Of a stretch of DNA of 64,000 bases, positions 1-64,000 are shown one piece after another (the first letter of the stretch is position 1; each line of letters starts with the position of its first letter). This DNA comes from Candidatus Latescibacterota bacterium. Its GTDB lineage: Bacteria; Krumholzibacteriota; Krumholzibacteriia; G020349025. The stretch spans positions 2,463,501-2,527,500 of the forward strand of contig CP070763.1 of the NCBI GenBank assembly GCA_020349025.1. Direction: 5' to 3'. The notes beneath the pieces were generated by a model. The model did no database searches and was not told the DNA's origin. It saw only the letters and a program-made list of their open reading frames with translations. The translations under genes and the position numbers were made by a program.

Positions 1-145
1 GTTCGCTTCCACTCTTCCGCTTTTCCGCTGCAATGCGCGCTTTCAATGCACGTTGACGCCCGGGTGCGACGTACGCTCCCCAGCCCCGTGGACATCGCAC
101 GCGAGGCACGCGGACGCGCCTCCGATGACGATCCTCGGTTGGATT

Positions 146-415
146 CTAGCGACGGAGCTCGAGCTCCTTGATGAGCATCTTGTAGTGCTCGGTGTTACGG
201 TTCTTCAGATAGTCCAGAAGCCTGCGGCGCTGACCGACGAGCTTGAGGAGCCCACGTCGAGAGTGATGGTCGTTCTTGTGGACCTTGAAATGCTCGGTCA
301 GACTCCGGATCCGCTCGGTCAGCAGCGCAATCTGCACTTCCGGTGAGCCGGAATCGTGTTCGTGGAGCTTGAACTTCTCGATGACGGACGCTTTGGCTTC
401 CTTCGAAAGAGCCAT
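146..415 (-). CDS. rpsO: 30S ribosomal protein S15
   Basis: This 89-residue protein binds 16S rRNA in the central domain of the small ribosomal subunit and starts platform assembly. Its length is exactly that of the family. The S15 signature is clear: [26 protein letters not shown], then the loop with [20 protein letters not shown] and the basic C-terminus. The ATG at 415 is chosen because a GGGAGG Shine-Dalgarno lies about 9 bases upstream; an in-frame upstream extension of 29 codons is not conserved in the family. It is the last gene of the rimP-nusA-infB operon in this window. In most bacteria pnp would follow, but only 145 bases remain before the window edge. Identity is near certain. Confidence 0.97.
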
Positions 416-492
416 CGTCGGGTACCTCCCACGTTGAGTCGCGATGGCTGCAGGCGCCGGCGAACCGCCACCCGCGTATTTCGAACCGAGGG

Positions 493-521
493 AAACTAGC
501 ACAACCCCGTGCCCGGTGCAA
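493..521 (-). promoter_or_regulatory. possible rpsO promoter
   Basis: On the minus strand, TTGCAC (521-516) is separated by 17 bases from TAGTTT (498-493), which is preceded by an extended -10 TGC. It lies in the 136-base gap between the ribF stop and rpsO. Each hexamer matches the sigma-70 consensus only partly. A separate rpsO promoter is common in bacteria, so the site is plausible but unproven. Confidence 0.35.
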
Positions 522-551
522 AGACGGGAATCGCAGAGGTATCACTCGAAC

Positions 552-1523
552 TCACGCGCCCAAACCGCTGTTGTCAGGCCCTTTTTTCGAGGTGCCCCAG
601 GCCTCCAGGAGGCGACGGGCAGCCTCGAAGTCGCGCTGCACCTGGCGCACGAGCTCCTCGGCGCCGCTGAAGCGCTGCTCCGAGCGCAAGCGTGAGACGA
701 ACTCCAGCGTGAGCTCGGCGCCGTAGAGGTCCCCAGTGTAGTCGAGCAGGTGGGCCTCCACCGAGCGAGCCCCAGAGTCCTGGAATGTGGGGACCACGCC
801 GATGTTGACGGCACCCGCGTGCTGCGTGGAGTCGACCTGGACCCGCACGGCGTAGACGCCGTTCGCGGGCACCAGCTTCTCCGGGTGCAGCTGCAGGTTG
901 GCGGTCGGAATCCCGAGGACGCGTCCTCGGCCACTGCCGCGTGCGACCGTGCCGGTGAGCGTGTAGCCCCGTCCGAGAAGCGCCCGCGCCGTGTCGACGC
1001 GACCCGCATCGAGCAGGTGGCGAATCCGGGTGCTGCTCACGGGGGCTCCCTCGACCTCCACGGCGTCGACGACGTGTGTGCCGTAGCCGATCTCACGACC
1101 GAGGGCCGCGAGACGCTCGCGGTCCCCCTCGCGCTCGCGGCCCAGGGCGACGTTGTAGCCGAGCACCAGCTCGCGGGCGCCGAGACCCTCGAGCAGGACG
1201 CGGCGCACGAAGTCCTGGTAGCCGGTGCGCGCGAGCTGCTGGTCGAATCGCAGCACGGCGACGGCCGCGAGCGGATAGGCGGCAAGAAGCTCGAGCCGCT
1301 CCGGGAGTGGCGACAGCAAGCGGGCGCGCTTCGGCGGGCCCAGGACTGCACGCGGGTGCGGATCGAATGTGACCAGGGCGACCGAGCGCCCCGCCGCGAC
1401 CTCGAATGCGCGTGCCAGAATCCGTTGATGCCCGCGGTGCACGCCGTCGAAGACGCCCAGGGTCACGACCGGATAGTCCGGCTTCTCTGGTAGTTCATGC
1501 GGGAAGTTCGAGTAGACTCTCAA
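552..1523 (-). CDS. ribF: bifunctional riboflavin kinase / FAD synthetase
   Basis: This enzyme converts riboflavin to FMN and then FMN to FAD in the cytoplasm. The 323 residues match the usual length. The N-terminal nucleotidyltransferase domain (about 15-180) has VTLGVFDGVHRGHQ and later SSTRIR. The C-terminal flavokinase domain (about 185-305) has GRGRVLGIPTANLQ and NGVYAV. The loop usually read as GYDFxFGxxRxG is here GYNVALGREREG, so an aromatic residue is replaced by alanine while the glycines and arginine are kept. The start appears to be TTG at 1523, with AGGAGG upstream. The gene lies 33 bases after truB in the translation operon, its common position in many phyla. Function is secure; only the start codon is uncertain. 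Confidence 0.94.
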   Translation of the reverse strand: MRVYSNFPHELPEKPDYPVVTLGVFDGVHRGHQRILARAFEVAAGRSVALVTFDPHPRAVLGPPKRARLLSPLPERLELLAAYPLAAVAVLRFDQQLARTGYQDFVRRVLLEGLGARELVLGYNVALGREREGDRERLAALGREIGYGTHVVDAVEVEGAPVSSTRIRHLLDAGRVDTARALLGRGYTLTGTVARGSGRGRVLGIPTANLQLHPEKLVPANGVYAVRVQVDSTQHAGAVNIGVVPTFQDSGARSVEAHLLDYTGDLYGAELTLEFVSRLRSEQRFSGAEELVRQVQRDFEAARRLLEAWGTSKKGPDNSGLGA

Positions 1524-1556
1524 GCCTCGAGACCTCCTGCGCTTCGCGACTGCCTC

Positions 1557-2516
1557 TCATCCCGGCACGCCCTCCCCATTCTCCTCGTCGAGCGGAGTCG
1601 GAAAGACTCGCAGCAGCCGCACGCGTGCAAACTGCAGCCGCCCCTCCGAAAGCGCCACGGCCAGCAGCCGGCGCCCATCCTCGGAGAGGAGACGATGCGG
1701 ACCGGAGACGCGCGGCACGTCGACAAAGAAGCGCGGCTCCGGCTGGGCTCCGTGCCCGATGGCGCTCTCGAAGGTTCGTCGCACCTGGAGCGCTGGAAAG
1801 GAGCGCAGGGCCGACGGCAGCGAGCGCACACCGGGAAGCGTTGCCGCTTGCGCCGGGCCCTGGCGCAGGGCCGACTCGAGTTCGTCCAGATGGGCCGCAT
1901 CCGCGACGTCGAACGGGCCAATCGAGATCCGGCGCAGCGCCTCCAGATGGGCCGGAACAGCGAGTGCGCGCCCCAGATCGTGCGCGATGCTGCGGACGTA
2001 GCAGCCGCGCCCGCAGCGCACCTGAATGTCGGCGTGCTCGGCGCCGAGCTCGTCGAGCCCGATCTCGTAGACGAGAACCCGACGCGGCGGGCGCTCCACC
2101 TCGCGCCCCTCGCGCGCGAGCTCGTAGAGCCGTCGCCCTTCATGTTTGAGCGCCGAGACCATGGGCGGTGTCTGCTCGATCTCGCCCTCGAAGGCGCGCA
2201 ACGCCTGGCGCACGCTGCTCTCGTCGAGCCGCGGCACCGGTGCCTCCTCCACGCTCTCGCCGTCGGCGTCGTACGAGTCGGTGGCGGTGCCGAAGCGCAC
2301 GCGACCGACGTACGCCTTCGGCAGATCGACGAAGAGAGAGGAGACGCGCGTCGCCACCCCGCTGCACAGCAGGAGCAAACCAGTGGCGTTCGGATCCAGG
2401 CTGCCGCAGTGCCCCGCCTTGCTCACACGTGCGATCCGGCGCAGCCGGCGCACCGCTCCGAAAGACGTCATCCCCTTCGACTTGTCGATCAGGAACACTC
2501 GGTCGTCGAGTCGCAT
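1557..2516 (-). CDS. truB: tRNA pseudouridine(55) synthase
   Basis: TruB isomerises uridine 55 in the T-loop of tRNAs to pseudouridine and also acts as a tRNA chaperone. The 319-residue protein has the family motif GHCGSLDPNATG near residue 45, whose aspartate is the catalytic nucleophile, and later RCGRGCYVRSIAHDLG. A C-terminal extension of the PUA type follows. The motif carries Ser and Asn where many homologues have Thr and Leu or Met, an ordinary variation. The ATG at 2516 sits 7 bases after the nrnA stop and gives the usual N-terminus; an earlier in-frame codon at 2612 would add unconserved sequence. Co-transcription with rbfA, nrnA and ribF is expected from the spacing. Confidence 0.95.
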   Translation of the reverse strand: MRLDDRVFLIDKSKGMTSFGAVRRLRRIARVSKAGHCGSLDPNATGLLLLCSGVATRVSSLFVDLPKAYVGRVRFGTATDSYDADGESVEEAPVPRLDESSVRQALRAFEGEIEQTPPMVSALKHEGRRLYELAREGREVERPPRRVLVYEIGLDELGAEHADIQVRCGRGCYVRSIAHDLGRALAVPAHLEALRRISIGPFDVADAAHLDELESALRQGPAQAATLPGVRSLPSALRSFPALQVRRTFESAIGHGAQPEPRFFVDVPRVSGPHRLLSEDGRRLLAVALSEGRLQFARVRLLRVFPTPLDEENGEGVPG

Positions 2517-2523
2517 GGTGTCT

Positions 2524-3546
2524 TCACGCGTGGGGGGAGGGTCTTTGCTGCAGATGCTGGAGCACGGCACCCAGCACCCGATCCCGTGCCGCGTCGATGT
2601 TGTCGCCGACACTCATGCCGGCTGCGTTGCGATGCCCACCGCCGCCGAACTGGCGTGCGATGCGCGCTACGTCAACGAGATCGGAGGAGCGCAGGCTGAC
2701 TCGCGTGCGCCCTGGCTCCACCTCGCGCAGCAGCGCGGCGACGTGAACGCCGTCAACCGACGTGGCATAGTTCACGAAACCTTCGGTCTCGTCCATCCGC
2801 GCGCCCGTCCGGCGCAGCATCTCGTGCGTAAGCTGCAGCGTCGCCACGCGTCCGCTGTCGTGGAAGCGAAGTGTGGCGAGCACCTCCCCCAACAGGTGCA
2901 GCGCTTCAGGCCGGCGTCGGAACATGTACTGCTCCGCCAGGCCCCCCGGATCGGCGCCAAGCCCGGCGAGCTCGGCACCGACGCGCAAGGTCTCGGACTT
3001 GGTATTCGTGAAACGGAAGCAGCCCGTGTCGGTGATCAAGCCGACGTAGAGGCAGAGCGCCGAGTCGGCCCCGATGCAGCCGGGCCACGCCGCCTGCAAC
3101 AGCGCGTAGGCCAGCATCGTCGTCGACGCATAGCTCGGATCGACGAAGTTGAGGAGCTGGCACACCTTCTCGGGACCGCCGTTGCCGGCATGGTGATCGA
3201 TGTTGATGACGACGGTCTCCGGGCCGACGTGGTCGAGGACGCCGGCGATGCGATCGAAGCTGCCGACGTCGCAGGCGATGATCACCTGCGGCGAAAAGAG
3301 CTCCGACAGCCGCGCCGCGTCACCCATCATGTCGCTCCCGGGAAGCGATTCGTACTGTCTCGGGAAGGGGTGTTGCCGAATCGCCACGACGCGTTTGCCG
3401 AGGCCTGCGAGCACGATCTGCAGCGCCAGAGCCGCACCGATCGAGTCTCCATCCGGAGACTCGTGCGTGGTCACCCAGATGTCGTCATGCCTCTCGATCG
3501 CCTGACGCAGCTGCGCCGCGGCCGCACCCACGTTCAGATCAGACAT
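2524..3546 (-). CDS. nrnA: DHH-family nanoRNase / phosphoesterase
   Basis: NrnA-type enzymes degrade very short RNAs to mononucleotides and often dephosphorylate pAp. The 340-residue product has the N-terminal DHH domain: HESPDGDSIGA near residue 30, CDVG near 95, INIDHHAGN near 118 and LITDTG near 170. It also has the C-terminal DHHA1 domain ending in FGGGGHRNAAG near 310. All metal-binding aspartates and histidines expected for the family are visible. The ATG at 3546 overlaps the rbfA stop by 8 bases, so translational coupling is likely. Clustering of this family with rbfA and truB is common in the nusA-infB operon. Whether pAp or nanoRNA is the main substrate cannot be judged from sequence. 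Confidence 0.92.
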   Translation of the reverse strand: MSDLNVGAAAAQLRQAIERHDDIWVTTHESPDGDSIGAALALQIVLAGLGKRVVAIRQHPFPRQYESLPGSDMMGDAARLSELFSPQVIIACDVGSFDRIAGVLDHVGPETVVINIDHHAGNGGPEKVCQLLNFVDPSYASTTMLAYALLQAAWPGCIGADSALCLYVGLITDTGCFRFTNTKSETLRVGAELAGLGADPGGLAEQYMFRRRPEALHLLGEVLATLRFHDSGRVATLQLTHEMLRRTGARMDETEGFVNYATSVDGVHVAALLREVEPGRTRVSLRSSDLVDVARIARQFGGGGHRNAAGMSVGDNIDAARDRVLGAVLQHLQQRPSPHA

Positions 3547-3922
3547 CCTCCGAGCCTCCCCTGTCCGGGTTGGGCGCAGCGTCATCCTGCAGCTCTCGCA
3601 GGAGTTGCTCGATGCGCTGGCCGCGCTCGAGTGAAGCGTCGAAGAGGAAGCGGAGCTGCGGGATGGTGCGCAGGCGCAGGCGGCGTCCCACCTCCCCGCG
3701 CAGGAAGCCGGCGACGCTCTCGAGGCCTCGCTGTGCCGTGCGTTGCACCTCTTCGCCGCCCAGGACGCTGTAGAACACCTTGGCGACGGCAAGATCGCGC
3801 GACACCTCCACGCCGGTCAGCGTCACAGGCTCGACACGCGGGTCGCGAACACGTCGTGCGAGGAGCTCGGAGAGGAGGTCACGTAGGCTGGCATTCAAAC
3901 GTGCGCGGGCGATGGGATCCAC
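3539..3922 (-). CDS. rbfA: 30S ribosome-binding factor A
   Basis: RbfA is a late-stage 30S assembly factor that binds near helix 1 of 16S rRNA and is important in the cold. The 127-residue sequence shows the KH-like fold typical of the family, with RVRDPRVEPVTLTGVEVSRDLAVAKVFYSV, then LRTIPQLRFLFDASLERGQRIEQLL, both diagnostic. The start is GTG at 3922 with GGAGG about 5 bases upstream. The C-terminus ends in a short acidic tail. It lies between ylxP and nrnA, overlapping nrnA by 8 bases. Confidence 0.94.
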   Translation of the reverse strand: MDPIARARLNASLRDLLSELLARRVRDPRVEPVTLTGVEVSRDLAVAKVFYSVLGGEEVQRTAQRGLESVAGFLRGEVGRRLRLRTIPQLRFLFDASLERGQRIEQLLRELQDDAAPNPDRGGSEDV

Positions 3923-3949
3923 GGTGCCTCCGGCAGGGCGTCCTTGAGG

Positions 3950-4231
3950 TTAACGCAGCTCGACGCGGACGTCGAGAAGCTCGACTCGCGCGTCCCTCTC
4001 GACGAGGTTCGTCGCCTTCGACAGCAGCGCATGGACGACCGCAGAGTCGTTGGACACGGTGACGATGCAGAGCGTCGAGCGCTGCCGCAGGTCGTGGTGA
4101 TCCGCCTCGCTGACCGCCACGTTCATGCGATTGCGCAGTCGATCCTTCAGGCTGCGCAGCACGTAGCGCTTCTCCTTCAGAGATGCACTGCCGGGGATGA
4201 GAAAATCGATTTCGCAGACGCCGACGACCAT
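3950..4231 (-). CDS. DUF503 family protein (YlxP-like)
   Basis: This 93-residue protein belongs to DUF503, a small alpha/beta protein repeatedly found between infB and rbfA. It is proposed to help ribosome assembly, but its biochemical role is poorly defined. The N-terminus MVVGVCEIDFLIPGSASLKEKR is highly characteristic, followed by LRSLKDRLRNRMNVAVSE and a strand containing CIVTVSND. The ATG at 4231 lies 19 bases after the infB stop, and the stop is 27 bases before rbfA. The neighbourhood supports a role in translation or ribosome maturation. The family assignment is strong; function is unknown. Confidence 0.9.
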   Translation of the reverse strand: MVVGVCEIDFLIPGSASLKEKRYVLRSLKDRLRNRMNVAVSEADHHDLRQRSTLCIVTVSNDSAVVHALLSKATNLVERDARVELLDVRVELR

Positions 4232-4250
4232 CGTGGGACCCGCTTCGACC

Positions 4251-6680
<2,430 letters not shown>

Positions 6681-6743
6681 CGTCACCACCTGTCCCGTCG
6701 CCGCGACCGCATGAACTCCGTGACTTCGCTTCGACCCGTACCC

Positions 6744-7043
6744 TCATTCCGCGACGCTCTCGATCAATCCCGCGGCCAGATGAGGCTCCGTGATGCCGAG
6801 GAGCGCAAGCTCGGTGCGCCCCACGAGCATTCCGAGCTGCCGTTTGTCCAGGTCGACCCGCACCTGCGGGACGTCCTCCGGCACGCCGCCGTCGCGCACG
6901 GCGCTCGCTCCCGCATCGCGCGCCACGACCAATGCGTGCAGCGTGCGGCGCTCGGCTGCACGCCGACACGCGTGCCGTCCGAGCGCTGCAGACCGGGTCC
7001 GCAGCGCCAACCCGATCAACGCCTCGAACCGGCGCGACGTCAT
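6744..7043 (-). CDS. L7Ae-type ribosomal protein-like (YlxQ-like)
   Basis: This 99-residue protein resembles the bacterial YlxQ branch of the L7Ae/L30e/S12e superfamily, RNA-binding proteins encoded between nusA and infB. The pattern FEALIGLALRTRSAALG, then LHALVVARDAG, VRVDLDKRQLGMLVG and ALLGITEPHLA follows that fold, although individual residues are divergent. Its ATG is 3 bases after the nusA stop, and 63 bases separate it from infB. No YlxR gene is present between nusA and infB, a position where many bacteria have one. It is assigned mainly on the combination of length, pattern and gene order. Confidence 0.8.
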   Translation of the reverse strand: MTSRRFEALIGLALRTRSAALGRHACRRAAERRTLHALVVARDAGASAVRDGGVPEDVPQVRVDLDKRQLGMLVGRTELALLGITEPHLAAGLIESVAE

Positions 7044-7046
7044 GGC

Positions 7047-8735
7047 TCAGGGCCCGGGCTTCGGGCCCGGCTCTTCAGCCGACTCCGCGTCCGCGCTCGA
7101 CCCCAGGTTCGGGTGCGTCGCGTTCTCCGTGTCGTCGCCCGCGTCGGCGGCGGCGACCGGCTCCAGCTCCGCCTCGACGCCGCCATCCGGCTCCGGCGCC
7201 AGCGAGGCGGCCGCCTCCTCGGCAGCATCCGCCTGCGCCGCGTCCTGCGCGCTCGAGTCCTCAAGCGTCGCCATCGGCTCGGTTTCGTCGCCCTCCGGCG
7301 CCGCGTCTGCGAGCGAAGTCTCCTCCTCGCTGCCCGGCGCAGCCTCCGCCTCGACCTCCTCCTCCTCCTTGAAGGTCAGCGTCGAGGCCTCGCCTTCCGT
7401 CTCTTCTTCCGGCACGCGATCGAACATCTCCTCGTCGAACAGATGTTGCTCCGCCTTGAGGGCGTCGACGAACTCCGCTTCCACCTGTGCCGCACGCTCC
7501 GAGGCCACGGCTTGCACGCGCTCGACGCGTTCGGCGTCCATCCCGCTGATCGCGAGGAGGTCGTTGACATCCGCCTCTTTGAGTTCCTTGAGCGTATGCA
7601 GACCGGCCCCTTCGAGGAGGGCCACCTCTTCGGCCTCGAGACCCTCCACCTCGTCGAGCGCGATGCGGAGCTCCTTGTCGAGACGCTCGCGCTGCGCCAT
7701 CTCGGTCGAGCTCACGAGGTCGATCTTCCAACCCGTGAGTCGTACGGCAAGGCGCACGTTCTGCCCCTCGCGCCCAATCGCCAGCGAGAGCTGGTCGTCG
7801 TCGACGACCACCGTCATGTCCTGGGCATCCCGTTTGACGCGAATGCTCTGCACCCGCGCGGGTGAGAGCGCCTTGGTGACGAACTGCTGCGGATCGTCAC
7901 TCCAGGGAACGATGTCGACGCGCTCCCCGGCGAGCTCCTTGACCACGGCCTGGACGCGAGAGCCCTTCATGCCAACACACGCCCCCACGGCGTCGACGCG
8001 CTCATCCTTGGAATAGACTGCGATCTTCGAGCGCCCGCCGGCATCTCGCGCCACGCTGCGGATCTCGACGATGCCGTCGTAAATCTCGGGAACCTCGGTC
8101 TCGAAGAGCTTCTCGATGAGCCCGGGATGGGTGCGCGAGAGGATGATCTGCGGCCCCTTGGTGACGTCGAGCACTTCGACGACGAAGGCCTTGATCGGAA
8201 GCCCCTGATGCCAGCGTTCGCGACGGATGCTCTCCTTGCGCGGCAGGAACGCCTCCGCCTTGCCGAGCGAGACGAGAACGCCGGTGCGATCCTGCTGCTG
8301 AACGGTGCCGGTGATGATTTCGCCGACGCGTCCCTTGAACTCGTCGAAGACCTTGCCACGCTCCACCTCGCGCACGCGCTGCACCAGCACCTGCTTGGCC
8401 AGCGCGATGGCGTTGCGCCCGAAGTCGGAAAAGGGCAGGAGCTCGCGCACCTCGTCCCCCACTTCCAGATTCGGGTCGTCCTCGTGCGCTTCCTCCATGG
8501 TGATCTGGCACACCGGATCCTCGATCTCGTCCTCGTTCTCGACGACGGTCTTCACCAGGTAGGGATGCAGCGTTCCCTTCTCTTCGTCGATTTCGACGTC
8601 CACGACGGCGTTGTTTCCGTATTTCTTCTTGATCGCCGTCGTCAGCCCGATCTCCAGCGTCTCGAACAGCAGTTGCTTGTCCACGCGTCGCTCACGCGTC
8701 AGCTGGTTCAGGGCCTCCATGATGCCGTAGTTCAT
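7047..8735 (-). CDS. nusA: transcription termination/antitermination protein NusA
   Basis: NusA binds RNA polymerase and nascent RNA and modulates pausing, termination and antitermination. The 562-residue sequence begins MNYGIMEALNQLTRERRVDK, the usual N-terminal polymerase-binding domain. It has an S1 domain near 135-200 (GEIITGTVQQQDRTG, LGKAEAFLPRKE) and two KH domains (VGACVGMKGSRVQAVV and LAIGREGQNVRLA). After a helix-hairpin-helix region near 375-420, the C-terminus from about 430 is a long acidic Glu/Ala/Asp tail. The ATG at 8735 is preferred to a GTG three codons earlier because AAGGTGA lies about 6 bases upstream. The acidic tail replaces or follows the AR-type repeats of enterobacterial NusA. 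Confidence 0.96.
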   Translation of the reverse strand: MNYGIMEALNQLTRERRVDKQLLFETLEIGLTTAIKKKYGNNAVVDVEIDEEKGTLHPYLVKTVVENEDEIEDPVCQITMEEAHEDDPNLEVGDEVRELLPFSDFGRNAIALAKQVLVQRVREVERGKVFDEFKGRVGEIITGTVQQQDRTGVLVSLGKAEAFLPRKESIRRERWHQGLPIKAFVVEVLDVTKGPQIILSRTHPGLIEKLFETEVPEIYDGIVEIRSVARDAGGRSKIAVYSKDERVDAVGACVGMKGSRVQAVVKELAGERVDIVPWSDDPQQFVTKALSPARVQSIRVKRDAQDMTVVVDDDQLSLAIGREGQNVRLAVRLTGWKIDLVSSTEMAQRERLDKELRIALDEVEGLEAEEVALLEGAGLHTLKELKEADVNDLLAISGMDAERVERVQAVASERAAQVEAEFVDALKAEQHLFDEEMFDRVPEEETEGEASTLTFKEEEEVEAEAAPGSEEETSLADAAPEGDETEPMATLEDSSAQDAAQADAAEEAAASLAPEPDGGVEAELEPVAAADAGDDTENATHPNLGSSADAESAEEPGPKPGP

Positions 8736-8783
8736 CGTCTTCACCTTGTCCCGGCGCGCGAGGCGCCGTCCGACCGCTGGCTT

Positions 8784-9275
8784 CTAGCTTCTGCGCTTCG
8801 ACTTCAGCAGTGCATCCAGGTCGCGTTGAAGTCGAGCGCGTGCAATCTGCGACAGCGCAACGGTGCGCGGACCACTGGGCGTTTCGATGGTGATCTCGTC
8901 ATCCACGAGCTCGCCGAGAACCCCGGTGATCGTGCGTCCCCATTCGCTCGCCTCGCGCAACCGGACCTTGACCCGCTCGCCTTTGAAGCGCTCGAAGTGC
9001 GCCGGCTTGGTCAGTGGCCGATTGATGCCCGGAGACGACACCTCGAGGTAGTAGCCGGCGGGCAGGTCCGTGCACTCATCCAGTATCGGGCCGAGCTCGC
9101 GGCTCACCCGGGCGCACTCGTCGAGCACCACTCCGCCGCTCGAGTCGAGCACGATGCGCAGGATGCGTCTGCCGCCCTCGAGCGCGAAGAGCATGTCGAC
9201 GCACTCGAAGCCAAGCGATTCGACGTGCTCCTCGATGCGCGCGCGCAGCTCGGGCGGGAGCGTCGAGGAGGACAC
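8784..9275 (-). CDS. rimP: ribosome maturation factor RimP
   Basis: RimP assists 30S subunit maturation. The 163-residue protein has the two-domain layout of the family. The N-terminal half carries VESLGFECVDMLFALEGGRRILRIVLD and the LEVSSPGINRPL signature near residue 78, and the C-terminal SH3-like half follows. Translation starts at GTG 9275 with GGGAG upstream; the reading frame stays open further upstream but that sequence is not conserved. It heads the nusA-infB operon, as in most bacteria. A perfect terminator-like hairpin ends only about 17 bases before the start codon, so expression of the whole operon may be controlled there. Confidence 0.95.
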   Translation of the reverse strand: MSSSTLPPELRARIEEHVESLGFECVDMLFALEGGRRILRIVLDSSGGVVLDECARVSRELGPILDECTDLPAGYYLEVSSPGINRPLTKPAHFERFKGERVKVRLREASEWGRTITGVLGELVDDEITIETPSGPRTVALSQIARARLQRDLDALLKSKRRS

Positions 9276-9292
9276 CGCGTTTCTCCCACGCC

Positions 9293-9319
9293 AAAAAAAA
9301 GTGGGTTCGCGAACCCACT
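9293..9319 (-). terminator. intrinsic terminator or attenuator before rimP
   Basis: On the minus strand a perfect 20-base palindrome, AGTGGGTTCGCGAACCCACT, at 9319-9300 is followed at once by eight U residues (9300-9293). This is the form of a rho-independent terminator. It can end the carA-carB-M28 transcript, whose last stop is at 9380. A promoter-like pair lies upstream of it, however, and the rimP ribosome-binding site begins only a few bases after the U tract, so it may attenuate the rimP-nusA-infB operon instead or as well. Confidence 0.85.
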
Positions 9320-9331
9320 CATCCCATTGCA

Positions 9332-9360
9332 GGTTTACACGACCCGGAGCCGCCTGGCAA
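9332..9360 (-). promoter_or_regulatory. possible promoter of the rimP-nusA-infB operon
   Basis: On the minus strand TTGCCA (9360-9355), five of six matches to the -35 consensus, is 17 bases from TAAACC (9337-9332), a weak -10. Transcription would begin near 9325, just before the hairpin at 9319-9300. It is the only promoter-like pair seen between the M28 peptidase stop and rimP. The -10 is poor, so confidence is modest. Confidence 0.4.
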
Positions 9361-9379
9361 GGGGTCTGTGGAGCCGGCG

Positions 9380-10333
9380 TCAGGGGCCCGTGGCGGCGCC
9401 GAGGCGCCAGAGAACGTGCAGGACCACCCGCGTGACGCTCTCCAGGCTGGCGGCTGAGCACTCCTGCGGCAGGTCGCCTCTGGTGTGCCAGGGCGGGTAG
9501 TCGAAATCGATCAGGTCCACGGCCTGAATGCCGCGCTCGAGAAACGGGATGTGATCGTCGTACACGGTGTCGCCCGGCGCCGCCACGAACCCGGGCGCCT
9601 GCAGCGAGTCGGCCACCGAGAAGACCAGGCGCACGAGATCCGGAGAGCGCATCAACGAGTACCCCTCCATCGGGATCCTGAGGTTGCGGTCGCCGACCAT
9701 GTCGAGGACGAGCACGGCGCGCGGCCGATAGGAGCCCATCGTACTCGCGAAGTACCTGGAGCCGAGAAGGTAGAAGTCGAGGTCTCCCGAGGCCCCGTAA
9801 TCCTCGCCGTCGAAGAAGACGATGTCGACACCGATCCCCGGGTCCCAGCGTGCGAGCGCTTCGGCGACCTCGAGGAGTGCCGCGACGCCGCTGGCTCCGT
9901 CGTTGGCGCCGGGAACCGGCAGCTCCGCCGCGGCGCCGCTGTCCCGGTCGGCACGTGGACGCGAATCGTAGTGGGCCGCCAGCAGCACCCGGGCGGCACG
10001 GTCGGGGTGGAAGTGCGCCATCAGGTTGGCGAGGTGCAGCGAGTCGGGCCCGTACGGGTCGAGCATGCTGAAGGATTGCACGCGCACGTGGTCGGTATGC
10101 CGAGCCAGCTCCCGCAGCAGGTACTCTCGGCAGCGCAGCATGGCGGCGCTGCCCGGCACGCGCGCTCCGAACTCCACCTGCGCTTCGAGGTGGCGGAAGG
10201 CGCGCTCGCCGTCCGGCTCGGGGGGCGGGGGCGGAGGAACGCGGGCGCAGCGCCCACCGCAGAGGGGCAACGCCACCACGAGAAGCAGGAGGCGACCGCG
10301 GCACCACAGCGGCGTGCGGCGGCGAGCGTTCAT
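9380..10333 (-). CDS. secreted M28-family peptidase / glutaminyl-cyclase-like
   Basis: This 317-residue zinc enzyme belongs to the M28 superfamily, in the branch that includes glutaminyl-peptide cyclotransferases. The N-terminus ([16 protein letters not shown]) is a signal peptide, possibly with a lipobox, so the product acts outside the cytoplasm. Likely metal ligands and catalytic residues are H121 in AAHYDSRP, D145 in GANDGASG, E177/D178 in FFDGEDYG, D211 or D215 in LDMVGD, and H283 in WHTRGD. The motif [10 protein letters not shown] is typical of the cyclase-like group. The ATG overlaps the carB stop as ATGA, so it is translated with the carbamoyl-phosphate synthase genes, an association without an obvious biochemical reason. 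Whether it is an aminopeptidase or a cyclase is open. Confidence 0.85.
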
Positions 10334-13300
10334 GCCTGCTCTCCGACGGGGCCGAGGGAGAGTGCGCGCCCCCACGCCTGCAGACGCTCCTGCAACGAGA
10401 GCACGTGGATGCGTCCCTCGCGCAGCGTGCGGATGGCGCGCGCGAGCGCCAGCGCCCCGGAGAGCGTCGTGACCATGGGGACGCCGTGCGCAACGGCTGT
10501 GCGCCCCACGGCGTTCTCGTCGAAGCGAGAGACCATCCCGAGCGGCGTGTTGACGATGAGCTGGATGTTGCCGGCCGCGATCTCGTCGGCGACGTCCGGC
10601 TTGCCCTCGTTCACCTTCATCACGGGTCGCGCCGACAAGCCAGCGGCCTGCAATGTCCTGCACGTTCCTGCAGTCGCGAGCAACGCGAACCCGAGCTCCT
10701 GAAAGGCGCTGCCGATCTCGGCGGCGCGGCGCTTGTCCGCCTCGTTCAAGCTGATGTAGGCGTTGCCCTGGATCGGAAGACGTTCGTTGCTCGCGATCCA
10801 CGCCTTCAGCGTGGCCTGACCGACATCGGGGGCCCACCCCATCACCTCGCCCGTGGAGCGCATCTCCGGCCCCAGAAACACGCCGGCGGCGGGGAACTTG
10901 CGAAACGGGAACACCGGGTTCTTGATCGCGACACCCTCGAGCTCTCCCTCAGGCGGCAGATCGAGCTCCTGGATGCGCGCGCCGAGAGCGATCTGCGTCG
11001 CCAGGCGCGCCAGGGGCAGGCCGAGCGTTTTGCTCACGAACGGCACGGTGCGCGATGCACGCGGGTTCGCCTCGAGCACGTACACCGTGCCCTCGAGCAC
11101 CGCAAACTGCATGTTGATCAGGCCGCGAACCGAGAGCGCCTGCGCGATGCGGCGGGTGTACTCCTCGAGCGTGGCGCGCACCGCGGCGGGAAGGACGTAG
11201 GGCGGCAGCAGACACTCGCTGTCTCCGGAGTGCACACCGGCCTCCTCGATGTGCTGCATGACCCCCGCGATGTAGGTCGACTCCCCATCCGAGAGTGCGT
11301 CGACGTCGAACTCGAAGGCATCCTCGACGAAGCGATCGATCAGCAAGGTGCTGGCGGGCGAGATGTGGAAGAGGCTGCGGACGTACTCCTCGAACGTCCG
11401 CGCGTCGTAAAGGACTCGCATCCCGCGACCGCCGAGGACGTAGGAGGGTCGCACGAGAAGCGGGAAGCCGATGCGGCGCGCAATGGTCCGGGCGCCCTCG
11501 AGGTCCGACGCCGTGCCGAAGTCGGGGATCGGGATCCGCAGCCGCGCCGCCAGGTCGGCGAAACGGCCGCGGTCCTCGGCGACATCGATCGACTCCGTGC
11601 TGGTCCCGAGAATCTCAAAACCGGCGCCCTGCAGGGCGTGCGACAGCCGCAGCGGTGTCTGCCCGCCGAACTGCACGAGCACTCCCTCGGGGCGCTCCAG
11701 CTCCAGGACGTCGAGCACCGCCTCCAGGTCGAGCGGCTCGAAATAGAGCTTGCTCGCGACGTCGAAATCGGTGCTGACGGTCTCCGGATTGCAGTTGATC
11801 ATGATCGCGTCGTACCCGAGCTCGCGCGCGGCTTGCACCGCCTGCACGCAGCAGTAGTCGAACTCGATCCCCTGGCCGATGCGGTTCGGTCCGCTCCCGA
11901 GGACGACCACGCGCGGACGCTCGCCGGGCTGCGACTCGTTCTCCCGCTCCCAGGTGCCGTAGTAGTAGGGCGTTTCGGCGGCGAACTCGCCGGCGCAGGT
12001 ATCGACCACCTTGTAGACGGGACGTAGACCCAGCTCGGCGCGCAGCGCCCGCAGCGACTCGCGATCGCACTGCGTCAGAGCAGCAATCTGGGAATCGGAG
12101 AAGCCGTCGCGCTTGGCACGCCACATCAGGTCCTCGAGCGCCTGCCGCTGCGCCGCATCGAGGCCGCCCGCGGCAGCTTTTGCAGCGAGCGCAGCACTCG
12201 CGCGCAGCTCCGCGCGCAGCTCTCCCAGCGCCGCGATCTCGTGCAGAAACCACGGGTCGATTCCGGTCTCTGCCGCCACCGTGTCGACGTCGAGCCCGTG
12301 CAGCTCGAAGGCGGCCGCGACCTCCTGCAGCCGCTTCGGGTGTGCTTCGGCGAGACGGGGAGCGCCGGTCGCGATCGGGTCGAGCCCCGGCCAGCCAAGC
12401 TCGAGCGAACGCATCCCCTTCTGCAACGCTTCACGGAAGCTGCGTCCGATCGCCATCGCTTCGCCGACCGAGTGCATCTGCACGCCGAGAACGTCCGAGC
12501 TGCCGTGGAACTTCTCGAAGTCCCAGCGCGGCACCTTGACGACGACGTAGTCGAGCGCCGGCTCGAAGGCGGCACACGAGCTTCCGGTCACGTCGTTGGG
12601 GATTTCGTCCAGCGTGTACCCGATCGCGAGCTTCGTGGCGACGCGAGCGATCGGGAAGCCGGTCGCCTTCGAGGCCAGCGCGGAGGAGCGCGACACGCGC
12701 GGGTTCATCTCGATGATGCGCATGTCCCCGTTGCCTGGATGCACCGCGAACTGCACGTTCGACCCACCCGTCTCGACGCCGATGGCTCGAATGCAGCGCA
12801 GGCCCCAGTCGCGCATCTTCTGATACTCGCGGTCGGAGAGCGTCATGGCCTGGGCCACGGTGACGCTGTCTCCCGTATGCACCCCCATCGGGTCGACGTT
12901 CTCGATCGAGCACACGACGATGGCGTTGTCGCGCGCATCGCGCACGACCTCGAGCTCAAACTCCTTCCACCCCACAAGCGCCTCCTCGATCCGCACTTCG
13001 CCGAGCGGGGACTGCCGCAAGGCCTGCGTCACGAGCTCTTCGAACGCATCCTGCGTGGAGGCTGTGCCGCCGCCCGAGCCTCCGAGCGTGAAGGAGGGGC
13101 GCACGATGACAGGCAGGCCCAGCTTCTGGCCGAGCGCGCGCGCCTCGGCGACAGTGCGCGCCTGTCCGCCGCGGGTCGAGACCAGCCCCGCGCCTCGCAT
13201 GCAGGCATCGAAGCTTTCGCGGCTCTCGGCGCGATGGATGGCCTCCACGCCGGCGCCGATGAGCTCGACGCCGAAGCGTTCGAGGACTCCGGTTTCGTGC

Positions 13301-13605
13301 AGGGTGATCGCCAGGTTCAACGCCGTCTGGCCGCCCACGGTGGGCAGCAGCGCGTCGGGCCGCTCACGTTCGAGGATGGCGCAAACGTAGTCGGGATGCA
13401 GTGGTTCCAGGTAGGTGCGGTCGGCGATCTCCGGATCGGTCATGATCGAAGCGGGGTTGCTGTTGATCAGAACGACGCGCAGTCCCTCCTCGCGCAAAGC
13501 CCTGCACGCCTGCGTCCCGGAGTAGTCGAACTCGCACGCCTGCCCGATCACGATCGGACCGGAGCCGACGACGACGACAGAGCGCAGATCGTTACGCCGC
13601 GGCAT
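10330..13605 (-). CDS. carB: carbamoyl-phosphate synthase large chain
   Basis: CarB makes carbamoyl phosphate from bicarbonate, ATP and ammonia delivered by CarA, feeding pyrimidine and arginine synthesis. The 1091 residues show the duplicated ATP-grasp architecture. The first half begins [21 protein letters not shown]; the second has [20 protein letters not shown] near 560. Both halves contain the glycine-rich [10 protein letters not shown] or SYVLGGRGM loops. The C-terminal MGS-like allosteric domain (about 935-1091) has STGEVMG and [11 protein letters not shown]. The ATG at 13605 is preferred to a GTG two codons earlier, and it overlaps the carA end by 14 bases. Length and order are normal. 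Confidence 0.97.
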
Positions 13606-14827
13606 CCTCACCCCCGCGTGGCGCGGCAGACGAAGCGGGCGGCGACGCGAGCCCCCGACCGGAGTGTGTGGCGGCCATGCGCAGGAAACGGTCGAAGTGG
13701 GCGTCGTTGTCGTGAGGGCCGGGTGCTGCCTCCGGGTGGTACTGCACGGAGAAGGCCGGCAACGTGCGATGCGACATCGCCTCCACCGTGCCGTCGTTCA
13801 AGCTCAGCTCCGTGATCTCGACGTCGGCGCGTGCGAGGGAGTCCGCCTCCAGGGCAAAGCCGTGGTTCTGCGTCGTGACACGCACCTTGCCGCTCGCGAG
13901 ATCGTGCACCGGATGGTTCACTCCGCGGTGCCCGAACTTCAGCTTGAAGCGTTTCGCGCCCAGGGCCAGCCCCAGAATCTGGTGGCCGAGGCAGATGCCG
14001 AACAGCGGCACCCGACCGAGGAGATCGCGCGCCGTCGTGATCGCGTACTCCACGGCCGCCGGATCACCGGGTCCGTTCGAGAGCAGAATCGCATCGGGAT
14101 CGAGTGCCAGGGCCTCCGCGGCCGGCCAGCTCGCCGGCAGCACGGTGATGCGACAGCCGCGGGCGCGGAGCCGCTCCAGAATGTTGCGCTTGACGCCGAA
14201 ATCGTAGACGACGATGTGGAGATTGGCCCGGACCGCGTCCGGCTCCGACAGCTCGTAGCTGGAGTGCCTGAGATCGCTCTCCGCCGCGCTCACGCCGCCC
14301 GGCTCCAGCCGGTACGGCTCCTTGCACGTGACGACGGCGACGAGGTCGCGCCCCTCCAGGCCGGGCCACTCGAGCGCGCGCGCCCGCAGCGCCGCAGCGT
14401 CGTGGTCACCACGATCCAGGGCGCCGCGCTGCGCGCCGCGATCGCGCAGGAGGCGCGTCAGCTCGCGCGTATCGACATCGTAGAGCGCGGGGATTCCGTG
14501 GCGTTCGAGGTAGTGGTGCAGGCCCTCCTGCGAACGCCAGCTGTGCTGCTTCGAGAGGCTGCGAACGACGAAGCCCGCAACCTGGGGGCGGCCCGACTCC
14601 TCGTCGAAGGCAGTGAGCCCGTAGTTCCCCATTTGCGGCGCCGTCATCACCACGATCTGTCCGGCGTAGGAGGGGTCGGTGAGAACCTCCTGGTAGCCGC
14701 ACATTCCCGTATTGAAGCAGACTTCGCCGACGGCGGGAACGGCCGCGCCGAAGGCACGACCCGGGAAACGGGTCCCCTCTTCGAGGACGAGCTGGGCGCT
14801 TGCCGCGCGCACCGAGGCCGTGGCCAA
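13592..14827 (-). CDS. carA: carbamoyl-phosphate synthase small chain (glutaminase)
   Basis: CarA hydrolyses glutamine and channels ammonia to CarB. The N-terminal domain shows [16 protein letters not shown] and [24 protein letters not shown]. The class I amidotransferase domain has SNGPGDP, the nucleophile cysteine in [14 protein letters not shown], and the histidine-glutamate pair in [12 protein letters not shown]. The start is uncertain. TTG 14827 has a GGAG five bases upstream and fits the family N-terminus; GTG 14812 also fits but has no ribosome-binding site; GTG 14899 would add about 24 unconserved residues. The gene follows sprA by about 90 bases and overlaps carB. Function is secure. 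Confidence 0.93.
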
Positions 14828-14834
14828 GTGGACT

Positions 14835-14885
14835 CCAAGACGCTGTTGCCGGGTTCGCAGAGTAACCGTCGAACTCGTGTCTTGG
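14835..14885 (-). promoter_or_regulatory. nested hairpin between sprA and carA
   Basis: The minus-strand RNA can pair CCAAGAC (14885-14879) with GTCTTGG (14841-14835) around an inner GTTCG/CGAAC stem. This lies directly before the preferred carA start and its GGAG. It could control carA translation or act as a boundary between sprA and the car genes. There is no U tract, so a simple terminator is unlikely. If carA starts at GTG 14899 the structure would lie inside the coding region. Confidence 0.35.
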
Positions 14886-14916
14886 CAAGTCTCGGCCACA
14901 GCGGGGCGCCGGCGCT

Positions 14917-17900
14917 TCAGAAAGTGAAGGTCAGGTTGAATCCGAGGCGCAGCGTCGTCACCGTTTGCTGCACGCGGTCGTTGCGGTTGCTGCGCGTGAA
15001 CCCGACTTCCATGCCTCCGTTCATGTTGCGCGACAACGTGTAGTTACCACGGGCGCTCAGGTTGAGCCCAGAGGTCCGGCGGTCGACGATCGAATCGTTG
15101 GGATCGTTCGGGTTGTTGAACACCTCGGACAGATCGGTGTTGTAGCCACCCGAAAGCAGGACATCCATGCCGGTCTTCAGGGTCGGGAAGAACGGCAGCT
15201 TGAGACCACCCTTCGGCGCGATCTTGAAGCGCACGCTGCCCTGAAAATTGCGGCGCGTGTTCTCACGGCGTTGTCCCGGCAGCAGATCGCGCGTCGTCGT
15301 TTGATTGGCGGAGAAGGTGGTCGTGGCGCCGCTGGACCACTGCCCGGTCCAGTTGGCGTTGACGACCAGGTTCGTGGACTCGCGCCGGTTGGACGTGTCC
15401 TCCAAGACGCCGAGATAGTCGAAGCGACGCGTGAGCCGTTCCGAGATCGTGCGGTTCAATCCCAACGAAAGCGTCGAGCTTCGCAGCTTCGAGCCGAAGA
15501 TCTTGAGCTTCTGCAAGTTGTTGATATTGAGGTCGATCGACGGGTAGGTGTACTCGCGCGTCGAGTTGACGTTCGTGGTCGCCAGCGTATCGCTGCCGAT
15601 GGCGGTCTCCACGTCGCTTGCGCGGCGCGTGAAGCGCAGGTTGACGCGCAGGGCACCGTGTAGTGGCACCGCGGTGCTGATGTCGATGTTGTTCGACTTG
15701 TTCAAGGGCGTCGGCGTGTCGAAGCCGAGCACTCCGGTGTCGGTGGTGAATCCGAAGCGGTAGGCATAGGCCGCTTCCTCCGGGACTCCGACGTAGCTCG
15801 CCGTGCGGTTGTCCGAGTACTCCACTTTGATCGGATCGATGGTTCCGAGCGTCCTGAAGAACAGTTTGATCGGATTGGGCATGTTGCGCTTCGGCGGCGC
15901 CTCGCTGCTGTCGGCCGCCGCTTCCTGCCCCGGAGCCGGGGCGCCACCGGCCCCCTCCTGCTGCGCGCCGCGCTGCGGCTGCTCCGGTTGCGATTCCTGC
16001 ATGAACTTCCAGCGCGCCAGACGGCGATGCAAACCGAAATCGAAGGAGACACGGCGCGTGCGATTGCTGTTGAGCTGATGCGTGTCCGGCTGCGGGTTGC
16101 CGCTCGGGTCGACGCTGGTGACGCGGCGATCCCCGTAGTTGGCCGCGTAGGAGAAGCGCGCGATGCGTGGGGTGAGATCGATCGCCAGCGCCTCCGAACG
16201 CCCGGTCGGAAGCCCGAGGTCGAAGCCGAAGATGCTGAGCCGCTCCGCCTCGTTGGTCGGATGCGCCTCACGGTAGTTGCGCGGCTCGCCGAAGTTGTAG
16301 CGCGCCGACAGCATCGGCAGCGGCCGCGCGGCCGCCGATCCGCTCCACGAGAGCGTGCGCGTGCCACTGGGTGGACGCGCCACAAGCTCGCCGGTGCGCG
16401 TGTCGGGAACCGAGTAGCTGACCACGCGGGTCTGCTGGTGCTGCGCCGTGAACTTCAGGTTGGTGGGGAGGATGTTCAGCTTCTGCCCGAAGCCGAGCGG
16501 GATGTGGCGCGGCTTCGGTGAGATGTCGTAGCCCAAGTTGGTCGACCAGGCGACCGAGGTATCACGCGTCGTGAAGCTGCGGCGCATCGTGCGCGACTCG
16601 TTGTAGGAGAAGGAGATACGATCCAGCGTCGGCTTGAAGAGCGCGAACTTCGACGGCTGCTTCGTCACCGAGAAGCCATAGCCCTCGCGACGGGTCTCGT
16701 TGCGTTGCTCGTGCGCGCGTGCCGGGGTGTTCTCGGTGTCGCTCGAGCTGAAGAACTTCGGTCGGCTCACGTTCCTCGACGTCGTGTAGCTCACGGGAAC
16801 GGTGAAGCCGAGCATGGGAAGCAGACGCGATGCCTCGGTGCTGACGCGGGCATTGAAGTTCGTCGTCTGGGTTCCGGATCCTGTCCTTTGGCGCTGCCCG
16901 CGGAATTCCGCATCGCGGAGCGCGAGGCTCGTCGTGATGTCGAAGATCTCGGCGAAGTTCCCTTGCGCCGAGTACGATTGCGCCACGCCGACGTCGCGCT
17001 TCACGTCCTGCAGCCGGATGTTGTTGAACCAGATCTCACCCGAGAGCGGCCGGAAGCTCGCCGGCGTCGGCGTCCATTCGTGATCCTTGCCTCGTTTCGT
17101 CCGCGGAAACAGTGGATGACGCACGCCGGCGAACATCCGGGTCACCGCTTTGAGGCTCGGGTTGCCGCGACGCGTCATCTTCAGGATGTCGCCGGGGAAG
17201 ATCACGTCGGGCACGAAGCGCGTCACCTGCTCGACCGTCCGACCGCCGATCACGAGCGTGTCCACCACGGCTTCGATGTCGTCGGGAAACTTCAGATCGG
17301 TGAGGCTGACGAGGTCGTAGGTCGTGGCAATCCAGGGATCGCGCGCCGGCAGAACGCGAGCGACCTCGTAGTAGTTCAACGAGTCGGTGCCCATGCGGAA
17401 GAAGAACTCGACGGTGTCCGGTTCGGTCGTGCCGTAGTGCGTGAAGAAGTGCATGCGGTCGTAGAGCGTGAAGTCCATGCCGCGCGAGGCGGGGTTCGTC
17501 TTCTGGGTCACCATCTCGTGCCCCGGCATCAGGTTGCGGAAATCGAAACGCAGCGCCTGCTCGCGCGCCTGCACGCCTTCACCATCCACGTCGGCGGCGT
17601 CCGGTGGGATGGTGTACTGCGGATGGTCTTTGTTGTTGATCGTCCCCACCGCGAAGCTCTCGCCGGGCGCGGGAACGACGCGGGTCGAATCGGTCGCGAA
17701 GGTGCCGAGCTGCAGCCACTGGTTGCCGGTGAAGCGGAAGTCGTGGATCTGGAAATCGCGCCCCCAGATCTGTGCGTTCGGATCGAGCGGTGCCTGCGGA
17801 TCCTCGAACCAGATGCGCATGTAGCGAATCTGGCGCAGGTTCGGCGCCTGCCCGGTGGAAGTGATCTGCTGCAGCTGGTCGCGGATCTGATCGAAGTCGA

Positions 17901-20900
17901 TCCGGTAGCGCCTCCAGCCGCGGTCCTTGACGCGGTCCCGACGCTCGGAGCTGATGTTGGGATCGTCCTTGTATTCTGGCGCGATGTCCGTCTCCACCCA
18001 GGTTGGATCGTCGAGATCCATCGAGAAGCGGAAGAAACGGCTGATGCGGTCGAACTCGCCGTCGCCGTTGATGTCCTCGGTGTCGAACTCGTTGTTCAGC
18101 TCGGTGCCGTTGGCCCACGGGTGCTGGCGCTCCGGGAGGTTCTGAATCGAGGGCGCATGACAATCCCCCGTGGGCCACTTCAGTCCGTCGGGATGGTCCG
18201 TGCGCCCCTGGAGGCGCTCGCAACCATCCGCGATCCCGTTCCATCCGAGATCGTCGAACTGGGCCTGGAACTCGATTTCGCTGTTCGCCTCGCGGTTGAA
18301 TCGCGGCGACTCCAGCGCCCAGGCGCCACGGCTCGGGTTGTTCTCGAAGAGGACGAAGTCCTCGCTGATGTCACCGAAGTCGATGTGGATGCGGCCTCTG
18401 CGCAACGTCGGGTCGGGAACGAAGTCGTTGAGCCAGAACTCGATGGTGCGCGTCTGCGTCAGATCGATGCCGTTGCCGGGAAACGGGGTCATCGCACCCG
18501 ACCACAGCCGGGTGTTGTCGATTCCCGGATCCTCGGCCAGAGCGCGGGCGGTGGTTCGATCGAAACCGAGCTCCAGCACCGTGATGCCGTCGGTGGCTTC
18601 CGTCTCCGGCAGCGTCGGGTTGATGTCACCGCGCTGCACTTCGCCAAACGGGTTGTAGAGGGCGGCAGGAACGCGGTAGATCGAGTCCTCGAGTGCCATC
18701 GTGGGGTCCGGCAGCGAGGCCCAGTACCACGCCGCGCGCGATAGCGTCACGCGATCGGACTCGTCGGCACTCTCCATGTCGTCGACGAAGGCGGTGTTCT
18801 TGGTGTTGGGGTTGGGCACGCTGACCGCCGCCTCCGCCGTGAAGTTGAACGTGCTCGGCGCGTTGGTGTTCGTGAACGGCAGAATGTTCATGAGCCGGGT
18901 CACGAACTTGGGTTGGAAGCGCATGTGGGCGTTCAGGTCACCGACGAGGGTCCGGGAGGGCTCCTCCCCGAGCCGCGGGTTTTCCGAGAAGCCACGCCGC
19001 GATTCGAAGAGAAGGACGGACGCGATGCGACCGTTGTCCCCGAGCTTGTACTGACCGCTCGCCCCCAGAAGCGTCGCCTGACCCGAGCCGATGAGCGGCC
19101 GGTATTCGTAGCTGACGTCGATGCGCGAGCTCGGCGACAGATCGTTGAGCACGTCCCCTTTGAGCGTGATCTTGCCGCCCGCGAACGGCTCGATGTCGTA
19201 ATCGACGCCCGGCTGCAGCTGGCGGCCGTCGAGACGAACCACCTCGCTCCCCTCGACGATGTCCTGCGGCAGCGTGATCGAGGTCTCGGTGCCACTCGTG
19301 CGCACGAGGATCTGGTAGCGGTTGCGCGGCAGGTTCGGGTCGTTGCGCGGCAGCGTGTAGAGGCTCGGGTCGACCTTTTCGGCGGCGCCGAAGAGCTCCT
19401 CGCGGCGCTCGATCGATTGGATCGAGTCGATCCCGGCGCTCCGCAGCCGTGCCGAGACGACGCTGTCTGGTGGACTGAACGGACGCACGCCAGGCATGAA
19501 CAGGAAGCCGTTGTCGCGATCGAGAAGATTGGAGCGGTTGATGTCGAAGAGCGCGTCCGGATTGGGGCGGTTGGCCTGGTCGAAATCATCCAAGCCGAAC
19601 ATGTGCAGGTAGGTGGATCCCGGCACGTTGTCCGGCTCGTCCGGGTTCGTGTCACCGCTCTGCAGGCTCTGGATGCGAACCTCGAGCTCTTCGACCCCTG
19701 CCGAGCCGAGAACGTAGACGTGCCGCATCATCAGGGGTGCGGTTGGATAGCTGTGGTAATCCGATTCTTGATCGGGGTGGCGGATCAAACGCAGGCGCAC
19801 CGCCGGCGGCGCCGAGGCGTCCTCGATGCTCCCGACCTCTCCGTTCGGTCCCGTGAAGCTGACGGCGAGAACGTCGTTGCTCCCGAGCTGGCCGCGCCGC
19901 AGGTAGAAGCCGAGGACGAGCTGCTCCGCGCCGACGTCGAAGAAGACGTAGCCGACCTCCTCCGGGTCGAGCCGGCGCCAGTTGGCACGCGCCGTCACCG
20001 GGTCCTCGTCGCTTGCGACCTGCGGCCAGCGTGCCACGTTGTTGGTCTGGGTGAAGAGCAGATCGCTCTCCTCAGTGCTCAGGCCGGGTGGAAGGTCTGC
20101 GATCGCGTAGCCGACGTAGGGACGATCGCTCAGCGTCGCCGGCTGCCGGTCGTCGATGAAGACGTGGAAAAGAGCGGTGCCCGACTGCTCGAAGAGCCGA
20201 TCGGGTGGGATGCCGTAATAAGAGTAAAGCGCGGCGCTGGCGGTATCGGGAATCTCGTAGAAGAAGAAGCGGTCGCGTGCGTAGCGCTCCTCGTCGATCG
20301 GCAGCTCGCTCGAGCTCCCGCCGGTCGGCGTCAGCGAACGCGTCTCGGTCTCCGTTTCCTCTTTGCTGGCAATCATCGTCAGCTCGAGGCCGCCGAGCCG
20401 CATGTCGGTCTTGACACCGAACAAGCCTTGCGAGCCGCCCGAGAAGGAGACCAGGTTCGAGCCCGGCAGGTTGAGATTGGTGCCACCCAGGTCGATGCGG
20501 CGGATGATGTCATCCTCGTACCCTTCGTACCAGATGTTGATGCGGTTGGCGTCGAAGCCGAAGGCGCTGCTGTTGTGATCGACCGCGAGGTGGACCTTGC
20601 CGCCGATCGTGCCGTCGAGCTTCACTTGCAGGTCCTGCTCCATATCGAGCCTCGGGAAGAGGCTCTGCCCACGCCCCTGTTCGTTGCGGATGAAGGGCTT
20701 GACGCGGCGCGACTCGCCGGCAAAGGAGATGCTCTCACGCCCGGTGACGCGAATCGTGGTCGCGTCGCGGCCGAACACCGTCGAGAGCGGTCCGGGCAGC
20801 GAGTTCACCACGGTCATCTGGAACCCCTGTCCCAAGGTGCCCTCGGTGCTGCTCTGGAGGCCGCGCTCGCGGGTGCTCCGCAAGAGCTCGTGGCGCGCAT

Positions 20901-21366
20901 CCTGCAGCTGCTCCTGCTGGTACGACTCGCGCGGGACGGCGCGGATCTTGAGGGATGGATCGGAAAAGGGGCGTGGATCGTACACATAGTATGCGCCGTC
21001 GTAGAGGTAGTACTCCGGCTCACCCGGAAGGAAGCCGGGACCGCGGATCTCGAAGACGGTGTTGAGATCGGGGCTGTAGTGAATCTCTTCTCGCACGCTG
21101 GGCGCGCTTTCGATCCTGCAGCGAGTGTGCAGGTAGGGTCCGACGTCCAGGAGCTCGCCGAGGGCGCGGGCGCGGCGCCGCTCGAGAAGCTTCTCGAGCG
21201 TCAGATGCGCACCGAAACCGCGTCCGCTCTGCGGTGGCAGCGAGTTCGAGTGCAGCGACCGGGGCACGCTGGCGCCAAGGAGGAGCAGGAGCAGCGCCAG
21301 CCGCAACGCCGAACGGCGCGCGGCCGGAGCGCCCTCCGTTTCCGACTTGCTGCGGTTGTCGACCAT
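14917..21366 (-). CDS. sprA: SprA/Sov-type outer-membrane translocon of type IX secretion
   Basis: The 2149-residue product matches SprA (Sov), the giant outer-membrane beta barrel through which type IX secretion cargo leaves FCB bacteria. The N-terminus carries a hydrophobic signal (LRLALLLLLLGASV). A hallmark stretch near 270-350 reads LDGTIGGKVHLAVDH, then EDDIIRRIDLGGTNLNLPG and GGSQGLFGVKTDMRLGGLELT; another SprA signature is VDDMESADESDRVTLSR. The rest is an alternation of beta strands and loops, ending in LRLGFNLTFTF, a terminal aromatic typical of barrels. Length is close to Bacteroidota SprA. ATG 21366 has GTGAGG upstream; a longer frame is not credible. No other Por/Gld component is seen nearby. 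It is divergent from lptF and followed by carA. Confidence 0.93.
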   Translation of the reverse strand: MVDNRSKSETEGAPAARRSALRLALLLLLLGASVPRSLHSNSLPPQSGRGFGAHLTLEKLLERRRARALGELLDVGPYLHTRCRIESAPSVREEIHYSPDLNTVFEIRGPGFLPGEPEYYLYDGAYYVYDPRPFSDPSLKIRAVPRESYQQEQLQDARHELLRSTRERGLQSSTEGTLGQGFQMTVVNSLPGPLSTVFGRDATTIRVTGRESISFAGESRRVKPFIRNEQGRGQSLFPRLDMEQDLQVKLDGTIGGKVHLAVDHNSSAFGFDANRINIWYEGYEDDIIRRIDLGGTNLNLPGSNLVSFSGGSQGLFGVKTDMRLGGLELTMIASKEETETETRSLTPTGGSSSELPIDEERYARDRFFFYEIPDTASAALYSYYGIPPDRLFEQSGTALFHVFIDDRQPATLSDRPYVGYAIADLPPGLSTEESDLLFTQTNNVARWPQVASDEDPVTARANWRRLDPEEVGYVFFDVGAEQLVLGFYLRRGQLGSNDVLAVSFTGPNGEVGSIEDASAPPAVRLRLIRHPDQESDYHSYPTAPLMMRHVYVLGSAGVEELEVRIQSLQSGDTNPDEPDNVPGSTYLHMFGLDDFDQANRPNPDALFDINRSNLLDRDNGFLFMPGVRPFSPPDSVVSARLRSAGIDSIQSIERREELFGAAEKVDPSLYTLPRNDPNLPRNRYQILVRTSGTETSITLPQDIVEGSEVVRLDGRQLQPGVDYDIEPFAGGKITLKGDVLNDLSPSSRIDVSYEYRPLIGSGQATLLGASGQYKLGDNGRIASVLLFESRRGFSENPRLGEEPSRTLVGDLNAHMRFQPKFVTRLMNILPFTNTNAPSTFNFTAEAAVSVPNPNTKNTAFVDDMESADESDRVTLSRAAWYWASLPDPTMALEDSIYRVPAALYNPFGEVQRGDINPTLPETEATDGITVLELGFDRTTARALAEDPGIDNTRLWSGAMTPFPGNGIDLTQTRTIEFWLNDFVPDPTLRRGRIHIDFGDISEDFVLFENNPSRGAWALESPRFNREANSEIEFQAQFDDLGWNGIADGCERLQGRTDHPDGLKWPTGDCHAPSIQNLPERQHPWANGTELNNEFDTEDINGDGEFDRISRFFRFSMDLDDPTWVETDIAPEYKDDPNISSERRDRVKDRGWRRYRIDFDQIRDQLQQITSTGQAPNLRQIRYMRIWFEDPQAPLDPNAQIWGRDFQIHDFRFTGNQWLQLGTFATDSTRVVPAPGESFAVGTINNKDHPQYTIPPDAADVDGEGVQAREQALRFDFRNLMPGHEMVTQKTNPASRGMDFTLYDRMHFFTHYGTTEPDTVEFFFRMGTDSLNYYEVARVLPARDPWIATTYDLVSLTDLKFPDDIEAVVDTLVIGGRTVEQVTRFVPDVIFPGDILKMTRRGNPSLKAVTRMFAGVRHPLFPRTKRGKDHEWTPTPASFRPLSGEIWFNNIRLQDVKRDVGVAQSYSAQGNFAEIFDITTSLALRDAEFRGQRQRTGSGTQTTNFNARVSTEASRLLPMLGFTVPVSYTTSRNVSRPKFFSSSDTENTPARAHEQRNETRREGYGFSVTKQPSKFALFKPTLDRISFSYNESRTMRRSFTTRDTSVAWSTNLGYDISPKPRHIPLGFGQKLNILPTNLKFTAQHQQTRVVSYSVPDTRTGELVARPPSGTRTLSWSGSAAARPLPMLSARYNFGEPRNYREAHPTNEAERLSIFGFDLGLPTGRSEALAIDLTPRIARFSYAANYGDRRVTSVDPSGNPQPDTHQLNSNRTRRVSFDFGLHRRLARWKFMQESQPEQPQRGAQQEGAGGAPAPGQEAAADSSEAPPKRNMPNPIKLFFRTLGTIDPIKVEYSDNRTASYVGVPEEAAYAYRFGFTTDTGVLGFDTPTPLNKSNNIDISTAVPLHGALRVNLRFTRRASDVETAIGSDTLATTNVNSTREYTYPSIDLNINNLQKLKIFGSKLRSSTLSLGLNRTISERLTRRFDYLGVLEDTSNRRESTNLVVNANWTGQWSSGATTTFSANQTTTRDLLPGQRRENTRRNFQGSVRFKIAPKGGLKLPFFPTLKTGMDVLLSGGYNTDLSEVFNNPNDPNDSIVDRRTSGLNLSARGNYTLSRNMNGGMEVGFTRSNRNDRVQQTVTTLRLGFNLTFTF

Positions 21367-21674
21367 TCTCGCCTCACCCACCGGCGTTTCGATGGCTATG
21401 GCGTGGGCCCAGAGTCGTTGAAGAAGGAGGAAGCGGCTGCAGGGGTTTGTCCTAGGAGGAGGACACCAGAGTCCACTCTGGAGGTCACCTGGGGGGATGA
21501 CCCGGGTCTGGGGTCGGAAGCTCTCGACGCGACTCCCGGCATGTCCAGGCAGGGTCCCGATGCCGCGCCCTGGACCCCGACGGTGCAAAGGCCTTGTTGC
21601 GCTCCGACGCGCGTGCTACCGTTCTTGATGCTGCCCGGAGCCCTCAAGCAGCTAATCTGCAAAGACTTAGAGCT
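21367..21674. other. divergent intergenic region between sprA and lptF
   Basis: This 308-base stretch separates the divergent starts of sprA and lptF and should hold both promoters. A small perfect hairpin, CCAGAG-TCCA-CTCTGG, lies at 21466-21481. A sigma-70-like pair faces lptF (separate entry). No convincing promoter was found for sprA. Open frames through it read as Arg/Pro-rich translations and are not considered genes. Confidence 0.7.
21594..21622 (+). promoter_or_regulatory. possible lptF-lptG promoter
   Basis: TTGTTG (21594-21599) is followed after 17 bases by TACCGT (21617-21622), about 50 bases before the lptF ATG. Spacing is ideal but both hexamers match the sigma-70 consensus only partly. 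Confidence 0.35.
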
Positions 21675-23096
21675 ATGAGAATCCTCGACCGCTACATCCT
21701 CAGGAGCCACCTCGGCCCATTCGCCTTCGGATTCTTCGTGACCACCGGCGTCCTGTTTACCGAGGTTCTGAAGAACTTCCTCGACGACTTCCTGGCGAAG
21801 GGGGTCTCCCCGATCACGATCGCCGAGGTACTCCTCCTGAGCCTCGGACACACGGTTGCACTCTCTGTACCAATGGCGGTCCTGGTGGCGACGCTCCTCG
21901 CCTTCGGCCAGATGGCTCAGGATCACGAGCTTACGGCGTTGAAAGCCTCCGGGATGAGCCTCTACAGAATCATGGCGCCGGTGTTTCTCGCGGCCACACT
22001 CCTCTGTATCACCATGATCTTGTTCAACAACTTCGTGCTGCCGGAGTCGAACCACCGTCTTGCGGGTCTGATCAGTGACATTGGTCGCAAGCGCCCGACC
22101 GTGAGCATCCTGCCGGGTATCTTCATCGACGATTTCGACGGCTACAGACTCTACATCGGGGACAAGAAGGAGGACTCTGACGAGATCTTCAACGTCATCG
22201 TCCACGTCGAGAAGCAGGGACGCCCACCCGACGTTGCGGTGGCACCGCGCGGGCGTCTCTATTTCGGCGATGGCGGCCAGACCCTGTACATCGAGCTCTA
22301 CGATGGCGAGATGCATTCGGTCCCCGATGCAGGCGACCCCGCAGAAGCGCTCTACCGCGTCACGCTCTTCGTCTCCGAAACGGTGGTCATCCCGGATGTC
22401 GGCGAACGGCTGCAGCGCACGAACCGCAAGTACCGCAGCGATCGCGAGATGAACATCACGATGATGCGCAGCTCGATCGCCGACAGGCGACAGCGTATCG
22501 TCAATCTGCGCCGGCGAGTCGCCGACCAGTGCCGCAAGCGCATGGAGAACCGACTCGCAATGCTCGAGGTCGCACCCGACGGGAACCGTCCAGGCCTGCA
22601 GCCGAGCGTGCGTCCCGGACGCCTGGTCGCCGGTGCCGAGACGCGCCTGCGAGACACCGCCCGGATCGAACGCAGCGCAATCGACAACTACGAGCGCCAG
22701 ATCCGCTCGCTACAGGTGGAGATCCAGAAGAAGTTCTCGATTCCGGCGGCGTGCATTGTCTTCGTGCTCATCGGCGCACCACTTGCGATTCGCTCGGGGC
22801 GCTCGGGAATGACGATGGCGATCGCTTTCAGCATCGGCTGCTTCACGGTCTACTACCTGTTCCTGACGGGAGGCGAGAAGCTGGCTGACCGCCAGCTGCT
22901 GTCGCCGTTCCTCGCCATGTGGGCCGCCAACATCATCTTCGGAACCCTCGGCATCATCTTGACCTGGCGTTCCGTGAGCGACTCTTCGACTTTCAACTAC
23001 CGACGTCTGAACCCGATCACCTGGTGGCGCCGCAGACCGCGGGCCTCCGCGGCCGGCAGCGACGGGCTCGATACCACCTCGACGAAGAACATATGA
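21675..23096 (+). CDS. lptF: LPS export permease LptF
   Basis: LptF is one of two inner-membrane permeases that, with LptB2, extract lipopolysaccharide and push it to LptC. The N-terminus MRILDRYILRSHLGPFAFGFF is typical of the YjgP/YjgQ family. Three helices occur in the first 130 residues and three near the C-terminus, around a periplasmic jellyroll. At 473 residues it is longer than enterobacterial LptF (about 360). The excess is a basic, probably coiled-coil insertion at about 260-365 (RRQRIVNLRRRVADQ and ERQIRSLQVEIQKKF) just before the last helices. ATG 21675 gives the conserved start. Its stop overlaps lptG as ATGA. Confidence 0.9.
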   Translation: MRILDRYILRSHLGPFAFGFFVTTGVLFTEVLKNFLDDFLAKGVSPITIAEVLLLSLGHTVALSVPMAVLVATLLAFGQMAQDHELTALKASGMSLYRIMAPVFLAATLLCITMILFNNFVLPESNHRLAGLISDIGRKRPTVSILPGIFIDDFDGYRLYIGDKKEDSDEIFNVIVHVEKQGRPPDVAVAPRGRLYFGDGGQTLYIELYDGEMHSVPDAGDPAEALYRVTLFVSETVVIPDVGERLQRTNRKYRSDREMNITMMRSSIADRRQRIVNLRRRVADQCRKRMENRLAMLEVAPDGNRPGLQPSVRPGRLVAGAETRLRDTARIERSAIDNYERQIRSLQVEIQKKFSIPAACIVFVLIGAPLAIRSGRSGMTMAIAFSIGCFTVYYLFLTGGEKLADRQLLSPFLAMWAANIIFGTLGIILTWRSVSDSSTFNYRRLNPITWWRRRPRASAAGSDGLDTTSTKNI

Positions 23097-24187
23097 TGCG
23101 AATCCACGATCGTTACATCCTGCGGCTTCTCCTCACGGTCATGCTCCTCTGCATGGCCTCTTTGGCCGTGGTCTTCTTTCTCGTCGACCTCTTCGAGAAG
23201 ATCGACAATTTCATCGACCATCAGGCATCCGTGCGCGACGTGCTTCGCTTCTACGTCTACCTGTTCCCCGAGATCATCCGCCTGACGCTTCCGGTCGTGG
23301 TGCTGCTGTCGACGATTTTCACTCTCGGGATCCTGGGGCGAAACAACGAGGTCATCGCCTTCATTGCCAGCGGGGTCAGCATGCTGCGGCTGGCCTTCCC
23401 CATCCTGGTCATGGCCGGACTCATGGTGGCCGCCTCCGCATGGCTGTCGGAGTACGTGGTGCCACGCACCAACGCCAAGAAGCTCAGGGTCCGGCGTGTC
23501 GACATCGAGAAGCGCGAGGCTCAGGATGCCCGGGTGCGTCGCGGCTTCGTCTATCACGGCGAAGGCGACATCCACTACTACGCCAGCACCTTCAACACGC
23601 GCACGCGCGCGCTTCGCGAGGTCACGGTCTTCCGCTACAACGACGGACACATCGTCTGGAGCCTGAATGCGGAAAAGGGTGTGTGGAGTCGCGACCGCTG
23701 GGAGTTCCGCAACGGGTTCTACCGTGCGTTCGCACCCGACTCTGCCAAGATCCGCGAAGCCGTGGTGGAACAATTCCACGTGCGTCACATGCCGGAGTTG
23801 CGCGAGACACCCGAGGACTTGGCCCGCATCGAGCCGGAGCCGGACGCCATGAACTACGTCCAGCTCAAGGCTCACATCGAGGATCTGCGTGCCAGCGGCG
23901 CCAACGTCAACGATTACCTGGTCGACCTGCACACGAAGGTGAGCTATCCGCTCACGAACCTGATCATGGCCGTGCTCGGAATCGGGCTGTCGGCTTCGAA
24001 GCGCAAGACGGGTGTGCTCGCCGGCGTCGGCATCACGCTCGCCATCGCCTTCGCCTACCTCGCGCTGGCGGAGATCAGCGAGGCGCTGGGAAAGAACGAG
24101 AGCATCTCCCCGATGCTCGCGGCCTGGCTCGGTCCGCTCGTCTTCGGCGTCGCCAGCATCGGACTGTTTGCGCGGGTGAACCGGTAG
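23093..24187 (+). CDS. lptG: LPS export permease LptG
   Basis: LptG pairs with LptF in the inner-membrane LPS extractor. The 364-residue protein starts MMRIHDRYILRLLLTVMLL, has the family layout of three N-terminal helices, a periplasmic domain and three C-terminal helices (ending LAAWLGPLVFGVASIGLF), and has normal length. SYPLTNLIMAVLGIGL near 285 is a conserved family segment. The ATG overlaps the lptF stop by four bases, indicating coupled translation. The partners lptB and lptC are encoded about 13 kb away. Its 3' end converges with the Nudix gene 30 bases on. Confidence 0.92.
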   Translation: MMRIHDRYILRLLLTVMLLCMASLAVVFFLVDLFEKIDNFIDHQASVRDVLRFYVYLFPEIIRLTLPVVVLLSTIFTLGILGRNNEVIAFIASGVSMLRLAFPILVMAGLMVAASAWLSEYVVPRTNAKKLRVRRVDIEKREAQDARVRRGFVYHGEGDIHYYASTFNTRTRALREVTVFRYNDGHIVWSLNAEKGVWSRDRWEFRNGFYRAFAPDSAKIREAVVEQFHVRHMPELRETPEDLARIEPEPDAMNYVQLKAHIEDLRASGANVNDYLVDLHTKVSYPLTNLIMAVLGIGLSASKRKTGVLAGVGITLAIAFAYLALAEISEALGKNESISPMLAAWLGPLVFGVASIGLFARVNR

Positions 24188-24217
24188 TGCGGCGCGGCGG
24201 CGGGGGCGATCGTCCGC

Positions 24218-24829
24218 TCAAAGCACGTCGGGCGGAATGACGTCGAGGAAGTGTTGGAGGATGCGCGACGTCGCGCCCCAGATGACGTCGTCGGCGTAGC
24301 GGCAGGAGCGCAAGCGATAGGTCTCGCCGCGCCAGGTGCGGATGTCCTCGAACCACGATTCTGGATCGCGCAGGAGCGACAGCGGCACGCGCAGGATGCG
24401 TTCGACTTCGGCGTCGTGGGGCCGCATCGGCACGCCGCTGTCGATGGCCGCGACGACCGGTGTGACGATGAAGCCGGTGACGGTGACCAGGTCATCGAGG
24501 CGGCCGAGAACCGTCATGTGCTCCGGATCGATTGCGATCTCCTCGTGCACCTCGCGCAGTGCCGTCGCGACGAGATCCACGTCGCCGGGGTCTTGCATCC
24601 CGCCTGCGAGTGAGATTTCGCCTTTGTGATGCTCGACGCGCTCGGTGCGCTTGGTGAGCACGACGCGGTATCCCGGAGTGCGTTCCAGCAGAAGCGCCAC
24701 GGCCGCAGGCACGAGCTCCCCGGCCCGCGGCCGACGCGGATCCAGATCACCGAGTCGGCCTGGCGGACGGCGTGCGAGAATGCGTCGAATGCGTGCCTCG
24801 ACGGATGAGGAGTCGCTGTGCTCAGACAC
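24218..24829 (-). CDS. Nudix hydrolase, CoA-pyrophosphatase-like
   Basis: The 203-residue protein has a complete Nudix box, [23 protein letters not shown], near residue 77, preceded by [10 protein letters not shown]. This matches coenzyme A pyrophosphatases (NUDT7/CoAse type), which cleave CoA to phosphopantetheine and 3',5'-ADP; the P/A-GG-x-x-D-x-x-D spacing is characteristic. Metal-binding glutamates in REVHEE are present. The GTG start at 24829 overlaps the metK stop by 8 bases, so it is likely translated after metK. The exact substrate is inferred from family pattern only; other NDP-X substrates are possible. Confidence 0.85.
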
Positions 24830-25985
24830 CGCTCTTCAGCTGCCCGACGCGGTCCTTCAGCTTCTCGATCAAGTCGAGCCTCTCCCAGCTGAAGCCATCC
24901 TCTTCGCGACCGAAGTGACCGTAGGCGGCCGTCTTGCGGTAGATCGGCTCGCGCAGGCCCAACGCCTCGATCATGCCGCGCGGTGTCAACGAGAATGTCT
25001 CGCGCACCGCGCGCGACAAGCGCTCGGTGTCCACGTGTGCGCTACCGAAGGTCTCCACGAACACGGAAACCGGTTCGGCAACGCCAATTGCGTACGCCAG
25101 CTGCACTTCGGCCTCGTCCGCGAGCCCGGCCGCCACGATGTGTTTGGCGATGTGACGCGCAGCGTAGCTGGCGGAACGATCGACCTTGGAGGGATCCTTG
25201 CCGCTGAAGGCTCCACCACCATGCCGGCTCCAGCCACCGTAGGTGTCGACGATGATCTTGCGCCCGGTGAGCCCGCAATCTCCCTGCGGTCCGCCGGTCA
25301 CAAAACGCCCGCTCGGGTTGATGTGGTACTGCACCGCCCTCGTGTCGATCTCCTCGCTCGCAAGCACCGGCTTCGTAACCTGCTCGATCAGGTCTTCACG
25401 GATGCGCTCCTGCGACACATCGGGGTCGTGCTGTGAGGAGAGAACCACGGTGGTGACACGAGCCGGACGTCGCCCGGAGAACTCCACCGTCACCTGCGAC
25501 TTGCCATCGGGACGCAGGTACGCCAGCGTGCCGTTCTTGCGCAGATCGCTCAAGCGCTTGGTCAGGCGGTGCGCGAGCACGATCGGCAGCGGCATCAAGC
25601 TTTTGGTGTCACGGCACGCGTAGCCGAACATGAGCCCCTGATCCCCGGCACCGTCGCGATCCACGGCGTCCTTGATGTCGGGCGATTGCTTGTCGATCGC
25701 CGAAAGCACGGCGCACGTTTCGGCGTCGAGGCCGTATTCGGAACGTGTGTAGCCGATGTCGCGGATCACACTGCGGGCGAGATCCGGAATCGCCACCTGG
25801 CTTTTGCTGGTAATCTCACCGGAAACGAGAACCATGCCGGTTGTCACGAGGACCTCGCACGCGACGCGGCTCAACGGATCGCCCGTCAGCATCGCATCGA
25901 GCACGGCATCCGAAATCTGGTCGGCGATCTTGTCCGGGTGTCCCTCGGTGACCGATTCGGACGTGAAAAGGTGTGTCTCCGGCAT
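24822..25985 (-). CDS. metK: S-adenosylmethionine synthetase
   Basis: MetK forms S-adenosylmethionine from methionine and ATP. The 387-residue protein begins [30 protein letters not shown], one of the most conserved N-termini known. It also contains [10 protein letters not shown] and the lysine loop [18 protein letters not shown]-like region near 260 (here [16 protein letters not shown]). AAGGAG stands 5-9 bases before ATG 25985. Length is normal. No SAM riboswitch was recognised in the 136-base upstream gap. SAM made here would serve, among others, the adenine methyltransferase at 38610. Confidence 0.97.
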
Positions 25986-26066
25986 CGTCTCTCCTTCTTC
26001 GACATTGTGCCGCGGACGCGCCACTCCGACGGCAACTCGCTACAACAACCTCAGGCGCGGGAACTG

Positions 26067-26072
26067 ATTCTA
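26067..26072 (-). promoter_or_regulatory. possible -10 element upstream of metK
   Basis: TAGAAT on the minus strand (26072-26067) matches the sigma-70 -10 hexamer at five of six positions and lies 80 bases before metK. No good -35 was found at 16-18 bases. It may give metK its own promoter, separate from the PTS operon upstream. Confidence 0.35.
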
Positions 26073-26121
26073 GCATGCCCCATGCCCACGACGCGACCGC
26101 CCGCGGTGCGGGCCAGGAAGC

Positions 26122-27198
26122 TCAGTCGGAACGCGCGAGGGCGCGCTTCAGAGTCTCGATCACTTCCACCGGCGTGGGATCGACGTCGTAGAGGAATGCG
26201 AGATAGACACTCGCGTAATCGCCGAGAGACGTCGCGGAGAGCGCACGTTCGAGAACGCTCCCTCCGACCGCATCGACGAACTCCACGCCCGCAACCTGGT
26301 CGCGCAGGATCTTCGCGGTCCAGGTCATGCGCCGCTGCGTCGGCTCCGGATCCGACGCGTCCCTCAGGAAGAAGAGCCGTGCGCGCCGCCGCACTTCGGG
26401 CGGGCTCTGCCAGGCCATGATCTCGTTGTGGTTCATCTCCGGAAGCGCCGCCGCCGACGCCTGCGCCTTGGCGTTCTCGTGGACTTGCGCCTTCCAACGC
26501 CGTCCGACCGGCTCGAGCGCTCCACTCCCCGTGTAGAAGCAGGGCCAATGCTCGTGCCACATGCGTGCTAGCTGCTTGGCGCGGTTGCGCGACTCCGGAA
26601 CCTGCGGTGCCAGATCGCGCCCCTGCTTGCGCAGCAGACGTGCAGCAGCCTCGACCTCTGGGATCGGGTCGGCCTGCACCACACCCGCGGCGTGCAGCAC
26701 AGAGAGCAGGGCGACGAGCGAGTGACCGAGCGCCGCGCGTGGCTGCAGGCCCGGCGGCAGCTTCACGACCGGCACTTCGTGCTCGGCGGCCAGCTGCTCG
26801 AGGCGACCGCCGGTCGTGATGCAGGCTCGCGCTCCCGCGTGCGACATCGACGCCGCGAATGCCGACAGGGTCTCCTCTGTGTTGCCGGAATAGCTGGAGA
26901 AGAGGAGTAGATGCTGCGGCCCCACCCACGTGGGAAGCGCGTAGTCGCGCGAGACGCTCACACGCAGCGCGTGCTGCCCCGCCCAGACGGAGGCGTACTC
27001 GGCGCCGATCGCCGACCCACCCATGCCGCACACGACGACCTCGCGAGAATCCCGAGCACGCAGGGACGAGGCGGACGGTTCGATCGCTGCACGCACCTCG
27101 GCGGCTCGAGCGAGCTGATCGGGCAGACCGGCCACTTGCTGCAGCATGCCTCCCGGATCGGCGCCGGCTAGAGCCGCGGCGTCGTCGAGACGGCTCAT
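26122..27198 (-). CDS. bifunctional phosphoglucose/phosphomannose isomerase
   Basis: The enzyme interconverts glucose 6-phosphate or mannose 6-phosphate with fructose 6-phosphate. The 358-residue protein contains a double SIS fold: GMGGSAIGAEY near 59, FSSYSGNTEETL near 100, and the conserved PEMNHNEIMAWQ near 255 with the catalytic glutamate and histidine. The C-terminal helix has EVIETLKRAL. Its ATG overlaps the ptsI stop as ATGA, placing it in the phosphotransferase operon, where hexose phosphates delivered by a mannose-type PTS or released from glucans could be moved into glycolysis. Sequence strongly supports the family. Confidence 0.88.
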   Translation of the reverse strand: MSRLDDAAALAGADPGGMLQQVAGLPDQLARAAEVRAAIEPSASSLRARDSREVVVCGMGGSAIGAEYASVWAGQHALRVSVSRDYALPTWVGPQHLLLFSSYSGNTEETLSAFAASMSHAGARACITTGGRLEQLAAEHEVPVVKLPPGLQPRAALGHSLVALLSVLHAAGVVQADPIPEVEAAARLLRKQGRDLAPQVPESRNRAKQLARMWHEHWPCFYTGSGALEPVGRRWKAQVHENAKAQASAAALPEMNHNEIMAWQSPPEVRRRARLFFLRDASDPEPTQRRMTWTAKILRDQVAGVEFVDAVGGSVLERALSATSLGDYASVYLAFLYDVDPTPVEVIETLKRALARSD

Positions 27199-28976
27199 GG
27201 CACGCCCTCGCGGGCGTCCGCGGCGACGAGCTCTGGAAAGCGCTCGTGCATCACGGACGCCACCAGCGTGCGGATTTCGTCCGCTGTCGAGAGCCCCATC
27301 GCCTTGCGCGCCAGAGTCTTCGCTTCGTCGTACGTGATCCCACGGATGATGCGTTTCACTTCCGGAATCATGTAGGCGCTGATCGAGATTTCGTCAAGCC
27401 CGAGCCCGACGAGGAGAACGCTGTAGAGGGGATCGCCCGCGATCTCACCACACATCCCTACCCAGATGTCGTGCGCGTGACCCGCCTCGACCGTGTTGCG
27501 GATCAAGCGCAGGATGCTCGGATGCATGGGCTCGTACAGGTAGCTGATCCGGGCGTTGCTGCGATCCACGGCCAATGTGTACTGAATGAGATCGTTCGAG
27601 CCGATGCTGAAGAAGTCGGTCTCGCGTGCGAGCAGATCGGCGATCGCCACCGCGCTCGGCGTCTCGATCATGATCCCGACCTCGACGCCTTCGTCGAAGT
27701 CGCGCTCCTCGCCGCGCAGCTCCATCTTCACTTCCTCCAACAGGCCGCTACTGGCGCGCACCTCCTCGAGGCCAGTGATCATCGGGAACATGATCTTCAC
27801 CTTGCCCCGCGCCGAGGCGCGCAGGAAGGCGCGGAGCTGGGTTCTCAGGATGTCCCGGCGCGTCAACAGAAAGCGAATCCCCCGCCAACCGAGGAACGGG
27901 TTCAACTCGCTCTTGCCAGCGCCCAGGTAGCTCGCAAACTTGTCTCCCCCGATGTCGAGGGCGCGGAAGATCACCGGCTCGGGCGCGATCGCTTCGACGA
28001 TCTCCGCGTACTGGCGCACCTGCTCCTCTTCGCCGGGCAGGTCGTCGCGTGTGAGGAAGAACCACTCCGTACGGTAGAGGCCAACGCCCTTGGCACCCTT
28101 GGACAAGGCGAGCTCGGCGTCTTGCGGACGCTTGACGTTGGCGGAAAGCTCGATCTTGCGCCCGTCGAGCGTGATGGCGGGGTAGTCCTTGAGCGTGAGC
28201 ATCGACTCTTCGAGCTCGATGAAGCGTTGCCGCGCTTCCTCGTAACTGCTGCGCGTCTTCTCCCCCGGCCGCACAACCACGACGCCGGCATTGCCGTCGA
28301 TGATGATCTCGTCTGCATGGCGCACGTGTTCGGTGAGCTGCTCGAGCCCCACAACGGCTGGAATCCCGTAGCTACGCGCCAGGATTGCGGCGTGCGAAGT
28401 GCGACCGCCAAGGTCGGTGGCGACCCCGAGTACGAAGCGGCGATCGAGCATCACGGTGTCAGAGGGGGTGAGGTCCTCGGCGACGAGTATCGATTCCTCG
28501 CTGATGCCACCGTAGGTCGTCGCCGCTTCGCCCGACATGCTGTGCAGCACGCGGCGACGGACGTCCTCGACGTCTGCACGCCTCTCCCTCAGATAGCTGT
28601 CGCCGATGGTATCGAAGGACTCGATGATGCGTCCGATGACGCGATTGAAGGCGAACTCGGCGCAGATCAGTTGCGTGCGGATGAGCTCCTCGGTGTCTTC
28701 GATCGCCTTCGTATCCTCGAGAATCAGCAGGTGCGCATCGAAGATGGCCGCATGATCCTCACCGATCTTGCCGGCGAGCCGCGAGCGGCTCTCGCGGATG
28801 CGCTCGCGCGTGCGCTCCAGCCCCCGGTGCAGGCGTTCGATCTCCTCCTCCACCTTCTCGCGCGCAACGAGAAAGTTGGGAGCGAGGATCTCCCGCGGCT
28901 GCTGCACGTAGGCGCGACCGATGGCGATGCCAGGCGACACGGCGATGCCGCGAACGCTGATCTCCTTGCCTTGCAT
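27195..28976 (-). CDS. ptsI: PTS Enzyme I (phosphoenolpyruvate-protein phosphotransferase)
   Basis: Enzyme I takes phosphate from phosphoenolpyruvate and passes it to HPr. The 593-residue sequence begins with RGIAVSPGIAIGRAYV. It has the HPr-binding helices, the active histidine in GGRTSHAAILARSYGIPAVVG near residue 191, and the PEP-binding TIM barrel with LYRTEWFFL, FRALDIGGDK, NPFLGWRGIRF, MIETPSAV, NDLIQYTLAVDR and the cysteine loop GMCGEIAGDP. All catalytic positions are present. ATG 28976 lies 25 bases after the HPr stop and 4-base overlap links it to the isomerase gene. This is general EI rather than an EI-Ntr, since no GAF domain precedes it. Confidence 0.96.
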   Translation of the reverse strand: MQGKEISVRGIAVSPGIAIGRAYVQQPREILAPNFLVAREKVEEEIERLHRGLERTRERIRESRSRLAGKIGEDHAAIFDAHLLILEDTKAIEDTEELIRTQLICAEFAFNRVIGRIIESFDTIGDSYLRERRADVEDVRRRVLHSMSGEAATTYGGISEESILVAEDLTPSDTVMLDRRFVLGVATDLGGRTSHAAILARSYGIPAVVGLEQLTEHVRHADEIIIDGNAGVVVVRPGEKTRSSYEEARQRFIELEESMLTLKDYPAITLDGRKIELSANVKRPQDAELALSKGAKGVGLYRTEWFFLTRDDLPGEEEQVRQYAEIVEAIAPEPVIFRALDIGGDKFASYLGAGKSELNPFLGWRGIRFLLTRRDILRTQLRAFLRASARGKVKIMFPMITGLEEVRASSGLLEEVKMELRGEERDFDEGVEVGIMIETPSAVAIADLLARETDFFSIGSNDLIQYTLAVDRSNARISYLYEPMHPSILRLIRNTVEAGHAHDIWVGMCGEIAGDPLYSVLLVGLGLDEISISAYMIPEVKRIIRGITYDEAKTLARKAMGLSTADEIRTLVASVMHERFPELVAADAREGVP

Positions 28977-29001
28977 CGTTGCCTCCGGGTGCCCGAGCTC
29001 T

Positions 29002-29298
29002 TCACGGCGGCGACGCACTTCCGCCGGCCTCCTCCTCGTCGAAACCACGTTCCACCAGCGCCACGAGCTGTCGGACGGCTTCGCGCTCGTCGCAACCGTC
29101 GGCGCTGATCCGCAGCAGCGTATCCTGGGTGGCCCCAAGCGTCGCGAGCCCGAGAATGCTCTTGCCATCCACCGGCGCCGCCTCCGGTGTGGACACCTGG
29201 ATGCTGGCTTTGAAACGCGAGGCCATGCGCACGAAGGCGCCGGCGGAGCGCAGGTGCAAACCGAGCGTGTTGCGGATGCGGGCTTCGCCTCGGGTCAT
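29002..29298 (-). CDS. ptsH: HPr phosphocarrier protein
   Basis: HPr relays phosphate from Enzyme I to IIA proteins. The 98-residue protein has the active histidine exactly at position 15, in LGLHLRSAGAFV; the usual Ala-Arg-Pro after His is Leu-Arg-Ser. A serine at 47 in GKSILGLATLG corresponds to Ser46, the site used by HPr kinase, and hprK is encoded in the same operon. A 10-residue acidic/Ser-Pro tail is longer than in typical HPr. The ATG overlaps the IID stop as ATGA. Presence of both phosphorylation sites indicates that HPr integrates PEP- and ATP-dependent signals here. Confidence 0.92.
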   Translation of the reverse strand: MTRGEARIRNTLGLHLRSAGAFVRMASRFKASIQVSTPEAAPVDGKSILGLATLGATQDTLLRISADGCDEREAVRQLVALVERGFDEEEAGGSASPP

Positions 29299-30020
29299 CG
29301 GTTCCAGCCCGTGGGGAGCTCCAGGCGCTGCATCAGGACTCCCAACGCCACCAGCACCAAGAATGCAATCCCGGGCGAGACCTGCCGCCTGGCCGCATAG
29401 TACCCGACCCCGAGCGCGAGGCCCATGTCCAAAAGGGAAGCGGCCGCGAAGCGGGCCCGCACGATGGCAAGCACGGGCAGCGCAACCGCTGCGATCAGGA
29501 CGATGCGATGCAGCGGCACGATCCAGGAGCGCGGCGGCCGCACACGCTCGCGCTCCTGAAGCAGCCGTGCGCTCGCCGCGACACCGCGGCGAAAGCAGCG
29601 CCAACGCCCCCATGTCGCCGTGATGTTGAACAGCAGCCAGGCGGCCGCCACGGCGAGGGCGGGAGAGCCAAAGACGACCCCCACGAGTGCCGATGCCATC
29701 AGTGCCGGGCGCAGCGCGCCCCAGTAGAAGAGATCGGCTGCGCCACTCAGAGGAGCCGCCAGCCAATCGCGCACGCGCGTGGCCGCCCCTCGCTCCCCCT
29801 GCAGCTCCAATTGCGCCACCGCTCCGATGACGGCGGGTGCGACATAGATGTTCGTGCCGAAGGTCACGGTGTGATGCCGCGTCGCTGCGGCCGGATCCTC
29901 GGCCCGGGCCAGAGCCGGGAGCAATGCGTAGAGGTATCCGCCCCCCTGCATGCGCTCCGGGTGCCACGAGGCATCCAGCATGCACGTGCGCCAGAACACG
30001 GCGAGGGGGGGCCGTTCCAC
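29295..30020 (-). CDS. mannose-family PTS component IID
   Basis: IID is one of two membrane subunits of mannose/fructose/sorbose PTS transporters. The 241-residue protein has CMLDASWHPERMQGGGYLYALLPAL near 15-40 and HHTVTFGTNIYVAPAVIGAVAQLEL near 60-85, which mirror the IID segments normally reading Q-x-x-G-F-x-Y and F-F-N-T-H-P, but with many substitutions. Several hydrophobic segments follow. GTG 30020 overlaps the IIC stop by one base. The identification rests on pattern and on its place between IIC and HPr. Divergence may mean altered substrate or a mainly regulatory transporter. Confidence 0.82.
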   Translation of the reverse strand: MERPPLAVFWRTCMLDASWHPERMQGGGYLYALLPALARAEDPAAATRHHTVTFGTNIYVAPAVIGAVAQLELQGERGAATRVRDWLAAPLSGAADLFYWGALRPALMASALVGVVFGSPALAVAAAWLLFNITATWGRWRCFRRGVAASARLLQERERVRPPRSWIVPLHRIVLIAAVALPVLAIVRARFAAASLLDMGLALGVGYYAARRQVSPGIAFLVLVALGVLMQRLELPTGWNR

Positions 30021-30697
30021 TAGGCGACCCCCAGGACGACACCGAGAAGCGCGCCGAGAAGCAGCCACGGCAGGCGAAGCCGAGGCGTCGCGCGCAGGAG
30101 CGCCACGCTCGCGAGCCCGAGGCCTGCGCCACCGACCGGAAGCCGCAAGCCCAGCTCGAGTGCCCACGCCGCAGCAACGGGCGCCAGCACGGCGACCAGT
30201 GCCGTGCTGGCGCCGCCCCGCAGCAGATGCAGCACGATCGCATCCCGTTGCAACGCCGCGACAGCACCCGTCTCACCGCGAAGCGCACCTTTCGTCGCAC
30301 GTGAGGCGAGACGCGATTGGATTCGCCGCTGCAAGCGCAAGAGGGCGCCACCGCCGAAGGCGGCAAGCACTCCCAGAACGCCGGCAACCGCGAGCTCGTC
30401 GTTCTGCAACCAGGTGCCGAGCGTCGCGCCCGACGGAAGCGCCGCCACGGCGCAGACTCCACCGAGCGCAAGATCGGGGATCCTGGCGCCGCCGACCGGT
30501 TGCGTGACGATCCAGATCATCTGGATCAAGGCGCCGCCCGCAACCCCCGCCTCGAAACGACCGAGAAGCAGACCGGCAAGGGCCCCGGCCACGAGGGGTT
30601 GCGACAGCTGCAAGCCCAGGCCCGCATCTTGATCCAACGCGAGGAGCGCCCCCAGCACCGCAAGCAGCGCGATGTCGGTGCCAGCGATCGGATTCAT
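30020..30697 (-). CDS. mannose-family PTS component IIC
   Basis: IIC forms the sugar channel with IID. The 225-residue protein is almost entirely hydrophobic, with MNPIAGTDIALLAVLGALLALDQDAG, QLSQPLVAGALAGLLLG and GALIQMIWIVTQPVGGARIPDLALGG, matching the IIC pattern of DQ-x-x-x, Q-P-x-x-x-G and a P-D motif. ATG 30697 overlaps the GH57 stop as ATGA. Membrane spans fill the remaining C-terminal half. The substrate cannot be predicted; mannose, fructose, glucosamine or related sugars are typical of the family. Confidence 0.85.
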   Translation of the reverse strand: MNPIAGTDIALLAVLGALLALDQDAGLGLQLSQPLVAGALAGLLLGRFEAGVAGGALIQMIWIVTQPVGGARIPDLALGGVCAVAALPSGATLGTWLQNDELAVAGVLGVLAAFGGGALLRLQRRIQSRLASRATKGALRGETGAVAALQRDAIVLHLLRGGASTALVAVLAPVAAAWALELGLRLPVGGAGLGLASVALLRATPRLRLPWLLLGALLGVVLGVA

Positions 30698-32811
30698 GCA
30701 TCCTCGATGCGCTGGCGAATCGTCCCCCTCCAGAGAGGAGCCAGCGGCTGTTCGGGGAGGAAAAGGAAGGCGGAGCCCTGGTAGACGCGTTCGAAACCGC
30801 TCTCCGACATCGACACCGTCTCGATCGGAGTGCGCCACACTTCCATCGGCGCATCCGCTTCGAGGACGACCCGCAGTCCGGCCCAAGTGTCGACCAGATC
30901 CACGCGCTGCACCGAGCGCAGGACACCGCGGCTGCCGAGATGACCCTCGTCGAGCCGCCGTCCCTCTGTTTCGATCCAACGGTCCGGCGCTTCGGCTGCC
31001 AAGAGATTGGCCGCGAGCTCGACGCCGAAGCGACACGGACTTCCAGGATCGCCATCGAGCAAGACCTCGTATGCGCACTCGAGCCCACTGTCGACGAGCC
31101 GCATGCGTCGAACGACGACGACCCGAGCATCCGCCCCCTGCACCGGGCAGTCGCTTTCGAGTCGCAGGACGGAGCCGTCCAGGCGCCAATCGTATGCGCT
31201 CCATGGGAGTGCTGCCCGCTCCGGCAGACGCGCCGCGTCGAAGGCCGCTGCACCGGCGTCGGCTGCAAACAGATGATCGATGAAGGAGCCCCGCCGGTAG
31301 CGATCGTAGACGAGAGCACGATGCAGATCGGGCTCCTTGGCGCGCACGAGCTCATGGATGCTCACGGTGCGATTCGTGTCCGCGTCTCCCCGCTCCTGCT
31401 CCGCCAGGCTTCGCAGGTTGTCGTGGTACGACTCGGGACGACGCGTCATGAGGTCGAGCACGTTGAAGCGATGGCGGCGTGCGTCGAGCTCGTACACCGC
31501 ACCGCCGGCATCCGGTTTGACGACCGCGATGTGGGTGTTCGTGCGCATGAGGATCTCGGGGCGCCCGTCACAGTCGAAGTCGACGACCTCCGAGGCGTTC
31601 TGCCCGTCGCGGAGCCGGTCCAGCAACGACTCGGCCTCGATGAGCTCGCGGTAGATCGCGTGGCGCAGGTGTGGCAGGTAGAGCCCTCCGAACAAACCGT
31701 GCCAGTAGGCGCAATTGCACTGCCCGCGCCACAGATGCTCCGAGGCGCGCTGCACCAGCTCGTCCTCTTCGCCGCGTCGACTCGCCTGCGCTTCGATGCG
31801 CCGGCTCACGGAGAGCATCTTCTTGTGCATCCAGTTGCTCTCCGGGTAGCGCGCAAGGAAGTTGCGCCAGAATCCTCCGCGCACGAACGCACGCAGCTCC
31901 TCCTCGTCGGTGCCACCCGAGAGCCGCTCCTGTGCGGCACGCAGTCGGCTCTGCGCCGTCACCGGCAGGGCCCATTCCATCATTTCGGCGTAGGACGCCG
32001 TGGGGAGGTAGACGCGACCGCGGGGAGCATGCTTCGCCACTGCATCGCTGAAGGTGGTGGTGCGCAGCCAAGCGGAATTGTCGTCGAGAGCGGAGAAGAA
32101 GCGCTCCAGCCAGTCGCGCTCGTAGCAAAGCTCGTGCGTGCCCGGCCAGATTCCGAACTTCTCGCCGTCGTCCGCATGCACCAGGAGCGTCTCGCGCTCC
32201 TCGTTCGCCGCCGCGCGCGCCCAGTCGAGGGTCTCCTCCGGCTCGGCGAAGGGCAGCAGGTAGCGCAGCTTCTGGGCAATGGGGAAGATGCGCAGCAGCT
32301 GCCCGTTCTCCTCCGTAATGAAGTAGCCGTCCAGCTCGTTGCGCGAAAGCCCGGCGCTGGTGAAGTGCGAATCGTCCACCACCGTGTACTGCAGGGCGGC
32401 GCGAGTCAGCGACTCGGCGAGCTGCGGCTCCCAGACGCGCTCCGCCAGCCAGCCACCGCGGGCGGTGACGCCGAAGCGGTCGAGCAACCACTGGTTGAGG
32501 CGTTTGATCTGACCTCTGCGGTCGCGTTCCGGAATGACCGGGAGGATCGGCTCGTTGTAGCCGCCGGAGAGCAGCTCGAGCTGACCCCGCTGCACGAGTC
32601 GTCGCACCTGCTCGATGTAGTCCGGATGCTGCGCTTCGATCCACTCCCACAGGACACCCGGTTGGTGCAGGCACGCGCGCACGCCGGGGTGCTGCTCGAG
32701 AACCTCGAGAAAGGGCGCGTAGGCGCGCGTGTACGCATCCTCGATCACGTGATCGAAGTTGCCGACGGGCTGGTGGTTGTGGACCGCGAAGATCAGCTCG
32801 ACGGTCGCCAT
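30694..32811 (-). CDS. GH57 4-alpha-glucanotransferase-like enzyme
   Basis: This 705-residue protein is a family 57 glycoside hydrolase resembling archaeal 4-alpha-glucanotransferase, which disproportionates alpha-1,4-glucans. It starts with ELIFAVHNHQPVGNFD. The probable nucleophile is E124 in LAERVWEPQ and the acid/base D214 in HADDGEKFG, the same positions as reported for the Thermococcus enzyme. The C-terminal half (about 390-705) is the beta-sandwich DUF1925/DUF1926-type domain. There is no signal peptide, so it acts on cytoplasmic glycogen or maltodextrin. The gene overlaps IIC by four bases and lies 27 bases after IIB, inside the PTS gene set. ATG 32811 is preferred to a GTG four codons earlier. 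It has no lid into transport; its embedding is odd. Confidence 0.9.
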   Translation of the reverse strand: MATVELIFAVHNHQPVGNFDHVIEDAYTRAYAPFLEVLEQHPGVRACLHQPGVLWEWIEAQHPDYIEQVRRLVQRGQLELLSGGYNEPILPVIPERDRRGQIKRLNQWLLDRFGVTARGGWLAERVWEPQLAESLTRAALQYTVVDDSHFTSAGLSRNELDGYFITEENGQLLRIFPIAQKLRYLLPFAEPEETLDWARAAANEERETLLVHADDGEKFGIWPGTHELCYERDWLERFFSALDDNSAWLRTTTFSDAVAKHAPRGRVYLPTASYAEMMEWALPVTAQSRLRAAQERLSGGTDEEELRAFVRGGFWRNFLARYPESNWMHKKMLSVSRRIEAQASRRGEEDELVQRASEHLWRGQCNCAYWHGLFGGLYLPHLRHAIYRELIEAESLLDRLRDGQNASEVVDFDCDGRPEILMRTNTHIAVVKPDAGGAVYELDARRHRFNVLDLMTRRPESYHDNLRSLAEQERGDADTNRTVSIHELVRAKEPDLHRALVYDRYRRGSFIDHLFAADAGAAAFDAARLPERAALPWSAYDWRLDGSVLRLESDCPVQGADARVVVVRRMRLVDSGLECAYEVLLDGDPGSPCRFGVELAANLLAAEAPDRWIETEGRRLDEGHLGSRGVLRSVQRVDLVDTWAGLRVVLEADAPMEVWRTPIETVSMSESGFERVYQGSAFLFLPEQPLAPLWRGTIRQRIEDA

Positions 32812-32838
32812 CGCATACCCCACGGCGCACGCTGCGGC

Positions 32839-33327
32839 TCAGGGCCACACGCGCGCGAGCATTCTGCGATCGATGGGTACGCCGCGCGCACCCGGCAGAT
32901 CGCGCGCCTCGAGGCGGACGCCGCGCTCGAGAAGGGCGCGCAGGTCTCGCGCATCCTGCTCGGACAGATGCACATAGTCCAGAAGCCGCTTCCTGCCGGG
33001 GGCGTGATGCATGCCGCCGACGTTGATCTGGTCGATGCGCGCGCCGAGCTCGACGAGGCGGCGCGCATCCGCTGCGCGGCCGACGACGTAGAGCGCGCGT
33101 GTTGGCGGCCTCGGCTCGCTCAGCGCCGCTGCCGCCGTCGTCACCGGGACGACCTCGATGTCGTAGTCGCCCTCGGCGAGTGACGTGTAGAACGCCGAGC
33201 GCTCCGCATCCTGCGCCACCTCGTCGCTCGCGAGCACAACGCGTTCCGGCCGCCAGCTCGACGCCCAGCCGAGCAGCACTTGTCCGTGCAGCAAGCGATC
33301 ATCGATGCGCAGCAACGTCTCGCTCAC
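32839..33327 (-). CDS. mannose-family PTS component IIB
   Basis: IIB receives phosphate from IIA on a histidine and gives it to the sugar. The 162-residue protein begins VSETLLRIDDRLLHGQVLLGW, in which H14 is the phosphorylation site of the family motif RxDDRLxHGQV. Later INVGGMHHAPGRKRLLDYVHLSEQD is also typical. Start is GTG 33327, overlapping the IIA stop as GTGA. Together with separate IIA and IIC/IID genes it completes a mannose-type transporter. The C-terminus is normal in length. Confidence 0.92.
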   Translation of the reverse strand: MSETLLRIDDRLLHGQVLLGWASSWRPERVVLASDEVAQDAERSAFYTSLAEGDYDIEVVPVTTAAAALSEPRPPTRALYVVGRAADARRLVELGARIDQINVGGMHHAPGRKRLLDYVHLSEQDARDLRALLERGVRLEARDLPGARGVPIDRRMLARVWP

Positions 33328-33743
33328 CGAGCGCCTTTCAAGAGCTGCACGGAGCTGCGACCCCGCTGCAGGAGCCGCTCCACCATGGCGTCTAGGTCGT
33401 GGTCGTTGCGGCGCAGCACGAAATCCACCAACATCGGCAGATTCACACCGGAGACCACCCGCACGCGCTCGTCCTCGCGCACGGCGTCGAGACACGAGGT
33501 GGCGCAGCTGCTGCCGCGCGAATCCACGAATACGATGCAACCCTCGGCGCTCAACTCGTCGACCACGCTGCGAACGCGGCGCGCCAGCTCTTGCGGTCCG
33601 AGCCCATCGTTGGACACGGTTTCGACGCCCGCCACGTCCCCCGCGACGCGCGACGCGGCTTCGCGCAGCGCCTCGCCGAGACGCGCGTGCGTGACGATCA
33701 CACCCGCGAGACGCGGGCTGGGCGGCGTCGACTCACTCTTCAT
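33324..33743 (-). CDS. mannose-family PTS component IIA
   Basis: IIA carries phosphate from HPr to IIB. The 139-residue protein shows LAGVIVTHARLGEALREAA, where H19 is the expected phosphorylated histidine, then IVFVDSRGSSCATSC in place of the usual D-x-x-G-G-S-P-x-N loop, and VVSGVNLPMLVDFVLRR, characteristic of the EIIA-Man fold. The substituted loop is a deviation worth noting. The ATG lies 11 bases inside the end of hprK, so translation is coupled. This subunit could also serve as a regulatory phosphorelay output. Confidence 0.88.
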   Translation of the reverse strand: MKSESTPPSPRLAGVIVTHARLGEALREAASRVAGDVAGVETVSNDGLGPQELARRVRSVVDELSAEGCIVFVDSRGSSCATSCLDAVREDERVRVVSGVNLPMLVDFVLRRNDHDLDAMVERLLQRGRSSVQLLKGAR

Positions 33744-34701
33744 CGTTGGCCAAGTACTCCTGGAGATGAGCGCGCCGCTCCGCGTTTCTCAGGATGCGCT
33801 CTTGCAGCGCTTCCGGCGCGTTGTAGCCGTAGGTTCGCAGCATGTGATCCAGGGCGACGACCTCCGCCAGCACTGTGATGTTCTTGCCGGGGAAGATCGG
33901 GATGACCACAGTGGGAATGGAAACGCCGAGGATATCGCTGGTGTCGCGCTCCAGTCCGTGTCGGTCGTAGTACTGATCCCCCTGCCACTCCTCGAGACGA
34001 ACAACCACCTCGATGCGCTTCTGGATGCGAATGGCCCGAATCCCGAAGATCTCCCGGACGTCGACGACGCCGATGCCACGGATTTCCATGTTGTGCTCGA
34101 GCAGCTTGCGTCCCGTGCCGATGACGACGTCTTCACCCTTGCGAACGAGCTCGACGACGTCGTCTGCGACCAACCGGTGGCCGCGCTCGACCAGATCGAG
34201 GACGATCTCGCTCTTGCCGATGCCGCTGCGCCCGACGAAGAGAAGTCCCACACCGTAGACGTCGGCGAGCGATGCGTGCTTCGAGTCGCGCGGTGCGAAG
34301 AAATCGGTCAGGTACTCGGTGAGCGAGTGCAGGAACGGCGTCGTCGACTGGGGAGTGCGGAATACCGGCACCTTGCGCTCGTTGGCCCGCTGGATCAGGT
34401 GCGGCGGCACGGCAAGCGATTTGGTGACGATGACGCAGGTCAGCGCGAACTGGAACAGCTGATCGAGCGCTGTTCGCCGCGCCGCCTCCGGCATCGCCTC
34501 CAGGAAGGAGATCTCGGTCTCACCCAGGATCTGGATGCGGTCGTCGAGGAAGTTGCGGGTATGGCCCGCCAGACACAATCCGGGCCGGTTGGTCTCGCGT
34601 ACGGTGATGGGGCGCTCCGAGTGCTTCGACTCGGTGAGCAGCTCGAGCTTGTAGGTGTGTCGCTTGGCCTCGAAGAAATCCGCGACGGGTAGAACGCGCA
34701 C
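33733..34701 (-). CDS. hprK: HPr kinase/phosphorylase
   Basis: HprK phosphorylates HPr on its regulatory serine with ATP or pyrophosphate and also removes that phosphate. The 322-residue protein has an N-terminal domain with GYN-like fold (residues 1-125), the Walker A motif GRSGIGKSEIVLDLVERGH near 157, the HPrK signature EIRGIGVVDVREIFG near 207, and a C-terminal helix. GTG 34701 follows GGAGG. It sits directly before the PTS genes and after hpf, an order known in deltaproteobacteria and related groups. In such bacteria it usually signals rather than performs classical catabolite repression. Confidence 0.95.
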   Translation of the reverse strand: MRVLPVADFFEAKRHTYKLELLTESKHSERPITVRETNRPGLCLAGHTRNFLDDRIQILGETEISFLEAMPEAARRTALDQLFQFALTCVIVTKSLAVPPHLIQRANERKVPVFRTPQSTTPFLHSLTEYLTDFFAPRDSKHASLADVYGVGLLFVGRSGIGKSEIVLDLVERGHRLVADDVVELVRKGEDVVIGTGRKLLEHNMEIRGIGVVDVREIFGIRAIRIQKRIEVVVRLEEWQGDQYYDRHGLERDTSDILGVSIPTVVIPIFPGKNITVLAEVVALDHMLRTYGYNAPEALQERILRNAERRAHLQEYLANDEE

Positions 34702-34874
34702 GGTGGACCTCCGGCGCCATTCTAGTACCCGTCTTCGCTGAGGCGCATCGCTTTTCGGCGCCGAAAGTGGAGGAGGTCTACGCCAGGCTCACCCCAGCTC
34801 GCCCAGCGCTTGCAGGAAGGATCGGACGCGCCCCCGAGCGCGGTGGCGCGATCGTCTGGATCGGCGCCCCGTGG

Positions 34875-35441
34875 TCAGTGCGTCGCGTGCAGATTCAAGA
34901 CACCGTAGTTGCCGTCCGGCGTCTTGTAGACGATGTGGATGAGCTCCGTGGAGCTGTTGGAAAACACCACGAAGCTCTCCTCGACCTGCTCGAGGCGCAG
35001 GATGGCCTCGTCCACGGTCATCGCCTCGATCGGGAAGTCTCCGGCCTGGACCACGTCGTGCCCCTCGGCTCCGTGGCCCACACTGCCGGCGCGCAGCACG
35101 CGCATCGTACCGGAGAGGGAGGCACCGTTGCGGTTGCTCTTCCCAGCGGTCCGGCGCGCCGAGGTGCGGCGATCCTTGTGCCGCCGCAGCTGCTTCTCCA
35201 GCTTGTCGGTGACCCGGTCCAGAGCGGAGTACATGTCCTCCGACACCTCTTTGCCGGTGAACTCGCGCCCGTTGGTGCGCAGGATGACCTCAGCACGGTG
35301 CAGGTGCTTTTCGCCACTCAAGGTGACGTTGACCGACAGAATGTTCTCGGCGAAGCGATGCAGACGATTCATGCGTGCGTCGAGATACGTGCGCAAAGCA
35401 GGCGTGACTTCGTAGTGACGACCGGTGACGGAGACTTGCAT
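34875..35441 (-). CDS. hpf: long-form ribosome hibernation promoting factor
   Basis: HPF binds the decoding region of idle 70S ribosomes and the long form dimerises them into 100S particles. The 188-residue protein has the N-terminal S30AE domain (MQVSVTGRHYEVTPALRTYL, then HRAEVILRTNGREFTGKEVSEDMYSALDRVTDKLEKQLRRHKDR). A short linker leads to the C-terminal dimerisation domain (MTVDEAILRLEQVEESFVVFSNSSTELIHIVYKTPDGNYGVLNL), which defines the long type. AAGGAG precedes ATG 35441. Its position between rpoN and hprK is a conserved proteobacterial arrangement. The gap to hprK (173 bases) holds no recognised gene. Confidence 0.95.
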   Translation of the reverse strand: MQVSVTGRHYEVTPALRTYLDARMNRLHRFAENILSVNVTLSGEKHLHRAEVILRTNGREFTGKEVSEDMYSALDRVTDKLEKQLRRHKDRRTSARRTAGKSNRNGASLSGTMRVLRAGSVGHGAEGHDVVQAGDFPIEAMTVDEAILRLEQVEESFVVFSNSSTELIHIVYKTPDGNYGVLNLHATH

Positions 35442-35458
35442 GGCGACGCTCCTTTGCG

Positions 35459-35481
35459 ACCCGGTCTGATCCGGACCGGGT
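35459..35481 (-). promoter_or_regulatory. hairpin just upstream of the hpf ribosome-binding site
   Basis: ACCCGGTC (35481-35474 on the minus strand) can pair perfectly with GACCGGGT (35466-35459) around a 7-base loop. It ends about 7 bases before AAGGAG of hpf. It could be a translational control element or mRNA stabiliser; no U tract follows, so termination is unlikely. Confidence 0.4.
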
Positions 35482-35657
35482 TGGTGTCTGCATGCGAGAA
35501 AACACGTGGAAAGCAGGACGGCCGGAGACAGACGCTCTCCGGCACGTCATCGCAGAAACTCTTCGAATCCAACTGGGCGCAAGGCTCGATCGGCTGTTCC
35601 AGAGCTGCACCGATTCCTCGCCTCTCGACAGGATCTGGATCCGTTGCGCGTACAGCA

Positions 35658-37121
35658 TCAGTACTGCTTGCGCAAACGGGCCGGCAGGATCTTCAGTTGC
35701 TCGCGGTACTTGGCCACCGTGCGACGGGCGATGATCAGCCCATCCTTCTTCAAGATATCTGCAATCTTCTGGTCAGAGAGTGGCCGCCGCGGATCCTCCT
35801 TGGCGATGATTTCCAAGATCCGTGTCTTTGCCGCCTTCGCGGAAACCTCGTCGCCATCCTCCGTATCGAGGCTCGACGAGAAGAAGTACTTGAGTTCGAA
35901 AACGCCGCGCGGTGTCTGCACGTATTTGTTTGTCGTTACGCGACTCACGGTACTTTCGTGCATCCCGATTCTACTGGCCACCTGCTGGAGGGTCAAGGGT
36001 CGCAGGTGAGCAGGCCCCTTCTCGAAAAACTCGCGCTGTTCGTCCACGATGCACTCCATCACCTTCACCATGGTCTTGCGCCGCTGCTCGATGGTCTGAA
36101 TCAGCCATCGCGCCGAAGACAGGCGCCCGAGGATGAAGTCGCGCGTCTCTTTGCTGCCGTTCGAGTTGGTACGGTCGAGCTCACGGCGGTATGCGTTGCT
36201 GATCCGAAGACGAGGAATGTTCTTGTCGTTCAAGAACACGACATACTCCTCACCCACACGCTCGACGATGAGATCCGGGGTGATGTAGCGCACATCCTCG
36301 GTCATCAGCTCGAAGCCCGGCTTCGGATCGAGATCCTTGATGACGTTGGCGTGCTCTTGCACCTCCTCGACGCTGATCCGAAGCTTCTTGGCGATCTCGG
36401 TGTACTTGCGTTGCTTCAGGGCCTCGAAGTGGTTGCGCACGATCTCGGCCGTCAGGGTTTCCAGCAGACGGCGGTGCCGGAGCTGGATCAGCAACGCTTC
36501 CTGGAGGTTGCGCGCACCGATGCCCACCGGCTCCATGCTCTGGATGTACCCCAGAACACGTTCGACGACGGCGATGTCCACCTTGAAGGTGTTCGCCACC
36601 TCGTCGAGGGCACAAGTGAGGTAACCCGTCTCGTTCAGGCTGCCGATCAAGTACTCGCCCACCTGCAGCTCGATCGCGTCGTTGGTCATGATGCGAAGCT
36701 GGCTCAGGAGCGCATCCACGAAGGAGGTCTGAGCCACCGGCACGCGCTCGAAGAACTCCTCCTGGCTGTCCTCGCTGCGCTTGAAGCCGAGATCGAAGCC
36801 GTCGGCAAAGTAGTCGTCCCAGTTCTCGTCCGGATCCTTCTCGCCGTCGCTGTTGGAGTCGTCCTGGGTGGTCTCCGTTTTGGCCCGAGTATCCTCTTCT
36901 GCGGCGCCCTGCTCCTGATCCTCCGTTGTCGCTCCCAGCTCCTCCTCGTCCTCTTCGACCTCGTCGACCTCTTCGAGGAGCGGATTCTGCAGGATCTCCT
37001 GCTTGAGGATCTGTTGGAGCTCGAGCGTCGGCACCTGGAGAAGCTTCAACGCTTGCTGCAGCTTCGGTGTCATCACCAGACGCTGCGTCTGACGCATCTG
37101 GAGTCCGAATTTCATCTCCAT
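35658..37121 (-). CDS. rpoN: RNA polymerase sigma-54 factor
   Basis: Sigma-54 directs RNA polymerase to -24/-12 promoters that need ATP-driven activators. The 487-residue protein has region I (KFGLQMRQTQRLVMTPKLQQALKLLQ), an acidic region II (about 48-105), and the core-binding and DNA-binding domains. The diagnostic RpoN box ARRTVAKYREQL lies near 468 and the HTH-like region LTLQQVASRIGMHESTVSRVTTNKYVQTPRG near 385. ATG 37121 has AGGG upstream. It lies 20 bases after lptB, an ancient association. No sigma-54 activator ATPase is encoded in the window. Confidence 0.97.
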   Translation of the reverse strand: MEMKFGLQMRQTQRLVMTPKLQQALKLLQVPTLELQQILKQEILQNPLLEEVDEVEEDEEELGATTEDQEQGAAEEDTRAKTETTQDDSNSDGEKDPDENWDDYFADGFDLGFKRSEDSQEEFFERVPVAQTSFVDALLSQLRIMTNDAIELQVGEYLIGSLNETGYLTCALDEVANTFKVDIAVVERVLGYIQSMEPVGIGARNLQEALLIQLRHRRLLETLTAEIVRNHFEALKQRKYTEIAKKLRISVEEVQEHANVIKDLDPKPGFELMTEDVRYITPDLIVERVGEEYVVFLNDKNIPRLRISNAYRRELDRTNSNGSKETRDFILGRLSSARWLIQTIEQRRKTMVKVMECIVDEQREFFEKGPAHLRPLTLQQVASRIGMHESTVSRVTTNKYVQTPRGVFELKYFFSSSLDTEDGDEVSAKAAKTRILEIIAKEDPRRPLSDQKIADILKKDGLIIARRTVAKYREQLKILPARLRKQY

Positions 37122-37141
37122 GCGAGCCCTGCCCTTCGCAG

Positions 37142-37888
37142 CTACAGTTGAAACCGTTCTCCTAAGTAAATCTTACGTGCTTCGGGATCTGACGCAAGAA
37201 CGTGCGTGGGTCCCGACAGCAAAATTCGCCCTTCGTACATGATGTAGGCACGATCGGTAATCCGCAGAGTCTCGCGGACGTTGTGATCCGTGATGAGAAC
37301 TCCCATTCCACGTGCGCGCAGTTCGCTCACCACCTGCTGGATGTCGGCCACGGCGATCGGATCGATGCCGGAAAACGGCTCGTCGAGCAACATGAAGCGC
37401 GGATCGGTCGTCAGCGCTCGAGAGATCTCCACGCGTCGTCGCTCACCACCCGAGAGCTGCGTGCCGCGGTTCTTGCGCACGTGCGTCAGCCGCATCTCCT
37501 CGAGCAGCGACTCGAGCCGCTGCCTCCGATCGCGCGCGGAAAGTTCGAGGGTCTCCAGGATCGCCTCGATGTTCTGCTCCACCGTCAGGCGCCGGAACAC
37601 CGAGGGCTCCTGCGGCAGATACCCGAGTCCGCGGCGCGCGCGCTTGTACATCGGCAAGCGCGAGATGTCCTGACCGCCGAGAACGACACGCCCCGCATTC
37701 GGGCGGATCATTCCGACGATCATGTAGAAGGTCGTGGTCTTGCCGGCTCCGTTCGGTCCCAGCAAGCCGACGATCTCCCCGCTCTGCACCTCGACATCGA
37801 TCTCATCCACAACGCGTCGGGCGCCGTACGTCTTGACGAGTCCGCGCCCCTCCAGTGTCACCGTCTCGGCGTTGCCGTTGCCGCTCAT
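37142..37888 (-). CDS. lptB: LPS export ABC transporter ATPase LptB
   Basis: LptB is the ATPase that powers LptFG. The 248 residues show Walker [12 protein letters not shown] near 44, the Q-loop LPQEPSVFR, the ABC signature [15 protein letters not shown] near 145, Walker [13 protein letters not shown] near 166 and the switch histidine in [20 protein letters not shown] is typical of LptB rather than LivF-type ATPases. ATG 37888 overlaps the lptC stop as ATGA, and rpoN follows after 20 bases. In enteric bacteria lptA lies between lptC and lptB; here it does not. Confidence 0.96.
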
Positions 37889-38421
37889 GGACTCTCCGGG
37901 TCCATCGGTCCTTCGACCTTGTAGTCGTCGATGTCGATGAACTCCAGATTGGGCGGGCTCGACATGCCGCGTCCGGTCAGCACTTGCGGATCGCCTTTGC
38001 GGGTGATGCGGACAAACTCGTCGGAGCGGATCTTCTCTTCGCTCCGATCCCAGTAGAGCGATTCGGTCTCGAGACGCGTTCCCTGCACCGTCTCGACCAC
38101 GACGTTGCCGGTCGCGGTGACGCGGCCACTCTCGAGGAGCCCCCGGTCCGCGGTCAGAACCGACGCCCGCTCGCCGTCCTCGTAGAACTCCACCTCGATC
38201 GTCTCGGCGTGCGTGACGTCGTCCGCGTACACACGCGCGATCGCCGCTTTGAGTATGAAACGCACGCGGCCGCTGTCGCTCTCGGTCGTCGTGAAGCCGC
38301 GCGTGATGCGCACCGGAACTTCGCTGCGATCGACCGTGCTGGGGACCTCCTGGCGTTCGCAGGCGACCATCGCCACCAACGTGAGCAGCGCAACCCTCCA
38401 TCCCGGGAACTGGCCTGCCAT
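37885..38421 (-). CDS. lptC: LPS export periplasmic protein LptC (lipoprotein-like)
   Basis: LptC receives lipopolysaccharide from LptFG at the inner membrane. The 178-residue protein has an N-terminal hydrophobic segment with possible lipobox (VAMVAC-ERQ near residue 20), then the OstA-like beta fold, with [39 protein letters not shown] and [22 protein letters not shown]. These strands are the typical LptC/LptA signature. Length and N-terminal anchoring favour LptC. It is the first gene of lptC-lptB-rpoN, with a sigma-54 promoter about 140-155 bases upstream. A possibility that it also performs LptA's role cannot be excluded. Confidence 0.85.
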
Positions 38422-38559
38422 CCTGATTCGATCCTCCCTGGTGTCGCGCTCCTCGATGCCGCTGCGCCGGAGTCACCGCCTGGCGGCTGCTCGCACCGGC
38501 GCCGCACGCGTGCTCCAGACCCTCTTCTCAACAAGTAACAGATGCCACAGGCCCCGTCA

Positions 38560-38575
38560 AGCAACGTCCATGCCA
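38560..38575 (-). promoter_or_regulatory. sigma-54 promoter of lptC-lptB-rpoN
   Basis: On the minus strand TGGCATGGACGTTGCT (38575-38560) fits the sigma-54 consensus TGGCACG-N4-TTGC[A/T] with the GG and GC doublets at the required spacing. Transcription would begin near 38548 with a leader of about 125 bases before lptC. The operon includes rpoN itself, so activation would be autogenous. No activator-binding site is identified. Confidence 0.65.
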
Positions 38576-38607
38576 AAAATTACGTATTCCGTAACTTGAT
38601 TTTTGGC
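38572..38607. repeat. AT-rich inverted repeat between methyltransferase and lptC
   Basis: GCCAAAAAT at 38572-38580 is inverted as ATTTTTGGC at 38599-38607, and an inner TTACG/CGTAA stem lies between them. It is markedly AT-rich in a GC-rich window. On the minus strand it follows the methyltransferase stop by only 3 bases, so it may act as its terminator. One arm contains the -24 element of the sigma-54 promoter, so the structure may instead be an operator or protein-binding palindrome. Confidence 0.6.
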
Positions 38608-38609
38608 AG

Positions 38610-40247
38610 CTACTTGCGAGAAGGACCCGGCGTCACTCGGGCGCGAAACCCCGTCTGCCTGGACGAGGATCGGTCGCCGCGTCGACGCTCCGCACGGCTG
38701 CCGTGCAGAAGCGACTCGAGTCGCTCGAGGAGTCGGCGGTCGGCCGGGCGCAGCGCGAAGAGCGCCTCCACGTCGCGATCCAGGCGGGCCCGTGCCGCCG
38801 CTCCGGCTCCGCGCTCCAGCCGTCGCACGGTTGCCAGGAGAGCGGCTGGGGGGGCTCGCCGCGGCCAGGGCATGCAGCGCAGATAGGGCGCGTTGAGTCG
38901 TACGTACCCCCCCGACTGCGCCACGGCGCCAAAAAGCCCCCGATAGAGCACGGCGTAGAGGCGCGAGTTGAGTAGCGCCAGAAGCAGGGCACGCCGGCGG
39001 GCGTCGCGACGTGCGCACGGGACGTAGTACACGCGCCCGAGCAGGTCGCCATCCCCATCCCACGCCGCATGCAGACGCTGGAACATCCCCGGGATGATCA
39101 CTTTCGGGACCTTCTGTCTACGGACGCTGCCGCGAGGCACGTGAGCCTGCTCCGGCGCGAAGCGGCGGCGCGCTGCGACGCGGAAGGGGCGAATGTCGCC
39201 ACTGCAGATGATGCGATCGTGACCACGATCGATGGCGCGGCTGAAGCCCGCCTTCGCAATCCCGCATGCGACCGGCACCACGTCCCCAAGTCGCGGCCCA
39301 GGGAGCAGACGCTGCAGGAGCGGGACCGCATCCGAGGGCAGCGCGAGCGGAACCACATGCTGCGGCAGCTGCAGAATGGTGCGCTGCGGCCAGCGAGCCC
39401 GGACACGTCCATTGTGCTCGAGAATACGGATCGTGTGATCGGGGCCGGGCTGACGCCGGGACAGCACCAGGATGACCGGATAGGTCGCGCGACCCTCGAA
39501 GACGTCGGCGTGAGCGAGATCCCAGACCTCCTCGACACACGTGCTCGTCATTAGGAGGGCACGCAGACCGACAGCGTACTCCGATGCCAACAGCTTGTTG
39601 GGGACGATGGCACACAAGCGTCCTTTCGGACGCAGGAGCTCGAGCATGCGCAGCAGAAAAAGAAGCGCCAGATCCCCGCGTGCCGGGAAAGCGCCGCGCG
39701 CGCGGAGCTTTTGCCGATAACCCGATTCGAGGTCGCGGAGCGCGACGTAGGGCGGGTTGGCAATCACGGCATCGAAACGCTGCTTCGGGTGCGCATCGAA
39801 GAGGAAATCGGCGTGGCGAATCTCCCAGGCTGCAAGCGTGTGCGGTGCAGCCGCACGCACGACTGGAGCGAGCGCCTGTGCCCAGCGCGCGGCCGACGCG
39901 TCGAGCTCGACGCCGTAGCACGCAGCCTGGACAGCACGCGCCTCGGCAGCGTGCGCTGCAGCTGCCAGCAGCCGGCCCGCACCACAGCCCGGGTCGAGGA
40001 TCTGGAGCCGCGCTCCACGGCGGCGCCCGCGCAGCAGACGTTGCGCCATGCGCTGTGCAACCGGCATCGGAGTCTGTACGACCCCGAGCTGCGGTGCAAC
40101 GCGTGCCGTGCGCGTTGCCGTCTGCGTATCCTGCAGCCTCTCGATCCAACTCCAGAGTGCCGCCGGATCGTGCGCGTAGCGCTTCACGAGATCCGCGAGC
40201 GCGCGTCGCGGCTGCGCATCGGTCGCGACTCGAGCGCGTCGATCCAC
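38610..40247 (-). CDS. TaqI-like adenine-specific DNA methyltransferase
   Basis: This 545-residue enzyme should methylate adenine N6 in DNA using SAM. Motif I is LDPGCGAGRLL near 92, and motif IV is the catalytic ANPPYV near 182. The C-terminal part (from about 310) has the TaqI/Eco57I-type specificity region, with the conserved KVIIPGMFQRL and LLALLNSRLYAVLY. GTG 40247 is chosen because a G-rich ribosome-binding site (GGGGGGAAACGAG) and a promoter lie right upstream; the frame stays open further up, but that stretch is Arg-rich and overlaps the divergent kinase region. No restriction endonuclease is adjacent, so it is probably a solitary regulatory or protective methyltransferase. The recognition sequence is unknown. 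Confidence 0.85.
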   Translation of the reverse strand: MDRRARVATDAQPRRALADLVKRYAHDPAALWSWIERLQDTQTATRTARVAPQLGVVQTPMPVAQRMAQRLLRGRRRGARLQILDPGCGAGRLLAAAAHAAEARAVQAACYGVELDASAARWAQALAPVVRAAAPHTLAAWEIRHADFLFDAHPKQRFDAVIANPPYVALRDLESGYRQKLRARGAFPARGDLALLFLLRMLELLRPKGRLCAIVPNKLLASEYAVGLRALLMTSTCVEEVWDLAHADVFEGRATYPVILVLSRRQPGPDHTIRILEHNGRVRARWPQRTILQLPQHVVPLALPSDAVPLLQRLLPGPRLGDVVPVACGIAKAGFSRAIDRGHDRIICSGDIRPFRVAARRRFAPEQAHVPRGSVRRQKVPKVIIPGMFQRLHAAWDGDGDLLGRVYYVPCARRDARRRALLLALLNSRLYAVLYRGLFGAVAQSGGYVRLNAPYLRCMPWPRRAPPAALLATVRRLERGAGAAARARLDRDVEALFALRPADRRLLERLESLLHGSRAERRRGDRSSSRQTGFRARVTPGPSRK

Positions 40248-40286
40248 CTCGTTTCCCCCCGTCCCCTCCGGCGTCGCGAGAGGTCG

Positions 40287-40316
40287 AGTAAAGTCAGACG
40301 GGTCGACAGGCGTCAA
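40287..40316 (-). promoter_or_regulatory. promoter of the methyltransferase
   Basis: On the minus strand TTGACG (40316-40311) is 18 bases from TTTACT (40292-40287). Transcription would begin about 33 bases before GTG 40247. The pair, together with the ribosome-binding site, supports that start. Confidence 0.55.
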
Positions 40317-40325
40317 CAAATTCCA

Positions 40326-40341
40326 TGGCACGCGTCGTGCA
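40326..40341 (+). promoter_or_regulatory. sigma-54-type promoter upstream of the histidine kinase
   Basis: TGGCACGCGTCGTGCA (40326-40341) matches the consensus TGGCACG-N4-TTGCA at all fixed positions except one T. It lies 10 bases beyond the divergent methyltransferase -35. Transcription would begin near 40353, about 215 bases before the preferred kinase start. The upstream half-site is a perfect match; function needs an activator. Confidence 0.5.
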
Positions 40342-40566
40342 GCCTGCGTGTGCGTGGAAGGATCCACCCGCATCCCGCGCCGTCGCGCGACCGGTGGCGC
40401 CGAGCCGCCGCGGCGCCATCGACGCCGCCGACGTCGTCTCCCCTCCGGCACGCACGCGAAGCGGAAGCAGGCGCCGAGCCTCCGCAGCACGCTGCGCCAG
40501 GCTGGCGCAAGCCAGCCCCGCCTGGAAAGAAACCTCCGGCTGCGTTCGCGACGATTGCGCTCGAGG

Positions 40567-42099
40567 GTGCACGCCGAGCGCTTCGAACGCTTGCTCGAGG
40601 TCCCGGACCTCGCGTCTCTGGTGAACGAGATCGTCGAGGCTGCGCAGGCGCTTGGACGCGCTCGTTTCGCCGAGCTGAACATCCGCCCGGAACCCGTGGA
40701 GTCCCGACGCGAGTCGCTGCGAACGACGCGCTCGCGAACGCGCGAGCGCGCCACACCGCGGCTGCGGGCGCGCCATAGCAGACTGGTGCTGCCGCTCCAA
40801 AGCGGCGGGCGCACCTGGGCCACGGTGCGGCTGCACCAACCGAGATGCACGAGCCTGGAAGCGTTGCGCAGCTACCTGGCTCACGCAGCGAGCGCTCTCG
40901 AGCGTTTCCTCGAACACGAGAGGGCAGCAGATCAGGCGCAGCGCTACGAGGCGCTGCTGGACAGCCTTCCCGATGTTTGCCTTCTGATCCTGGCGGCCGA
41001 TGACAGCGTCCGCAACGTGCGTGGCCAGGCGCGCGCGCTCGTCGGCCAGGTGGCCTCCGACACGATCGGTCGTAGGCTCGACCGCGCCCGGAGGGGACGT
41101 GGGCTGTTGACGCTCGACTCGACGCAGCTCGACGAGCTCCTCACGCGCGCACGCCAACATGGCCGCGCCGAAGCGGAGACCTTCCTGCACGGCTTGAACC
41201 GCGACGTGCCGGTGCAGATGACGCTCGTCGACCCGCAGGGGGATGGCGATCTGCTCTGCATCCTGCGTGATCTGACCGCGGTCAAAACGATGGAGCAGGC
41301 GTTGCTGCGTCGAAACCGCGACCTCTCCGAGGCGGCCGAACGACTCAAGGAAATCGACATGCTCAAGAACGAGTTCATGAGCAACGTCTCGCACGAGCTG
41401 CGCACGCCACTGACCGCGATCATCGCCTACGCGGAGGCGCTCCTGCTCACGCAGCCTGACGAGACGACGCGAGAGGAATTCTTGCGCGTCATCGCGGAAC
41501 AGGGTCACAAGCTGCAGAAGCTGATCGGCGGTCTGCTCGACATCGCCAAGCTCGACTCCCTGGCAACCGAGCTCAAGCTGCAGCTCGCTTCCCTGAACGA
41601 CATCATCGAAGCGGCGGCGGTCACGGTGCGCCCGTTCGCGGACAAGAGCCGGATCCGTCTCGAGCTCAATCTCGACCCCGAGCTGCAACCCGTGTACCTG
41701 GACGAGCTTCGCTCGCAACAGATCGTGTGGAATCTGCTCAACAATGCGATCAAGTTCTCTCCGCCGCACAGCAGCATCCGCGTGCGCACCTGGGCCGAGC
41801 ACGGACACGTTTGGGCCGAGGTGAGCGACGAGGGAATCGGCATCGCGCCCGAACACCAGCGGCTCATCTTCGAGAAGTTCGTGCAGGTGGACGGCTCCTC
41901 GACACGCCGGCACGGGGGTGTCGGGCTCGGGCTCGACCTCGTGAAGCACCTCGTCGAGCTGCACGGTGGCAACGTCGTGGTCCGCAGCACACCAGGGCGA
42001 GGATCGAGCTTCTCCTTCAGCATCCCGATCGAGAAGCGGCAGCGGCCGCGTTTCGAGAGCGAAATCGACCAACTCGAGGGCGCGACCCCACACGCCTGA
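40567..42099 (+). CDS. cytoplasmic sensor histidine kinase (GAF-like, PAS, HisKA, HATPase_c)
   Basis: The protein, about 510 residues if it starts at GTG 40567, senses through an N-terminal GAF-like region (about 1-120) and a PAS domain (about 120-235, YEALLDSLPDVCLLILAADD). It autophosphorylates at H276 in FMSNVSHELRTPLTAIIAYAEALL. The catalytic domain has the N box (WNLLNNAIKFSP), G1 (DEGIGIAP), F box (IFEKFVQVDGSSTRRHGG) and G2 (GVGLGLDLVKHLVELHGG). No transmembrane helix or signal is seen, so it is soluble. GTG 40348 would add 73 Arg-rich residues that look non-coding. No response regulator is encoded nearby. It ends 130 bases before a membrane protein gene. Confidence 0.85.
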   Translation: MHAERFERLLEVPDLASLVNEIVEAAQALGRARFAELNIRPEPVESRRESLRTTRSRTRERATPRLRARHSRLVLPLQSGGRTWATVRLHQPRCTSLEALRSYLAHAASALERFLEHERAADQAQRYEALLDSLPDVCLLILAADDSVRNVRGQARALVGQVASDTIGRRLDRARRGRGLLTLDSTQLDELLTRARQHGRAEAETFLHGLNRDVPVQMTLVDPQGDGDLLCILRDLTAVKTMEQALLRRNRDLSEAAERLKEIDMLKNEFMSNVSHELRTPLTAIIAYAEALLLTQPDETTREEFLRVIAEQGHKLQKLIGGLLDIAKLDSLATELKLQLASLNDIIEAAAVTVRPFADKSRIRLELNLDPELQPVYLDELRSQQIVWNLLNNAIKFSPPHSSIRVRTWAEHGHVWAEVSDEGIGIAPEHQRLIFEKFVQVDGSSTRRHGGVGLGLDLVKHLVELHGGNVVVRSTPGRGSSFSFSIPIEKRQRPRFESEIDQLEGATPHA

Positions 42100-42229
42100 G
42101 ACCGGCACCCACCGCGCCGTCCCGAGAAACGAGCTTGCAGCGCCGCACTCCCGCGTCTAACGTGGCGCCGCGGGAGCGGCGTGGTGTTCGCGTGCGCGCA
42201 CCCCGCAGGCTCGAGACGAATGGACGCGC

Positions 42230-43555
42230 ATGAGCCCACGCTTGTTGGCGCACGTGGGGGTCGCGGTTGCGACACTCTTGTGTGCGCTGTTCGCTTTCTG
42301 GCCCGGTCTCGACAACGGTTTCTGGGGCAGCGATTTCCACTTTCTCGAGCGTGCCGCAGCCGCCGAGATCGACGCGGCGGTGCTCGTGCAGAGCTGGGCA
42401 GAGCCGTTCCAGCGTCCGTTGTCACAACTCGCTTTCTACTCCGAGTACGCGCTTTGGGGCCTGGACTCGCATGCATTCCTTCTGACGCACGTCCTCCTGC
42501 ATGCCTTCAACTCCACGCTCCTCTTCGCGCTGCTGCGCGGTCCGGTCGGCCCGCAGGGAGCGGCGGGAGCCGCCATCCTGTTCGCTCTTGGATTCGGCTT
42601 CTACGGTGAGACGGTGCTTCGCATCGCCGATCTTGCGCACCTGTTTGGAACCACGTTCGTCCTCGCGACCGGCATCATCGCGCTGCGAGCACAGCTGGAA
42701 CGGACGCCTCGACTGCGGCTGGTCGCCACGCTCCTCGCCGCGTCCTTCTTCTTGACGGCACTGCTCGCGCATGAAGGCGCGATCATGGCGCTGGTGATGT
42801 TCGGCGGGCTGATGTGGCCGCATCGACGCAGCATTTCGTCGGTGACGCGCAAGATGACTCTTCTCGTCGCCATCGCCATCGTTTGGCTCGGCGCCCAGGT
42901 TGTCCGCGGCATCGGCGTCGCCGAGCTCCTGACGCAAGCGGACACCTGGCTCGAGGGACCGTGGCGCGTCCTGCGGCTCGCCGCACTGTCGGTGGTTCCC
43001 ATCGCCTCCGACTCGGTGCCGGAACCGGGTGGCAGCTTGCTGCAGCGCTTTCTCCAGCTCGTCGACCAGATGCGACCGATCCTCGGGTTGCTCCTCGTCG
43101 CCGGCGCCAGCGTCTGGTTCTGGCGTGGCGCCGGTGCAGTGCGCTGGCTTCTGGCCGCGTGGCTCGGCTTCCTGGTGGCGCTCGGCCTTCTGCAACCACC
43201 CGGAAGCACGGCGCAGCTTGCCGACGCCTACCTCCCCGCGGCTTTCTTTTGCGGCGCGGTCGCGCACGGATTCCGGCTCCTGTGGATGCGGGCCACGCCG
43301 GGGCGTCGCGTGCTGTTGGGCTTGACGTTCGTGGTCGCGCTGCACGCCGGGGTCGTGCGTGTGCACACCTACGAGCTTCTGGCCGATGCGAGGGGAAGAA
43401 GCTTGGAGAGCTGGCGTCGTCTGCAGGAGCTGCAATCGCAACCGCGGCGTGAGGCTCCGGGCACACCGCAGCTGGAGCGGGAAGGCGTGTCTCAGAAGTC
43501 GGCGCCGATCGAGACGTTCGATCCGGAGGGCAGCGTCCCCCAGCGTGTGTCGTAG
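42230..43555 (+). CDS. polytopic membrane protein, possibly glycosyltransferase-like
   Basis: The 441-residue product has about 10 predicted membrane segments from residue 5 to about 385. The first loop reads NGFWGSDFHFLERA, resembling the acidic first-loop motif of GT-C membrane glycosyltransferases that use lipid-linked donors; the rest gives no family signature. A hydrophilic tail of about 55 residues ends the protein. Its last 64 bases overlap the convergent 3' end of the barrel gene on the other strand. The upstream gap contains a GC-rich hairpin (about 42143-42183) but no clear promoter. Function is uncertain; a role in envelope glycan or lipid modification is possible. Confidence 0.7.
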   Translation: MSPRLLAHVGVAVATLLCALFAFWPGLDNGFWGSDFHFLERAAAAEIDAAVLVQSWAEPFQRPLSQLAFYSEYALWGLDSHAFLLTHVLLHAFNSTLLFALLRGPVGPQGAAGAAILFALGFGFYGETVLRIADLAHLFGTTFVLATGIIALRAQLERTPRLRLVATLLAASFFLTALLAHEGAIMALVMFGGLMWPHRRSISSVTRKMTLLVAIAIVWLGAQVVRGIGVAELLTQADTWLEGPWRVLRLAALSVVPIASDSVPEPGGSLLQRFLQLVDQMRPILGLLLVAGASVWFWRGAGAVRWLLAAWLGFLVALGLLQPPGSTAQLADAYLPAAFFCGAVAHGFRLLWMRATPGRRVLLGLTFVVALHAGVVRVHTYELLADARGRSLESWRRLQELQSQPRREAPGTPQLEREGVSQKSAPIETFDPEGSVPQRVS

Positions 43556-46488
43556 CGTCGCGCCCAATCGAAACGCAGAATCACTGCGCCCAGGTTGATG
43601 CGCGTTCCGAAACCGTATGCAATCTGGGGACCTCGTCCCGGCAGCTCGCCGATGACGGTGCGGCTCGTGCGCAGGAGCGTGCTGTCCCACGCGCTCGCCG
43701 CGTCCACGAACAACGCGCCGCGAATGTTCCCCAATTCCAGAGGCAGGGGCCACCCCAGCGCCACGTAGCGCAGTAGAGGGAAGCGGAACTCGAGGCTGGC
43801 CAGAGCCGCATGATTGCCCACCAGAGCACCGTAGTCGTAGCCGCGCAGCGTGTACGCGCCCCCGAGATAGAAAGTCCGGGGCGTCGGCCCCCAGCTCGAT
43901 CCGAGATAGATCCGCGCCGCCAGGCTCGAGTGCACGTTGACGTTCCAGTATTGGCGCATGTCGGCCTGAAAGGCGGCGAAGTGCAGTTGACCGACGCCGA
44001 CCTCGAGACCGATTCGCATGCGGCGGCCGAGAATCGGACCGGTCGAGCCGAACAGAGCCGTGTCGACCACGTACGTCAGACCGGGCCCGACGAAGGTCCG
44101 GACATTCTGGATGTTGCCATCCGCCTCCGCCTCGGCCAGCGTCTGCCCCAGGAAAAAGCGACCGCGTACACCGGAAAGCTGCAGCGACGCCTCGAGGCGT
44201 GAGAACTTGTTGAAGGGCCGAAGCGCCGTGGCTTGCACGCCGACGTACGTCTGGCGTTCCACCGTATCGATCGGTTGAACCAGAAAGCCGTAGCGACGTT
44301 GGTACTGGAACGCGGCGAGGCGATAGCTGGTTCGCCCCGAGCGGTTCAGGTAGTCGACCAGAAGCTCCGAGTCTTTGAGCGAGCCATAGATCCCGAAGCC
44401 GACACCGAGGTTGTGGTTTCCCAGAAGATCGCTGAAGTGGATCTGCGAGGCTCCGCCGATTCCGGAGTTGTGCGCCACCACGCCACCCACCTGCGAGAGA
44501 TCGGGAGCGAGGCGCGGCTTGTAGCGCCGTTCCTTGAACTCGGCGTTCCGCGAAGCGCCTGGCGTGACCTGCCCGTTGCTGGTTGGCGAAGCCGGACTCG
44601 CTGGCGCGGCGAGGAGCGGGCTGGACAATGCGGCAAGCTCTGCACTCGGCGACGCTTGGGCCGCGGACGCGAGCGCGGGGATCGCCGAGTCCGGCGGCAG
44701 CTCAATCGGTGTCATCTTCTGCTGCGGGTCGTCGATGCGGTAGAGATCCCAGCCGCCACGCGAGAAGGCGGAGAACACCAGTCGGTTCGTGTCGCGCGAC
44801 CAGGAGAGCGCCGGGCTCGAAGGCAGGATCCCGCCGATCCCGGTCACCGAATCGGTGACCCGGAACACGGCACCCGTGGCGAGGTGCAGGAGATGGATGT
44901 TCGGTACGCCGTCGTGGTCGGAAACGAAGGCGATGTACTCGCCGTCACCCGACCAAGCGGGGCTGACCGCCTTGCCGTGGGGGAAGGGCGTCACGTCGCG
45001 CCGCGTCCCGCTCTCAATGTCGAGCAGCACGAGGTGCAAGCGTCCGAAGCGCAGAGCGTCCAGATCGGTGCCCGGCCCTTCGTCGGTGACGTAGACGACA
45101 GAGCGCCCGTCGGGAGACCACTGCGGGTCGCGCACGGTGAAGCGATCCGACGTCAACGCCTGCAGCTCGGTGCCGTCGGTGCGCACGCGGTAGAGATTGC
45201 TCTGACCGCCCGCAATACCGACGAACAGAATCTCCTCGCCGTCGGGGGAGAACGTCGGCGTCTGCAGCTCGTCGAGACCGAAGCGATGCGATGCGACGAC
45301 GCGACGACGCGCGACGTCGACCAGGTAGAGGGCGTCCTGCCCCCCGGCCTGCGCCGTGAACGCCAACGTGCGCGAGTCGGGCGACCAGGCGGAGCTGGCG
45401 CGGAAGAAACGCAGCGACTCGAAATCGCCGTTGACGTCCCCCTGGACGACGCGGCGCGGCCCGCGCTCCGACTCCAGATCTCGCAGATAGAGGTCGCGCG
45501 TCAGGCCGGCGTCGCTCACGTAAGCCAACCAGCGCCCGTCGGGTGAGATGCTCGGGACGAGCAACATGTTGGCTCGCTCCTCTTCCCGTGTGACGACGGG
45601 TTGCGCGAACTCGTGCACGACCTCGCGCTCCGCCAGCTCGGGCAGGTGCTGGCGGCGTACGGCGGTCGTCCAGGCGTCGGAGAACGTGCGCAGAGACACA
45701 CCGACGACGTGCTCGAGAGCTGCATCGAGACTGCGATGGTCACGCAGCGCGCGCAGCAAGTCACCGATCTGCTCCTCTCCGTAGCGCGCCGCGAAGAACT
45801 CGAAGATGCTCTGCCCGAAGCGGTAGACCCGGATGTCACGCACGTGCGTCATCTCCTCGAGCGACAGCAGATGACCCGACAGCGCTGCGTCGCGCATCCA
45901 CATGTCGGTGTGCGTATCCACCTTCGGGCGCGACAGGTACTCGGCCAGCCCTTCCATGATCCACAGAGGCGGCCCGTACGCGAAGGGATTGAGGGGATCG
46001 GTGGCGACCGGATCGAAGAGGAGGTCGATCTCGAAGGCGTGCACGAGCTCGTGAGTGAGCACGTGCTCAAACTCGCCGAAAGAACCCGTGAAGGGCAGGA
46101 AGACCCGCCTGCGCGCGAGATCGGTGATCCCGCCGGTACCGACGTCGATCAACGATGGCGTGATGTGGGTCTGCTGGAAATCGGAGTGCGAGGCGTAGAG
46201 GATGAGCGGAATCTTGCGACCAATGTCGTGCTGCAGCGTTCTGGCGATGCGTAAGTAGGCGCGCTCGGCCATGCGAGCCGCATCGTGGACGATCTCCTCT
46301 TCGTTCTCATAGAAGAGGATCTCGAAGTGCCGCGTTTCGAGCACGCGCCAGCGATAGTCCTTGTATTGGACTTTGTTCTTGCCGAAGTACTGTGCCTGTG
46401 CCGGCAACGCACAAAGCAGCGACAGCAGGAACAGTGGTAGGAAGCCGTGGCGCAAAGGAGTCCCCCGCCGGAAGCCCGGCGCACCCAC
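43492..46488 (-). CDS. metallopeptidase MA-like / TolB propeller / BamA-like barrel fusion
   Basis: This 998-residue exported protein combines three parts. A signal peptide (LPLFLLSLLCALPAQA) precedes a gluzincin-like domain with HELVH (146-150) and a glutamate about 30 residues on (WIMEGLAEY). From about 300 to 610 come TolB-type PD40 propeller repeats (SPDGRWLAYVS, SPDSRTLAFTA, SPDGEEILFVG, SPDGRSVVYV, SGDGEYIAFVS). After a Ser/Ala/Pro linker, residues 680-998 form a surface-antigen (D15/BamA-like) barrel, with GGAYTLRGY and final SIGADF. It probably sits in the outer membrane with peptidase and propeller outside or in the periplasm. The GTG start at 46488 is weakly supported; TTG 46455 is an alternative. 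Confidence 0.85.
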   Translation of the reverse strand: MGAPGFRRGTPLRHGFLPLFLLSLLCALPAQAQYFGKNKVQYKDYRWRVLETRHFEILFYENEEEIVHDAARMAERAYLRIARTLQHDIGRKIPLILYASHSDFQQTHITPSLIDVGTGGITDLARRRVFLPFTGSFGEFEHVLTHELVHAFEIDLLFDPVATDPLNPFAYGPPLWIMEGLAEYLSRPKVDTHTDMWMRDAALSGHLLSLEEMTHVRDIRVYRFGQSIFEFFAARYGEEQIGDLLRALRDHRSLDAALEHVVGVSLRTFSDAWTTAVRRQHLPELAEREVVHEFAQPVVTREEERANMLLVPSISPDGRWLAYVSDAGLTRDLYLRDLESERGPRRVVQGDVNGDFESLRFFRASSAWSPDSRTLAFTAQAGGQDALYLVDVARRRVVASHRFGLDELQTPTFSPDGEEILFVGIAGGQSNLYRVRTDGTELQALTSDRFTVRDPQWSPDGRSVVYVTDEGPGTDLDALRFGRLHLVLLDIESGTRRDVTPFPHGKAVSPAWSGDGEYIAFVSDHDGVPNIHLLHLATGAVFRVTDSVTGIGGILPSSPALSWSRDTNRLVFSAFSRGGWDLYRIDDPQQKMTPIELPPDSAIPALASAAQASPSAELAALSSPLLAAPASPASPTSNGQVTPGASRNAEFKERRYKPRLAPDLSQVGGVVAHNSGIGGASQIHFSDLLGNHNLGVGFGIYGSLKDSELLVDYLNRSGRTSYRLAAFQYQRRYGFLVQPIDTVERQTYVGVQATALRPFNKFSRLEASLQLSGVRGRFFLGQTLAEAEADGNIQNVRTFVGPGLTYVVDTALFGSTGPILGRRMRIGLEVGVGQLHFAAFQADMRQYWNVNVHSSLAARIYLGSSWGPTPRTFYLGGAYTLRGYDYGALVGNHAALASLEFRFPLLRYVALGWPLPLELGNIRGALFVDAASAWDSTLLRTSRTVIGELPGRGPQIAYGFGTRINLGAVILRFDWARRYDTRWGTLPSGSNVSIGADF

Positions 46489-46524
46489 GGGCGCGCGCGA
46501 CCGGAAACGAAGGACACCACGACG

Positions 46525-46533
46525 AGTATATCA
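46525..46533 (-). promoter_or_regulatory. extended -10 promoter of the barrel fusion gene
   Basis: On the minus strand TGATATACT (46533-46525) is an extended -10 (TGn followed by TATACT, five of six). It lies 37 bases before the proposed GTG. No strong -35 accompanies it, which is usual for extended -10 promoters. The 46489-46742 gap also contains a GACGCGGC/GCCGCGTC hairpin at 46672-46698. Confidence 0.5.
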
Positions 46534-46742
46534 TTGACGCAAGAGATTGCGCCACTGTGTGTTGCGCGAACCCGAGCGGTCACGGAGGGTCTTTCTGCGT
46601 CCAAACCCGCTGGGTCATGCGAGGAAACGGCGGCATGCGGATCGCGATGAACACGGGGGGGTTGCCCCCTCGACGCGGCGTATCCTCCCAGCCGCGTCCG
46701 CGTCGCGGAGGATTCTGCGGCAGGGGGGCGTGTGCTCCCGCG

Positions 46743-47489
46743 TCACTCCGTCTTCAGACGGCGCTCGTCGGCATCGAAGACGCGGACCAGCCCGTCTCCA
46801 CCGACACCGATGATTTCGGGAACGCCATCGGAGTCGATGTCGAACAGGTCCATCTCCTCGCCGAATCCCGGCTCGTACTCCCACTTCACGTCGCGGAAAA
46901 CGGCTCCCAGAACCAGTCCGGTGTTGAGGACGATCTCGTCGCGCCCATCTCCATCCACGTCGCCGATGGCGATCTCTGAGGCCGCGAAGGGATCGGAACT
47001 CGTCCACTCCTCGACGTCGCGCAGCGCCGTCAGGACGCGCAACAGTCCATCCGCGATCAGGACGATCTCCGGCTCGCCATCCTCGTCGACGTCGCCCACC
47101 GTGAGCGTGCTGATGCTGCGGTAGCGCCCGTCTGGCGTCGTCCAGATGTCGCTCAGATCATCTCCACGCAGGATGAACAAACGCGAGTCCTGCGTGAATC
47201 CGACGACTTCGTCCTGCCCATTGCCATCGAGATCGGCCGCCAACATCTCCAGCACGGGTGACCAGAGATCTCGTGTGAGGGCGGTCACCAACCTGCCCTG
47301 GTTGCTCTCGATCAGGTGCAGGGTGCCGCGATAGCTGCCGTAGAGCAGGCGGCGCTGCGCTCCGTGGATGAGCGTGAAAGGCTCGTACTTGGCCGCCAGG
47401 TCGGTGGCACGCGGCTTGAGGTTTCCGGCTTGCAGGGTGACGGCGGTCGTCGTGATCAGGAGTGTCGCGACGCAGATTCGAAGCCCCAT
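46743..47489 (-). CDS. secreted FG-GAP/VCBS-like calcium-site propeller protein
   Basis: The 248-residue protein has a signal peptide (MGLRICVATLLITTTAVTLQA) and at least four repeats with calcium-binding loops: DLDGNGQDEV, DVDEDGEPEIV, DVDGDGRDEIV and DIDSDGVPEIIG. Such DxDxDG-xxEI repeats form integrin-like beta propellers on secreted or surface proteins and mediate binding. No transmembrane anchor or sorting domain is seen, so it may be free in the periplasm or exported. GAGG lies before the ATG. A good promoter sits directly upstream. A role with the adjacent barrel fusion is possible but unproven. Confidence 0.82.
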   Translation of the reverse strand: MGLRICVATLLITTTAVTLQAGNLKPRATDLAAKYEPFTLIHGAQRRLLYGSYRGTLHLIESNQGRLVTALTRDLWSPVLEMLAADLDGNGQDEVVGFTQDSRLFILRGDDLSDIWTTPDGRYRSISTLTVGDVDEDGEPEIVLIADGLLRVLTALRDVEEWTSSDPFAASEIAIGDVDGDGRDEIVLNTGLVLGAVFRDVKWEYEPGFGEEMDLFDIDSDGVPEIIGVGGDGLVRVFDADERRLKTE

Positions 47490-47519
47490 ACGTCCTCATG
47501 AAGTGACGGCACGTCATCG

Positions 47520-47548
47520 AGTCTAGGACCGTCCCCGCCTGCGGTCAA
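47520..47548 (-). promoter_or_regulatory. sigma-70 promoter of the propeller gene
   Basis: On the minus strand TTGACC (47548-47543, five of six) is 17 bases from TAGACT (47525-47520, four of six). The start would be near 47513, about 24 bases before the ATG. Confidence 0.6.
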
Positions 47549-47557
47549 CCGCGAGCA

Positions 47558-48469
47558 CTACTTCAGCCGGCGGAAGAGATTGAATCCGAGGTCCTTGCGC
47601 GCCAGGTACTTGATGAGTTCGTCGATGACGGCGAGATCGAACAGACCGATACGCTGCTCCTCCTTTGCATCGAGAAGGAGTCCGCCGATATCGCGCCAAC
47701 GCAGCTCACCAAGCGTCTGGGCGGCCATGTCGACAACATCGTGATCCTGACGGTGAGGCAAGCGAGCCGTCAGCATCTCTCCGTGCCCACGGTAGAGGTC
47801 GACGAGACGCTTCGTCTCCGTGTTGAAGGTCCGAGGGTCCGTGTAGACCACCAGGCTGAGGAACTTCTTGCCCGCTTCCCGAGCCGCCCAGGTTCCTGCG
47901 TCCAGAACCCGCAACAGCTCGTCCCGGTGGGCATCGTAGCGCGTGTTCTGGCGCAGGTTGCCCTTGTACACGGCAAGAACGACGAGCATCCACGCAGGTG
48001 TTTCGATGCAAAGCGGAATCTCGACGCGATCTTCGAGCGGCAACTCGTCGCGCAGGAGCCGCGCGATCTCCTGCTTCTTCTCTGCAACGAAGCGTGCCGG
48101 GTAATGCTCGAGCGGGAGACTGGCGTTGCATGCCTGCTCGCGCAGCCATTCGTGACGCGAAGGCGGAAGATCGAGGCGGCGCCACCAGTGGAATCGCGTC
48201 GCCTCCAGCGTGCTCGAGTCGAGCAGATCGCGCACGTGCGGCGGCGCCTTGGGCTCGGCACGAGAGTGCAGGATGAAGCGCGGCAGCCACAGCCTCGGAT
48301 CGAGCTTCTGCAGCGAACGGAAGACGTTCCAGAGCAGCGCGATCTGGCTGTCCTCGCTGCGGAGCTGAGACGCACGCTCTTGAAGCAAAGCGTTCTCGAC
48401 GTCGACCGTCAGATTGTCTCGCGGATCCTCGTAGATGCGGACTTCGCCTTCCGTGCGCCGCCGCGCCAT
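47558..48469 (-). CDS. unrecognised conserved-looking cytoplasmic protein
   Basis: I do not recognise this 303-residue protein. It starts at ATG 48469 with a strong GGAGGG ribosome-binding site; an upstream 22-residue extension is unlikely. It has no signal peptide or membrane segment. The sequence is rich in charged helices, with W-W and aromatic patches (RFHWWRRLDLP, IETPAWMLVVLAVYKGNLRQNTRYD) and ends LIKYLARKDLGFNLFRRLK. Base use and codon pattern look like real coding sequence. It follows aroA by 72 bases on the same strand and precedes the propeller gene, suggesting co-transcription with aroA but not a role. A nuclease-like or helical regulatory fold are both only guesses. Confidence 0.75.
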   Translation of the reverse strand: MARRRTEGEVRIYEDPRDNLTVDVENALLQERASQLRSEDSQIALLWNVFRSLQKLDPRLWLPRFILHSRAEPKAPPHVRDLLDSSTLEATRFHWWRRLDLPPSRHEWLREQACNASLPLEHYPARFVAEKKQEIARLLRDELPLEDRVEIPLCIETPAWMLVVLAVYKGNLRQNTRYDAHRDELLRVLDAGTWAAREAGKKFLSLVVYTDPRTFNTETKRLVDLYRGHGEMLTARLPHRQDHDVVDMAAQTLGELRWRDIGGLLLDAKEEQRIGLFDLAVIDELIKYLARKDLGFNLFRRLK

Positions 48470-48541
48470 CGATCCCTCCCGACATGCCGCAGGAAGCGGT
48501 ACCGCACTCAGAAGCAACGCACATGCCTGGATCACGAGGCG

Positions 48542-49873
48542 TCAGACACGAGCCAAGCGCTCCAGATCGTCGGGAAATCGCGGGTAGGAGGTGCGGACAC
48601 AATCGACGTTGTCAATGCGGCTCTCACCCGGCGCACAGGCCGCAAGGACCGCCGCCGCCATGGCAATCCGGTGATCGCCATACGAATCGACCTGCGCAGG
48701 ATGCAGCGCCGCACACGCTTCGAGCTGCAAACCGTCACGCGACTCGTGGACGCAAGCGCCAAAAGCGCGAAGCAGCTGCGCCAGCGCCGCGATCCGGTCG
48801 CTCTCCTTGACGCGCAATTCGCCCGCATCGTGTACCTGGGCAGGCACGCCGGCGACGGCAGCCGCCGCCAGCAGTGCCGGAACCTCGTCGATGCACTGCA
48901 CCACGTCTGCGCCCGCGAGTTGGAGCGGAGCGCGGAGTGGACCGGCAACTCGAACCGCCCCGCTGGGCTCGCCGAGCTCTTGGCGCTCTGAGGTGATCTC
49001 GATTCTTGCCCCGGCGCGCCGCAGGATTTCGAGGTAGCACGCACGACCCGGGTTGAGCCCGACGCGCACGCAACGCAGCGACCCATGAGCCGAGGCGGCA
49101 CACCAGGCGACGAAGAAGGCCGCCGAAGACAAGTCCCCCGGAACCTGCACATCGAAGCCGTTCCAGCTCGTCTGCCCGCGGAGCGGGTGCAGCGTGATCG
49201 ATTCCGGAGTGCGGATGACACGCGCACCCAACGCGTGGAGCAGGCGCTCCGTGTGGTCGCGTGCGACACCTGCGGGACGAATGCGTGTGCGACCGGAAGC
49301 GCGGAGCGCCGCGAGAAGAATGGCGCTGCGCACCTGCGCACTGTCGACCTCGAGAGTGTGTTCAGCGCCGCGCAGGGGCGCCGCTGCCGGCTCGATCTGG
49401 ACGGGTGGGCGCTCCTGCGCGCCGAGGCAGGCGATCCGTGCACCCATGCGCCGCAGCGGCTCGGCCACGCGTCGCATCGGTCGGCGTCGCAACGACTCGT
49501 CACCGCTCAGGCGGGTCGGGAAGGCTTGTGCCGCCAGAGCGCCGCACAAAAGTCGCATGGTCGTGCCGGAATTGCCGCAATCGAGATCGCCCGCCGGTGG
49601 GTGCAGTCCCGCAAAACCGACGCCGGTGACGCGCCATTCTGCGCCATCTGCCTGGATCCGCACGCCCATCCGGCGCAACGCAGCTGCCGTGCAGGCGACG
49701 TCTGCGGAATTCGGCACGCCTCCCAGACGGCACTCGCCGTTCGACAGAGCCGCCATCAGGAGCACGCGGTGCGCGATCGACTTGTCCCCCGGAGGCGCCA
49801 GCGTGCCGGCGGGGCGCAGCGGTCCCACGATGCGCCACGTCCCGGCGTCGAATCGTAGCCTGCTCTCGCTCAT
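48542..49873 (-). CDS. aroA: 3-phosphoshikimate 1-carboxyvinyltransferase (EPSP synthase)
   Basis: AroA transfers the enolpyruvyl group of PEP to shikimate 3-phosphate on the way to aromatic amino acids and folate. The 443-residue protein carries APPGDKSIAHRVLLMAAL near 26, LDCGNSGTTMRLLCG near 97, RRPMRRVAEPLRRMGA near 131, LRVKESDRIAALAQLL near 353 and DSYGDHRIAMAAAVLA near 396. The DCGNSGTT loop resembles class II (glyphosate-tolerant type) enzymes rather than the class I LGNAGTA loop. ATG 49873 follows GGGGAAGC. It is divergent from the unknown 327-residue gene. No other shikimate gene is near. Confidence 0.95.
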   Translation of the reverse strand: MSESRLRFDAGTWRIVGPLRPAGTLAPPGDKSIAHRVLLMAALSNGECRLGGVPNSADVACTAAALRRMGVRIQADGAEWRVTGVGFAGLHPPAGDLDCGNSGTTMRLLCGALAAQAFPTRLSGDESLRRRPMRRVAEPLRRMGARIACLGAQERPPVQIEPAAAPLRGAEHTLEVDSAQVRSAILLAALRASGRTRIRPAGVARDHTERLLHALGARVIRTPESITLHPLRGQTSWNGFDVQVPGDLSSAAFFVAWCAASAHGSLRCVRVGLNPGRACYLEILRRAGARIEITSERQELGEPSGAVRVAGPLRAPLQLAGADVVQCIDEVPALLAAAAVAGVPAQVHDAGELRVKESDRIAALAQLLRAFGACVHESRDGLQLEACAALHPAQVDSYGDHRIAMAAAVLAACAPGESRIDNVDCVRTSYPRFPDDLERLARV

Positions 49874-49991
49874 GCTTCCCCGCGCTCCCCTCTGCGCAGC
49901 GTAGAACAGTTCCGCGTCGGGGAGAAGCGTCCAGCGTGGCTTCGACGGCACGGAGCCGGTTGCCCTCCGAATTGCCCTTCGCCCGGCACAC

Positions 49992-50007
49992 TGGAACCGC
50001 GTTTGCA
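49992..50007 (+). promoter_or_regulatory. possible sigma-54 promoter of the unknown gene at 50071
   Basis: TGGAACCGCGTTTGCA (49992-50007) has GG and GC doublets at the sigma-54 spacing and matches the consensus TGGCACG-N4-TTGCA with two substitutions. The start would fall near 50018, about 53 bases before the ATG. It lies in the 197-base divergent gap with aroA. Confidence 0.45.
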
Positions 50008-50070
50008 AGCACCCGCATCGCGGCCGCGCAAGAGTCGCACGCCACCGGATCGACGGCAATGGAGGCCCCA

Positions 50071-51054
50071 ATGCACGCGAACGAGCGCCTGGAGGAAGAG
50101 CACGAGGAGTCGCGCCTGACACGCTGGATCCCGAGCGCGATTCTCGACCTGCCTCCGCTCGAGCCGGTGTTCGCGCTGCGGACGCCGCACCGCGTTTCTT
50201 TGCAAGCCATGCCGTCGAGTCGCGATGCTCTGCGCAACATGCTGCATCGCTCCTTCGAGATTCATGTCGAGGTCGACACGGAGAACTCCCCGCTGCGTCA
50301 CGTCCCAGTCCACGACGTGCACGAGGCGCGCTTGACGCCCGACCTGCCTCTCGAGTGGCAGCACTACTACTGGATCGCCGACGGTCTTCAGGATGACCTC
50401 GCGAGCGCACCGGGAGAGCCGGCGTCGGCGCTCGAACGCGGGCGTCGGCGTCTCGCGGCATGCGAAGCGACGATGCGCACCCTGCGTCAAGGGAGCCGCT
50501 GCCAGCTGTGGCTTCTGCAGGAAGCGTGGAGTGAAAGGGAGGGGCTCGCAACGGAGATCGACACCTCGTCCCGAGCGCTCTTCACGGCACAGCAATACGT
50601 GCGCGGTCTCAGCGGCCACCTGATCGACCGCACCGGCTCACGCGCTTTCGCAGACTGGATGGCGGAGCTTCTGGGCGAAGCGGAGCGCCGTGCGCACGTC
50701 AGCCTGCCGACACTGTCCCACGTCGAGAAGGACCTGCTCGGCATGTATCTGCAGCATCGCCTCTTCGGCAATGCGCCACTTACCTCGCCGGCCGGCATGA
50801 TCGCGGGATGGCACCTGCTGCTCTCCGCCGCGATTCTGGGGGTGTGGTTCGCCGGTCTGCTCGTGGACGCGGGCTACGAGAGCGAGATCGACGAGGCGTT
50901 GATCGCCGCGCTCTGGATGCTCGATCAGGGCTTCTGGTGCGACGAGGCACTGGTCCACGACGTGCTCCGCAACCTGAACGCCAGCGAGTACACCTCGGCG
51001 GCTCTCGCCTCCGCGCTCACCTCCGCCATGCACGTCGCGCACTCGCGCACCTGA
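50071..51054 (+). CDS. unrecognised acidic-N-terminal protein
   Basis: I do not recognise this 327-residue product. It begins MHANERLEEEHEESRLTRW, preceded by GGAGG at a good distance (ATG 50071). An N-terminal acidic helix is followed by a mixed alpha/beta region, an arginine-rich helix (RGRRRLAACEATMRTLR, about 155-175), and a C-terminal alpha-helical part with one hydrophobic stretch (MIAGWHLLLSAAILGVWFAGLLV, about 235-262) and a helix-rich end containing ALWMLDQGFWCDEAL. It has no signal peptide. A possible sigma-54 promoter lies upstream. It is flanked by aroA and thrC on the other strand, so it stands alone. It could be membrane-associated by the single hydrophobic segment. Confidence 0.7.
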   Translation: MHANERLEEEHEESRLTRWIPSAILDLPPLEPVFALRTPHRVSLQAMPSSRDALRNMLHRSFEIHVEVDTENSPLRHVPVHDVHEARLTPDLPLEWQHYYWIADGLQDDLASAPGEPASALERGRRRLAACEATMRTLRQGSRCQLWLLQEAWSEREGLATEIDTSSRALFTAQQYVRGLSGHLIDRTGSRAFADWMAELLGEAERRAHVSLPTLSHVEKDLLGMYLQHRLFGNAPLTSPAGMIAGWHLLLSAAILGVWFAGLLVDAGYESEIDEALIAALWMLDQGFWCDEALVHDVLRNLNASEYTSAALASALTSAMHVAHSRT

Positions 51055-51114
51055 GTCCCCGCCTCGGAGCCACGCCAAGATCGGGCGCTGCCAGCCGCAG
51101 CCATCGCACACCCA

Positions 51115-52314
51115 TCAGAGCTCCAGGACGCGTCGCCACCCCTCCGCGTACTTGTACCAACCGCCGGTGTTGAACAGCACGATGGTCGATGCATCTCCCA
51201 AAGCCTCGATCGACTCGAGCCGGCGCAGTGCGGCCCAGGTCGCTGCGCCCTCCGGGGATGCGAAGATCCCCTCCGTGCTCGCGAGCTCGCGGCCTGCTGT
51301 CGCGATCTCCTCCTCGCTCACGGCGATCGCGTTGCCGCCGCTCTCGCGCAGCGCACGCAGCATGAGGAAGTCGCCCACGGCGACCGGCACGCGCAACCCC
51401 AGCGCAAAGGTGTGCGCGTTCTCCCACGCGGCGGCACGCTCCTCCCCGGCGTGGAACGCGCGCACGATCGGTGCACACCCTTGCGTCTGAACGCTCCACA
51501 TCCGCGGGCGCCTGCCCGCGATCCACCCGAGCTGCTCGAGCTCCTCGAAGGCCTTCCACATTCCCACCAAACCCGTCCCACCCCCGGTGGGGTAGACGAT
51601 CACGTCGGGGAGACGCCAGCCGAGCTGCTCCGCGAGCTCGTAGCCGAGTGTCTTCTTCCCCTCGAGCCGGTACGGCTCCTTGAGCGTGGAGAGATCGAAC
51701 CAACCCTGCGTCTCGCGTCCGGCAGCGACACGTTTGCCGCAATCGTGGATGAGCCCGTCGACGAGCTCCACGTCTGCAGCCAGGGCGCGGCACTCCTCGA
51801 CGAAGGCAGCCGGCGTGTCGCGCGGGACCAGAACCGTCGCACGCAAACCGGCGCGCGCCGCGTACGCTGCCAGCGCCGAGCCCGCGTTCCCCGCCGAGGG
51901 AACCGCAAGGTGCTTGAGCCCGAGCTCGAGCGCGCGCGACACCGCGGTCGCCATGCCGCGCGCCTTGAACGAGTTGGTGGGGTTGAGGCTCTCCTCCTTG
52001 AGAAGCAGCCGGCGTCCCCCCAGCTGCGCGCTGAGTCGCGGCAGCTCGAGGAGTGGAGTCATCCCCTCGCCGAGCGAGACGCAGTTCTCGGCCCGCTGCA
52101 CGGGGAGAACCTCACGATAGCGCCACATGTCGCTGCGGCGTAGGCGCAGCGCCTCGCGCGTCCAGAGCGTGCCGGCGGCGTCGAGGTCGTAGCGCACGGA
52201 GAGCGGCGCGCCACACTCGCAGAGGTTGTGCGCGGTGTCGAGCGCGAGCTCGCGCTCGCAACGCGTGCACGCGAGATCGACGGCAAAGCTGCGCCACGGC
52301 TCCGTGCTCCTCAC
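51115..52314 (-). CDS. thrC: threonine synthase (PLP-dependent)
   Basis: The 399-residue enzyme should convert O-phosphohomoserine to threonine. It has an N-terminal rubredoxin-like zinc knuckle (ACTRCERELALDTAHNLCECG), then a fold II PLP domain, with the PLP lysine in NPTNSFKARG (K117), the phosphate-binding SAGNAGSALAAYAARAGL near 140 and YPTGGGTGLVG near 241. This short-form, long N-terminal zinc type is common in actinobacteria and many others. GTG 52314 has GGAGG five bases upstream. It stands divergently from a membrane protein gene. Cysteate synthase, a paralogue, is a less likely alternative. Confidence 0.92.
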   Translation of the reverse strand: MRSTEPWRSFAVDLACTRCERELALDTAHNLCECGAPLSVRYDLDAAGTLWTREALRLRRSDMWRYREVLPVQRAENCVSLGEGMTPLLELPRLSAQLGGRRLLLKEESLNPTNSFKARGMATAVSRALELGLKHLAVPSAGNAGSALAAYAARAGLRATVLVPRDTPAAFVEECRALAADVELVDGLIHDCGKRVAAGRETQGWFDLSTLKEPYRLEGKKTLGYELAEQLGWRLPDVIVYPTGGGTGLVGMWKAFEELEQLGWIAGRRPRMWSVQTQGCAPIVRAFHAGEERAAAWENAHTFALGLRVPVAVGDFLMLRALRESGGNAIAVSEEEIATAGRELASTEGIFASPEGAATWAALRRLESIEALGDASTIVLFNTGGWYKYAEGWRRVLEL

Positions 52315-52461
52315 GATACCTCCGAGGTCGATTGCGCATTGACGCCGAGGTGCGCAGCGTACCTGGGAACGGAGCTGGCGTCGAGCCCGCTCTTCGACTT
52401 GGCAGCGTCGCGTGGCTTCAGCTACACTGCCGCACCGTTTTCGGCACCGGACTGCAAGAGA

Positions 52462-53238
52462 ATGTTCGACATCTTCTTCAGCCACGTAGGGATCGGACTG
52501 CTCGTGAGCCTCGCCTTCGTCCCGCTGCGGCGTCTCGGGGTGGGGTTCTTTCGCTTCAACGCGCTCCTTGCGCTCGCCTTCCTCCTCCTGGCGGCCGCCT
52601 TCCGCTGGCAACAACAACCTGAGCCCGCGTGGGATCTGGTCGGCTGCATTGCGATCACTGCAGCGTTCGTCGTCAGCTTGCGCTTCCGCAGCCGCGGCAT
52701 CTCGCAGCTCCTGCTCGGGCTCGCGGTCGGCACCGGTCTCGTTGCGATCGTTCGTGCCGCGCTGGGCTGGAACACGGCGGCGGGCGTGGAGATCTCGCGC
52801 GCACTTCTGGCAGCTCATTTCGTCACGGCGGCCGCCCTTCTCGGTGCGGTCTTGCTGGCGATGATCCTCGGACACTGGTACCTGGTGATTCCAGGACTCA
52901 GCTTCGTGCACCTGCGCCGCATCACGCTCCTGCTCGCGGCCGCGTTGCTCCTGCGTCTCGCGGTGGTGTCGTGGAGCATCGTCGCGGGCTGGAGCTTCTG
53001 GGAATCCGCCTGGCAGCTCGATGCAACCGGCTTTCTGCTGCAGCACGGTTTCTTCCTTGCGCTGCGTTTGCTGTTCGGGCTCGCGGGGCCTGCGATCCTG
53101 CTCCTGCTCATCTGGGAATGCGTGCGCATTCGCTCCAACACGAGCGCGACGGGCATCCTCTACGTCGCCACCGCAGTCGTCCTGATTGGCGAGATCGCGT
53201 CACACTGGTTTCTGACGAGCAGCGCCATCCTGCTGTGA
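52462..53238 (+). CDS. polytopic membrane protein of unknown function
   Basis: This 258-residue protein is nearly all hydrophobic, with about eight membrane spans, beginning MFDIFFSHVGIGLLVSLAFVPLRRL. Conserved-looking histidines occur in membrane contexts: LLAAHFVTAAALLG, MILGHWYLVIPG, LLQHGFFLALRLL and IGEIASHWF, which could bind metal or haem, but no known family is evident. The ATG at 52462 has a weak AAGAG in front. The gene ends 9 bases before a zinc-ribbon membrane protein gene, with which it probably forms an operon. Similarity to NrfD- or DMSO-reductase-type anchors or other respiratory subunits is only a possibility. Confidence 0.7.
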   Translation: MFDIFFSHVGIGLLVSLAFVPLRRLGVGFFRFNALLALAFLLLAAAFRWQQQPEPAWDLVGCIAITAAFVVSLRFRSRGISQLLLGLAVGTGLVAIVRAALGWNTAAGVEISRALLAAHFVTAAALLGAVLLAMILGHWYLVIPGLSFVHLRRITLLLAAALLLRLAVVSWSIVAGWSFWESAWQLDATGFLLQHGFFLALRLLFGLAGPAILLLLIWECVRIRSNTSATGILYVATAVVLIGEIASHWFLTSSAILL

Positions 53239-53247
53239 GGAACGTGC

Positions 53248-53724
53248 ATGAGCGGCGAGGTGAACTTCGCATGTGCGACCTGCGGCGCGGGAATGCTGCT
53301 GCCGATCGACGCCGCAGGGCGCACGGCGCGTTGCCCGCGTTGCGAGAGCGTGGCGCACCTGGCAGCGCCCACGCAAACCACGGCAGCGCTGGAACGCTGC
53401 GCCCACTGCGGCAGCCGCGCCCTCTTCGTGCAGCGTGACTTCAACCGCAAGCTGGGGTTCGCCATCGTCGTGCTCGCAGCGCTGGTCGCGGTGCCGACGT
53501 GGGGAATCTCCCTCGTCGTGGCAGCGCTCGTGGACCTGGCACTCTACCGCGCTCTGCCGCGCATCAGCGTCTGCTACGAGTGTGACGCCATCCATCGCGG
53601 CGTGGAGGTGAACCCGCAACACGGCGCCTTCGATCACGCGGTCGCCGAGGAGTTCAAAGAGGAGAAGTCGAAGCGCCAGGTCGCGATCCAGCGCTGGCTG
53701 CGCGAGAGGGGCGGCCACACCTGA
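53248..53724 (+). CDS. small zinc-ribbon membrane protein
   Basis: The 158-residue protein has two zinc-ribbon-like cysteine pairs at the N-terminus (C9/C12 and C29/C32), another pair in ERCAHCG near 50 and a final one in CYEC near 108. Two hydrophobic segments lie between 70 and 100 (FAIVVLAALVAVPTWGISLVVAALVDLAL), so the cysteine sites face the same side across a hairpin. A charged C-terminal helix follows. It starts 9 bases after the preceding membrane protein gene. Function is unknown; the layout suggests a membrane-anchored metal-bound scaffold or regulator. Confidence 0.72.
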   Translation: MSGEVNFACATCGAGMLLPIDAAGRTARCPRCESVAHLAAPTQTTAALERCAHCGSRALFVQRDFNRKLGFAIVVLAALVAVPTWGISLVVAALVDLALYRALPRISVCYECDAIHRGVEVNPQHGAFDHAVAEEFKEEKSKRQVAIQRWLRERGGHT

Positions 53725-53745
53725 GCCGCAAGCAGCCCTCGCGCC

Positions 53746-54210
53746 CTAGGAAGTGGCGTCGCGGAAGCGCTGCTCCACGTCGGGCGGGATGTACTGCACG
53801 TAGTGGGTCATCATGGCCAGGCTCTCTGCCTGCTCCTCGATCTCCACCTGCAGCAGGTCGCGCAGCGAGAGGAATCCGAGAAGCCGCTCCCCATCGACGA
53901 TCGGGAGATGACGGCAACCGCGCGCCACCATCTTGGCACCCGCCTTCTCGTAGGTGTCGGCGGGCTCGGCAACGACGAGGTCGCGTGTCATGACGTCCTG
54001 GATCGGCGTGGCGCGAGGATCGCCCCCCGGAACGACGACACGCGTCATCAGGTCGCGTTCGGAGAAGACGCCGACGAGGCGCCCCTCCTCCAGAATCGGC
54101 ACGGCACCGATGCGGTGCCTGTCCATGAACGCGGTCGCCTCGAACACGGTGGCTTGCGAGTCGACGTAAAGAAGGCCACGGCCTCGGACGATTTCTCCAA
54201 CGGTCTTCAT
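53746..54210 (-). CDS. two-CBS-domain protein
   Basis: This 154-residue protein consists almost only of two CBS domains. The first has MKTVGEIVRGRG and EATAFMDRHRIGAVPILEEGRLVGVFSERDL, the second TPIQDVMTRDLVVA and KMVARGCRHLPIVDGERLLGFLSLRDLL. CBS pairs bind adenosine nucleotides and act as energy sensors. No enzyme domain is fused, so it may bind another protein. A strong GGAGG precedes ATG 54210. It converges with the zinc-ribbon gene, leaving 21 bases between stops. Confidence 0.9.
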   Translation of the reverse strand: MKTVGEIVRGRGLLYVDSQATVFEATAFMDRHRIGAVPILEEGRLVGVFSERDLMTRVVVPGGDPRATPIQDVMTRDLVVAEPADTYEKAGAKMVARGCRHLPIVDGERLLGFLSLRDLLQVEIEEQAESLAMMTHYVQYIPPDVEQRFRDATS

Positions 54211-54333
54211 CGAAGACCTCCAGGGCGAGCGATTGGAGCCCGGGACCACGTCCCGTGACGGCATTGTACACTGTTGCGGTCGACTGAGGAGCCGGTTCTT
54301 TTCGAGTCGATTCTGCCAGCTGGAGGAGGCTGC

Positions 54334-54819
54334 GTGGAACGTAGAAAGCGCGTTGCGGTGATCGGGGCAGGGGCCGCGAGCGCCGACGATCTGGCTCGAG
54401 CGGAGCAGGTTGGGGCCGAGATCGCACGGCACGGCGCCATCTTGATCTGCGGTGGCCTGGGCGGCTGCATGGAGGCGGCGGCACGAGGTGCCCGCCGCGC
54501 CGGCGGCACGACGATTGGCCTGCTGCCCGGATACGACGCCGAGAGCGCCAACCGGGAGATCGAGATTCCTCTCCCGACAGGGCTCGGGCAGGCGCGCAAC
54601 GTGCTTGTCGTCGCCAGCGCCGATGCGGTCATCGCCATTGCGGGCGGGCCGGGCACGCTCTCGGAGATGGCGCTCGCACTCAAGCTCGGTCGTCGCGTCG
54701 TCGGACTCGGAACGTGGCAGCTCCAGGCACCCGACGGCACGCCCCCCCCGATTCTGCGCAGCGACGATCCGCGTGAAGCGGTGCGGCTGGCGCTGGGGCC
54801 GGGGCCCGCCGCAGGATGA
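54334..54819 (+). CDS. TIGR00725/LOG-like Rossmann-fold protein
   Basis: The 161-residue protein has a Rossmann-like fold of the SLOG superfamily, with RVAVIGAGAASADDLARAEQVGAEIARHG, GGLGGCMEAAARGARRAGGTTIGLLPG, and the conserved AIAGGPGTLSEMALALKLGR, which matches the GGxGTxxE motif of LOG enzymes. It is more like TIGR00725 proteins than cytokinin-activating LOG, so nucleotide-related binding is likely but its reaction is unknown. GTG 54334 has GGAGGAGG upstream. It is followed by AsmA after 84 bases. Confidence 0.85.
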   Translation: MERRKRVAVIGAGAASADDLARAEQVGAEIARHGAILICGGLGGCMEAAARGARRAGGTTIGLLPGYDAESANREIEIPLPTGLGQARNVLVVASADAVIAIAGGPGTLSEMALALKLGRRVVGLGTWQLQAPDGTPPPILRSDDPREAVRLALGPGPAAG

Positions 54820-54903
54820 TGCGAGCGCGGCGACCGCTTCAGGATGGTGAAACGGTGAGCGCGGTGCGCGACCGTGCTATGGTCTGCGGCGGGAGGATGT
54901 GTC

Positions 54904-57603
54904 GTGAAGAAGCGGTGGTTGCTCCTCGTCCCCCTGGGCCTGATCCTCGTCATCACGATTGCGTTTCTCTTCCTGCGTCGCGCCTATCCGCCGGAACGGC
55001 TGCTCGCCCTGGTCGAGCCGCGTGTCGAGTCGGCGCTGGGTCGTGACGTGGAGATCGCAAGCGCCCAGCTCACACCCTTCCCGCTCGCGCTTCGACTCGA
55101 CGACGTGCGGATACAGGCTGCACCCGGCTTCGCCACGCCCGACCTGGTGACGCTGGCTTCGTTGCGCTTCGATCTGAAGCTCGGCCCGCTCCTGCAGCGT
55201 CGCATCGCCGTGCGCTCTCTGGTCATCGAATCACCTCGGGTGTTTCTCGAACAGAACATGGAAGGGCGTTGGAACTACGAGCTCTCGAAAGCTGCGCAGG
55301 AGGATGCAGCCGCACCCGAGTCGGCAGCGCCCGGTGCGGCTGCCGTGGCCCCGCTGGGGCTCGCGGTCGAGACGCTGCAGCTGCGCGATGGGGAGCTGCA
55401 TGTGTGGAACGCGCAGCAAGACCTCGCGCTCGAGCTCCCCTTCGCCGGCAAGTGGAGCGTGCGCACGGATCGCAACCTGCGCGACATCCGTGTCGAGGGG
55501 TGGCTCGAGAGCGATGCGCTCTCGGGCGGGGATCGGGGGCGGCTGGCGCGCGTGCAGGGAGTGCGACTGCGGCTCGAGCCGAGACTTCGCGCCGACGTCG
55601 CCGACTCGTCGGCGGTGATCGAAGCGTTGCACGTCGAGCTCCAGGGCCTGGCACTCGATCTCGCCGGGAAAGGTGCGATCCGTGGTGGCGCACCGCAACT
55701 GCAGCTGCAAACGCGGAGCAACGAGTTCGACCTCGCGGAGCTTCTCAGCTTGGTGCCGCAAGGTCTTGCGCCACAGATCGAAACGCTCCGCGCCGCGGGA
55801 CGCGGACGGCTGGCGCTCGAGATCGATCTGCCCGCCGGCGGTGAAGCGGGCTTGAGCGGCCGCCTCTCGATTTCGGATGGGTCGATCGAGTCGGAGGAGT
55901 GGCCCGCGATCGGGGGATTGCAGGCGGACCTCGATTATGCCGGCGACTTCCTCATGATCTCGAAGCTCGAGGCGAAGGTGGCCGGCTCGCCGATTCGGAT
56001 CGAGGGGCGCGTGCACGAGCCGCTCGACCGCGACCAGGCTGCGCTCGATCTCAACCTGCAGGCTGCCGTCGACCTCGGCCAGGCGCTGCGGCTGTTCGAA
56101 TCCCCCGACGATCTCGAGCTCTCCGGAAACGTCGGTGCGAGCTTGCGCGTTCAGGGCAGCCCCTACTCCGGGGCGCTGCCACACCTGCAGGGCCCGATCA
56201 CGCTCGAAAGCGTGCGCATCCGCACCGCGCAACTCGCGCAACCCCTCGGCCTCCACGCGCGACTCGAAGCGCGCGGCGATCAGGTCGAGATTGCCTCGGC
56301 GACGCTCGATGCGGGCGGCTCGAAGGTCACGCTCGAAGGCACGCTGCACGCGGCGCTCACGCCCGACCTGGCTCGGCTCGAGCTGCGCGCGCGTGCAGGG
56401 ACGCTCGACCTCGACCCGCTTCTCGCAGCCGCCGACGCCGACGCGGCTGCGGGCGAGGATGCCGCGGCGGCACCCCCCACGCGGCAGACAGCGACGCCCC
56501 CCCTCCTGCCTCTCCGCATGCAAGCCATGTTGCAGGCCGATGCCATCCACGCGCGCGGCGCCGCCTTGGGTGAAGCGCGTGTCGAGCTGGACGCTGGACC
56601 GGAGGAGATCGATGCGCGCCTGACGGCGGCGACGTTCGACCGCGACAAGCTGCATCTCAAGACGCTGCGCGCGCGCGTGCAGGGCCAGCCCACGCGGGCG
56701 ACGGGCAGGTTGCAGGCCGCGCGCGGCAAGCTGGCCAAGCTCGAGCTCTCGGAGCTGGAAAGCGACGTGCGCGTCGCCGGCACGCGCATCGAGCTGACGA
56801 ACCTGCGTGCACGCGCCTACCAGGGACGTGTCGTCGGTGAGGTCGCGATCGACCTGGCCGAGCCGGACACGCCGCAGCAGGAGCTCGAGATCGAGGTGGA
56901 GGAAGTCCAGCTGGGCGGGTTGCTGGGTGACGTGACGACCGCCGGCAGTCTGGTTCACGGCAGCTTGAGCGGCACCTCCTCCTGGTCTTCGCGCGGTGTG
57001 GACGCTGCCGCGATCCGGCGCAACCTGACGGCGGAGGGACAAGGCGTGGCGTTGAACGGCACCCTGCGCGACACCCCGCTCCTCGTGGCACTCGGCGACA
57101 TCCTGAAGCTGACGAGCTTGCGCGACTTTAACTACCGCGAGCTCGGTTTCAAGTTCGAGGTCGAGTCGGGGCGGGTACGGTTTCCGCGCCTGCAGCTTCG
57201 CGGCAGCGATGCCAACCTGGCGTTTCTGGGCAGCGTGGGGCTCGACGGGGCCCTCGATCTCGATCTCAACGTGCAGCTCTCCGACGAACTCAGCCGGCAC
57301 TATCTGAAACAGAGGGGCGGCTCCACGCTCGGCTCCATCTTCGCCGACGAGCAGGGACGTGTGGTCCTCGACTTCGACGTCGGAGGCAGCGTCAAGGCAC
57401 CGCGCCTGCGCCCCAATCTGCAACGCACCGCGTCGCGCGGCTTGAAGTCGATCGAGGACCTCGACCTCGGCAAGCTGCTCGGCGAGGTCGCCGAGGACCC
57501 GAAGAGCGCCGAGACGATCGTCGGAGACCAGCTCAAAGACGCCCTGGGCGGCTTGCTCGGGTCGAAGAAGCGCGCCGCGCCCGACAGCACACGCAAGCCG
57601 TGA
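54904..57603 (+). CDS. AsmA-family envelope protein
   Basis: The 899-residue protein has an N-terminal membrane anchor (KKRWLLLVPLGLILVITIAFLFL) followed by an AsmA-like region with VEPRVESALGRDVEIASAQLTPFPLALRLDDVRI, typical of the family. The middle is a long chain of beta strands with alternating polarity, and the C-terminal part (from about 690) has FNYRELGFKFEVESGRVRFPRLQL and LDLDLNVQLSDEL, the AsmA-2 end. Such proteins bridge the inner and outer membranes to move phospholipids. GTG 54904 has GGAGG upstream. Length is typical. It could cooperate with the LPS-export genes of the window. Confidence 0.88.
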   Translation: MKKRWLLLVPLGLILVITIAFLFLRRAYPPERLLALVEPRVESALGRDVEIASAQLTPFPLALRLDDVRIQAAPGFATPDLVTLASLRFDLKLGPLLQRRIAVRSLVIESPRVFLEQNMEGRWNYELSKAAQEDAAAPESAAPGAAAVAPLGLAVETLQLRDGELHVWNAQQDLALELPFAGKWSVRTDRNLRDIRVEGWLESDALSGGDRGRLARVQGVRLRLEPRLRADVADSSAVIEALHVELQGLALDLAGKGAIRGGAPQLQLQTRSNEFDLAELLSLVPQGLAPQIETLRAAGRGRLALEIDLPAGGEAGLSGRLSISDGSIESEEWPAIGGLQADLDYAGDFLMISKLEAKVAGSPIRIEGRVHEPLDRDQAALDLNLQAAVDLGQALRLFESPDDLELSGNVGASLRVQGSPYSGALPHLQGPITLESVRIRTAQLAQPLGLHARLEARGDQVEIASATLDAGGSKVTLEGTLHAALTPDLARLELRARAGTLDLDPLLAAADADAAAGEDAAAAPPTRQTATPPLLPLRMQAMLQADAIHARGAALGEARVELDAGPEEIDARLTAATFDRDKLHLKTLRARVQGQPTRATGRLQAARGKLAKLELSELESDVRVAGTRIELTNLRARAYQGRVVGEVAIDLAEPDTPQQELEIEVEEVQLGGLLGDVTTAGSLVHGSLSGTSSWSSRGVDAAAIRRNLTAEGQGVALNGTLRDTPLLVALGDILKLTSLRDFNYRELGFKFEVESGRVRFPRLQLRGSDANLAFLGSVGLDGALDLDLNVQLSDELSRHYLKQRGGSTLGSIFADEQGRVVLDFDVGGSVKAPRLRPNLQRTASRGLKSIEDLDLGKLLGEVAEDPKSAETIVGDQLKDALGGLLGSKKRAAPDSTRKP

Positions 57604-57658
57604 GGCACGACGCGCGTGTGCTTGGCTTCCCGATACGATCCCGGGTAGGCTTGGGGAG

Positions 57659-58987
57659 ATGCGAGAGCGACTCCTCCAGCTAGCGGCCGAGCGCCGTGCG
57701 CGCCTGGTCGCGCAAGCCTCCACGGGGGCGTTCCTGATTCCGGCCGCACACGTGCGCGTCCGCAACGCGGACAGCGACTACGCGTTCCGGCAGGACAGCG
57801 ACTTCTACTACCTCACCGGCTTCGAAGAACCCGATGCGGTCTGCGTCCTGCGCCCCGGCCAGGAGCCGAGATACGTGCTCTTTGTGCGTCCGAAGGACCG
57901 CGAGGCAGAGATCTGGGGGGGGCGCCGCGCTGGCGTCGAGCAAGCGACCGAGACGTACGGGGCCGACGCGGCCTACGCCCTCGATGAGCTCGGACAACGC
58001 CTGCCGGAGCTCCTGCGCGACGTCGACGTTCTGTACTATGCCTGGGGGCGCGACGAGAAGCTCGACCGCGAGCTCGAGAAGATTGTGATCGAGCACCGGC
58101 GCACGCGTCCCCGGCGCGGGCGTGGCATCGTCAGCGTCGTCGACCCCGGCACACTTCTCCACGAGATGCGCCTGGTCAAGGATCCGTATGAGATCGAATG
58201 TATGCGCGCCGCTGCGGCGGCGAGCGTCGCCGGGCACCTGCGCGTTCTGCGCGAGACGCGTCCGGGCATGCACGAGTACACGCTCGAAGCGATGCTCGAG
58301 TACGAGTTTCGAGTGCGCGGCGCACGCGCGCCCGCCTACGGCAGCATCGTCGGAAGCGGCGCCAATGCCACGATCCTCCACTATCGCGACAACCGCGCGC
58401 CACTCGTGGAGGGGGAGCTGGTCCTCATCGACGCCGGCGCCGAGGTGGAGCTGTACGCTTGCGACATCACGCGGACCTTCCCGGTGGCAAGCCGCTTCAC
58501 GCCGGAGCAGCGCGCCCTCTACGAGCTCGTTCTCGCTGCGCAAACGCAGGCGATCGCGGCAGTGCAACCCGGCGCAGCATTCAGCGCTCCGCACGACCGC
58601 GCCCTGGACGTTCTGTGCGAGGGGCTGGTCTCGCTCGGGCTGCTGGAAGGCTCTGCCGAACGCGTGCGCGAAGCGGGTGACTATCGACGCTTCTACATGC
58701 ACCGCACGAGCCACTGGCTCGGCCTCGACGTGCATGATGTCGGTCTCTACACCGTCGAGGGGGCGTCGCGTTCGTTCGCACCGGGCATGGTCCTCACGGT
58801 GGAGCCCGGTCTCTACATCGGAGCGGAGCTGGAGGAGGTGGCCGCTCCGTTTCGCGGCCTCGGGATTCGTATCGAGGATGATGTCCTCGTGACCGAATCC
58901 GGTCACGAGGTCCTCACACACGAGGTCCCGAAGGCGGTCGAAGAGATCGAGGCGCTGCGGGGCGCAAGCGCCGTTTCGGCGTCATGA
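57659..58987 (+). CDS. pepP: Xaa-Pro aminopeptidase
   Basis: The 442-residue enzyme removes N-terminal residues before proline in peptides. It has the creatinase N-terminal domain (RNADSDYAFRQDSDFYYLTGFEEPDA, characteristic of PepP) and the pita-bread metal domain. Ligands are D258 and D269 in IDAGAEVELYACDITRTF, the histidine in SHWLGLDVHDVG, and the glutamates in VEPGLYI and RIEDDVLV. The MHRTSHWLG motif is diagnostic. Length matches E. coli PepP. The ATG stands directly after GGGGAG, a tight spacing, so its strength may be low. It follows AsmA on the same strand. Confidence 0.95.
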   Translation: MRERLLQLAAERRARLVAQASTGAFLIPAAHVRVRNADSDYAFRQDSDFYYLTGFEEPDAVCVLRPGQEPRYVLFVRPKDREAEIWGGRRAGVEQATETYGADAAYALDELGQRLPELLRDVDVLYYAWGRDEKLDRELEKIVIEHRRTRPRRGRGIVSVVDPGTLLHEMRLVKDPYEIECMRAAAAASVAGHLRVLRETRPGMHEYTLEAMLEYEFRVRGARAPAYGSIVGSGANATILHYRDNRAPLVEGELVLIDAGAEVELYACDITRTFPVASRFTPEQRALYELVLAAQTQAIAAVQPGAAFSAPHDRALDVLCEGLVSLGLLEGSAERVREAGDYRRFYMHRTSHWLGLDVHDVGLYTVEGASRSFAPGMVLTVEPGLYIGAELEEVAAPFRGLGIRIEDDVLVTESGHEVLTHEVPKAVEEIEALRGASAVSAS

Positions 58988-59030
58988 AACGAGTCGCCGT
59001 GGATCGAAGAAGGGGAGTCAGACGAGCACG

Positions 59031-59384
59031 ATGAGCAAGAGAATCTTCACGATGAAGGAAGCTCTGGAGCTTCTACCCGACGTGCAGCAAGTGACCACAG
59101 ATGCGGTGGGACGGGCCGACGCGATCGTCCAGCAACTTGAGTCGACGTCCGATGTGGGGGAGCGCTCGCGGCTGGAGGATCAGTACAACACCGTCGTCCG
59201 CGCCTGGGCAGAACGCATCCTCCAGCTCGGGGCCGAGGTGAAAGGGCTGTGGCTCGTCGACTTCGACAGTGGTGACGGGATCTACTACTGCTGGCGCCAC
59301 CCGGAGCCCACGCTCGACTACTTCCACGAGTACGACGCCGGCTTTGCCGGGCGGCGCCCCCTCGGGAATCTCAAGGTCAGCTGA
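59031..59384 (+). CDS. DUF2203 family protein
   Basis: The 117-residue protein belongs to DUF2203, with the N-terminal KRIFTMKEALELLPDVQQVTTDAVGRAD helix and the conserved C-terminal GLWLVDFDSGDGIYYCWRHPEPTLDYFHEYDAGFAGR. Family members occur in diverse bacteria and archaea and are of unknown function; one cysteine (CWR) and the acidic DFD are conserved. The start ATG lies about 44 bases after pepP. It converges with the FAD oxidoreductase, 20 bases between stops. Confidence 0.92.
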   Translation: MSKRIFTMKEALELLPDVQQVTTDAVGRADAIVQQLESTSDVGERSRLEDQYNTVVRAWAERILQLGAEVKGLWLVDFDSGDGIYYCWRHPEPTLDYFHEYDAGFAGRRPLGNLKVS

Positions 59385-59404
59385 CGCGCGACGCGATGCG
59401 TGCC

Positions 59405-60799
59405 TCAAAGTTGGCCGCTGGAACCCCAGGCGCGCATGCGATCACAATAGGCGCTGTCCTCGTAGCGTTCGAGTGCAAACGCTGCGGCGTAGTCGGGAAG
59501 CGCCCCGCCCGTGACGTGCGCCGCGAGAATCTCCGCTGCCCCGCAGGCGACCATGAGACCGTAACCGGAGAGCGCACCGAGAAGGAAGGAGCCTTCGACG
59601 GGAAGTGGGCAGCTCAGAAAACGATTCTCCTGCGTCTTCGTGTAGTAGCCGCCGTCGACGTAAGACTTCGGCAGGGCGTCGAAGTATGCGCGCAAGCCTG
59701 GGACCATCGTCGACATCCCACGCATGACGACCTCGGCAAAGGTGGGCTCTTCCGGCAGCGGGAAGTCCTCCTGAACCGGCGCTGCGTCGTAGGGCCACAG
59801 GAGCAGGATGTTGTCGCTGCCGAGCCCACCCTCGGGACGCATGTGCACCGCTGGTGGAAACGGCGCCAGCAGCCACGATGTGTCGCTGCTCTCCGCCAGC
59901 AGCGCGCGTTCCTCCTCCGCCCAGGCGAGCTCCTGTGCATCCTCCCAGATCAGCAGGGGGGCGTGCCGCGGTACGACTCCGCGCGTGTCGGGAAAACACG
60001 CCTTGAGGTGCCTCTCGGAGAACACGGGCAGCTCGACGCCCAGCTTCGCGGCCACGCTGCGCAGATAGGGGCCGGCGGCGTTGACGAAGCAGCTCGTTTC
60101 GATCGCATGCTGCGTCTCGCCGGCGCGCAGCGACACGCGGCACACCCGGCCGGCCGCGCTCTCGACCGCTTCGAGGTGGGCCGGGATCAAACGCACACCA
60201 CGCTCGCGCGCGCGCTCCAACAGATACATGCCGAGCTGCTGACCGCTGAACCAGCCGCAACGCCTGACGTGGAGCACACCGACGACGCGATCGGTGAGGT
60301 AGGGAAAGTGCTCGCGCAGGAGCGCCCGATCGACGACGAGATCGGCGCCCGTCGGCTCCCCCTCCCAGCCAGCGGCGGCAACGGGGTGGTAGGCGCCGGT
60401 GTCGCGAGTGTGTGAACGCAGCGGCCCCGCCCCCATGCTGGAGCCGACCTGTGCGGCAGTCTCGAGCTCGCGCCAACGCGCCGCTTCGGCCGTGGCGTAG
60501 ACGTAGCCACGGCGGTTGAGCAGGAAGACGTTGTCACTCTCGCGCGCGAGCTCCTCGAGCAGATCGATGCTGCGGTTCATCACCCGGATCATGGCGTCGT
60601 CCGGACCGGGCCACCAGTTGCGGTACGCCTCCGTCGATTTGTCGCTCGTCAACGACAGCGGCGGACGCTCGTCGACGAGCACGACGTCGCCCACGCCGCA
60701 GCGTACCGCCAGCCAATACGCCGCCGCGATGCCTGCAATCCCGGCACCGCAAACGACCACCTCGGCTCGCTTCGGCGGCAGTGTGTGCGCCTCGGCCAA
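59405..60799 (-). CDS. FAD-dependent D-amino-acid-oxidase-family oxidoreductase
   Basis: The 464-residue protein has an N-terminal FAD-binding motif (VVVCGAGIAGIAAAYWLAVRCGVGDVVLVDERP) and the C-terminal ALSGYGLMVACGAAEILAAHVTGG that is typical of DAO-family oxidases and dehydrogenases such as sarcosine oxidase-like enzymes. The substrate is not predictable: oxidation of a secondary or tertiary amine or an amino acid is most likely. It starts with TTG 60799, supported by GGAGG. It is soluble, with no signal. It lies between DUF2203 and an EamA transporter gene upstream; a transport-catabolism pair is possible. Confidence 0.85.
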   Translation of the reverse strand: MAEAHTLPPKRAEVVVCGAGIAGIAAAYWLAVRCGVGDVVLVDERPPLSLTSDKSTEAYRNWWPGPDDAMIRVMNRSIDLLEELARESDNVFLLNRRGYVYATAEAARWRELETAAQVGSSMGAGPLRSHTRDTGAYHPVAAAGWEGEPTGADLVVDRALLREHFPYLTDRVVGVLHVRRCGWFSGQQLGMYLLERARERGVRLIPAHLEAVESAAGRVCRVSLRAGETQHAIETSCFVNAAGPYLRSVAAKLGVELPVFSERHLKACFPDTRGVVPRHAPLLIWEDAQELAWAEEERALLAESSDTSWLLAPFPPAVHMRPEGGLGSDNILLLWPYDAAPVQEDFPLPEEPTFAEVVMRGMSTMVPGLRAYFDALPKSYVDGGYYTKTQENRFLSCPLPVEGSFLLGALSGYGLMVACGAAEILAAHVTGGALPDYAAAFALERYEDSAYCDRMRAWGSSGQL

Positions 60800-60844
60800 C
60801 TCGACACCTCCCCTTCCGAAACATCCGACGCGGATGTGCGCGAA

Positions 60845-61771
60845 TCAAGCCTCGCGATCGTGCTCCGGCGTGGCGCGGACGCGCTTGCTGCGCGTCGTGC
60901 GACCATCCCGCACCGCCAGATAGACCCCGAGGAAGATGCCGGCCGCAGCGATCCAGAAGCGCGGCCCCGGGCGCTCTCCCAGAAAAAGCATCGACAGCAG
61001 CGTCGCAATCGGGGCTTGCAGGTAGATGAAGAGTGCAACCGTCGAGGACTCGACCCGGCGCAGCGCGTAGAAGTTGAGGAAGTAGGTCAACGCCGTCGCG
61101 CAGAGGATGGCGTACGCCGCGAGCCACCAGAAGCGCGACGGCAGTGCCGCGAAGGAAACCTCTTGCAGTGGGCCCACGCCGAGCGTGGCGATCCCGATCG
61201 CACCCAGGACAAAGAGATACGCCGTCGCCATCATGGGATGCGTGCGTTGCAGATAGCGGCGTGAGATCACGAGGAAGAGCGAGAACGAGGTGGCGTTTGC
61301 CAACGTCAACAGATCTCCGACCACGAGCTGATCTTCGAGTCGAAAGCTCTCCACGCGCAGCAGCACGAGCACGGCCGCGAAAGCCACGAAGATCGACAGG
61401 ACGTGGCGTCGGGTCGGGCGCTCCATCCCGAGAAGCATGGCAATGCCAAGTGTGACCACGGGGATCAGGCTGTTGATGATCGAGGAGTGTGACGGTGTGG
61501 TGCGCGAGAGTCCTTCGACGAAGAGCACCTGGTTGCAGACCACACCGAAGAGAGCAAAAAGCGCCAAGCGCCCCACGTCCGCCAACGAGGCCGGGTGGCG
61601 GCGCACGACCACGACGTTGTAGAGCATCAGGATCGTGGCGGCTCCCAGCACGCGGATCGTCGCCCAGGCCCGCGGAGTCATCGTCTCCAGGATGAGCTTG
61701 GCCGCGAAGTAGTGCACACCGAAGAGCACCTGGACCATCACGAGCGCGCCGTACACGTGGAGTTTCGACAC
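60845..61771 (-). CDS. EamA-family drug/metabolite transporter
   Basis: The 308-residue membrane protein has ten predicted helices in two EamA repeats. The N-terminal half has VMVQVLFGVHYFAAKLIL and SHSSIINSLIPVVTLGIAMLLGMERP; the second half has RRVESSTVALFIYLQAPIATLLSMLFLGERPGPRFW. Such proteins export amino acids, nucleosides or drugs; direction and substrate are unknown. GTG 61771 is preceded by GAGAGG. The gene lies 45 bases upstream of the FAD oxidoreductase on the same strand, consistent with joint transcription. Confidence 0.88.
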   Translation of the reverse strand: MSKLHVYGALVMVQVLFGVHYFAAKLILETMTPRAWATIRVLGAATILMLYNVVVVRRHPASLADVGRLALFALFGVVCNQVLFVEGLSRTTPSHSSIINSLIPVVTLGIAMLLGMERPTRRHVLSIFVAFAAVLVLLRVESFRLEDQLVVGDLLTLANATSFSLFLVISRRYLQRTHPMMATAYLFVLGAIGIATLGVGPLQEVSFAALPSRFWWLAAYAILCATALTYFLNFYALRRVESSTVALFIYLQAPIATLLSMLFLGERPGPRFWIAAAGIFLGVYLAVRDGRTTRSKRVRATPEHDREA

Positions 61772-61899
61772 CGCCTGCCTCTCTCGTCTGCAAAGGGATG
61801 GATTTCACGGTCGGAGCCGGGTCCCGGCGCGCGACGCGCCGTGCGTGCGCAGTCTCCGGCTGGCAAAGCGCGGCGTCAAGGAGGCGTAGCGGGTCGAGA

Positions 61900-62655
61900 T
61901 CAAGGACCGAAGTCGTACTGCAGGCCGAGCATCCAGACATCGCGGCTGATGCGCGAGTAGTCGAAGTCGTGGTCGCGCGCGTAGCCGAGGTGCACCCAGC
62001 GCCAGCGGCCGCGGACGGCGTAGTTGAGCGTGCCATCGGTGCGTGGCACGAGCGTGAATTCGAAGAAGGCGTCGCGCGTCGCCAGGCGATTGGTGAGGAG
62101 GAAAGCCACGCCCGCGTACGGTCGCGGATCGAGGATCGCGCGCACTGCGGCGAACGAGTAGCTGCTCGTGTAGACCTCTGCGCCCACCTCCGGAATCAGA
62201 AGCAGGTTGTCGCCGTCGGGGCGATCGGGCCACTGGAGTCGCACGCTCCCCTTCGCCACCCAGCGACCGAACGCCTGGCTGGTCCGCGCTTCCAGCGCCG
62301 TGTCGTCGATGAAACCACCCTGTCGCCGGCGCAGCAGGCCAACGTAGCTCCCACCGCGCCGGTCACGCCCCGTCCACCCCGCCTCTAAGCCGCGTGCGAA
62401 GGTCCCCAGGTTGAGGGCGGCGTGCACCGGCCCGCGGGCTGCGAAGAAGGTCGTGTCCATGTAGCCGTCGGGTCGTCCCGGCGGGCTGTTGCGATCGGTG
62501 ATGAACTCTTGGAGGATCAACACCCGGTCGAGGGCGCAAGCGGGAGCGGCGGGCAACATCGTCGCGAGGAGGAGAAGCCACGCTCCACAGCCGACCGTGA
62601 TCGACCGTCTCACGGACGGTGCAGAGACGCGCGCGATGCAGTCGGGATCGTGCAT
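61900..62655 (-). CDS. outer-membrane barrel-like secreted protein
   Basis: The 251-residue protein has a signal peptide (VGCGAWLLLLATMLPAAPACA) and then beta-rich segments with alternating residues: FFAARGPVHAALNLGTFARG, SVRLQWPDRPDG, FAAVRAILDPRPYAGVAFLLTN, FFEFTLVPRTDG and RGRWRWVHLGYARDHDFDYSR. It ends VWMLGLQYDFGP, aromatic but with an additional Gly-Pro. It probably forms a small beta barrel; no family is recognised. ATG 62655 is used; GTG 62628 would also give a good signal peptide. It follows the kinase-like gene, 57 bases downstream. Confidence 0.65.
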   Translation of the reverse strand: MHDPDCIARVSAPSVRRSITVGCGAWLLLLATMLPAAPACALDRVLILQEFITDRNSPPGRPDGYMDTTFFAARGPVHAALNLGTFARGLEAGWTGRDRRGGSYVGLLRRRQGGFIDDTALEARTSQAFGRWVAKGSVRLQWPDRPDGDNLLLIPEVGAEVYTSSYSFAAVRAILDPRPYAGVAFLLTNRLATRDAFFEFTLVPRTDGTLNYAVRGRWRWVHLGYARDHDFDYSRISRDVWMLGLQYDFGP

Positions 62656-62712
62656 GCCGCGGCACGAGCATGCCACGTGCCGAGCGCGCTCCTGCCGGCG
62701 CGCTGCACCACG

Positions 62713-63735
62713 TCAGTGCACCGCAACGAGGGCACGCGCTTCGATGCGGATACGGCTCTTGCGCGCTCGATCGAGGAGCTCGCAGTCGACGTGCATTGGT
62801 ACGGGGGCACCCTGCGCTTCGACCGTGATCTCGTCGCGGGTCTGAAACGCCATGACGTTTGGATTGCGCAGGTGGGTTCGTGCCACGACCTGCGTGCCGA
62901 TGTTGAGAAGCTCCATGCGGTCGCGCGTCTTGACGAGAATCACGTCCAGAAGCCCGTCGTCGAGGCGTGCGTTCTGCATGAACGGAAACAGGCGGGAGCC
63001 GTAGTCGCGGACGTTTCCCACCGCGACGAAGTAGGCGTGCGTGTCGATCGTCTGCGCCTCGGAATCGAGCGCCCGCACCTGCATCTTCGGCGGCTCGTAC
63101 GGCTGAAAGCGCAGCTGATCCGGATCCCAACCGAAGAAGGTGCGCAGCCCACTGGCAAGGAAGGCCCACGACTTGAACAGGCGCTTGTCCTGCGGAGGGA
63201 CGTTCTCGATCAAGGTCGCGTCGAACCCGAAGCCCGCGAAGCAGGCGAACGCCTGGTCGTTCAAGTAGCCAACGTCGATCTCGCGGCTGCGCGCCCAGTA
63301 CAGCTGCTTGAAGCAGGCGTGGATGAAATCGGGAAAAGGGCCCAGCTGCAAGCCGAGAGTCTTGGCGAGGACGTTCGCCGTTCCCTTCGGGATCACCGAC
63401 AGCTTCGGCCGGCGCTCACGCGGCACCGAGACGAGGCCCGCGACGGTCTCGCGTACGCCGCCGTCGCCGGAGCAGACGATCACCAGCGTGGCACCGTGAT
63501 CCGCGGCGCGATGCGCCAGCTCGGTGGCGTGGCCAGCACTCTCGGTGCGCCAGAGGCGCACCTCGTAACCCAGAAACTCGTAGAGCTGATGGGCGTACTC
63601 GGCATACGAAGAGTAACTTCCACCGCCCGATACTGGATTGTCTATGAGGACGATTCGCTCCTCGCGAGCCAGCTTGGGGCGCAGCCCTGCGGGGAGGCGT
63701 TGCAGCTGGGCGCGCAGCTTCTCGTCGAGAGGAAT
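62713..63735 (-). CDS. diacylglycerol/sphingosine-kinase-family protein
   Basis: The 340-residue protein has the lipid-kinase fold with RIVLIDNPVSGGGSYSS (the NPxSGGG phosphate motif) near residue 28, then CSGDGGVRETV replacing the usual GGDGT, and VIPKGTANVLAKTLG, and a C-terminal beta sandwich with RLDDGLLDV. It would phosphorylate lipids such as diacylglycerol. There is no ATG, GTG or TTG between the preceding stop (63804-63802) and GTG 63561, which lies beyond the NPxSGGG motif. The best start is ATT 63735, with GGGAGG six bases before it. CTG 63717 is another option. An unusual start or a sequencing error is implied. Confidence 0.8.
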   Translation of the reverse strand: MPLDEKLRAQLQRLPAGLRPKLAREERIVLIDNPVSGGGSYSSYAEYAHQLYEFLGYEVRLWRTESAGHATELAHRAADHGATLVIVCSGDGGVRETVAGLVSVPRERRPKLSVIPKGTANVLAKTLGLQLGPFPDFIHACFKQLYWARSREIDVGYLNDQAFACFAGFGFDATLIENVPPQDKRLFKSWAFLASGLRTFFGWDPDQLRFQPYEPPKMQVRALDSEAQTIDTHAYFVAVGNVRDYGSRLFPFMQNARLDDGLLDVILVKTRDRMELLNIGTQVVARTHLRNPNVMAFQTRDEITVEAQGAPVPMHVDCELLDRARKSRIRIEARALVAVH

Positions 63736-63801
63736 GGCGCACCTCCCTGTACGACTCCGTCGCGAGCGCGTGACGTTTCGGCGCCGGCGCGGTGCGAGGC
63801 A

Positions 63802-64000
63802 CTAGCCGTCGTGGGATGCGGGCTCGGCCATCGGAGTCACTTCCTCCTCGGCGCTCATGGGCGGCGGGGAGCCGGTGTAGATCGCGATTCCGACGTGCGT
63901 CGCGTTCTCACGGAAGCGATCACGAAACCGCGCCTGCACCATCGAGAGCGGAAGCATCAGGACTTCGGTGTCGAGGTTCTCGGGTGGAGCGTCCGCCAAA
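63802..64000 (-). CDS. C-terminal part of an unrecognised protein, cut by the window edge
   Basis: Sixty-five C-terminal residues are visible, ending ATHVGIAIYTGSPPPMSAEEEVTPMAEPASHDG. The stop TAG at 63804-63802 is followed at once by the lipid-kinase-like gene in the same frame. The 5' end continues past position 64000, so the start is not seen. The region LMLPLSMVQARFRDRFRENATHVGIAIYTG is compatible with a folded domain but I recognise no family. The Pro/Glu-rich tail is probably flexible. Confidence 0.6.
   Translation of the reverse strand, partial: LADAPPENLDTEVLMLPLSMVQARFRDRFRENATHVGIAIYTGSPPPMSAEEEVTPMAEPASHDG

Follow-up and report, generated by a model that had tools for sequence, protein, structure and literature searches.

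Results

Three modules in one exported chain

The window, by which we mean the whole stretch of 64,000 nucleotides analysed here, carries an open reading frame with a GTG start whose product, a single chain of 998 aa, combines a gluzincin-type zinc peptidase domain, a TolB-like propeller and an Omp85 barrel (Table 1). The signal peptide ends in LPAQA, with Q as the next residue, and the sequence has no lipobox cysteine. A full-length AlphaFold2 model built from a 30-row family alignment (pLDDT 78.9, pTM 0.79) shows a helical N-domain, the propeller, a linker disordered at about residues 606-648 and the barrel, and the best Foldseek matches of this model are TolB and BamA barrels.

Table 1. Features of the three-module gene and of its co-directional neighbours in the window
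Feature	Position	Strand	Residues	Evidence
Three-module protein	43492..46488	-		ORF, Pfam, fold model
Signal peptide, Sec type, without lipobox	46393..46488	-	1-32	Sequence; low-confidence N-terminal helix in model
Family signature FGKNK, directly after signal peptide	46372..46386	-	35-39	G36 and N38 in 107/109 relatives
Gluzincin-type zinc peptidase domain	45619..46392	-	33-290	Peptidase_MA_2 in family, collagenase profile matches, collagenase G fold match
HELVH zinc motif	46039..46053	-	146-150	H146, E147, H150 identical in 109/109
EGLAE	45940..45954	-	179-183	E179 in 109/109, E183 in 108/109
TolB-like beta-propeller	44719..45603	-	296-590	PD40; TolB by PDB sequence and fold
Disordered A/P/S-rich linker	44527..44718	-	591-654	pLDDT <50 at 606-648
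Omp85 16-stranded outer-membrane barrel, last residue Phe	43495..44526	-	655-998	PF01103, model strands, BamA matches
LRGY, loop-6 VRGF/Y motif of Omp85, strands 11-12	43837..43848	-	881-884	R882 in 109/109, G883 in 108/109
Exported FG-GAP propeller protein of 248 aa, upstream and co-directional	46743..47489	-		FG-GAP_3 4.5e-13
325-aa protein, co-directional, kept in G001	47558..48535	-		No family match

Peptidase_MA_2 matches the window protein at 2e-5, its 28.6 bits lying below the Pfam curated cut-off of 32.4, and it matches 55 of the 63 family members at E up to 0.01. Modelled alone from 63 sequences, the N-domain reached a pLDDT of 90.8 and a pTM of 0.88. In the PDB the structure closest in fold to this predicted model is the collagenase G peptidase domain (TM 0.61 by query), and the top matches are the collagenase G and T peptidase domains, followed by M1 aminopeptidases, at TM of about 0.6; a sequence profile of the domain, as a separate line of evidence, matches microbial collagenases (8e-5) and, weakly, glutamyl aminopeptidase. 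Both marks of gluzincins are present, namely HExxH with a downstream Glu and, in the predicted model, the gluzincin fold. By analogy with other gluzincins E179, identical like H146, E147 and H150 across the 109 full-length relatives, is the presumed third zinc ligand. A Pfam search of the window protein and of family members returned no M48 or TPR match.

The propeller is matched by PD40 in six stretches (9.5e-28) and resembles TolB by NCBIfam, PDB sequence search and fold, its 120.4 bits against the NCBIfam TolB equivalog standing below the cut-off of 343; a viral fold library gave generic propeller-type matches only. The linker that follows varies between 32 and 182 aa across the family. PF01103 covers residues 746-998 of the window protein (3.3e-16, 60.2 bits against a cut-off of 24), and the full-length model places 16 barrel strands at residues 661-997, with LRGY between strands 11 and 12. 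BamA carries a VRGF motif in the loop where LRGY falls. In 106 of 109 relatives the chain ends in F, W or Y, an ending expected of outer-membrane barrels. By its barrel score, its 16 strands and its loop-6 motif the protein is thus an Omp85 protein in which Pfam finds no POTRA match, POTRA domains being usual in the superfamily, although the definition of Heinz & Lithgow, which is based on the barrel, does without them. The invariance of zinc-site and Omp85 residues, R882 among them, in 109 relatives from many phyla suggests selection on catalysis and on the barrel.

The earlier note had read a gluzincin domain, a propeller and a barrel in one exported polypeptide, and Pfam, the signal peptide and the fold models all agree with it. 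Structure prediction over the 998 residues recovered the three modules, the zinc site expected at HELVH is invariant together with the downstream EGxxE glutamate, and the barrel sought after residue 680 was modelled with all its strands, starting near 655 rather than 680. Its description of modules parted by linkers holds for the long one between propeller and barrel, but the peptidase-propeller junction is short.

An old and widespread family

A public-genome scan with the family alignment as query, the single protein having given no match, confirmed at least 494 loci of the family, those listed coming from Gemmatimonadota, Eisenbacteria, KSB1, Calditrichota, Bacteroidota, Cloacimonadota, Acidobacteriota, Aminicenantes, Latescibacterota and others. 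Among the window's genome and its relatives, 43 of 58 genomes have the family (E up to 1e-40), often in 2-3 copies. From these counts the three-module architecture is old and common and not a one-off fusion, and the earlier view that the combination is unusual has to be given up, all the more as propeller-Omp85 fusions were described in 2014 (PMC4104836).

The window's genome itself holds two further relatives, a copy of 1095 aa and a copy whose frame is interrupted by masked sequence. The latter, third copy (L119, G000:C1:3201584-3202645) has a dapB-like neighbour, and it shares this gene neighbour with the copy at L121 in a related genome, G001. Another clade of the family, represented by three Gemmatimonadota loci (L042, L039 and L063), has a different conserved gene order, near rpsF-, rplI-, dnaB- and rsfS-like genes, then SPOR-domain proteins and an SMC-like gene.

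The surroundings of the window copy

The window gene belongs to a co-directional run, aroA, the 325-aa protein, the FG-GAP protein and the three-module gene, which is kept in the family relative G001, with neighbours 52-65% identical; the FG-GAP protein, at 65% identity, is kept beside the gene there, but the entire neighbourhood is conserved as well, so that a partner bound by both proteins, as suggested in the earlier note, is at most a possibility. An AsmA/YhdP-family protein of 909 aa (AsmA 4e-21) is encoded at 54874-57603 on the forward strand, 8.4 kb from the three-module gene, and as part of this conserved neighbourhood it too is present in G001.

No tamB lies beside the window gene. 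A tree of 38 rows places the tamB-linked copies on the opposite side of a branch with 100% SH-aLRT support from the clade of the window, whose members are the window copy, that of G001, an Eisenbacteria locus and one further bacterium. A larger, faster tree also parts the two clades, but its pattern of support differs at the deepest branches, and the exact deep order of the family tree as read from these alignments is uncertain. We considered whether the window gene might be a relocated tamB-linked copy and rejected this, the tree placing it across the fully supported branch from that clade.

Position behind tamB in related genomes

After a TamB search across the relatives, positions were compared in the 43 class-level relatives that have the family, the window's genome among them. 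In 39 of the 43, which are related genomes spanning many genera and not 39 independent events, exactly one three-module gene follows tamB immediately and on its strand; the gap between the tamB match and the three-module match is 11 to 346 bp. Loci long enough to show it have the common order dxr-rseP-tamA-tamB-[three-module gene]-uvrD. In an Eisenbacteria locus, too, the three-module gene follows the genes for an M50 peptidase of rseP type, a POTRA-Omp85 protein and TamB. Different genes flank the family's members in Gemmatimonadota, Acidobacteriota and Aminicenantes.

Four of the 43 genomes are exceptions. Two of them, G028, where tamB is at a contig end, and G054, where the pieces lie on separate contigs and one is cut at the contig start, cannot be judged because they are contig-edge fragments. 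In the remaining two, the window's genome and G001, dxr-rseP-tamA-tamB-uvrD is kept with nothing between tamB and uvrD (in the window's genome at L148, G000:C1:2564000-2582000). The same empty slot occurs in several other genomes of the class. Since relatives thus carry tamA-tamB-uvrD without it, TAM does not need the three-module gene, which by this gene content is accessory; a role as a core TAM part was rejected on the same ground. Besides it, the window's genome has three strong Omp85 candidates, POTRA-type proteins among them, and two TamB genes, with a second Omp85-TamB pair at G000:C1:1375822-1381185. These point to the three-module protein as an added component, and we rejected a replacement of BamA or TamA.

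Discussion

Fusions of a propeller to an Omp85 barrel were described as 'WD40-Omp85' by Heinz & Lithgow (2014, PMC4104836), who likened the arrangement to BamA fused with BamB, and as late as 2024 a paper counts them among the proteins that are not well characterised (PMC11116518). The three-module protein, in which a TolB-like propeller immediately precedes an Omp85 barrel and POTRA is absent, has the arrangement that marks this group, from which it differs by the zinc peptidase ahead of the propeller. The WD40-Omp85 subfamily of PMC4104836 may even contain the same proteins, and the main text of that paper makes no mention of a zinc peptidase on them. In the literature searched, which covers few subscription journals, we found neither an N-terminal zinc peptidase on a propeller-Omp85 protein nor the linkage to tamB, and a paper on TAM evolution does not mention WD40 or propeller proteins. 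The propeller-Omp85 pair is therefore known, while the N-terminal zinc peptidase and the tamB linkage are probably new.

PF00149 is the calcineurin-like phosphoesterase family. For this reason it may be that no zinc-peptidase Omp85 is described in PMC4104836, where PF00149-Omp85 proteins are called metalloproteases.

Several known systems resemble parts of the three-module protein. The patatin-Omp85 protein PlpD also has an enzyme domain N-terminal to an Omp85 barrel, but this is a lipase with one POTRA instead of a zinc peptidase with a propeller and no POTRA, and the domain, formerly believed to be secreted, lies in the periplasm, like the POTRA domains of Omp85 proteins (PMC11116518). BepA, an M48 peptidase (PMC7950410), is a zinc metallopeptidase which acts on LptD and BamA intermediates on BAM (PMC8423444), and a periplasmic zinc peptidase beside the barrel-assembly machine is close to the role that we propose; unlike BepA, the three-module protein is closest in fold to M9 collagenase and M1 and is joined covalently to its own barrel. 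TamA or TamL is an Omp85 protein encoded beside tamB (PMC4494059, PMC12045153), as is the three-module protein in relatives, yet that cluster already contains TamA, and the three-module protein is an additional Omp85 protein that lacks POTRA. TolB and BamB share the propeller fold, which here sits in a larger membrane-anchored chain.

From this we tentatively propose, as the best single reading though at a little under even odds, that the three-module protein is an outer-membrane-anchored periplasmic peptidase, an accessory of outer-membrane biogenesis (BAM/TAM) in assembly or quality control. The barrel of this Omp85 protein would lie in the outer membrane, with the peptidase and the propeller hanging below it in the periplasm, where we place them because the PlpD enzyme domain and the Omp85 POTRA domains are periplasmic (PMC11116518). 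The propeller would do the docking that falls to POTRA domains and BamB in other systems, and the peptidase may clip or degrade outer-membrane protein chains arriving at the assembly machinery or stalled on it, so that the accessory protein would hold such chains and cut the failed or immature ones. The periplasmic orientation, the catalytic activity, the substrate and the contact with TamB, TamA or BamA are parts of the proposal that we infer. The earlier suggestion of processing or insertion of outer-membrane proteins is kept in so far as it has the modules acting together in envelope assembly, which the operon-like placing of the gene behind tamB in relatives supports independently.

It is possible, if more doubtful, that the family provides TAM with an optional third component, a protease-equipped, POTRA-less Omp85 which works with TamA-TamB in many little-studied phyla. 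The tamB linkage is evidence on the family, and it bears on the window copy by kinship only, the latter belonging to a different clade and a different neighbourhood. The window copy would presumably do the same job as the tamB-linked copies, though it does not stand beside tamB.

The intact loop-6 motif of the Omp85 barrel would also suit a protein that is an insertase or translocase in its own right, its barrel folding or exporting a class of clients, its propeller selecting them and its peptidase trimming them, which would be maturation and not quality control. Several diverged copies per genome are what one would expect if each served different clients, and the comparison of propeller-Omp85 proteins by Heinz & Lithgow to BamA joined with BamB (PMC4104836) goes the same way, but no client gene travels along and the neighbours vary between clades, and we regard this explanation as unlikely. 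It is less probable still that the peptidase serves lipid or envelope homeostasis tied to lipid transfer of TamB type, for instance by cutting a regulator and not outer-membrane proteins. TamB is implicated in phospholipid transport (PMC11014939, PMC12800296) and the AsmA/YhdP-like gene is in the window, but that gene runs in the opposite direction and is separated from the three-module gene by several others, a weak tie. The least probable is a surface-anchored protease, an alternative raised in the earlier note, whose peptidase and propeller would be carried outside through the barrel to act on surrounding proteins: the collagenase-like fold and the long linker ahead of the barrel could suit it, but the same claim for PlpD was overturned by its periplasmic enzyme domain (PMC11116518), and the rseP-tamA-tamB cluster in relatives fits an envelope role.

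WD40-Omp85 proteins have been without a function since they were named in 2014. The invariant zinc peptidase and the fixed place behind tamB turn this into a concrete and testable hypothesis, that of outer-membrane assembly with a built-in protease. If it is true, a component would be added to TAM, whose TamB part occurs across most double-membraned bacteria, and outer-membrane assembly would be given a covalently attached quality-control protease.
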